A stretch of 33,791 nucleotides of DNA, from NCBI GenBank assembly GCA_024276745.1, contig JAJRWN010000058.1, positions 1 through 33,791 on the forward strand, given 5' to 3'. Both the position numbers and the translations under genes were made by a program. Of the stretch, positions 1 to 33,791 are shown piece after piece. Every line of letters begins with the position of its first letter. The stretch's first letter is position 1. This DNA is from Bacteroidota bacterium. Its GTDB lineage: Bacteria; Bacteroidota; Bacteroidia; Chitinophagales; S012-47. The notes under the pieces are model-generated. The model did not search any database. It saw only the letters and a program-made list of their open reading frames with translations, and was not told the origin of the DNA.

Positions 1-598
1 AGAGAACTTTTTCTTTATTTCCATTTGAAAAAGTAAGCACATCAATCACTTTTTTATTCGAGAACGGATCATTGGCGTCAAATCCAAACAAATAGTAATG
101 GTTTATGCCTTTATATTTTTTCCGGATTACATTATAATATACGGCTCCATACCATAAATCAGGACTAAGGGTAGTATCCATAGGATTTTTGATATAGCGG
201 GAACCGTCAATCAAAGGAATCAGTTTTAATTTATTTTTATCCGGTAATTGAATAGTTCCGATTTGCCGGTAGATACCTGCATCCATTTCGATATGCCAGG
301 TAAAGATCCGGAAAGCATGATTGTCGGGTTCAATCAGGCTGATATGTTTGAGGGAATCGAAAGGAAAATAAAAAGATCCTTCCGTTTTCAAGGCTCTGAC
401 AAGCCGTTTGATCATACCATAGCCACAGGCAATTCTAATATTGACATCGGCACTTTGGATGAGTGAATCGCCAAGTGCATTGATGGTATCGACATAGGCA
501 GCCATACGTTTAGCACCGGCCACATCAGGTTGTGCATAAGCCGTTTTCAAAAAGCATAAAACAAATACAGATAACAGGATTTTCAATATATATTTCAT
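1..598 (-). CDS. Exported protein of unknown function, 3' end cut by window
   Basis: An open frame starts with ATG at 598 and runs off the left edge without a stop (about 199 residues visible). The first 22 residues form a clear signal peptide: Lys near the start, a hydrophobic stretch rich in Leu/Val/Phe, and an A-Y-A cleavage site followed by QPD. The mature part is mixed alpha/beta with many aromatic residues, for example LWYGAVYYNVIRKKYKG and NHYYLFGFDANDPF. I recognise no domain. It lies 33 nt downstream of the thiolase stop in the same direction, so it is probably cotranscribed with it. An outer-membrane or periplasmic location is likely from the signal peptide; the function is unknown. 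The missing C-terminus may hold family-defining features. Confidence 0.75.
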   Translation of the reverse strand, partial: MKYILKILLSVFVLCFLKTAYAQPDVAGAKRMAAYVDTINALGDSLIQSADVNIRIACGYGMIKRLVRALKTEGSFYFPFDSLKHISLIEPDNHAFRIFTWHIEMDAGIYRQIGTIQLPDKNKLKLIPLIDGSRYIKNPMDTTLSPDLWYGAVYYNVIRKKYKGINHYYLFGFDANDPFSNKKVIDVLTFSNGNKEKVL

Positions 599-631
599 AG
601 AACAGCTAACGAAGAATCATTCACAATATTT

Positions 632-1816
632 TTATTCAGAAAGCAACTCAATGACCATGGCCGAGGCGCCTCCTCCCCCATTGCAAATACCGGCACAGCC
701 ATAACGGGCATTCCGATCTTTCAATACCGAAATCAGGGTAGTAATAATTCTGGCCCCCGAACAACCCAGAGGGTGACCCAAGGCTACGGCACCACCAAAA
801 GCATTTACTTTGGCAGGATCAAGATTTAATTCGCGCATATTGGCAATGGCCACTACTGAAAATGCTTCGTTAATTTCGAAATAGTCAATATCTTCAAGTT
901 TCAGGCCTGCTTTGGCAATGGCTTTAGGCATAGCTTTGGAAGGGGTGGTAGTGAACCACTCAGGAGCCTGTGCCGCATCGGCATAGCCGCTTATTTTGGC
1001 AAGTGGTTTCAATCCTAATGCTTCCATTTTTTCTTTACTCATAAGTACCAATGCAGCAGCACCATCATTCAATGTAGAAGCATTGGCAGCCGTCACGCTT
1101 CCTTGTTTATCAAAGGCAGGCCGCAAACTGGCAATTTTATCAAACTTCACATTTTTATATTCTTCATCATGGCTCATGATGATTGGATCGCCCTTGCGTT
1201 GAGGAATTTCAACCGGCACTATCTCATCATCAAATTTTCCTGATTCAACGGCATTGGCTGCCCGTTTGTACGATTCTATAGCAAAAGCATCTTGTTCTTG
1301 ACGGGTAATATTCATTTCGCGTGCTGTTTTTTCACCGGCCATACCCATATGAAAATTATTATAAGGATCCCAAAGCCCGTCAATCAACAAACCATCTATA
1401 GCACGATCGTTTCCTAATTTATTTCCCCAGCGATGTTTGGGTAAATAAAAAGGTACGTTTGACATGGATTCCATGCCACCGGCAACAACAATATCCTGAT
1501 CGCCCAGCAAAATACTTTGTGTAGCCAACATTAAAGCTTTCATCCCCGAAGCACATACTTTATTGACCGTTGTACAGGGTACTGTATCCGGAATACCGGC
1601 ACCCAGTGCAGCCTGACGGGCAGGTGCCTGCCCAAGGTTTGCCGATAATACATTGCCCATAAAAACTTCTCCTACATCGGTTGCTTTTATACCGGCCTTT
1701 TTGATCGCTGCTCCAATGGCTATACTGCCCAATCTTGTGGCTTTAACAGATGATAGACTTGCTCCAAAACTTCCTATTGGAGTGCGCATGGCCGATACAA
1801 TAAAAACTTCTTTCAT
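632..1816 (-). CDS. Thiolase (acetyl-CoA C-acetyltransferase)
   Basis: A 394-residue type II thiolase. It condenses two acetyl-CoA to acetoacetyl-CoA or cleaves 3-ketoacyl-CoA. The catalytic set is complete and spaced as in well-studied biosynthetic thiolases: nucleophile Cys88 (VNKVCASGMKAL), His348 (ALGHPLGCSG) and Cys378 (GICNGGGGAS). The start at 1816 gives the family-typical N-terminus MKEVFIVSAMRTPIG. An upstream ATG at 1855 would add 13 residues with no family counterpart and would lie inside the predicted promoter. It is distinct from the second thiolase at 30708-31883. That one sits in the beta-oxidation operon; this one stands with an exported protein and may serve acetoacetyl-CoA or branched-chain metabolism (inference). 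Confidence 0.93.
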   Translation of the reverse strand: MKEVFIVSAMRTPIGSFGASLSSVKATRLGSIAIGAAIKKAGIKATDVGEVFMGNVLSANLGQAPARQAALGAGIPDTVPCTTVNKVCASGMKALMLATQSILLGDQDIVVAGGMESMSNVPFYLPKHRWGNKLGNDRAIDGLLIDGLWDPYNNFHMGMAGEKTAREMNITRQEQDAFAIESYKRAANAVESGKFDDEIVPVEIPQRKGDPIIMSHDEEYKNVKFDKIASLRPAFDKQGSVTAANASTLNDGAAALVLMSKEKMEALGLKPLAKISGYADAAQAPEWFTTTPSKAMPKAIAKAGLKLEDIDYFEINEAFSVVAIANMRELNLDPAKVNAFGGAVALGHPLGCSGARIITTLISVLKDRNARYGCAGICNGGGGASAMVIELLSE

Positions 1817-1852
1817 GAATTTTAACTTTGGTTGAATAGATGTATTTAGGTA

Positions 1853-1882
1853 CAAAAATAAATAGTTATTTTTAAGACCAAA
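1853..1882 (-). promoter_or_regulatory. Bacteroidota-type promoter for the thiolase
   Basis: Read on the minus strand, TTTG (1882-1879) is followed after 18 nt by TATTTTTG (1860-1853). This matches the Bacteroidota -33/-7 consensus TTTG-N~19-TAxxTTTG. Transcription would start near 1846, about 30 nt before the ATG at 1816. Confidence 0.5.
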
Positions 1883-1925
1883 CAGGAATTGTTCTGATTC
1901 AGTTTATTTTAAATTTTTTTATTAC

Positions 1926-3980
1926 ATGCGCAAGCTCGTATCACGCATTCTTGCTGTTTTACTTTTCCTTTTTAGCATTGGTATTGTTACCTCGCTAATG
2001 CCTGAAATAGGTAATGCCAACCGGAATTATCAAATTGAAAAAGCATGGAAATACGATAATCTTTACAGCCCTGCAACTTTTCCAATTCTAAAACCGGCAG
2101 AAAATATTGAAAAAGAAAAGAGAATGATTCTTAATCATGAAATTCCTTTTTTCAGTCTGGACAATACAAGCGCTCACCGGGAAATACAATCCCTGATAAA
2201 AGACTTTGAAAAAAAATTTCCGGCAGATGATTATTCCAATTCTACACGTAATCTTTACAACAAGCTTGAAACAATTGGCACAAAATTGATGCAGGAGGCC
2301 TTTGACCGAGGTATTTTTTCTGCTCAGGAAATGACTGATTATATTCAAAAAGCGGGTAAGGTTAAGTTAATCAATAAGCGTTTTATCAAGGAAGTGAATT
2401 ATGCCGATATATGGAGTGAGGATAAAGTAAAAAACTGGCTGGCCGATACGATAAACAAAGCCATATTAAGCGATTCAAAAACTTTTGATTCTTTGCTGCT
2501 TTCGCATATCCATGCAAATGTGCATTACGATAGTACCACTACCAATACCGATATTAGAGAAAAACTGGCCGATATTTCGGAAACTTTTGGAGCGGTTGAA
2601 TCTGGAGAATTAATTGTAAGCCGGGGGCAAATTATTGATACCAGTACTTATCAAAAACTACTTTCTTACGATAAGCTGGTGAATTCGGGGGTTAGAAAAA
2701 ACCATAACTGGTTTACCTTATCGGGTTATTTAATCTTGTCGCTCATATTATTTTTAATCTTCGGTAAATTTCTGAAAATATATGCTCCTGAAGTTTTCTC
2801 AAGACCTCGTCAATTACTATTTATTTTATTACTTATAATAGGTCAGATATTCTTAACCAGCTGGGCCGTTCGATTTAATATACCCAGTTATTATGCCATA
2901 CCCTTTTGCATTATTCCTATTATTTTAAGAACTTTTTTTGGTACTCGTTTGGCTTTATATGCTCATTTACTTACCGTTATGCTGGCAAGCTTTATCATTC
3001 CCCTTGGGAATGAATTTACAGTGCTTACCATCATGTCGGGTTTAGTGGCCATATTCACCAATATCAAAGCGCACTACTGGTCACAATTTTTTACTTCTTT
3101 GGGCTTGATACTAGCTACTTATATTGCCGGATATTTAAGCATTCACCTGCTGCAAACGGGTACTTATCACGGCATCAAACTATCGGATATCGGTTGGCTG
3201 GGTGTAAATGTATTTCTAACCTTGTTGGCTTATCCTTTAATCCCCTTATTTGAAAAACTCTTTGGAGTAGTATCGGATATTAGTTTATTTGAATTACAGG
3301 ATTTGAGCAAACCCTTGTTGAAGCGTTTATCAATAGAAGCACCGGGTACCTTTCAGCATTCTATGATGCTTGCCAATATCACAGAATCTATTGCAAGAAG
3401 TATTGGTGCCAACGAATTGCTTACCAAAGTTGGCAGTTTATACCATGATATTGGAAAACTTGAAAATCCTCAATATTTTATTGAAAATCAACGGGCAGGC
3501 GAAAACCCGCATAAAGATTTGAGCTTTGAAGAAAGTGCTAATATTATCATTGCTCATGTAAAAACCGGTGTACGCTTGGCCAGGAAAAACCGCATTCCCA
3601 AAGAAATTCAGGATTTTATCAGAACGCATCATGGAACCTCGCGGGTTGAATATTTTTACCGTTCACAATTGAATATCGACAAATCAGAAGATATTGACGA
3701 ATCTCTTTCCAGATATCCGGGACCCAAACCCACCACTAAAGAAATGGCTATTTTAATGATGGCCGATACGGTGGAAGCAGCAAGCAGGTCACTAAAAAAC
3801 CCTACAACAGATACGATTGATAAACTAATTGATAAACTAATCAAACAAAAAAAGGATGATCAGCAATTAAGTGATGCCGATATTACCTATGCCGAAATCA
3901 CTAAAGTAAAAGCCATACTGAAAAAACTAATGCACGATATCTACCATGCACGGATTGAATATCCTGAAGATCATACATAA
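1926..3980 (+). CDS. pgpH: PgpH-type 7TM-HD phosphodiesterase (probable c-di-AMP hydrolase)
   Basis: A 684-residue membrane protein with the order known for PgpH/YqfF: one N-terminal membrane segment (residues about 5-25), an extracytoplasmic domain (about 30-255), a block of seven hydrophobic segments (about 260-450), then a cytoplasmic HD domain. The HD signature is complete: FQHSMMLAN near residue 475, LYHDIGKLENPQYF near 504, THHGTSRVEYFYR further on, and the closing MADTVEAASRSL. Characterised relatives (Listeria PgpH) hydrolyse c-di-AMP to pApA; substrate identity here is inferred from family. It is transcribed divergently from the thiolase. The length is close to that of the Firmicute proteins (about 710). 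Confidence 0.9.
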   Translation: MRKLVSRILAVLLFLFSIGIVTSLMPEIGNANRNYQIEKAWKYDNLYSPATFPILKPAENIEKEKRMILNHEIPFFSLDNTSAHREIQSLIKDFEKKFPADDYSNSTRNLYNKLETIGTKLMQEAFDRGIFSAQEMTDYIQKAGKVKLINKRFIKEVNYADIWSEDKVKNWLADTINKAILSDSKTFDSLLLSHIHANVHYDSTTTNTDIREKLADISETFGAVESGELIVSRGQIIDTSTYQKLLSYDKLVNSGVRKNHNWFTLSGYLILSLILFLIFGKFLKIYAPEVFSRPRQLLFILLLIIGQIFLTSWAVRFNIPSYYAIPFCIIPIILRTFFGTRLALYAHLLTVMLASFIIPLGNEFTVLTIMSGLVAIFTNIKAHYWSQFFTSLGLILATYIAGYLSIHLLQTGTYHGIKLSDIGWLGVNVFLTLLAYPLIPLFEKLFGVVSDISLFELQDLSKPLLKRLSIEAPGTFQHSMMLANITESIARSIGANELLTKVGSLYHDIGKLENPQYFIENQRAGENPHKDLSFEESANIIIAHVKTGVRLARKNRIPKEIQDFIRTHHGTSRVEYFYRSQLNIDKSEDIDESLSRYPGPKPTTKEMAILMMADTVEAASRSLKNPTTDTIDKLIDKLIKQKKDDQQLSDADITYAEITKVKAILKKLMHDIYHARIEYPEDHT

Positions 3981-4025
3981 AAACAACGGCAATAAATTCA
4001 GCCGGAGCTGAAGCTATTGCCGTTG
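3979..4025 (-). terminator. Intrinsic terminator of the DUF4476 gene
   Basis: Perfect outer stem CAACGGCAATA (3984-3994) with TATTGCCGTTG (4015-4025), and an inner stem TTCAGC/GCTGAA around CGGA. On the minus strand the hairpin is followed by five T (3983-3979), so it chiefly ends the minus-strand gene. For pgpH on the plus strand there is a stem but no T-run. Confidence 0.8.
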
Positions 4026-4043
4026 CTTGAGCGGGTAGAATGA

Positions 4044-4781
4044 TTAATGCCTGCTTAGGAATAAATCTAACTCATCCGCACTGCTTCGATAGTTGAAAGC
4101 ATCATAGACCCGATAGTAATGGTCTTTATCAATAGTATAGTCATAGGCATATTTTGCGAAATTCAATCTTGACGATTCATAGTTTAATAAATACATTATA
4201 TCGCGCACTTGCTTGCTGCTTATCCAATGATTTTGCAAATTTTGTTTGACAACATTCAATTTTTCTGATTCGAATGACTGAGCACGAATGAGACGTTTCA
4301 AATTTTTAAATTCATGTTTTGACAAAATTGCATCTCCACCGGTACGGTAATTTCTTCCTTCATAATAAGCACCATTCACATCGTCATCATCCCGGTCTTC
4401 AAATTCATGATGGCGATATCGATCATGATGCCTGCTGCGGTAATAATGCTGAATTACCTGCAACCGGTTTGCAGGGTCAACAATTATTTCAATCCGGCAA
4501 TTTGGTTTTATAAAGACATAACCTTTGTAAATAAGCTGCCGGTAATGGTGAAAATGCCCGGTTTTGTATTTTACAATTTTCAACCAGTGTTTTCCGGGGC
4601 TGATTTCATGAATTTTGATTAATGAAACCGGTTTTTCGATAATCAAACGTCCATCTATCCAAACATTGATAGGCGCATAATTATAGGTTCTGATTTCGGC
4701 ACTTTGAAAATCAGGCTTGGCCTCAAGCAAGATGGATTGTAGAGATAATAAGCTGAATGCAAATAATAATAACCGTTTCAT
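4044..4781 (-). CDS. Exported DUF4476 domain protein
   Basis: A 245-residue protein. A signal peptide covers about residues 1-21 (MKRLLLFAFSLLSLQS...EAKPDF). Next comes a beta-rich stretch resembling a PEGA-like surface domain (NVWIDGRLI, SPGKHWLKIVKY). Then follows a His/Arg/Asp-rich linker with clustered His (RHHDRYRHHEF, then DRDDDD). The C-terminal 95 residues match the DUF4476 pattern: four short helices with a conserved run of F..A..Y and F.Y....EL..FL. The start at 4781 removes 16 residues that would precede the signal peptide. DUF4476 proteins are common in Bacteroidota and have no established function. The gene is divergent from dnaG and ends at its own terminator. Confidence 0.8.
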   Translation of the reverse strand: MKRLLLFAFSLLSLQSILLEAKPDFQSAEIRTYNYAPINVWIDGRLIIEKPVSLIKIHEISPGKHWLKIVKYKTGHFHHYRQLIYKGYVFIKPNCRIEIIVDPANRLQVIQHYYRSRHHDRYRHHEFEDRDDDDVNGAYYEGRNYRTGGDAILSKHEFKNLKRLIRAQSFESEKLNVVKQNLQNHWISSKQVRDIMYLLNYESSRLNFAKYAYDYTIDKDHYYRVYDAFNYRSSADELDLFLSRH

Positions 4782-4898
4782 AATACTTGTTCTTTTTAGA
4801 ATGTTTGGGTATGCAATTTCAATTTCCATACCAAAATCGAAAAGAACTTTAAACTACTTTGATAATGAATTCCAATATTCTTATTTTAGGCCATTAAG

Positions 4899-6848
4899 AT
4901 GATCAGGCAAAACAGTATTCAAACCATACTCGACACGGTGCCCATTGAGGGCCTCATTGGAGAATATGTATCCTTAAAAAAAAGAGGCTCTAATTATATC
5001 GGATTATGCCCTTTTCATAATGAAAAGACCCCCTCATTTTCTGTATCTCCTTCAAAAGGAATATTCAAATGTTTCGGATGCGGTAAAGCCGGAAATGTAG
5101 TTGGTTTTTTAATGGAACATGAACATTTCAATTTCCCCGAGTCTTTACGTTTTTTGGCAGATAAATATCATATCCCCATAGAAGAAGATCAACCGGATGA
5201 ATCAGACCGGGCCTCACTTGACAAACAAGACAGTCTTTATATTGTTAATCAATATGCATTACATCATTTTCAAAATCGCTTATTCGAAACCGAAGAAGGA
5301 AAAACAATAGGATTAAGTTATTTGAAAGAAAGAGGTTTTTTAGAAGAAACCTTAAAAACTTTTCAAATTGGCTACAGTTTGAATAAATCCGATGATTTTT
5401 CGAAAACAGCAATGGAAGCAGGCCATCGTTTAGAATTGCTGAAAGAGCTTGGACTTGTAAAAGATTATAATAATAGCTTAAAAGACTTTTTTAAAGGCCG
5501 GATTATTTTCCCGATACGCAATCTATCAGGCAAACCGATTGCCTTTGCCGGCAGGGTAATGAGCAATAATGTAAAAGCACCCAAGTATATTAATTCACCG
5601 GAAACACCGGTTTATGAAAAAGGTAAAACTTTATTCGGTATTGATTTGGCCCGGACAGAAATAAGGAAGCATGACGAATGCTTGCTTGTAGAAGGATATA
5701 CCGATGTAATGAGTTTACATCAATATGATATACGCAATGTAGTAGCCTCATCGGGTACCTCGCTTACCGAAGACCAGGTCAGGCTTATCAAACGGTTTAC
5801 AAAACATGTTACCATTTTGTACGATGGCGATCAGGCCGGTATTAAAGCAGCCATCCGGGGGGTTGACATTATTCTTAAACAGGGGCTTACGGTTTATATT
5901 CTTATGCTGCCCGAAGAACATGATCCTGATTCCTTCATCAGAAAATCAGGAACAGATGAGTTTAAAAAATATCTGCAAAAGAATAAACAGGATTTTATTT
6001 TATTCAAAACCAAAGAACAAGTAAAATCTGCCAATAATGATCCTGCTCAATTATCCTTAATCATACATAATGTGGTTGATTCGATTGCCGTAGTTCCCGA
6101 TCCCATTCAACGCAGCCTTTATGTTCGCGAATGTGCCCATCTGATGCATCTTGATGAAAATATGCTGGTCAGTGAAGTACGAAAAAAAATAAGAAAAATC
6201 CTGTATGATAAAGGAAAATTAAATACAACTGAGCGCCAAAAACTCAACGAGCTTGATAGCAACAAACAAGTTGCTCCGCGCCAGGCTAATAAAATAGATC
6301 AATTTTATTTTTTCGAGAAAAAAATAATCCGGCTTATACTCAGCTATGGCGATAAAATTATTGAGAATGATACAAGCGTTGTTGCGAGCATTCTTTCAAA
6401 TTTGGATGGCATACGTTTTAAGCATCCTGTTTATAACCAATTATTAGAGCTGATCAGGCAACATTATCACGCCAGTGATCATCCTGTATTTGCCGATTTT
6501 TATAAACATCATGCTGATGATCAAATCCGGAAAGCCTGTATAGAGCTTATGACCGATTCAAATTATGAACTCAGCAAAAACTGGAGTGAAAAGCGTGGTA
6601 TCACCATACCTACCGAAGAAGATAATTATGTAAACGATGTAATTTCATGCATGACCCGGTATAATTTTCTTTGCCTATCCGATTTAATTGAACGGAATAA
6701 TGAAGCCATGAAAACAGAAACCGATGCCGATAAATTAAAGCAACTCGTAAAAGAGCATCAGATATTGCTCGATAAAAGAAGTACATTAGGCGAACGCTTA
6801 AATATTGTTATAGTAAGCCCGGATCATAAATCCCGGTTTGATGTATAA
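4899..6848 (+). CDS. dnaG: DNA primase DnaG
   Basis: A 649-residue bacterial primase that makes RNA primers at the replication fork with the DnaB helicase. The N-terminal zinc domain has its ligands at C37, H40 (CPFH), C58 and C61 (CFGCGKAG). The catalytic core contains the Toprim signatures VEGYTDVMSLHQ and ILYDGDQAGIKAA. The C-terminal third (about 430-649) is less conserved and fits the helicase-binding domain. The length is normal. The last 25 nt overlap the 3' end of the convergent phosphopantetheinyl transferase gene. No clear promoter box is visible in the 117 nt before the start. Confidence 0.97.
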   Translation: MIRQNSIQTILDTVPIEGLIGEYVSLKKRGSNYIGLCPFHNEKTPSFSVSPSKGIFKCFGCGKAGNVVGFLMEHEHFNFPESLRFLADKYHIPIEEDQPDESDRASLDKQDSLYIVNQYALHHFQNRLFETEEGKTIGLSYLKERGFLEETLKTFQIGYSLNKSDDFSKTAMEAGHRLELLKELGLVKDYNNSLKDFFKGRIIFPIRNLSGKPIAFAGRVMSNNVKAPKYINSPETPVYEKGKTLFGIDLARTEIRKHDECLLVEGYTDVMSLHQYDIRNVVASSGTSLTEDQVRLIKRFTKHVTILYDGDQAGIKAAIRGVDIILKQGLTVYILMLPEEHDPDSFIRKSGTDEFKKYLQKNKQDFILFKTKEQVKSANNDPAQLSLIIHNVVDSIAVVPDPIQRSLYVRECAHLMHLDENMLVSEVRKKIRKILYDKGKLNTTERQKLNELDSNKQVAPRQANKIDQFYFFEKKIIRLILSYGDKIIENDTSVVASILSNLDGIRFKHPVYNQLLELIRQHYHASDHPVFADFYKHHADDQIRKACIELMTDSNYELSKNWSEKRGITIPTEEDNYVNDVISCMTRYNFLCLSDLIERNNEAMKTETDADKLKQLVKEHQILLDKRSTLGERLNIVIVSPDHKSRFDV

Positions 6849-7471
6849 GCCAATACATAATGATCAATAATCCGGTAATGGATATCATATTCGTAGCGAA
6901 GATTGCCTTTTGACAAACAACCCTTGAGCAAACCTTCTTTTTGTAAATGTTTTACATCCAGCGATAAGACCGATTTGAAATCAATACCACCCTTGGCATA
7001 AGCTTTAAACATAACTTCTTTGGCACACCAGGCAATGCAAACATTTTGCGGATTCAGGGCATTACCCAAAATATTGATTTCAGCATTTGACAAAAATTTT
7101 GGAAAGAGCTTCATGATTTTTGCTTGAATAAGCTCTACATCAACGCCAACCTGCCCACGATCGGCAATAACAACTGCTGCCATATCGTGCGAATGGGAAA
7201 TAGAAACCTGAAAGGGGAAATTTAAAATCAAAGGTTGTCCATTGCTACCCATTTGCATGTGAATATAGCGCTTGGTCTTCAGCATGGTACGTAGCAATAC
7301 CCTGCTTGCCAGCCAATGCAAATAGCGTTTTCCGCTTTGAAATGCACGAATCATTTCAAGTTCCTGTTTGCTTAATTGCAAACAATCGATAAGGTGTTCT
7401 GCTTTTTCGCTAATACGCCACAAACCTACTTGTGCACCTGTATTTATTTCATTGAGTTGTATAAGTGGCAA
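6824..7471 (-). CDS. 4'-phosphopantetheinyl transferase, Sfp type
   Basis: A 215-residue enzyme of the Sfp/AcpT superfamily. These enzymes move the phosphopantetheine arm of CoA to a serine of acyl- or peptidyl-carrier proteins. Both family signatures are visible: GVDVE at 109-113 (Mg-binding Asp111 and Glu113) and WCAKEVMFK at 148-156 (Glu152, Lys156). SISHSHDMAAV (90-100) is the upstream conserved block. No holo-ACP synthase of the short AcpS type is seen in this window, so the carrier substrate is open. The 3' end overlaps dnaG by 25 nt tail to tail. Confidence 0.9.
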   Translation of the reverse strand: MPLIQLNEINTGAQVGLWRISEKAEHLIDCLQLSKQELEMIRAFQSGKRYLHWLASRVLLRTMLKTKRYIHMQMGSNGQPLILNFPFQVSISHSHDMAAVVIADRGQVGVDVELIQAKIMKLFPKFLSNAEINILGNALNPQNVCIAWCAKEVMFKAYAKGGIDFKSVLSLDVKHLQKEGLLKGCLSKGNLRYEYDIHYRIIDHYVLAYTSNRDL

Positions 7472-7523
7472 ATCGTTGTTTCTTATTTTTAAGCCAAATA
7501 TCGGTAATTGGAGAAAAAGATTT

Positions 7524-8441
7524 ATGACAAATTTACAAATTGAAAAATCAGGAGATTTTAAAGGCCATAACGGTGGAATATATCTGCTAATGCCGGGAAG
7601 AAGTCCTCAAACCATAATCAGTGGTGCCGGAGATTTTCTATTGGTAGAATGGGACCTAAGCGGCAATCACAAACCCAGTGTACTGGTGAATGCAGCATCG
7701 GCAATACTATCTGCTTGTATAACAGCCGATAAAAAATTTCTGGCACTTGGTGAGCTTAAAAGCACATTGCATATTATTGACCTTCAGAAGAAAGAAGAAA
7801 TCAAAAAATTATATCTCGGACAAAAAGCCATTTTCAATATAAGTATTGACGAAAGCAACCAAGTATTGATGCTCGGCACAGGCGAAGGCAAGTTATTGGG
7901 ATTCTCGATACCTGATTTCACCCTGAAATATCAAATTGATGTATCATTATCAAGCCTGCGATGCATCGACATTCATCCCTATAAGCCAATAGCCGCATTG
8001 AGCTCAAGCGATAATGCTATCTACTTGTTTGATTTGAACACCCGGCATATGATAAATAAAACCGAAGCGCATCAAAATTCAATTTTCTCAATATGCTGGA
8101 CACCAGACGGGAAATATCTGGCCAGTGCCAGTAGAGATGCACATATAAATATTTGGGAAGCCAAGCCTCAATTGATAAAAAAACACGTGATACCAGCTCA
8201 TATGCAAACCATCAATGCTTTGGCTTTCAGTCCCGATGGTAAATGGCTTGCATCGGCAAGTCGGGATAAAGAAATCAGAATCTGGGATACAAAAGATTGG
8301 TCGCTTTTGAAAGTTATTAATCATAAATTTGCAGCACATACACGTTCGGTTAATGCGCTGTATTGGTCTGATCAAAATAATTACCTTTTTTCGGCAGGAG
8401 ACGACAAGATTATTTATTGCTGGAATATTAGTGAGCTATAA
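7524..8441 (+). CDS. WD40 repeat protein (beta-propeller)
   Basis: A 305-residue protein without signal peptide, built almost entirely of WD40 repeats. The most regular repeats are near the C-terminus: HQNSIFSICWTPDGKYLAS...INIWEAK, HMQTINALAFSPDGKWLAS...IRIWDTK, and HTRSVNALYWSDQNNYLFS...IYCWNI. Earlier blades are degenerate but keep the spacing, so one seven-bladed propeller is likely. Such proteins act as binding platforms; partner and role are unknown. The start at 7524 was chosen because it gives a compact N-terminus; an upstream in-frame ATG would extend into the divergent transferase gene. dcd begins 13 nt after its stop, so the two are likely an operon. Confidence 0.85.
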   Translation: MTNLQIEKSGDFKGHNGGIYLLMPGRSPQTIISGAGDFLLVEWDLSGNHKPSVLVNAASAILSACITADKKFLALGELKSTLHIIDLQKKEEIKKLYLGQKAIFNISIDESNQVLMLGTGEGKLLGFSIPDFTLKYQIDVSLSSLRCIDIHPYKPIAALSSSDNAIYLFDLNTRHMINKTEAHQNSIFSICWTPDGKYLASASRDAHINIWEAKPQLIKKHVIPAHMQTINALAFSPDGKWLASASRDKEIRIWDTKDWSLLKVINHKFAAHTRSVNALYWSDQNNYLFSAGDDKIIYCWNISEL

Positions 8442-8454
8442 CAATAATATATTC

Positions 8455-8991
8455 ATGATTTTAACGGATACGGAAATACTACAAGAGATTGAACAGGGGC
8501 ATATATTAATTGAACCGTTCAGAAAAGAATGTCTGGGGACCAACTCTTACGATGTTCATCTGGGACGATGCTTAGCGGTTTATCAAAAACATGTTCTTGA
8601 TGCCAAAGTGCATAATAAAATTGATGAAATCAGAATTCCAGAAGAAGGCTATGTGATTCAACCCGGTACTTTATATCTGGGCGTAACCGAAGAATATACC
8701 GAAACACATGCACAAGTTCCTTTTCTTGAAGGAAAATCAAGTATCGGTCGTTTAGGAATTAACATCCATGCAACAGCTGGCAAAGGCGATGTTGGATATT
8801 GCAATACATGGACCCTCGAATTATCCTGTATTCAGCCGGTACGTATCTATGCCGGTATGCCGATAGGACAATTAATATATTTTGATGTAAAAGGAAACAT
8901 TGCCAATTACTACAACAAAAAGAAAGATGCCAAATACGTAAACCGTACGGTTAAACCGATAGAATCCATGATGTGGAAGAATATATTTTGA
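8455..8991 (+). CDS. dcd: dCTP deaminase
   Basis: A 178-residue trimeric dUTPase-fold enzyme that deaminates dCTP to dUTP for thymidylate synthesis. Visible signatures are ECLGTNSYDVHLG, LEGKSSIGRLGI (phosphate-binding Ser/Arg block), HATAGKGDVGYCNTWTLEL (active-site Glu region) and GMPIGQLIYF. The conserved C-terminus PIESMMWKNIF is intact. The start MILTDTEI at 8455 matches the family. The stop abuts the porT stop with no spacer on the opposite strand. A bifunctional dCTP deaminase/dUTPase cannot be excluded from sequence alone, but the length fits plain Dcd. Confidence 0.95.
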   Translation: MILTDTEILQEIEQGHILIEPFRKECLGTNSYDVHLGRCLAVYQKHVLDAKVHNKIDEIRIPEEGYVIQPGTLYLGVTEEYTETHAQVPFLEGKSSIGRLGINIHATAGKGDVGYCNTWTLELSCIQPVRIYAGMPIGQLIYFDVKGNIANYYNKKKDAKYVNRTVKPIESMMWKNIF

Positions 8992-9723
8992 TTATCCTTC
9001 GAAATGCAGAGTAAAAAGAATTGACCGCGAAAATAAGGCATCTATCATGCGAGAGTAAATCAACTTATGATTAGGCACATTGATATTAAACAAACCTTGA
9101 GATATTCTTATTTCCGGAGCCATAATAAACATAGGGAAATAAATTTCAAGACCTATTCCATAATCCAGAGAAATATCATGCCTGTTGATTTTAATCATAT
9201 CTTCGGTATTTCTGGAACTGACATTTGAAGCCATATCGAAGCCATAACGTAAACCGCCTATCAAATAAACCCGCATATCTTTATAAGGATCTGATTTAAA
9301 TTTAATCAGTAATGGAATATCCAGATTAATCGCTTCAAGCGATTTCAGAACACTCGTATCTTCAAAAGTATCAAAACGGATTCCTCTTTCAGAAAAAGTA
9401 AGACTGGGTAATAAGCGAAAATCAAAATGACGGGAAATCCGGTAATTTGAAATGATACCTAAAGAAAACCCAGGGCTTTTATAGCTGTTTAGCGTAGTGA
9501 TTGTATCGTTAAATAAAAATGCATTGGAACGGTGTATTCTGAAATCAGATGAATTATAACCCATCAAAATGCCAAAATGAATGGGTTTGGTATAAAATTT
9601 TGAATCAAAAAAATGTGCATTAATTTGTGCATTCAGAGAAAACGAAAAAATACTTATTATACCTGTTACGATGATTTTTCGGCCATATAAAGGCAACAAG
9701 TTCCGAATGTAAATTCTTTCCAT
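8992..9723 (-). CDS. porT: PorT-like outer-membrane beta-barrel protein
   Basis: About 243 residues from the ATG at 9723. Repeated amphipathic beta-strands (GILMGYNSSDF, FSLGIISNYRISRHFDFRLLP, MRVYLIGGLRYGFDM, ISLDYGIGLEIYFPM) and a C-terminal ...FTLHFEG suggest a membrane barrel. Position directly after ubiE is the known arrangement of porT in Bacteroidota; PorT is needed for the type IX secretion system. The N-terminus is uncertain. ATG at 9723 (or 9729) overlaps ubiE by 58-64 nt and puts about 20 residues before the hydrophobic segment VTGIISIFSFSLNA. An in-frame TTG at 9696 would give a standard signal peptide instead. The family call rests on fold, length and context. Confidence 0.75.
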   Translation of the reverse strand: MERIYIRNLLPLYGRKIIVTGIISIFSFSLNAQINAHFFDSKFYTKPIHFGILMGYNSSDFRIHRSNAFLFNDTITTLNSYKSPGFSLGIISNYRISRHFDFRLLPSLTFSERGIRFDTFEDTSVLKSLEAINLDIPLLIKFKSDPYKDMRVYLIGGLRYGFDMASNVSSRNTEDMIKINRHDISLDYGIGLEIYFPMFIMAPEIRISQGLFNINVPNHKLIYSRMIDALFSRSILFTLHFEG

Positions 9724-10394
9724 TGGCAATTTTTAAATCCTGCTTCTTGCAGCATATTTCTAAACAAGTCTCTTTCCGGAAATGCATCTACCGATTTTGG
9801 TAAATAGGTATATGCACTTGTATCGCCCGATATAAGTTTCCCTAAGCGGGGTAATATATTTTTAAAATAAAAGGTAAACATCCATTGAAAGAAACCTTTA
9901 CGGGGTTTTGAAAACTCAAGAACCCGTAATTGAGCATTGTTTTTCATTACCCGGAACATTTCTTCAAGGCCTTTTTCCAAATTTTCAAAATTCCTGACGC
10001 CAAAACCAACGCTTACCGCATCAAAGGTATTGTCGGCAAATGGAAGCTTTTCGGCATCGGCTTGCTGAAAACTTATACTATTCGATAAGTTTTTTGATTC
10101 AATTTTTTTTCTGCCTATACTGAGCATATTGGCCGACAGGTCAATACCCGTAATTTTTTCAGGTTTGAGTAAACGATATAATTCAATCGCAAGATCACCG
10201 GTACCTGTGGCTATGTCAAGAATCTGTTTAGGCTTCCATTTCAATAAACTTTTCACCGTTTGCCTGCGCCAACGGTAATCAATACCAAACGATAAAAAAT
10301 GATTTAAAAAATCGTAGCGGTGGGCAATGTGGTCAAACATTTCCTGCACCTGAACTTTCTTGCCTGTATCTGTATTTTCGTAAGGTTTTACCAT
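9666..10394 (-). CDS. ubiE: Demethylmenaquinone methyltransferase UbiE/MenG
   Basis: A 242-residue class I SAM methyltransferase that performs the last C-methylation of menaquinone. The SAM site is LDIATGTGDLAIEL (from residue 59). The two UbiE signatures are seen as MFDHIAHRYDFLNHFLSFG near the N-terminus and VSVGFGVRNFENLEKGL centrally, followed by LRVLEFSKP. The start at 10394 gives MVKPYENTDTGKK; a longer frame from 10463 would overlap the engB promoter region. Its 3' end overlaps porT. Membrane-associated respiration function is inferred from the family. Confidence 0.95.
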   Translation of the reverse strand: MVKPYENTDTGKKVQVQEMFDHIAHRYDFLNHFLSFGIDYRWRRQTVKSLLKWKPKQILDIATGTGDLAIELYRLLKPEKITGIDLSANMLSIGRKKIESKNLSNSISFQQADAEKLPFADNTFDAVSVGFGVRNFENLEKGLEEMFRVMKNNAQLRVLEFSKPRKGFFQWMFTFYFKNILPRLGKLISGDTSAYTYLPKSVDAFPERDLFRNMLQEAGFKNCQWKEFTFGTCCLYMAEKSS

Positions 10395-10397
10395 TTG

Positions 10398-10430
10398 TTG
10401 TTTAGTACTTAGACTGATTGCATAACTTTG
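10398..10430 (+). promoter_or_regulatory. Probable promoter of engB
   Basis: TAACTTTG at 10423-10430 fits the Bacteroidota -7 box. A TTG at 10398-10400 lies 22 nt upstream, slightly longer than the usual 19. Transcription would start near 10437, about 57 nt before the ATG. Confidence 0.35.
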
Positions 10431-10493
10431 CGTAATTGTCCGGTAAAGATAGCTCAAAATCAAATCAGCTATATTCGAAGCTTAAAATTATTT

Positions 10494-11087
10494 ATGAATA
10501 TTGATTTAAAAGAAATATCGTTTAAAGGAAGCTATCCATCGGTCGAGCAATGTCCTCGAGGCGAATTGCCCGAATTTGCCTTTATCGGTCGATCAAATGT
10601 GGGTAAGTCTTCTTTAATTAATATGCTCGCCCAAAGGAAAAAATTAGCAAAAACATCACAAACACCCGGTAAAACAAGATTAATCAATTTATTCGAAGTT
10701 GACCATCGCTGGCAATTGGCCGATTTGCCCGGTTACGGATATGCCAAAATATCGAAAACAGAAAGACATCGTTTTCCCGATATGATTGCCAATTATTTGC
10801 TGAACAGAGAAAATCTAACCTGTGCTTTTCAATTGATTGATGCCAATATCCCCTTACAAGAAAACGATTTGGAATTAATAAACTGGATGGGACATCATCT
10901 CATACCTTTTATCATTGTATATACAAAAATTGATAAAAGCACCCGGAATAAACGTAAAACCATTATTCACAACATTGAAGAATTGCTTAAGAAAAGCTGG
11001 GAAAACTTACCCCTGAGGATTAGCACTTCTGCTGAAAAAAATATTGGAAGAAATGAATTACTGACTTTTATCGGTCAATCGGTCTAA
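10494..11087 (+). CDS. engB: Ribosome biogenesis GTPase EngB (YihA/YsxC)
   Basis: A 197-residue Ras-like GTPase that assists 50S subunit assembly. All motifs are in place: G1 GRSNVGKSS (32-40), G2 within TSQTPGKTRLIN, G3 DLPGYGYAK (77-85), G4 YTKIDK, and a G5-like ISTSAEKN near the end. The start at 10494 (MNIDLKEISFKG) matches family length; 22 upstream in-frame residues are not conserved and overlap the promoter. The last 4 nt overlap the stop of the convergent YkuK-like gene. Confidence 0.96.
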   Translation: MNIDLKEISFKGSYPSVEQCPRGELPEFAFIGRSNVGKSSLINMLAQRKKLAKTSQTPGKTRLINLFEVDHRWQLADLPGYGYAKISKTERHRFPDMIANYLLNRENLTCAFQLIDANIPLQENDLELINWMGHHLIPFIIVYTKIDKSTRNKRKTIIHNIEELLKKSWENLPLRISTSAEKNIGRNELLTFIGQSV

Positions 11088-11563
11088 ACCATTTTATCGG
11101 CACAAACCGAACTTGCAAAAGCATCGGGTTTGGCTTTAAATGCAAATCCCATACTTAAAATATAACCCATTGCTTCGGTTAAAGTACTGTTTGATTTAAA
11201 CTGAGGATTGGTATTAATATCGGCATGCACTTCAAGGTCGATATGATACCGGTCTAATAAATCACAAATTTCATAAGCAATTTCGATCGACATCGATACT
11301 TCGGCAAGCAATCTTTCTTTAAGCGATAAATAATTGGCCTTTCTTTCGTTATGAATAAACATAAATCCACCCCGTTTTTCACGCAAAAAAACAATGACCG
11401 TAGCAAAATCTATATGCTTTCCATACACTTGCGAATCACTACCAATGCAAACTTTCAGCCGGTAACCTTTTTCACTTTCTGCTTTTAAAACTTCTTCAAC
11501 AGCATCAACAATTGCTTGGTCAATCAATTCCCCGTTAAACTTTCTCCAGCGCTTGTTTAGCAT
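11084..11563 (-). CDS. RNase H-like protein, YkuK/DUF458 family
   Basis: A 159-residue protein matching the YkuK (DUF458) family, an RNase H-like fold of unproven substrate. Candidate acidic metal ligands are Asp43 (IGSDSQVYG), a Glu in the central helix (LLAEVSMSIEIAYE), Asp115 (HADINTNPQFKS) and Asp147 (KPDAFASS). The gene begins divergently from rpmE2 and ends by overlapping the engB stop by 4 nt. The biological role is unknown; family members are standalone cytosolic proteins. Confidence 0.8.
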   Translation of the reverse strand: MLNKRWRKFNGELIDQAIVDAVEEVLKAESEKGYRLKVCIGSDSQVYGKHIDFATVIVFLREKRGGFMFIHNERKANYLSLKERLLAEVSMSIEIAYEICDLLDRYHIDLEVHADINTNPQFKSNSTLTEAMGYILSMGFAFKAKPDAFASSVCADKMV

Positions 11564-11635
11564 AATAGTAGATTTTTCTTTTTAAATAATATAAATATTT
11601 AGACCAAATTACTTTTCACAAACAGATATTTATCT

Positions 11636-11643
11636 TATCTTTG
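11636..11643 (+). promoter_or_regulatory. -7 promoter box of rpmE2
   Basis: TATCTTTG followed by C matches TAxxTTTG. A TTTT at 11613-11616, 19 nt upstream, may serve as a weak -33 element. Transcription would start near 11650, giving a leader of about 17 nt. Confidence 0.45.
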
Positions 11644-11666
11644 CCCTCCGCAAAAATCAAATAACA

Positions 11667-11936
11667 ATGAAAAAAGGACTTCATCCAAAAGATTACCGAT
11701 TAGTGGTCTTCAAAGATTTTTCCTGCGATTATACTTTCTTAACAAGATCAACGGCCAAAACCAGTGATACTATTGTATGGAGAGATGGCAAGGAATATCC
11801 TTTAGTCAAACTTGAAATATCCAATATGTCTCATCCGTTTTTTACCGGCAAGATGAAATTTGTCGATACGGCAGGACGTATTGAGAAATTTCAACAAAAA
11901 TATGCCAAATTTGCCAAGAAGCAATCTGACAAATAA
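11667..11936 (+). CDS. rpmE2: 50S ribosomal protein L31, type B
   Basis: An 89-residue type B L31. The sequence follows the family closely: [17 protein letters not shown] at the start, [28 protein letters not shown], and [14 protein letters not shown] at the end. It lacks the CxxC zinc ribbon found in zinc-binding L31 (only one Cys is present), so it belongs to the zinc-independent form. It is the only L31 in the window and, as in most Bacteroidota, may be the sole copy rather than a zinc-starvation paralogue. It is a single-gene unit with its own promoter box and terminator. Confidence 0.95.
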
Positions 11937-11957
11937 ACAAGCTAATAAACAATGCAG

Positions 11958-11984
11958 AAAGCCTCCACTCACGGAGGCTTTTTT
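11958..11984 (+). terminator. Intrinsic terminator after rpmE2
   Basis: Stem AAAGCCTCC/GGAGGCTTT (9 bp) with loop ACTCAC, followed by a run of T to 11984. It separates rpmE2 from the GlmU-like gene. Confidence 0.9.
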
Positions 11985-11991
11985 ATTTTTG
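11984..11991 (+). promoter_or_regulatory. Possible -7 box of the GlmU-like/tpiA/prmA operon
   Basis: TATTTTTG begins on the last T of the preceding terminator and ends 4 nt before the ATG at 11996. No TTTG is seen 19 nt upstream, so this may be chance in a T-rich tract. If real, the transcript would be essentially leaderless. Confidence 0.3.
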
Positions 11992-11995
11992 TTAC

Positions 11996-13189
11996 ATGAA
12001 CAAAGCTAATCTTATCTTTTTTGAAGGGCCCGAACGGGACCATTTACTACCACTTACCTATACAAAACCATGCGCTAAGCTCAGATGTGGGATTTTAGAA
12101 CTCGGAGAAAAATGGGAAAAACAACTTGATTTAAAGGCCTCTTTTCATTGTTCTGAATATCTTCAAAAAAAATTTCCTTTAAAAACAGGAGTTCAGAACC
12201 TGTTGATAAATGCCACTTATATGCCTAATGCAGCACTTTTGGAAGCCGTTAAAATGTTGCAAAGCGGTGAAGGTTTACAAACAAAGGGTCAATGGATTGC
12301 ATTAATAATCCCTGAAGCTTTAATTGGCAGAGCAGAGGAATGGGACACAAATATTAAGATACAGTCATTTTCAAAAGACCTTACCCATATCGGTAGATTA
12401 TGGGATTTGCTCCATTTTAATGCTACTGAGATAGAACAAGATTTTCTCAGGATTACAAAAAACCGGACATCAGAAGAGCTACCTGGAAACACCATATTAA
12501 CCGGAGAGCCAAATTATTTTATCGAACAAGGTGCTTTTATTGGAGCTGCCAGTATCAATACCAGTAATGGACCGGTCTATATAGGAAAAAACGCTGTTTT
12601 AATGGAAGGTAGCTTAATACGAGGACCCTTTGCACTTGGAAACGCATCCGTAATTAAAATGGGAAGCAAAATTTACGGACCCGTATCCATAGGCCCCCAT
12701 TGCAAAGCCGGTGGCGAAATTAATAGTTCGATAATGCAAGGATACTCCAACAAAGCACACGATGGTTTTCTGGGCCATGCCGTTATTGGCGAATGGTGTA
12801 ATCTTGGTGCCGATACCAATAATTCCAATCTGAAAAATAATTATACTTCTGTGAAAATGTGGGATTATGCACTCGATCATTATGAATCAACCGGATTAAC
12901 ATTTTGTGGCTTATTTATGGGCGATCATTCTAAATCAGCTATCAACACCATGTTTAATACCGGCACATCGGTAGGCGTTTCCTGCAATATTTTCGGCAGT
13001 GGTTTTCCACCCACCCTGATTCCTTCATTCGTTTGGGGAGGCATACAAACCAACAAAGCTTATCATGTTGAAGCCGCTATTAAAGTAGCCGAAAAAGTAA
13101 TGGCTCGCAGGGGAATAGTCATGCAAGAAGCCGATAAAAACATACTAAGACATATTTTTAAAATAACAAACAAGTACAGAAAAAATTAA
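11996..13189 (+). CDS. GlmU-like protein (sugar nucleotidyltransferase-like plus left-handed beta-helix)
   Basis: A 397-residue protein of the alternative GlmU family found in Bacteroidota. The N-terminal half (1-165) carries the family block LPLTYTKPCAKLRCGILELG and EKWE, but not the GxGTRM nucleotide-binding loop of canonical GlmU. From about residue 170 hexapeptide repeats form a left-handed beta-helix (FIGAASINTSNGPVYIGKNA, VIKMGSKIYGPVSIG), as in acyltransferases. It would supply UDP-GlcNAc for peptidoglycan and LPS, but the pyrophosphorylase half is divergent and activity is inferred. tpiA starts 2 nt after its stop, so the two are cotranscribed. Confidence 0.8.
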   Translation: MNKANLIFFEGPERDHLLPLTYTKPCAKLRCGILELGEKWEKQLDLKASFHCSEYLQKKFPLKTGVQNLLINATYMPNAALLEAVKMLQSGEGLQTKGQWIALIIPEALIGRAEEWDTNIKIQSFSKDLTHIGRLWDLLHFNATEIEQDFLRITKNRTSEELPGNTILTGEPNYFIEQGAFIGAASINTSNGPVYIGKNAVLMEGSLIRGPFALGNASVIKMGSKIYGPVSIGPHCKAGGEINSSIMQGYSNKAHDGFLGHAVIGEWCNLGADTNNSNLKNNYTSVKMWDYALDHYESTGLTFCGLFMGDHSKSAINTMFNTGTSVGVSCNIFGSGFPPTLIPSFVWGGIQTNKAYHVEAAIKVAEKVMARRGIVMQEADKNILRHIFKITNKYRKN

Positions 13190-13191
13190 TT

Positions 13192-13950
13192 ATGGCCGGA
13201 AAAATTCTAGCAGCCAATTGGAAAATGAATACCATACCTGCAGACGGTGTAGCATTAGTAAGCGAAATACTTAATCAATGGCCCGATAACCATAGGGCGC
13301 ACACTATTATATGCCCGCCTTTCACACATCTGGCATTCATTGCAGAATTATTGAAAAATAAACCTTCTTTTTCGTTGGGTGCACAAAATTGTCATCATGA
13401 AAAAAAAGGTGCCTTTACAGGTGGAATTTCGGTGGATATGCTAAAGGATTTGGGGGTAGAATATGTAATTATTGGGCATTCGGAAAGAAGACACATATTT
13501 CACGAAAGCGAAAAAGATATTACCTCAAAAGTTCAACGGGTTATTCAGGCTGGAATGCACGTAATTTTTTGTTGTGGCGAACTGTTGAAATACCGCAAGC
13601 AAGGTCTCGAAACAAGTATTGTTGAATCTCAATTAAAATCGAGCCTGGGAGCATTAAGCGATACTGAAATGAAACAAGTGACGATTGCCTACGAACCGGT
13701 ATGGGCTATCGGAACAGGCGAAACTGCCAGTCCTCAACAAGCACAGAATATGCACAAAACCATCAGACATTGGATAAGCAAACAATGGAATAATGATATT
13801 GCCGACAAGTGTTCTATTTTGTATGGAGGGAGTGTAAAGCCCGGCAATGCAAAAGCATTGTTTATGCAAACCGATGTAAACGGAGGTTTGATAGGAGGTG
13901 CATCGTTAAATGCACAAGATTTTAAAGCTATCTATCATGCAATGATATAG
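13192..13950 (+). CDS. tpiA: Triosephosphate isomerase
   Basis: A 252-residue TIM-barrel enzyme interconverting dihydroxyacetone phosphate and glyceraldehyde-3-phosphate. Catalytic residues are all present: Lys11 (ANWKMN), His96 (IIGHSERR) and Glu168 (AYEPVWAIGTG, opening the flexible loop). The phosphate-binding end is ILYGGSVKPGN and GGLIGGASL. A minor oddity is CCGE where CVGE or CIGE is usual. It lies 2 nt after the GlmU-like gene and just before prmA. Confidence 0.98.
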   Translation: MAGKILAANWKMNTIPADGVALVSEILNQWPDNHRAHTIICPPFTHLAFIAELLKNKPSFSLGAQNCHHEKKGAFTGGISVDMLKDLGVEYVIIGHSERRHIFHESEKDITSKVQRVIQAGMHVIFCCGELLKYRKQGLETSIVESQLKSSLGALSDTEMKQVTIAYEPVWAIGTGETASPQQAQNMHKTIRHWISKQWNNDIADKCSILYGGSVKPGNAKALFMQTDVNGGLIGGASLNAQDFKAIYHAMI

Positions 13951-13953
13951 CAT

Positions 13954-14784
13954 ATGTGTTTTTTTATGGCCGATATTTTATTTCAACAGACCCATCAAAA
14001 AGATTTGATCATTGCCTTGTTAACTTCGGAAGGCTGTGAAGGTATTGAAGAAATAAACCGGCATCAACTAAAAGCTTTTTTTCCTAAGAAAGAAACAAAA
14101 AGCTACTGGGAAAAAGTACTGCTAAGTTTATCGCGCAGTTTTCCATTACAGTTTGATATAAAAACACTGCAAAAAATAGACTGGTCAAAAGCCTGGTACC
14201 AACACTTTAAACCTGTCATTGAAGGGAAAGTAGGTATTCGGGCTTCCTTTCATCCTTCCTTTGAAATACCACCGGATTATGAAATCTGCATCGATCCCGA
14301 AATGGCCTTTGGAACCGGACATCATCCCAGCACTTTACTGATGATAAGAGCTATGCAACTTTTCCCATTTAATGCAAAACGTGTACTTGATTTTGGTTGC
14401 GGCACGGGTATTTTATCAATACTGGCTTCAAAATTAGGCGCAAGTCATATTTCAGCTATCGATATGGATAAAAAAACCGAAGCTATAGCAACAAAAAATT
14501 TTATACTCAATAATATTACAGACATAGATTTTAAAATATGCAAAATTGATGATCCCGATAATCAGAGATTTCATATTATTTTAGCCAATATCAATAAAGA
14601 GATTATTGAAAATACGTCAGATATACTTCGGAATAAATTATACAGAAACGGACGATTGCTTATCAGCGGAATACAATCAGAAGAATCAGATTCCGTTAAC
14701 AAAAAACTGGCATTGGCCGGATTTACAAAATCGTTTGAATTATTTGAAGAGGAATGGGTATGTTCCTTGTTTACTGCACAATAA
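13954..14784 (+). CDS. prmA: Ribosomal protein L11 methyltransferase PrmA
   Basis: A 276-residue SAM methyltransferase that trimethylates ribosomal protein L11. The hallmark substrate/SAM region is CIDPEMAFGTGHHPSTLLM, followed by motif I VLDFGCGTGILSILASKLGA and the acidic AIDMDKK. ILANINKEII corresponds to the NIL/NIN motif after the fourth strand. The start may be ATG at 13954 or, 12 nt later, ATG at 13966 (MADILFQQ), which reads as a more natural N-terminus. It lies 3 nt after tpiA and 5 nt before the giant exported protein, so all are likely on one transcript. Confidence 0.92.
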   Translation: MCFFMADILFQQTHQKDLIIALLTSEGCEGIEEINRHQLKAFFPKKETKSYWEKVLLSLSRSFPLQFDIKTLQKIDWSKAWYQHFKPVIEGKVGIRASFHPSFEIPPDYEICIDPEMAFGTGHHPSTLLMIRAMQLFPFNAKRVLDFGCGTGILSILASKLGASHISAIDMDKKTEAIATKNFILNNITDIDFKICKIDDPDNQRFHIILANINKEIIENTSDILRNKLYRNGRLLISGIQSEESDSVNKKLALAGFTKSFELFEEEWVCSLFTAQ

Positions 14785-14789
14785 TAACT

Positions 14790-17700
14790 ATGAAACATAT
14801 TTACATGCTTGTTCTATTGCTTTGTTCTTACTACAACGGATTTTCACAAAGCAGCGATACCCTGGTCAAGGTTTCTGACCTTGATTGGATCAATACCCTG
14901 AGCGATCGTTTAAAGTCATCGCATAACGATTTAAGTAAAGCCACTGCCGAAACTTTATTGACAAACTATACAGCAAGTCTTTTTACGGATGAGCAAATGC
15001 AACAAATGCATAAAATTTATGATGAAATTCTTCGCTTAAAAATGCGTGTATATCCTGAAACCGAAAACTATTTCAGAGCAATAAATTCTGCCATAAGCGC
15101 TATGGTTCCCCCAGAAACCATTCAACAATTCAACAAAACCTTACTGGCTGTATTAATTCCGCTCAAACCGGGTAATTTAAGTGCATACAAACGCTTCATT
15201 GAATTTGCCATTTCCTATTTTGAATCAAATGCCATCAGCAATACCAATAGCAAACAATGGGTAACAGAAGGCAAATGGCCCGATTTTGTATTTGAATCAG
15301 GACAAGCCTTTGTTCGATTCACAAATACTAATCTGATTACCCAAACCAAACATGATACGGCAACTATATTCAATACAAAAGGAATTTACTATCCGGTAAA
15401 ACAAGAATGGCATGGATCTCAAGGAACGATAAACTGGGGAAATTGTGGCCTGGACCCTAATAATGTTTACTGTGAATTAGGGAACTATACCATTGATACC
15501 CGAAAAAGTGAGTTTACGGCAGACTCTGTACTGATGCACTATAAACCCATGCTCAAAGAAGTGCTTGAAGGAAAACTACTACAAAGGGTAATGGCCAATG
15601 AAACCCATGGCGATCCGAAATATCCCGATTTTACATCCTACCGGAAAAGCATAGAAATCAACAATTTGATTGACCGGGTAAACTATACCGGTGGATTTCG
15701 CTTGCGTGGCCCCAATATTATCGGAACAGGAAATAAAGTACAAAAAGCCAGTCTGACATTTCTGGATAAAAACGGACAAGTACAAGCATTGGCAAAAGCA
15801 GAACGTTTTAAGATAAATCCAAACGTACGAGCCAGCTCATCCAAAACTGAAATTTCGCTATATTTTGATAATGATTCAATTTACCATCCCGGTATTAAAA
15901 TGCGTTTTGATATTCCTGAAAAAACCATCACCCTTACCACCGGTAATCAAGGTATATCAAAAGCCCGGTTTTTCGATTCCTATCATAAACTGGAAATGGA
16001 TGTAGAACGTCTGGAATGGAAACTTGACGAACAAAAAATCACAATGTCGATGCTCGGAGGAGGAGGTCAAAAAATGGCCTATTTCGAGTCATCAGATTTA
16101 TTTGATATTGACTTATTTAATAAATATCAGAGTGTATTGACCTATAATCCACTGGTGGTCATGAAAAACTATTGCAATGACCATCAAACCCGCGAAATTG
16201 ATGCACTCACACTTGCTCAATCATTTAAAAAGACATTATCTGTTGATCAAATTAAAAGAACACTGTATAATCTGGTTGAAGATGGTTTTATCTATTATGA
16301 CGAAGAAAAACAGCTTGTAACGGTAAAAGACAAAGTCTTTAAATATGTGGCAGCAGCCTATCAACAAGAAGATTACGATGTCATTAAATTAGGTTCTATC
16401 GGTACCAGTAAAAATGCCATACTCGATTTGGTCAGCAAAGATTTAACTATTGATGGTGTAGATCATTTTAATTTAAGTAATAAAAATTTTGTTCAGGTAG
16501 TACCTGATTCGGGAAGCGTAGTGCTGGAAGAAGGCCGGAATATGAATTTCTCAGGTACTGTATTTGCAGGCCGGGTTGATTTTAGCGGTGTTACCGACCG
16601 GCTGAATTATGACGATTACACCATCACCATTGACGAACTGGCCAAAATGCAACTTAATGTACCTACCGATAAACTCGATGAATTTGGTCAGCCGGTATTA
16701 CAACCCATCAAAACGGTTTTTGAAGACTTACAAGGTATTATTTACATTGATGATCCCGATAATAAAGCTGGTAAAGGCAAAACAGGACAATACCCGATGT
16801 TCGAAAATCTTGTTCCTTCTTTTATTTACTACGATAAAAATTGTTCGTATCAGAACGTATATACTAGAGATAGTTTTTATTTCAGGGTAGATCCCTTTAT
16901 ACTCGACAGTCTGGAAACATTTGACATTTTCTCACAAGCTTTTGCCGGTCAGTTTCATTCAGGGTTTTTTCCCGAGTTTCGCGAAAATCTTGACGTTGAG
17001 CCTGATCTTTCCTTAGGTTTCACACACTTAACTCCTGATGAAGGATACCCTGCTTACCATGGTATAGGCACCTATCAGGGAAAATTAACCATGAATTTCA
17101 GTGGATTGCATGGTACCGGAAAATTCAGTTACCTCAGTAGTGAATTTGAAGCCGATGACTTCCGGATATTCCCGGATTCGGTTAATGCGGTTTCAAAACA
17201 ATTTAAGGTCAATGAAAAATTACTAAATGAGATTCCTTTCCCTTCCATTGTCAGCGATACGGTATTGCTTCACTGGCAGCCCAATGACGGATTTTTAAAT
17301 GCCAAATCTATTCATAGCCCCTTTCGCTTTTTCGATGGCATGGGAACCCTCAAAGGCAGCGTTCATCTTCGCCCTCAAGGTGCTACCGGACATGGTGTGT
17401 TTGATTGGCCTGATGCCAAAATCGTAGCCGATAAATTTAGCTTTGGTATGAAATCGCTAATGGCCGACACGTCTAATCTTACCATAAAATCTGTAACAGA
17501 AGACAAAATTGCCTTTAATCTTCCAAACGTAAGATCCAATATTGATTTAGATAAACAAATAGGTGTTTTCACCAGCAATGAAGAACAAGTACCTACCCTG
17601 CTGCCCTATAATCAATATCAAACCACCATGAACTCATTTGTTTGGGATATTGAAAAAAGAATTATACATTTCAATCCACCGGAAAACAAAATCTATGCAA

Positions 17701-19265
17701 CCTTTACTTCCATGCGACCGGGACAAGACAGCCTTTCTTTCAAAGCCTCCAAAGGGAGCTATAACCTGAACGATTATACTTTGATTGCCGAAGGTGTTCC
17801 CGGTATCGATGTAGCAGATGCCCGTATTATTCCAGGCAATAAAATTGTACTCATTGGTGCCGATGCCAAATTCGAACCGGTCGATTCGGCACTGATTATT
17901 ATCGACACCTTGCATCAGTACCACAAATTCACAAATGCAAGGGTTAATATTCTCGGAAAATATAATTATAAAGCCAGTGGCGATTATCCTTATGTCAATC
18001 GATCAGGGGAAATTCAAAAATTAACCTTTTCAAATATTGAAGTTGTTCAATTTCATGATTCGGCAAAAACAAGTGCTTCAACAACTGTACTCGAAGCAGA
18101 TAGTTTCCGGATTGACCCTGAAATGCTTTTTCAAGGAGATGTAAAACTAAAACCGGCCGAAAAGAATTTATTTTTTAAAGGAATCAGCCGTTTTGATTTG
18201 CCCGATAGTGCTACCATCAACACCGATTGGTTTTGGATTAATCAGGAAATAGATGCCAAATCGGTTACACTCTTTCCGGCAAAATGGCTAAACCTGCATC
18301 GGGATTCCTTATATGCCGGTATTATCTACAGAAGCGATACAACTTTACTTTATACCAATATACTTGCTCCAAAATATTATAGAAAAGATGCTGCCGTATT
18401 TCATGTTAACGGTGCAGTACGTTTTGATGCCGATGAAGAAAAATATGAAGTACTCGATTCGCTATTGGCAAGCGGTGAAACCGATATTGGTAATAAAATT
18501 TCTTACGATAAAAACGATGAAGGAATCTATGCCGAAGGGAAAACCGATTTGGGTACCGATTTGGGAATGATAGACCATCGTTTTGCGGTAAAAATTTCAA
18601 AAGCACCGGAAGATACCACGTATAAAATGAAAGCTAATCTGGCTTTTGGTTTCAAACTCAGCAAAAATATTTGGCAAATTATGACCGATGATTGGCAAAC
18701 ATTAGCCTTTGATGCACCGGATATTGATTATACAGATGACGCTTTTCAAGAAGATTTCATTCAGTTATTAAACCATGATAAAGAAGCTGAACAATTCAAA
18801 AACACAGCCATGATGACGGGAATTCCCACATTGCCGACCGATTTACCCGCAAGCCTTATTTTAAGTAATGTGAATATGGTATGGAATAATTATTTTAACA
18901 GCTGGATATCGGTAGGTAAGATTGGACTATCTCATGTAAATGGTACAGTAATTGGAAAAGTGCTTAACGGATATGTAGAAATAGGCCGTAGAACAGCAGG
19001 TGACTTTTTTAATGTTTACCTCGAAACCGACTTGCATGATTGGTATTTCATAACCTACCAGGCCAATATGCTACAAGTATTATCTTCAAATCCACAGTTT
19101 AATGATGAAGTAATGGATACGAAACCAAAAGACAGAAGAACCCTGGGGAAAAATGATGATTTTATTGTTTATGCCATATCCAATCCCGGAAAAGCTGAAC
19201 TGTTTGTAAACCGGATGAAATATATTGAAGAAGCAAGAAAAAATAAAAATGATAAGAACAATTAA
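14790..19265 (+). CDS. Very large exported protein of unknown function (1491 aa)
   Basis: The start at 14790 (MKHIYMLVLLLC) gives a clean signal peptide ending near GFSQSS; an earlier in-frame ATG lies inside prmA. After a helical N-terminus (about 30-160) the chain is almost wholly beta-rich, with repeated strand-turn units such as GNYTIDTRKSEFTADSV and SFKASKGSYNLNDYTLIAEG. These vaguely recall OstA/LptD-like periplasmic repeats, but I cannot assign a family. Residues about 465-520 stand out: helix-helix-hairpin (LSVDQIKRTLYNLVEDGFIY, then YDEEKQLVTV) resembling a winged helix. The end is charged and has no type IX sorting domain or membrane anchor that I can see. The M48 gene starts directly after its stop. 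A periplasmic or outer-membrane location is inferred. Confidence 0.8.
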   Translation: MKHIYMLVLLLCSYYNGFSQSSDTLVKVSDLDWINTLSDRLKSSHNDLSKATAETLLTNYTASLFTDEQMQQMHKIYDEILRLKMRVYPETENYFRAINSAISAMVPPETIQQFNKTLLAVLIPLKPGNLSAYKRFIEFAISYFESNAISNTNSKQWVTEGKWPDFVFESGQAFVRFTNTNLITQTKHDTATIFNTKGIYYPVKQEWHGSQGTINWGNCGLDPNNVYCELGNYTIDTRKSEFTADSVLMHYKPMLKEVLEGKLLQRVMANETHGDPKYPDFTSYRKSIEINNLIDRVNYTGGFRLRGPNIIGTGNKVQKASLTFLDKNGQVQALAKAERFKINPNVRASSSKTEISLYFDNDSIYHPGIKMRFDIPEKTITLTTGNQGISKARFFDSYHKLEMDVERLEWKLDEQKITMSMLGGGGQKMAYFESSDLFDIDLFNKYQSVLTYNPLVVMKNYCNDHQTREIDALTLAQSFKKTLSVDQIKRTLYNLVEDGFIYYDEEKQLVTVKDKVFKYVAAAYQQEDYDVIKLGSIGTSKNAILDLVSKDLTIDGVDHFNLSNKNFVQVVPDSGSVVLEEGRNMNFSGTVFAGRVDFSGVTDRLNYDDYTITIDELAKMQLNVPTDKLDEFGQPVLQPIKTVFEDLQGIIYIDDPDNKAGKGKTGQYPMFENLVPSFIYYDKNCSYQNVYTRDSFYFRVDPFILDSLETFDIFSQAFAGQFHSGFFPEFRENLDVEPDLSLGFTHLTPDEGYPAYHGIGTYQGKLTMNFSGLHGTGKFSYLSSEFEADDFRIFPDSVNAVSKQFKVNEKLLNEIPFPSIVSDTVLLHWQPNDGFLNAKSIHSPFRFFDGMGTLKGSVHLRPQGATGHGVFDWPDAKIVADKFSFGMKSLMADTSNLTIKSVTEDKIAFNLPNVRSNIDLDKQIGVFTSNEEQVPTLLPYNQYQTTMNSFVWDIEKRIIHFNPPENKIYATFTSMRPGQDSLSFKASKGSYNLNDYTLIAEGVPGIDVADARIIPGNKIVLIGADAKFEPVDSALIIIDTLHQYHKFTNARVNILGKYNYKASGDYPYVNRSGEIQKLTFSNIEVVQFHDSAKTSASTTVLEADSFRIDPEMLFQGDVKLKPAEKNLFFKGISRFDLPDSATINTDWFWINQEIDAKSVTLFPAKWLNLHRDSLYAGIIYRSDTTLLYTNILAPKYYRKDAAVFHVNGAVRFDADEEKYEVLDSLLASGETDIGNKISYDKNDEGIYAEGKTDLGTDLGMIDHRFAVKISKAPEDTTYKMKANLAFGFKLSKNIWQIMTDDWQTLAFDAPDIDYTDDAFQEDFIQLLNHDKEAEQFKNTAMMTGIPTLPTDLPASLILSNVNMVWNNYFNSWISVGKIGLSHVNGTVIGKVLNGYVEIGRRTAGDFFNVYLETDLHDWYFITYQANMLQVLSSNPQFNDEVMDTKPKDRRTLGKNDDFIVYAISNPGKAELFVNRMKYIEEARKNKNDKNN

Positions 19266-19266
19266 A

Positions 19267-20076
19267 ATGATAAGAATGAAACGGACATTCACAGCATTTG
19301 TAGTAATAGCTCTCATAGTACAATCTTGCCAAAGAGTACCGGTAAGCAATCGCAGACAATTACATTTACTGCCCGAAAGCACTATGCTGAGTATGAGCCT
19401 GGATAATTACGGTAAGTTTATTAAAGAACATCAGGTAATTAGTCATACTGCAAATGCAAAAATGGTTCAGCGTGCCGGTGAAAAGATTGCCGTTGCAACC
19501 GAATCCTTACTTCGTGAATTAGGCTACCAGGATAGAATACCTGAATTTCAGTGGGAATTTAATCTGGTTGAAGATACATCGCAAAATGCCTGGTGTATGC
19601 CCGGTGGGAAAGTAGTTGTTTATACAGGCCTCTTGCCGGTAACACAAAACGAAACGGCACTGGCCGTAGTCATGGGTCACGAAATTGCACATGCCGTAGC
19701 CCGCCATGGTAATGAAAGAATGAGCCAAACACTGGCTTTGTATGCCGGTGGTATGGCACTTGATGTAGCCTTAAGCCAAAAACCAGAACAAACCCGGAAT
19801 TTATTCCTCGCAGCTTACGGATTAGGCGCTTCTGTGGGGGTAATGCTTCCTTTCAGCCGGAAACACGAATCAGAAGCCGACAGAATCGGTTTAATCTTTA
19901 TGGCCAAAGCCGGCTATAATCCGCGCGAAGCAATCAATTTCTGGCAAAGAATGGAAGCTTTATCAGGAGGAAGTCCCCCTGAATTTTTAAGTACACATCC
20001 TAGTCATCAAACGCGTATCCGGGATATTAAAGAGAAGTATTTACCGGAAGCTTTGAAATATTATCAAGGTGAATAG
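19267..20076 (+). CDS. M48 family metallopeptidase, probable lipoprotein
   Basis: A 269-residue zinc protease of the M48 (Oma1/HtpX/LoiP) type. The active site is HEIAH at 138-142 (VVMGHEIAHAVARHGNERM), with the third zinc ligand in HESEADRIGL near residue 200. The C-terminal STHPSHQTRIRDIKEKYLPE is the usual end of this subfamily. The N-terminus FVVIALIVQSC resembles a lipoprotein signal with Cys21, so it is probably anchored in the envelope and faces the periplasm. Starts at 19267 (1 nt after the upstream stop) and 19276 are both possible. E. coli relatives of this form (LoiP, BepA, YcaL) act in outer-membrane protein quality control; such a role here is inferred. Confidence 0.92.
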   Translation: MIRMKRTFTAFVVIALIVQSCQRVPVSNRRQLHLLPESTMLSMSLDNYGKFIKEHQVISHTANAKMVQRAGEKIAVATESLLRELGYQDRIPEFQWEFNLVEDTSQNAWCMPGGKVVVYTGLLPVTQNETALAVVMGHEIAHAVARHGNERMSQTLALYAGGMALDVALSQKPEQTRNLFLAAYGLGASVGVMLPFSRKHESEADRIGLIFMAKAGYNPREAINFWQRMEALSGGSPPEFLSTHPSHQTRIRDIKEKYLPEALKYYQGE

Positions 20077-20091
20077 CCTCAATCCGGAAAA

Positions 20092-20751
20092 ATGAAAAAG
20101 CTTAATACATTTCAGCTTCTATTTAGCTATCTGTTCCCGTTTACTTTACAATCCGCAAAAGCATTCGATGGTACTAAGCTTAATCTTAACTTAAAGAATG
20201 GTCATCTTAGTCTGCAAGCTCCTCATGCAGTATATTCTGACCAGGCAAATTATACATCTTTTCGTAAAGCTTTTGGTGCTATAAATGTGAAAGCATTGAA
20301 GCCGGCTTCTATTTTAATCCTGGGGTTTGGTTTAGGAAGTATAGCCGATATGCTACACCAGCTGTTAAACTATTCTCCTCGTATTACCGGAGTAGAATAT
20401 GATGCTCAGATTATCAAATGGGCAAAGCAATTTAGCAAGCTGGAGCATATTGATTTACAGCAAGCCGATGTATTGGAATATATTCAACAATGCAAAAGCC
20501 ATTACCAACTTGTCTGCATGGATATATATGTAGATCAGGTGGTTCCGGAAAAGTGTTGGACCATTAGTGTCCTTAAACAAATGAAAAAACTTATTGCGCC
20601 TAACGGAACCTTATTATACAGCACACTTGAAATGAGAACAAACCAAGCCTTGAGAGCAGCTTTCGAAGCAAATTTCAAAACTGTATTTACTCATTATCAT
20701 GTGATAGATACGGTAGGTAATCTTGTCTATTGCTGGAAAAACAAGGATTAA
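20092..20751 (+). CDS. Spermidine synthase-like SAM-binding protein
   Basis: A 219-residue Rossmann-fold protein. The nucleotide-binding loop is ILILGFGLGSIADML, followed by the acidic strand end GVEYDAQI and the DVLEYI and VCMDIYVDQVVP segments typical of spermidine synthase-like methyltransferases. The proton-accepting Asp region of true spermidine synthases (DSTDP-like) is replaced by DIYVDQ, so polyamine synthesis is doubtful and the substrate is unknown. It lies 15 nt after the M48 gene, likely the last gene of that operon, and overlaps the convergent E1 gene by 4 nt at the stops. Confidence 0.75.
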   Translation: MKKLNTFQLLFSYLFPFTLQSAKAFDGTKLNLNLKNGHLSLQAPHAVYSDQANYTSFRKAFGAINVKALKPASILILGFGLGSIADMLHQLLNYSPRITGVEYDAQIIKWAKQFSKLEHIDLQQADVLEYIQQCKSHYQLVCMDIYVDQVVPEKCWTISVLKQMKKLIAPNGTLLYSTLEMRTNQALRAAFEANFKTVFTHYHVIDTVGNLVYCWKNKD

Positions 20752-23171
20752 TAAAGCTCCGGAAAGGTTGATGGGTCAGATTCATGCATTAAACCGTAAA
20801 CAGCTTCAAAAATATCTTCAGCATTAGGTTTTGAGAAGTAATCACCATCAGAAGCATAAGCAGCCCGGTGTTCTTTTGCCGTAATTGTAATAGGTTGAGC
20901 ATCTAAAAATTGATATCCTCCCTGCAACTCCAATACTTGCTGCATCATAAATGCAGTAGCACCGCCAGGCACATCTTCATCGATAAAAGCAATTCTATTG
21001 GTTTTATTGAGCGATTCCAAAATAATGTGATAACGATCGAAAGGGTTCAATGTCTGAATATCAATAAGTTCACAGGAGATGTCCATTTCTTCCAATTGTT
21101 TAATGGCATCCTGCACAATACGCAAGGTAGAGCCATAAGTAACCAGACTAACATCTGTTCCTTCCTGTAAAATTTCAGGAACGCCCAAAGGCACTGAAAA
21201 CTCACCCAAATTTGAAGGTAACTTTTCTTTCAGGCGATATCCGTTTAAACATTCAATCAGTATGGCCGGTTCATCGCTTTGCAACATGGTATTATAGAGT
21301 CCTGCTGCTTGCGTCATATTTCTTGGAACCAGTAACCGAACACCTTTCGTTGCATTCAGAATCATGGCCATTGGTGAACCGGTGTGCCAGATGCCTTCAA
21401 GCCGGTGCCCTCGTGTACGGATAATTGCCGGTGCTTTCTGCCGTCCTTTAGTGCGGTATTGCAAAGTAGCCAAATCATCGGCAATAGTTTGAAATCCGTA
21501 GAGCAAATAATCAAGATATTGAATTTCGGCAATAGGCCTTAATCCACGCATAGCCATGCCGATACCTTGCCCTATAATGGTAGCTTCCCGGATACCGGTA
21601 TCAAAAACTCTTGCTTCTCCATATTTTTCCTGCATACCGGCAAATGCTTGATTGACATCACCGATTTTACCTACATCTTCACCAAAAGCAAATATTCGAT
21701 TATCATGTTCAAGGATATAATCAAAATAATGATTCAGGATTTGAAATCCATTTATCAAAGGTGCATCATCATCGTATTCTGCAGCAACTGCAGGTATATT
21801 TAATGCCGATTGCTCTGATTCGGAATACAAAAAAGTATTGTATCTCTCCGAACCTTTATTCAAGGCGTTTTCTACCCAAAGCAGGAGTTTTGTTCTTAGT
21901 GGAGTTTTTTCGCCCAAGGTTAATCTCAAGGCTTTTTTTGCCGCTTGCATAATATCCCTTCTTAAAGGATCGAGCATGGCCAATAAGTCTTTTTGAATTT
22001 GAAGTAAATAATCTTTTTGTGGGCTGTCCCCGGCCAGTTCAGTCAATAATGAAGCCAGTATTTTACGTTCTTCCAAAATCGGTTTGTAATATCTGTCCCA
22101 GGCTAATCTTTTAGCGGCTTTCGTATCGTTTAAAGCATTTTTTTCAATGGTATCCAATTCATCAGCAGTTGCAATAGCCGATTTGATAATCCATTGTCTG
22201 GTTTTTAGAATCGGATCATAATCTTTTTCCCATTGAAGTCTTTCTTTGGATTTATAACGTTCATGCGAACCGGAAGTGGAATGGCCCAATGGTTGGGTTA
22301 CATCTTCGATATGAAACAAAGCCGGTTTATGTGTTTTCCTGACTTTATCAATTCCTTTTTGATAAGCCTCGATAAGAGCCGGATAATCCCAACCTTTAAT
22401 TACATAAATATCCATACCATCATGATCATCATCAGTGGCAAAACCGGATAAAGCTTTTGAAATACTATTGCGTGCAGTTTGATATTTTTTGGGTACCGAT
22501 ATACCATAACCATCGTCCCAAACCGTAAAAGCTACCGGTATTTGCATAACAGCCGCAGCATTGACCGATTCCCAGAATATACCTTCTGAAGTACTGGCAT
22601 CACCAATATTACAGAAAACGACTTCATTGCCATGATTTGAGAATAAATGGCTATCTATTATATCCGGATTTTCACGGTATTTTTTGGATGCCAGCCCCAA
22701 ACCTATGGCACGCGCCATCTGGCTTGCAGTAGGTGCCGAATCGGCAGCCGAATTTTTACGCTTTGTTACATCCAGCCAGGCTCCGTTTTGATCAATAGTA
22801 GGAGTAGCCAAATGCGAATTCATCTGCCGGCCTCCGGAAAATGGATCATGGTTTAAATCAGTATCGGCATATAGTTCTGAGAACAATTGATCAACAGTAG
22901 CCATACCGCTGGCTAATGCAAATGTTTGTCCCCGATAATAGCCTGATCTGAAATCACCATTTTTAAATGCCTTACTCATAGCAATTTGAGCAATCTCTTT
23001 GCCGGCACCGAATATGCCAAACTTAGCTTTACCGGTCAAAACCTCCTTACGCCCGATTACACTGGCATTTCTACTCAAATTAGCAAGGTAATAATCGTTC
23101 AGCACTTCTTTTTTAAAATCCTCAAAAGAAATCTTATCCGTTTTGTTTTCCTTACTTACCTGATCTGCCAT
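20748..23171 (-). CDS. 2-oxoacid dehydrogenase E1, fused alpha and beta subunits
   Basis: An 807-residue fusion of the two E1 subunits that are separate in most bacteria. The alpha half carries the thiamine diphosphate motif GDASTSEGIFWESVN (Gly190-Asp191 to Asn204) and SGGRQMNSHL. The beta half starts near residue 460 (FAFGEDVGKIGDVNQAF) and includes REATIIGQGIGMAMRG and LIDIQTLNPFD. The family is typical of Bacteroidota and is usually annotated as branched-chain 2-oxoisovalerate dehydrogenase. It decarboxylates branched-chain 2-oxoacids with E2 and E3, which are not in this window. Pyruvate as substrate cannot be excluded. The end overlaps the convergent gene by 4 nt. Confidence 0.92.
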   Translation of the reverse strand: MADQVSKENKTDKISFEDFKKEVLNDYYLANLSRNASVIGRKEVLTGKAKFGIFGAGKEIAQIAMSKAFKNGDFRSGYYRGQTFALASGMATVDQLFSELYADTDLNHDPFSGGRQMNSHLATPTIDQNGAWLDVTKRKNSAADSAPTASQMARAIGLGLASKKYRENPDIIDSHLFSNHGNEVVFCNIGDASTSEGIFWESVNAAAVMQIPVAFTVWDDGYGISVPKKYQTARNSISKALSGFATDDDHDGMDIYVIKGWDYPALIEAYQKGIDKVRKTHKPALFHIEDVTQPLGHSTSGSHERYKSKERLQWEKDYDPILKTRQWIIKSAIATADELDTIEKNALNDTKAAKRLAWDRYYKPILEERKILASLLTELAGDSPQKDYLLQIQKDLLAMLDPLRRDIMQAAKKALRLTLGEKTPLRTKLLLWVENALNKGSERYNTFLYSESEQSALNIPAVAAEYDDDAPLINGFQILNHYFDYILEHDNRIFAFGEDVGKIGDVNQAFAGMQEKYGEARVFDTGIREATIIGQGIGMAMRGLRPIAEIQYLDYLLYGFQTIADDLATLQYRTKGRQKAPAIIRTRGHRLEGIWHTGSPMAMILNATKGVRLLVPRNMTQAAGLYNTMLQSDEPAILIECLNGYRLKEKLPSNLGEFSVPLGVPEILQEGTDVSLVTYGSTLRIVQDAIKQLEEMDISCELIDIQTLNPFDRYHIILESLNKTNRIAFIDEDVPGGATAFMMQQVLELQGGYQFLDAQPITITAKEHRAAYASDGDYFSKPNAEDIFEAVYGLMHESDPSTFPELY

Positions 23172-23197
23172 AACAATATCTGTTTTTATACCGGTCT

Positions 23198-23205
23198 CAA
23201 AGTTA
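23198..23205 (-). promoter_or_regulatory. -7 promoter box of the E1 gene
   Basis: On the minus strand the sequence reads TAACTTTG, fitting TAxxTTTG, 26 nt before the ATG at 23171. No TTTG is seen at the expected upstream distance, so only half of the promoter is supported. Confidence 0.35.
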
Positions 23206-23364
23206 ATGAATCATCAGCTATGAAATAGTGATCTATGCTTCCTTTGAAGAATAAAATCATGAATAATAATGCATAAGGTAAAAAAAATACAATATTGTTT
23301 TGGCACAAACATTGTTAAAAAGTGTGAAGCTTGAAGAATATTAGTAATTCTGTTTAAAACTTAC

Positions 23365-23372
23365 TACTTTTG
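23365..23372 (+). promoter_or_regulatory. -7 promoter box of the DUF1573 gene
   Basis: TACTTTTG fits TAxxTTTG and lies 47 nt before the ATG at 23420. A -33 box at normal spacing is not apparent. The leader is A-rich just before the start codon, as is common in this phylum. Confidence 0.4.
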
Positions 23373-23419
23373 GACTTCGGCAAGTTGAATTTTTTTTTAA
23401 ACAACAAAACACAAACACG

Positions 23420-23881
23420 ATGAAGCGAATTATGACATTTTTTGTTGCCCTGAGTGTTATGAGCACCATCTCTTTTGCCCAAACAACAAATGACGACAAC
23501 ACAACACCACTGGCCAGTGGTGCAAAAATTACTTTTGAAAAAACCACACATGATTTTGGTAAAGTGCCAAAAGGAAAACCGGTTTCTTATCAATTTGTAT
23601 TTACCAACACAGGAACAGAACCTTTAACCGTTCAAAATGTGCAAAAAGTATGTGGATGTACAGTAACCAACTGGAGCAAAAATCCGGTACTACCCGGTCA
23701 AACCGGTACCGTTACCGCGCAATACAATGCAGCTCGTGTAGGTAGATTTAAAAAGCCGATTACCGTTATTTCCAATGCGGTAAACTCACCCAACAAATTA
23801 TATTTTGAAGGGGAGGTAATAGAAACACCGGCAGATACTGGAGTTCCTACCAACGATAATTCGATTACAAAACCGAATTAA
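23420..23881 (+). CDS. Exported DUF1573 domain protein
   Basis: A 153-residue protein with a signal peptide (MKRIMTFFVALSVMSTISFA, cleaved before QTT) and a single DUF1573 domain. The domain is a small immunoglobulin-like fold, seen here as ITFEKTTHDFGKVPKGKPVS, FVFTNTGTEPLTV, VQKVCGCTV and GRFKKPITVISN. The conserved CGC of the family is present (Cys-Gly-Cys). The last 15 residues are a low-complexity tail rich in Thr, Asn and Pro. Function is unknown; such proteins are abundant in Bacteroidota envelopes. It is a single-gene unit between a promoter box and a strong terminator. Confidence 0.9.
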   Translation: MKRIMTFFVALSVMSTISFAQTTNDDNTTPLASGAKITFEKTTHDFGKVPKGKPVSYQFVFTNTGTEPLTVQNVQKVCGCTVTNWSKNPVLPGQTGTVTAQYNAARVGRFKKPITVISNAVNSPNKLYFEGEVIETPADTGVPTNDNSITKPN

Positions 23882-23902
23882 CCCAAGCTGAACAATAAAA
23901 TA

Positions 23903-23932
23903 AGCTCGCAATGATGATTGCGGGCTTTTTTT
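23903..23932 (+). terminator. Intrinsic terminator after the DUF1573 gene
   Basis: Stem AGCTCGCAAT (23903-23912) with ATTGCGGGCT (23917-23926), one G-T pair, tetraloop GATG, then seven T. Confidence 0.9.
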
Positions 23933-23957
23933 ATGCCCTTATCAAAAGATCCTTTTA

Positions 23958-23965
23958 TACTTTTG
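23958..23965 (+). promoter_or_regulatory. -7 promoter box of the aminotransferase
   Basis: TACTTTTG followed by C matches the -7 consensus, but it ends only 4 nt before the ATG at 23970. With normal spacing, transcription would begin at or next to the start codon, giving a leaderless mRNA. A clear -33 element is lacking. Confidence 0.4.
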
Positions 23966-23969
23966 CAGC

Positions 23970-25172
23970 ATGCCAAAAATTTCAGAAAAAGGACGATTAA
24001 TGCCGGCATCACCAATACGCAAATTGGTACCTTTTGCCGATGCTGCCAAAAAAAATGGAAAACATATTTATCATTTGAATATCGGACAACCCGATATCCT
24101 TACCCCTGACATTGCCCTGCGCGCAGTGAAAAACATAAACAGAAATGTGATAGAATATAGCCCTTCTGCCGGCTTTGAATCATACCGAATTAAACTACTT
24201 AATTATTATAAAAAGGCAGGTATTGATTTAACACTTGAAAATATTTTGGTCACTACAGGTGGTTCAGAAGCCATTCTCTTTGGTATGTTTTCTTGTCTCG
24301 ATCCCGGTGATGAAGTGATTATTCCCGAACCATTTTACGCCAATTACAATGGATTTGCCATTGCGGGTTCGGTAGTGGTGAAACCCGTTACGAGTAAAAT
24401 AGAAAATGCATTTGCCCTGCCTCCAATCAGTGATTTTGAACAATTGATTGGACCCAAAACCCGGGCAATCATGATTTGCAACCCTAATAATCCGACCGGT
24501 TATTTGTATTCTGAAGCAGAATTGGAACAACTCCGAATGCTGGTGTTAAAACACGATTTATTTCTATTTGCCGATGAAGTTTATCGCGAGTTTGTTTATG
24601 ACAGACATCAGCATCACAGTGTATTAAATTTGAAAGGTCTTGAACAGCATGTGGTATTAATGGATTCGGTATCAAAAAGATATTCGGCTTGTGGATTGCG
24701 TATTGGTGCATTAATCAGCAGAAATGCCGAAGTGATGCAAACAGCCATGAAATTTGCCCAGGCCCGTTTAAGTCCGCCAACATTAGGGCAAATTGCTGCC
24801 GAGGCTGCACTTGATGTAGATGATACTTATTTCCGGGGAGTACATCAGGAATACGACAGTAGAAGAAATCTGCTTGTAGAACGCTTGCAAGCAATGGATT
24901 ATGTGCTATGCCCCAAACCAAGAGGTGCTTTTTACTGTATTGCCAGACTGCCTGTTGATAATAGCGACCGCTTTTGCCAATGGCTGCTTGAAGATTTTAA
25001 TTATAAGGGCTCCAGCGTGATGCTGGCTCCGGCTACCGGTTTTTATGCCAGCCCCGATGCAGGACAAGATGAAGTTCGAATTGCTTATGTACTCAAAAAG
25101 AACGATCTCAATGCAGCTATGGATTGCCTTGAAGAAGCCTTACAAGTATATCCGGGCAGAACGCTGAACTAA
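23970..25172 (+). CDS. Pyridoxal-phosphate aminotransferase, class I/II (aspartate aminotransferase-like)
   Basis: A 400-residue fold-type I aminotransferase. The PLP lysine is Lys236 in MDSVSKRYSACGLRIG. Other signatures are NIGQPD near residue 37, TTGGSEAILFGMF, CNPNNPTGYLYSEAEL (Asn contacting the cofactor) and ADEVYREFVYD (Asp on the pyridine nitrogen). The C-terminal VRIAYVL holds the conserved Arg that binds the substrate carboxylate. Exact amino-donor specificity cannot be read from sequence. An alternative start at 24000 (MPASPIRK) is possible, but the longer N-terminus MPKISEKG looks family-like. It ends 1 nt before the stop of the convergent gene. Confidence 0.92.
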   Translation: MPKISEKGRLMPASPIRKLVPFADAAKKNGKHIYHLNIGQPDILTPDIALRAVKNINRNVIEYSPSAGFESYRIKLLNYYKKAGIDLTLENILVTTGGSEAILFGMFSCLDPGDEVIIPEPFYANYNGFAIAGSVVVKPVTSKIENAFALPPISDFEQLIGPKTRAIMICNPNNPTGYLYSEAELEQLRMLVLKHDLFLFADEVYREFVYDRHQHHSVLNLKGLEQHVVLMDSVSKRYSACGLRIGALISRNAEVMQTAMKFAQARLSPPTLGQIAAEAALDVDDTYFRGVHQEYDSRRNLLVERLQAMDYVLCPKPRGAFYCIARLPVDNSDRFCQWLLEDFNYKGSSVMLAPATGFYASPDAGQDEVRIAYVLKKNDLNAAMDCLEEALQVYPGRTLN

Positions 25173-25173
25173 A

Positions 25174-26388
25174 TTATTCTTTCACATAATCTGATAAATA
25201 TTCGTAGCCTTCGTTCAAATGCCCTGCTACTGCAATGGATGCCCGGTTGATCATGCGGCTATTTTCTAAAAGCAGTTCTTCCCATACATGTTCTATCAAC
25301 ATTTCACCAAAAGCTTTCGAAGCATCACGCGGTAATTCATTGGGTAAATTATCAACCGACATGACATCTACAACACCCGGTTTAAAAGCTTCGCACTCCT
25401 TGTCCTTTACCGGATCGTAACCCATAATGGGGTCGGAAATGGTGGTAGCTCTGAGCGTGGACGGTATAGACCCTCTGATATCGCAGGTGATATCTGCAAT
25501 AGTCTGAATCGAAAAATCAGTATCAAGCATTTGTTCACGCGTAAAAAATACAGGTGCAGCCGGATTCCAGTAAATACCGTTAATCATTAAATCGGTCTTA
25601 TCCAGAAATTGATTGAAACTGGTTTTGTATAATTCAGGATGTGTAAAAAATTCGTGCTGATTATATCCACCATCCGATTTCCTGGAATATAGTTTTTCAT
25701 CGTGCAGTTCTACATAAACCGGATAATCAAATCTTTGATTCAGATATGTTTGCGGACTTAATTGTTTTACACCAATCATTCCCAAAACTTCTTCGCAACC
25801 CTTTGCCACTCTACCGTTTCCGGTTAAAACAATACGCATGGGTGGAAGCTTTACTCCTTGATAAATTGCTTTCAGCGCTTTGTAATCATGACAATCTTTA
25901 ACTCTTGGCAAACTAAATCCACCATGTCTCAAACCATAAGTCATCAAACCGTTGTGGGCACCAACAATACCAGCCCAACGTCCGAAAGCAATTACACGGA
26001 TTCCATGATCATCGGTTAAACGCTCATAATCTACTAATCTGATTTTTTTCTTTAGAATTTCCTGCAATAAAGGTTTATTATAGGCTTGTTTTTTGATCGT
26101 ATGAGAAAAGAAAAGATAAGTTTTTTCCGGTATCAACTCATTGATATTGACCTCTTTCACACCAAGCAGGATATCGGCATCATCAACATGATCTACAATT
26201 TGAACAGAAGCATCACGATATTCCTGATCAGAAAAACAACGGATGTCTGAATGTTGAACTTTAATATGAATATCAGGATATTTTCGCATCAAAGTACTGC
26301 ATTGTGCAGGCGTTAAAGGTACGCGTGTATCCGGTGGAATTTTTCCTTCTTTGATTAAACCAATCGTAAGCTTTTTGCGTTGAATCAT
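25174..26388 (-). CDS. NAD(P)-dependent oxidoreductase, saccharopine/alanine dehydrogenase-like
   Basis: A 404-residue protein of the AlaDH/PNT fold. The N-terminal domain begins IGLIKEGKIPPDTRVPLTP, the pattern shared by lysine-forming saccharopine dehydrogenases and alanine dehydrogenases (Lys and Arg binding the substrate carboxylates). A mid-protein segment RIVLTGNGRVAKGCEEVLG is the dinucleotide-binding loop. ADITCDIRGSIPSTLRATTI and SVDNLPNELPRDASKAFGE resemble the saccharopine dehydrogenase type more than alanine dehydrogenase. The start at 26388 drops 11 residues before MIQRKKLTIG. Lysine metabolism is the best guess; no other lysine gene is nearby. Confidence 0.8.
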   Translation of the reverse strand: MIQRKKLTIGLIKEGKIPPDTRVPLTPAQCSTLMRKYPDIHIKVQHSDIRCFSDQEYRDASVQIVDHVDDADILLGVKEVNINELIPEKTYLFFSHTIKKQAYNKPLLQEILKKKIRLVDYERLTDDHGIRVIAFGRWAGIVGAHNGLMTYGLRHGGFSLPRVKDCHDYKALKAIYQGVKLPPMRIVLTGNGRVAKGCEEVLGMIGVKQLSPQTYLNQRFDYPVYVELHDEKLYSRKSDGGYNQHEFFTHPELYKTSFNQFLDKTDLMINGIYWNPAAPVFFTREQMLDTDFSIQTIADITCDIRGSIPSTLRATTISDPIMGYDPVKDKECEAFKPGVVDVMSVDNLPNELPRDASKAFGEMLIEHVWEELLLENSRMINRASIAVAGHLNEGYEYLSDYVKE

Positions 26389-26418
26389 TGATAAAAATAA
26401 TTTTAGACAGAAATATTG

Positions 26419-26426
26419 CAAAGGTA
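26419..26426 (-). promoter_or_regulatory. -7 promoter box of the saccharopine dehydrogenase-like gene
   Basis: On the minus strand the sequence reads TACCTTTG, 30 nt upstream of the ATG at 26388. No -33 TTTG is visible at normal distance. It is divergent from, and partly back to back with, the tmRNA promoter. Confidence 0.35.
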
Positions 26427-26445
26427 ACGAATCAAAAGATTGGCA

Positions 26446-26475
26446 TTGAGCTTGTGGATAAATACTTTATTTTTG
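26446..26475 (+). promoter_or_regulatory. Promoter of the tmRNA gene
   Basis: TTG (26446-26448), a 19-nt spacer, then TATTTTTG (26468-26475) match the Bacteroidota consensus at ideal spacing. Transcription would start about 18 nt before the mature 5' end, leaving a short leader for RNase P. Confidence 0.6.
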
Positions 26476-26499
26476 CTATCGAAAGATCTTTGACATCAT

Positions 26500-26867
26500 G
26501 GGGCTGACCGGCTTTGACAGCATGGTCATGTATAAGTAAGCATGTCGAGCATGGATTGTTGGCTCGTAAATCTCAGCGATCGACTTATTCTTTTTAAATG
26601 GCGAGTCTAACTACGCCTTGGCTGCTTAGTTCCAGGAACTAAGCACCTTTGTCTTCCCCGGGTTTTCCGGCAACCGGAAAGGAAGGCATTAGAAGGCCGG
26701 AATAGCAACATCTCTTTCCCTGAAGATGAAGCGAATATTAGGGGATACGGCAGATTATTGGGTTTTCGTGAGCACCTGATTTTTGCCCGACAATTAAGCA
26801 AACGATAAGCATGTAGAAAGCTTATGGATACCTTGACTGGACGCGGGTTCAACTCCCGCCAGCTCCA
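26500..26867 (+). ncRNA. ssrA: tmRNA (ssrA), tag GESNYALAA
   Basis: The 5' end GGGGCTGACCGGCTTTGACA and the 3' end CAGCTCC plus discriminator A pair as a 7-bp acceptor stem with one G-U. The T-arm is GCGGG-TTCAACT-CCCGC at the 3' end. The tag frame begins with the resume codon GGC at 26600 and reads G-E-S-N-Y-A-L-A-A, stop TAG at 26627-26629; the ALAA end is the usual protease signal. A hairpin (CTTAGTTCC/GGAACTAAG) directly follows the tag, and further pseudoknot-like GC-rich stems lie at 26650-26700. CCA is not encoded (CTA follows the discriminator), so it must be added enzymatically. tmRNA with SmpB rescues stalled ribosomes. Confidence 0.97.
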
Positions 26868-26873
26868 CTATGC

Positions 26874-26906
26874 AAACGGCCACCCTTTGAAAGGGCGGCC
26901 GTTTTT
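26874..26906 (+). terminator. Intrinsic terminator of tmRNA
   Basis: Stem AAACGGCC (26874-26881) with GGCCGTTT (26897-26904), an inner CCCT/AGGG pairing, then a T-run to 26906. It lies 7 nt after the tmRNA 3' end. Confidence 0.9.
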
Positions 26907-26924
26907 CATTAACTTGCATTTTGC

Positions 26925-26955
26925 TTTGCCTAGCAAAATTCGTGATGTACTTTTG
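26925..26955 (+). promoter_or_regulatory. Strong consensus promoter without a recognised gene
   Basis: TTTG (26925-26928), exactly 19 nt, then TACTTTTG (26948-26955): the best match to the phylum consensus in the window. The -33 box lies inside an 8-bp hairpin, ATTTTGCT/AGCAAAAT (26918-26939). Downstream, 26956-27229 holds no known gene. Confidence 0.45.
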
Positions 26956-27229
26956 GCCGAAACCAAAAACAAATATAGTTTTTATCTTTTCTAACTTACT
27001 ACTACTGCATAGCCCCAAAGGCTCAGCATTTCGTCATTTTCGGGATATAGGGATAATAAATAATAGCAGATGATGATGAAAAAGAATGCCGCAATTTCAG
27101 AAATCATAGGCAAAGTGAGGCATATCATAGGCCGGCATAAAAAAATCTCTCTGAAGATGCTGCGAAATTCATGGAGATGAGGCAAATAAGTGGCTTATTG
27201 TGCGATTGATTATAGTAGGCAGTATGTGC
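26956..27229 (+). other. Stretch without a recognised gene; possible small RNA or 36-aa peptide
   Basis: Together with the terminator and promoter just upstream, this is the longest gene-poor stretch of the window. It holds one short plus-strand frame, 27070-27180, 36 residues beginning MMMKKNAAISEI and ending KMLRNSWR: basic, no signal peptide, no known domain. Near-repeats of ATCATAGGC occur within it. No ribosome-binding site is evident. An 8-bp inverted repeat, ATAGTAGG/CCTACTAT (27212-27247), closes the region around the stop of the convergent gene and lacks a T-run. Whether it is transcribed cannot be decided from sequence. Confidence 0.3.
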
Positions 27230-27649
27230 TTATTCGAAACCTACTATGGGCTTGTAAAAGAATAACACGGAACTGCCATCTTCATCCGGAACCGAATTTA
27301 ACACGAGGTACTTTTTCGCATAATAGACCATTAACAGGTATCCCTCCTGACCTTCGAAACTTAGATAATAAGTCCAGGTTTCCGGATCGGATTTATCCAC
27401 CTCATCGATAGTGTAAACCAGCGTTGTCGTATTTGAAAGTGACTCTATTTCAAGCGAGTCTTCAGCTGTGTGGATAGCGATCGTGATAGGGTTAAATGAT
27501 TTAACGCAATTATTTATTTCTGAAGTGTTATCATTAAAAGTACAAATGGTTGAAGAATCGATTAAATAAAATTGAGATATATGATCTTGTGCAAAAACAT
27601 GGTTACAGATTAAGACCATTATTATAAGAATTGTGCTACATTTTTTCAT
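27230..27649 (-). CDS. Small exported protein of unknown function (139 aa)
   Basis: A signal peptide is clear (MKKCSTILIIMVLICNHVFA, cleaved before QDH). The mature 119 residues are acidic and beta-rich, with segments such as TWTYYLSFEGQEGYLLMVYY and KKYLVLNSVPDEDGSSVLFF. No domain is recognised. It starts 11 nt after the stop of the 192-residue exported protein, so the two form an operon and probably act in the same envelope compartment. It may be lineage-specific. Confidence 0.65.
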   Translation of the reverse strand: MKKCSTILIIMVLICNHVFAQDHISQFYLIDSSTICTFNDNTSEINNCVKSFNPITIAIHTAEDSLEIESLSNTTTLVYTIDEVDKSDPETWTYYLSFEGQEGYLLMVYYAKKYLVLNSVPDEDGSSVLFFYKPIVGFE

Positions 27650-27660
27650 GATAGTTGTTT

Positions 27661-28239
27661 TTAATGAACAATTGATTTAATGGTGATAGACCAACCCAGA
27701 TCCATTTTCAATATCACCGGAAACGAAGCATCATCAAACACCCAGTATTGATTGCTGTTGTCAGATTGACCGTACAAAACGGGGATACTGCTTTCCACAC
27801 CATCAATAGTGCACGGAAGCTTTGTAAAATCACCGAATGTCATAGTTTCGTCTCCATCTCCTGAATCAATATGAATGGGCGTATTGTTTTTCAGGGCATC
27901 ATAAATAACTTTTGATACCAGAATGGTAGTTTGAAAATCGAGGCGCTTTTCTCCACCTCCGAAATAATTATACATGGCCGTAGATTTATCCAGTGCATAT
28001 TTCGACATATAGACTCTGCCGGAGGTACTGTTTGCATCGGTCATTTTATAATCAACAATCATATCGTCCTCATCGTCAATGAATGTGCAAACGAAATCGT
28101 ATTGATTAAAATTAAAATCAACAGTATAAGTTAAGGTGGTGCCCACACCAATTTTGATTGGTTGATCGGCCTTGTTTTGCGCCATACTGATGATAGCCGT
28201 GGAGGCCACCAACAGCAGAAAAAAGAATATTTTTTTCAT
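27661..28239 (-). CDS. Exported protein of unknown function (192 aa)
   Basis: Signal peptide MKKIFFFLLLVASTAIISMA, cleaved before QNK. The mature part begins IKIGVGTTLTYTVDFNF and continues as regular beta-strands alternating with acidic turns (DDEDDMIVDYKM, DSGDGDETMTFGDF). It ends in PVILKMDLGWSITIKSIVH. The layout, a strand-rich body with a late PVILKMD strand, recalls periplasmic proteins that bind or carry a ligand in a beta-barrel, but I know no matching family and make no assignment. It is the first gene of a pair with the 139-residue protein. A perfect palindrome lies 66 nt before its start codon. Confidence 0.7.
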   Translation of the reverse strand: MKKIFFFLLLVASTAIISMAQNKADQPIKIGVGTTLTYTVDFNFNQYDFVCTFIDDEDDMIVDYKMTDANSTSGRVYMSKYALDKSTAMYNYFGGGEKRLDFQTTILVSKVIYDALKNNTPIHIDSGDGDETMTFGDFTKLPCTIDGVESSIPVLYGQSDNSNQYWVFDDASFPVILKMDLGWSITIKSIVH

Positions 28240-28304
28240 AGTGAGTTAGTTTTTAGTGCTTTATCAAATCAACGATGCAATGTAGACACAATAATTTGAT
28301 ACAG

Positions 28305-28326
28305 AAATACCGAGCACTCGGTATTT
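28305..28326. promoter_or_regulatory. Perfect 22-nt palindrome, possible operator
   Basis: AAATACCGAG-CA-CTCGGTATTT: 10-bp arms around two bases. It lies between the stop of the 144-residue gene (28358) and the start of the exported pair (28239). On the minus strand it is not followed by a T-run, which argues against a simple terminator. The ACCGA...TCGGT core resembles operators of TetR-family regulators of fatty-acid or phenylacetate genes. No regulator gene is in the window. Confidence 0.45.
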
Positions 28327-28357
28327 TACATTTGAAGGCAAGGACGCTTTGGGAGGC

Positions 28358-28792
28358 TTAGCGTTTTTCCATATCTTGATAAAAAGCTTTAAAGCTTTTT
28401 CCTGATTTGCCGAGGCTGCTGCAAAAAGGTTTCCAGCCCCGAACGCCTTGTTTTTTAATCACAATGCTGCTATTCAGCCAATTTGAATTTATCTTGAAAC
28501 CGTCCAAAGATTTGATGGCCAAAACCTCCGTTCCCGGAATATCCCATTGTTCGATTTCGGCAAAGATGATCGCTTCATCAAGGGGTTCTTTACTCAACAT
28601 AGCTGTTGTGGCTTCGGCAATAGATACGCCTGCCACCGAATAGGTTTTGGTAATTCTTTTTGAGCCTTCGAATACTTTAGTAATCTCAGGCACAAAGATC
28701 AGATAGGCTTTTGTGCCAATCACAATTCCTTTGTCAAACACTTTTCCTGCTTTAGGGCAAAACACATAATCTTTAGACTCAACAAGACCCAT
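28358..28792 (-). CDS. Small cytosolic protein of unknown function (144 aa)
   Basis: No signal peptide. The sequence starts MGLVESKDYVFCPKAGKVFD and is a compact alpha/beta protein with strands such as GIVIGTKAYLIFVPEI and AEIEQWDIPGTEVLAIKSL. A basic C-terminus follows (VIKKQGVRGWKPFCSSLGKS). The arrangement of strands and a final helix might be a PH-like fold, but this is weak. It is monocistronic: its own promoter lies just upstream, and the next gene is about 120 nt downstream beyond a palindrome. No family is recognised. Confidence 0.6.
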   Translation of the reverse strand: MGLVESKDYVFCPKAGKVFDKGIVIGTKAYLIFVPEITKVFEGSKRITKTYSVAGVSIAEATTAMLSKEPLDEAIIFAEIEQWDIPGTEVLAIKSLDGFKINSNWLNSSIVIKKQGVRGWKPFCSSLGKSGKSFKAFYQDMEKR

Positions 28793-28808
28793 GATAATAG
28801 CTTTTAGA

Positions 28809-28839
28809 CAAAGCTAATCAATTCATTTAATCAAGCAAA
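28809..28839 (-). promoter_or_regulatory. Promoter of the 144-aa gene
   Basis: On the minus strand TTTG (28839-28836), a 19-nt spacer and TAGCTTTG (28816-28809) match the consensus exactly. Transcription would start near 28802, 10 nt before the ATG. The -33 box overlaps the T-run of the upstream operon's terminator. Confidence 0.55.
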
Positions 28840-28879
28840 AAAGGCCGGCAATAGTTAGTAAAGCTATCTTTCACCGGCC
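28837..28879 (-). terminator. Intrinsic terminator of the beta-oxidation operon
   Basis: Minus-strand hairpin: GGCCGG (28879-28874) pairs with CCGGCC (28848-28843), with partial pairing inside the loop, followed by TTTTTT (28842-28837). It lies 25 nt after the acyl-CoA dehydrogenase stop. Confidence 0.85.
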
Positions 28880-28903
28880 AATAGGATGAGGGTGTCAAAT
28901 AAA

Positions 28904-30694
28904 TTAAAATGCGTACTTATTAGCTTCAATAAGTCTTGCCGCTATACTTCTTCTTAGGGCTTTGGTGTTTACAATTTCAGTTTTGGTAAAACGTTTTAAC
29001 CCCATAAGCATCATTTTTAGTTCATCGCCTTCGGCAAAAGCAGCCAAGGCATGTCTTCCATGCAAATTAAGTCTTTCCATGGCATCGCTAACGAAAACAC
29101 GGGTCATGTCGATATAAGGCTGTGCAATTGTTTCACCTTTTAGATTCAAAATTTTCAAACTTCTTAATAAGGCCGCTTCGGCACCATACACTTCCATCAT
29201 CATATCGGCAATATTCATCAAAATTTCTTGCTCATCTTCAAGATTTTGCATCAATTTCTGCACGGCAGCACCGGCCACCATCAGTACTGCTTTTTTAGCA
29301 TTGGCAATGGCTTTACATTCGGCAGCCAAAACACCAGTATCTTTTTCCGTATTAAAATCAGGAATTGACATCAATTCATTTTGTACAGCTTTAACCGGCC
29401 CCATCAAATCGATACGTCCTTTTAAAGCTCTTTTCAATAGCATGTCAACGGTAAGCAAACGATTGATTTCATTGGTACCTTCAAAAATCCGGTTGATACG
29501 GGCATCTCGGTAAGGACGAGCAGCCGGATATTCTTCGATAAAACCATAGCCACCATGAATCTGTACATTTTCATCTACCACATAATCGAGTGTTTCGGAA
29601 CCCATCACCTTGAGCATAGCACATTCAATGGCATATTCTTCGGCAGCAGTCATAATGGCATCCCAGTAAGAAGATCCAGAAGCTTTCATTTCTTCTACTT
29701 TCCTGTTGATCAAATCGCTGGCCCAATAGGTTGCGGATTCCGAAACAAAAATGCGAATCGCCTGTTCGGCCAATTTATATTGGATGGCACCAAAACTTGA
29801 TATAGCTTTTCCGAATTGATGTCTTTCGTTGGCATAAGCTACCGAAACAGAAGCTGCCGCTTTGCATCCGCCAACAGCCATGGCACATAATTTAAAGCGA
29901 CCGATATTCAGAATATTAAAAGCAATCAGATGCCCTTTACCTATTTCACCCAAAAGATTTTCTACCGGTACTTTTACATTTTCGAGAAAAATGGGAGTTG
30001 TTGAGGAACCCTTAATGCCCATTTTTTTCTCCTCCGGCCCCCGGGTTAATCCTTGACTGTCGCCTTCAACAATAAAACCGGTAAATTTTTCACCGTCAAT
30101 TTTAGCAAATACAATGTATAAATCAGCAAAGCCACCATTGGTAATAAACATTTTTTGTCCGTTCAGGATATAATATTTTCCATCTTCAGACAATACGGCT
30201 TTGGTACGGGCAGCGAGTGCATCGGAACCAGAACCGGGTTCGGTTAGGCAATAAGCCGCTTTCAATTGACCGGATGCCAAACCGGGTAAATATTTTTTCC
30301 TTTGTTCATCAGTGCCAAAATACAGAATTGGCAATGTACCGATACCGGTATGAGCGGCAAAAGCTACCCCAAAAGAAAAGCTTGGCCCAATGGCTATGGT
30401 CATAGCGGCATTGGTGTTAAAATCTTGCCCAAAACCCCCGAATTCTTCCGGAATAGAGGTGCTGAGCAACCCTAATTCACCGGCCTTTTCCATCAAGGAA
30501 GGAATCAGACCCTCTTGCTGAGCATCAATTTCATCCAACAATGGACTTACTTCTTTTTCAACAAATTCTGCAGCCATATCCCGAATCATACCTTGCTCTT
30601 CGTTGAGCTCTTCGGGTATGAAGATGGTATCGGGTGTGCTTTCCCTGACTAAAAATTCGCCACCTTTCAATACTTTAATATTGTTATTTTCCAT
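28904..30694 (-). CDS. Acyl-CoA dehydrogenase
   Basis: A 596-residue FAD enzyme for the first step of beta-oxidation. It is longer than the standard 380-residue class because of a C-terminal extension, as in very-long-chain acyl-CoA dehydrogenases. Visible signatures are YCLTEPGSGSDALAARTKA (FAD/acyl-binding), KMFITNGGFADLYIVFAKID, the helical core NERHQFGKAISSFGAIQYKL, and IHGGYGFIEEYPAARPYRDA followed by IFEGTNEINR, which carries the expected active-site Glu. The start at 30694 (MENNNIKVLKGGEF) drops ten unconserved residues that overlap the upstream gene. It lies 13 nt after the thiolase and is the last gene of the operon. Chain-length preference is inferred only. Confidence 0.93.
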   Translation of the reverse strand: MENNNIKVLKGGEFLVRESTPDTIFIPEELNEEQGMIRDMAAEFVEKEVSPLLDEIDAQQEGLIPSLMEKAGELGLLSTSIPEEFGGFGQDFNTNAAMTIAIGPSFSFGVAFAAHTGIGTLPILYFGTDEQRKKYLPGLASGQLKAAYCLTEPGSGSDALAARTKAVLSEDGKYYILNGQKMFITNGGFADLYIVFAKIDGEKFTGFIVEGDSQGLTRGPEEKKMGIKGSSTTPIFLENVKVPVENLLGEIGKGHLIAFNILNIGRFKLCAMAVGGCKAAASVSVAYANERHQFGKAISSFGAIQYKLAEQAIRIFVSESATYWASDLINRKVEEMKASGSSYWDAIMTAAEEYAIECAMLKVMGSETLDYVVDENVQIHGGYGFIEEYPAARPYRDARINRIFEGTNEINRLLTVDMLLKRALKGRIDLMGPVKAVQNELMSIPDFNTEKDTGVLAAECKAIANAKKAVLMVAGAAVQKLMQNLEDEQEILMNIADMMMEVYGAEAALLRSLKILNLKGETIAQPYIDMTRVFVSDAMERLNLHGRHALAAFAEGDELKMMLMGLKRFTKTEIVNTKALRRSIAARLIEANKYAF

Positions 30695-30707
30695 GTTACT
30701 TTTTTTC

Positions 30708-31883
30708 TCAGTTGAGTAATTCAATAATTGATGCTATACCTTGTCCTCCTCCGATACAGGCTGTTACAATGCCATATTTTTGTTTCCTTCTTCTCAGTTC
30801 ATTGATAATTTGGATAGTTAACTTGGTGCCGGTACATCCCAGCGGATGTCCGAGGGCAATAGCTCCTCCGTTCACATTAACAATATCGGGATTAAGGCAA
30901 GTTTCGCGAATAACAGCCAATGACTGGGAAGCAAAAGCTTCGTTGAGTTCAATCAAATCGATATCATCTAATTTTAATCCGGCTCTTTTGAGGGCTTTAG
31001 GAATAGCTTCTTTGGGTCCAATGCCCATGTAACGGGGTTCAACACCAACCGTTACAGCAGTAATCATTCTGGCAATAGGGCTAATGTTTAATTCTTTTGC
31101 CATTTCATCAGACATCACGATTACAAATGCAGCTCCATCAGAAGTTTGTGATGAATTACCGGCTGTTACACTTCCATTGGCAGCAAAGACAGGACGCAAA
31201 CGGGCCAGAGCTTCCAGAGAAGTATCAGTCCTCGGACCTTCATCGGTATCTACTACCCATGAGCGGGTTTGGCGTTTGCCATCTTTCACAAAAACTTCTT
31301 CCACTTCAATAGGAACAATCTCGTCTTTGAATTTTTCTTCTTTAAGCGCTTTCAAGGCTTTTTGATGCGATTCGTAAGAAAACTTATCCTGGTCTTCGCG
31401 CGATACCTTGTATTTACGAGCTACTTCTTCTGCAGTCAAACCCATGCCCATATAGTAGTCAGGATGTTCTTTAGATACCTCGTAATTCGGTACGGTTTTC
31501 CAACCGACAGTCGGTACTAAAGACATGGACTCTACTCCACCGGCAATAATGCAATCGGCCATGCCTGAACGGATTTTGGCCGAGGCAATGGCAATTGACT
31601 CAACCCCTGAACCGCAATATCGATTCACTGTGGCACCTCCAACCTCCATGGGTAAAACTCGTACGGAAATCATCCGACCTATTTGCAGACCTTGCTCTGC
31701 TTCCGGTACGGCATTGCCTACAATCAAATCATCTACCCGGTGGGGATCGAGTTGTGGAATACTTTTTAATAAATGGTCAATTACTTTTACGGCCAAATCA
31801 TCGGGTCGGGTGAAACGAAAACCGCCTCGATTGGCTTTGCCAACGGCAGTTCTGAATCCGGCTACTATGTATGCTTCTCTCAT
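30708..31883 (-). CDS. fadA: Acetyl-CoA acyltransferase (3-ketoacyl-CoA thiolase)
   Basis: A 391-residue thiolase that performs the last step of beta-oxidation. Catalytic residues are Cys90 (NRYCGSGVESI), His346 (ALGHPLGCTG) and Cys376 (VTACIGGGQG). The N-terminus MREAYIVAGFRTAVGK is typical. The position between the multifunctional dehydrogenase/hydratase and the acyl-CoA dehydrogenase gives a degradative role, unlike the other thiolase at 632-1816. The four-helix-bundle element lies directly upstream. Confidence 0.95.
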   Translation of the reverse strand: MREAYIVAGFRTAVGKANRGGFRFTRPDDLAVKVIDHLLKSIPQLDPHRVDDLIVGNAVPEAEQGLQIGRMISVRVLPMEVGGATVNRYCGSGVESIAIASAKIRSGMADCIIAGGVESMSLVPTVGWKTVPNYEVSKEHPDYYMGMGLTAEEVARKYKVSREDQDKFSYESHQKALKALKEEKFKDEIVPIEVEEVFVKDGKRQTRSWVVDTDEGPRTDTSLEALARLRPVFAANGSVTAGNSSQTSDGAAFVIVMSDEMAKELNISPIARMITAVTVGVEPRYMGIGPKEAIPKALKRAGLKLDDIDLIELNEAFASQSLAVIRETCLNPDIVNVNGGAIALGHPLGCTGTKLTIQIINELRRRKQKYGIVTACIGGGQGIASIIELLN

Positions 31884-31911
31884 TGTTGTTTTGTTTGTAC
31901 AATGTCCAAAG

Positions 31912-31931
31912 TATTAAGTACAAAGTACTAA
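31912..31931 (+). repeat. Left inverted repeat of the four-helix-bundle element
   Basis: A 20-nt repeat that contains an AGTAC-AAA-GTACT hairpin of its own and the stop codon of the enclosed gene. Confidence 0.65.
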
Positions 31932-32281
31932 TTACTTAAAGACTTTTGTAGTTTGAAAATCATATTTCTTATATGTCCTGTATTAACAATTATATCATCA
32001 AATTCTTTCTTACCAACGAAGTTTAAAGGTTCGTCTATAAAGAGTAATGTTTCCACTTCAGAGCAAGATCCTGAAGCAATACCCAAAAAATGATTGAATT
32101 CCTTATTCGAATTTCTTCCACTTCCTTCAGCGATATTGGCAGGAATTGATACTGCAGCTCTTCTTATTTGGCTAATCAGCCCAAATTTTTCATCCTCTGG
32201 AAATTGATTACTCAAGTGATAAATATCCTTTGTTAATTCAATGGCTTTATGCCAAACGTCCAATTTTTCATACCGATTCAC
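31928..32281 (-). CDS. Four-helix-bundle protein (S23/IVP family)
   Basis: A 117-residue all-helical protein. The family signature is easy to see: KLDVWHKAIELTKDIYHLS, LISQIRRAAVSIPANIAEG, FNHFLGIASGSCSEVETLL and a last helix GHIRNMIFKLQKSL. Family members were first found as proteins encoded in 23S rRNA intervening sequences and are distantly related to Avd, the accessory protein of diversity-generating retroelements. Members form pentameric barrels and may bind nucleic acid; the cellular role is unknown. Here it is inserted in the beta-oxidation operon in the same direction, with inverted repeats at both ends. No own promoter box is apparent, so it is probably read with the operon. Confidence 0.92.
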   Translation of the reverse strand: MNRYEKLDVWHKAIELTKDIYHLSNQFPEDEKFGLISQIRRAAVSIPANIAEGSGRNSNKEFNHFLGIASGSCSEVETLLFIDEPLNFVGKKEFDDIIVNTGHIRNMIFKLQKSLSN

Positions 32282-32297
32282 AATTCAACTTTTTTAC

Positions 32298-32317
32298 TTA
32301 ATACTTCGTACTTAATA
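32298..32317 (-). repeat. Right inverted repeat of the four-helix-bundle element
   Basis: A 20-nt repeat, 18/20 identical in reverse complement to 31912-31931 (differences at positions 11 and 17), 17 nt upstream of the enclosed gene's ATG. Confidence 0.65.
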
Positions 32318-32335
32318 CCTGATATTTTTAAAAAA

Positions 32336-33791
32336 TCAATTTCTCAATGGTTTACCTGTTTTTAGCAGGCTTTCTATTCTTTCCAACGTTTTCTTTTCGC
32401 CCAAGAGGCTGAGGAAAGCTTCCCGTTCGAGGTCGAGGAGATATTGTTCATCAACCATTTGCGGACTCGTAAGGTCGCCTCCACACATCACATAGGCCAG
32501 CTTTTGAGCAATCTTCATATCGTAGTCCGTCACATAATGGCCCACCCCAAAAGCATATACTCCGGTGAAGAATGCACCTAGTGCACTACGTCCCAAAACT
32601 TTAATATCTTTTCGCATAAGCGGTTGGGTATAACCGGCTTCATCCAAATCAATAACCGCTCTTTTGGCATCGGCAATCAAACGGTTTTGATTCATGGTAA
32701 AGGCATCGACACCGGAACGAAGAATTCCTTTTTCCATGGCTTCAACAGCAGATGTGGCCACTTGTGCCTGTGCTATAGCAAGGAAACGTTTTTGTAATTC
32801 CGGAAATTCAACTTCACCACTTTGATATTCATCGGAAGCCCTTAATACCATTTCTTTGGTGCCTCCTCCTCCGGGAATAAGCCCGGCTCCTACCTCCACT
32901 AAACCGATATAGGTTTCAGCTGCTGCTTGAGTATGGTCGGCATGCATTGAAAGTTCGCAACCACCCCCAAGGGTCAATCCATGTGGAGCAACCACTACAG
33001 GGATAGCGGAATAACGGGTGCGCATGGTCGTTTTCTGGAACATGGATATAGCCATATTGAGCTCGTCAAATTCTTGCTCCACAGCCAGCATCAATATCAT
33101 CGCCAAATTGGCTCCGGCTGAAAAAGCAGGAGCATCGTTGCCAATCACCAAACCACGATAGTCTTTCTCAGCAATGTCAATGGCTTTATTAATGCCTTGA
33201 ATAACATCAGAACCAATGGCATTCATTTTGGTGTGAAATTCCAGATTCAATACTCCATCGCCTATATCATGCAAGGTAGAGCCCTCGTTGCTCCATACCG
33301 GTTTTTCACCACGGTAATTATCCAGAATAATAAAATCGGAAGTACCCGGAATCGCTTTATATTTTTTGTCCTTTTGGTCATAATAAAAGCGATTGCCTTT
33401 TTCAGTTTTGTAGAAATGATCCATTCCCGAAGCCAGCATTTCATCTATCCATGCAGCAGGCTGATGACCGGCATCTTTCATGGCTTTTACCATTCGTTCT
33501 ACTCCCAAAACATCCCAGGTTTCGAAAGGACCTAATTCCCATCCAAAACCGGTTCGAAGGGCATCGTCCATTTTATATAAATCATCCGTAATTTCAGGAA
33601 TACGGTTTGATACATAAGCAAAAAGGTGAAATGATAACTGCCTGAAAAAATCGGCTGCTTTATCTTTTCCTTTAGCCAGGATTTTTAAACGGTCGGCTAG
33701 CTGATCGGCTTGCCGGGCAGCCCCTACCGATTTGAAGCGGGGTTTGGTTTTGGGGCGATATTCCATTCTTTGTATATCAAGTACTTCAATC
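32336..33791 (-). CDS. 3-hydroxyacyl-CoA dehydrogenase/enoyl-CoA hydratase, C-terminal part
   Basis: The frame stays open to the window edge (residues IEVLDIQR precede the first internal Met at 33766), so the true start lies outside and about 485 residues are visible. Family proteins in Bacteroidota have about 800 residues: an NAD-binding dehydrogenase domain first (missing here), then the dehydrogenase C-terminal domain (DDALRTGFGWELGPFETWDV), then a crotonase domain. The crotonase part shows FSAGANLAMILMLAVEQEF (oxyanion-hole region), GLTLGGGCELSMHAD and GLVEVGAGLIPGGGGTKEM with the catalytic Glu positions. It performs hydration and NAD-dependent oxidation in beta-oxidation. It is the first visible gene of the operon with thiolase and acyl-CoA dehydrogenase. 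Confidence 0.93.
   Translation of the reverse strand, partial: IEVLDIQRMEYRPKTKPRFKSVGAARQADQLADRLKILAKGKDKAADFFRQLSFHLFAYVSNRIPEITDDLYKMDDALRTGFGWELGPFETWDVLGVERMVKAMKDAGHQPAAWIDEMLASGMDHFYKTEKGNRFYYDQKDKKYKAIPGTSDFIILDNYRGEKPVWSNEGSTLHDIGDGVLNLEFHTKMNAIGSDVIQGINKAIDIAEKDYRGLVIGNDAPAFSAGANLAMILMLAVEQEFDELNMAISMFQKTTMRTRYSAIPVVVAPHGLTLGGGCELSMHADHTQAAAETYIGLVEVGAGLIPGGGGTKEMVLRASDEYQSGEVEFPELQKRFLAIAQAQVATSAVEAMEKGILRSGVDAFTMNQNRLIADAKRAVIDLDEAGYTQPLMRKDIKVLGRSALGAFFTGVYAFGVGHYVTDYDMKIAQKLAYVMCGGDLTSPQMVDEQYLLDLEREAFLSLLGEKKTLERIESLLKTGKPLRN

Follow-up and report, generated by a model that had tools for sequence, protein, structure and literature searches.

Proteins of the IVP/S23 family carry the annotation '23S rRNA intervening sequence protein' or 'four helix bundle protein', and we know of no function for them. 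Intervening sequences (IVS) in rRNA are excised by RNase III, and their mobility has long been suspected (PMC4990558). Repeats of seven nucleotides form a separate body of literature: the GGGAATC heptanucleotide repeats of Xanthomonas make 70–75 close inverted pairs per genome and were described without a link to mobile elements (PMC4692102), and heptameric repeats in Beggiatoaceae (TAACTGA), cyanobacteria and some Bacteroidetes were reported with no mechanism given (PMC4679880). Among open-access papers, we found neither a description of an element that combines an IVP gene with heptad arrays nor any connection between heptameric repeats and IVP. Here we analyse a stretch of 33,791 nucleotides from a Bacteroidota metagenome-assembled genome (hereafter the window), in which an IVP gene sits between two genes of fatty-acid metabolism.

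An IVP gene between inverted heptad arrays

The initial annotation of the window had described a unit bounded by inverted repeats that enclose an S23/IVP gene and nothing else, placed between two genes of one operon and keeping their direction. Our analysis bears this out. The 117-aa open reading frame matches PF05635 (131.6 bits; cut-off 33.8) and TIGR02436 (119.8 bits; cut-off 24), and its neighbours, fadB and fadA, lie on the same strand (Table 1; the 5' part of the fadB-like gene is cut by the contig end). The inverted repeat is identical at 18 of 20 positions (31912–31931 and 32298–32317) and its pairing extends to 24 nt at 88% identity; it scores 30 locally, where a Markov-1 null averages 15.4, and 1 of 3,000 shuffles reached that score. 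The overlap of the left repeat with the stop codon (31928–31930) was likewise confirmed.

Table 1. Features of the window at and around the IVP gene
Feature	Position	Strand	Basis
IVP / S23 four-helix-bundle protein gene, 117 aa, GTG start	31928..32281	-	PF05635, TIGR02436 and AF2 model
Downstream (D) arm (coding sense), degenerate period-7 array, paired core 31911–31934	31896..31940		Lag-7 array and inverted repeat
Upstream (U) arm (coding sense), GTATTAA GTACGAA GTATTAA GTA, paired core 32295–32318	32294..32325		Lag-7 array, inverted repeat and 22-bp stem in RNA fold
Upstream operon gene, fadB-like (3-hydroxyacyl-CoA dehydrogenase/enoyl-CoA hydratase)	32336..33766	-	Staph_FadB model 1.8e-86, ECH_1
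Downstream operon gene, fadA (acetyl-CoA C-acyltransferase)	30708..31883	-	Thiolase_N/C; PRK07661
Acyl-CoA dehydrogenase, next gene in fad operon	28904..30724	-	PF21263, PF00441 and others

Each arm is a tandem degenerate heptad, which reads GTATTAA GTACGAA GTATTAA GTA or, on the other strand, TACTTAA TACTTCG TACTTAA TAC. The two arms are the sole lag-7 arrays of the 33.8-kb window, across which no arrays at lags 5, 6, 8, 9 or 10 were found, and in a predicted RNA fold they pair as a 22-bp stem. The IVP is the only open reading frame enclosed: no transposase lies between the arms, and the cassette holds no reverse transcriptase (RT) and no template or variable repeats (TR, VR). The unit lies between fadB and fadA and outside any 23S rRNA gene; no Rfam match was obtained at 30000–33791, and PADLOC returned no defence-system match. 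In the window's own genome (90% complete), we detected no second IVP gene and no Y1_Tnp transposase, and its one RVT_1 match is on a different contig (C15, the window being on C35). Further copies of the TATTAAGTAC repeat, for which the initial annotation had proposed a search, did not appear beyond chance in this genome; the near-exact pattern occurs at this unit alone, and a reversed control pattern was commoner.

The AF2 model of the window IVP is a four-helix bundle (pLDDT 94.9) that matches 2gsc (TM 0.93) and also 2rld. Both PDB entries have five chains, and 2gsc is a pentamer (PMC4990558). The proposed, more remote kinship with Avd of diversity-generating retroelements (DGRs) gained support from phrog_3206 ('Avd protein of DGR'; E 5.7e-5) and from Foldseek matches to Avd 4dwl and the DGR RNP 8ub7 at a TM of about 0.75–0.80, although their E values were 0.1 or worse.

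Each element carries its own heptad

To place the arms in a wider setting, we took 107 IVP genes from the order of the window genome, some of them orthologous and therefore not all independent, and compared each upstream flank with the reverse complement of the same gene's downstream flank (threshold score 28). Own arms had a median score of 30, with 61% at or above threshold, against a median of 16 and 1.4% for mismatched pairs (p 2e-47). Flank pairs in direct orientation reached threshold in 8%, and about 40% of IVPs had no arms at this threshold. Flank autocorrelation was clearly raised only at lags 7, 14 and 21 (0.38, 0.36 and 0.35, against 0.29). The arms are about 31 nt long, or about 4.5 heptads, with AG in phase every 7 nt. 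Upstream arms are poor in C (7.6%, with 26% G) and contain more G than C in 105 of 114 cases, and in 54% the downstream arm overlaps the IVP stop codon or lies at most 10 nt from it. An unbiased scan of 400 kb of one genome (G187) recovered the same pattern: strong lag-7 repetition occurred in 18 segments, compared with 0–4 at lags outside the multiples of 7, and all four heptad inverted pairs with loops longer than 100 nt contained an IVP gene. Three more pairs in that stretch were gene-less hairpins with short loops. In some lineages the arms have a period of 8 instead of 7 (L244, L237, L248, L224 and L235).

The heptad is specific to the element, because the two arms of a copy match each other in 74% of the 42 copies from six related genomes, whereas arms from different copies within one of these genomes match in 0.9% of 352 comparisons. 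Each element thus has a private heptad word that is shared by its two arms, and a genome-specific repeat family is ruled out, as the units differ among copies of one genome. The rule of one word per copy was repeated in Clostridia (12 copies) and Ignavibacteria (7 copies). In two close gammaproteobacteria (G389 and G513; 93–96% DNA identity), the same element at the same site shows a rearranged alignment of its arm arrays (L351/L352 and L377/L378), which suggests array expansion or contraction.

Substitution patterns in both parts of the element point to constraint. With a dN/dS of 0.04–0.11 for IVP pairs where it could be computed, the protein is, on codon comparison, under purifying selection. 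In an orthologous set of seven, the arms are 92–98% identical and the coding DNA 67–78%, so conservation is stronger in the arms than in the gene and, to judge from these identities, the arms are under purifying selection too. In-register covariation between the arms was slight in this set, in which strong covariation was not found; a constraint on the heptad word itself, as expected for recognition, is therefore better supported than a constraint on pairing alone, although the window unit is predicted to form a stem of 22 bp.

Gain, loss and movement of gene and arms together

Of 299 genomes that we sampled from the window genome's order, 245 had IVP genes; among those with a full listing, a single genome had as many as 16 unlike copies. 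The initial annotation had suggested looking for empty sites in the same operon of relatives, and such sites exist. At the fadB–fadA junction, some genomes carry an IVP in operon direction and many carry none; the occupied sites that we read have short repeat arrays on both sides, with a different word in each genome. Of seven fadB–fadA junctions in genus g21, three are empty (a spacer of about 30 nt with no arrays), three hold one IVP lineage and the seventh holds an unrelated IVP with another heptad. In genus g28 (18 genomes), the states found at the fadA–ACAD junction are the complete element, a cleanly empty site of 54 nt, downstream arms on their own and hairpins without the gene. One g28 species, G109, also carries an inverted pair without the gene at the adjoining junction, and the arms of this pair match those of its relatives' element with a score of up to 47 (shuffled maximum, 31). 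Gene-less, arm-only derivatives therefore exist.

In Flavobacterium and a relative, related elements sit at two junctions of one operon. IVPs with 85% amino acid identity and the same heptad occupy the fadB–fadA junction in L193 (F. fluvii) and, in L189, the junction of a marR-like gene with fadB; outside the fad genes themselves, the DNA match is confined to the element. L069 and L070, in a restriction–modification operon, look like a similar case. When IVPs that lie at different sites and have at least 50% protein identity were paired, the arm unit was shared in 23 of the 118 pairs, compared with 3.8 expected (permutation, p 0.0002); over all pairs, arm unit and protein identity were weakly correlated in a simple Mantel test (rho 0.07; 35 of 500 permutations). 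Because the arm unit tracks the protein among these more similar pairs, arms and gene travel and diverge together, and comparison of these sequences shows the unit to be inherited with the protein lineage. Taken together, the arms share with the gene its gains, its losses and its occurrence at new junctions.

Movement seems to be rare, because many copies keep the same site from genus to genus. Among the copies compared, there was no strain-level insertion polymorphism, and no near-identical IVP copies were found at two sites of one genome. Nor did we see a target-site duplication, the empty sites being too diverged to read one. Most insertions share the direction of both flanking genes, which is true of 88 of the 98 IVPs; for background triples from the same crude ORF caller, the figure is 161 of 298. 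Antisense insertion exists, as in Nostoc (L303).

Operons of fatty-acid degradation are common hosts (L189–L193, L390 and L405–L417), with 22 of the 107 IVPs of the first set, a share that is partly due to the drawing of that set through fadB. Copy-rich genomes, such as G101, G184 and G048, also contain IVP fragments with internal stops, as would be expected of a decaying mobile family. In L023, the fadB–fadA junction (865 nt) has two similar small ORFs in place of an IVP, so this junction tolerates other insertions. The same junction in L063 (about 1.2 kb) contains complex nested repeats, among them CCAATGGAACCTGTTCCATTG palindromes and short tandem words, and no IVP gene.

Armed IVPs occur across phyla and on plasmids

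IVPs with the same arms on either side occur in Bacteroidota (both type strains and MAGs), Bacillota, Pseudomonadota, Chloroflexota, Ignavibacteriota, Omnitrophota, Gottesmanbacteria and Planctomycetota, and in contigs classed as viral. They were present at 70% of 27 gammaproteobacterial IVPs, and armed IVPs are carried by plasmids of cyanobacteria, Gemmatimonadota, Azospirillum and Riemerella. None of 36 IVP loci scanned with Rfam had rRNA nearby, which rules out, for these loci, that IVPs without arms are 23S insertions. The initial annotation thus caught one case of a general pattern, and missed the heptad arrays, their element-specific unit and their pan-bacterial spread.

Some cyanobacterial plasmids carry IVP genes within CRISPR operons (L307, L308 and L314), in the order cas6–IVP–cas4 in Pseudanabaena and Anabaena 90 and cas10/cmr2–IVP–cmr3 in Picosynechococcus. 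Annotation of such genes may wrongly suggest a CRISPR function.

Nature of the element and its mobility

We consider it probable that the window unit is one copy of a small (about 400–470 nt) selfish mobile cassette, with the structure [heptad array]–IVP gene–[inverted heptad array]. The IVP pentamer probably recognises the heptads of its own arms. An IVP ring would bind these heptads, about one per subunit, in single-stranded or hairpin form, much as TRAP binds its spaced triplets; the idea of one heptad per subunit draws on the arms of about 4.5 heptads, the phase-locked AG, the C-poor upstream arm and the five-chain homologues. The resulting nucleoprotein would keep both arms in match and offer the hairpin cassette to host machinery that moves it; we invoke such machinery because the IVP has no recognisable catalytic domain. 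In RNA, RNase III may cut the arm stem as it does in 23S rRNA IVS. Excision of the cassette from mRNA is plausible on this analogy, and would make insertions in operons tolerable.

How such a cassette moves can be pictured in two ways, neither of which we regard as likely. The arms might pair in mRNA and be excised by RNase III, and the RNA might re-enter transcripts and be copied back to DNA, with the IVP as an Avd-like RNA chaperone. The Coxiella IVS has the same architecture (428–444 nt, a 28-bp terminal stem, the S23p ORF in the loop and RNase III cleavage; PMC4990558), and the stem predicted at the window, the strong co-direction with operons, the occurrence of related copies at more than one junction of an operon and the Avd-like fold agree with an RNA-borne element. 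Arm covariation is weak, however, and no Rfam-scanned locus lies in 23S rRNA. Moreover, several copy-rich genomes give no RVT_1 match, among them the near-complete G187, G101, G125 and G293, with 11–16 IVP copies. An RT is thus not needed to hold many copies, whatever help it may have given in trans in the past. Of the original reading, then, the mobile IVS-like unit living between protein genes stands, on the strength of empty sites and of related copies at different junctions, and its spread by reverse transcriptase is not supported. An equally doubtful version has a DNA hairpin moved in trans, by a single-strand transposase of the Y1/RAYT type or by template switching at the fork, with the IVP as an arm-binding accessory and the gene-less hairpins as MITE-like derivatives. 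Gene-less hairpins and solo arms do exist, tandem and inverted repeats are good template-switch substrates that could explain how arms stay matched, and Y1_Tnp is present in 18 of 20 IVP genomes. Yet it is absent from the window genome (G000) and from G289, which is complete and has 12 copies. This speaks against dependence on a Y1 transposase, which is accordingly not needed to hold many copies, past help in trans again being possible; and a DNA route leaves the orientation bias to selection alone.

Mobility itself could be questioned. An old, operon-embedded regulatory cassette, inherited vertically, often lost and working by TRAP-like autoregulation through a ring on AG-spaced repeats, would account for the sites conserved across genera, for arms that are the most conserved part, for the low dN/dS and for the 16 fadB–fadA copies that fall mostly in one loose clade. 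We disfavour this reading and think it improbable, given the unrelated IVPs at one site within genus g21, the related element at different junctions (L189/L193), the gene-less copies elsewhere in G109 and the presence of up to 16 unlike copies per genome. Chance or low-complexity sequence beside a small gene might be suspected in AT-rich intergenic DNA with a single copy in the window genome; its probability is negligible in view of the period of 7 and the unbiased G187 scan, and a chance repeat is ruled out by the own-arm statistics of the 107 IVPs and the Markov null.

More tentatively, and at somewhat less than even probability, these cassettes could constitute a separate pan-bacterial class of elements: inverted arrays of a freely evolving, element-specific word of 7 (or 8) nt, read by the element's own pentameric ring at one repeat per subunit, without a nuclease, transposase or RT of its own. 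Such a class would be the source of many unexplained heptameric intergenic repeats, including cyanobacterial STRR and Xanthomonas GGGAATC, and the parent of 23S rRNA IVS. Apart from this broader reading, the finding joins two puzzles, in that it identifies such heptameric intergenic repeats as arms of cassettes with an IVP gene. It offers a candidate origin for heptad repeats and for 23S IVS, and gives a large orphan protein family a testable function, the binding of its own heptads. It also describes a compact element that inserts inside operons, CRISPR and fatty-acid operons included, without an enzyme of its own.

Comparison with known systems

Among the nearest relatives are the 23S rRNA IVS with an S23p ORF in Coxiella and Leptospira, which share with the elements described here the protein family, a length of about 400–440 nt, complementary ends and an ORF in the loop. 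They differ in lying in rRNA, whereas our elements lie between protein genes and none of the scanned loci is in rRNA. The ends here are also tandem heptad arrays with an element-specific unit, a feature that we read from intergenic copies only. As degenerate intergenic 7-nt arrays, the arms resemble STRR, Xanthomonas GGGAATC and Beggiatoaceae TAACTGA; the papers on those repeats connect them with neither an IVP gene nor a mobile element, whereas here the arrays form both arms of an IVP cassette, on cyanobacterial plasmids as well. REP/RAYT elements and MITEs similarly comprise short intergenic hairpins, gene-less derivatives and gene-bearing versions, but the present cassette has no transposase, and its arms are a different tandem heptad in each copy, with no fixed terminal sequence. 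Classical transposons and insertion sequences, by contrast, have the same terminal repeats in all copies, whereas here the arm of another copy is seldom a match (0.9%, against 74% for the own partner, in six genomes). Avd of DGRs shares the four-helix bundle fold (TM about 0.75–0.80), although its sequence identity to IVP is 6–9% and the cassette lacks RT, TR and VR; we know of no inverted heptad arms for Avd. We place the element with the IVS kind, and it may turn out to form a class by itself.
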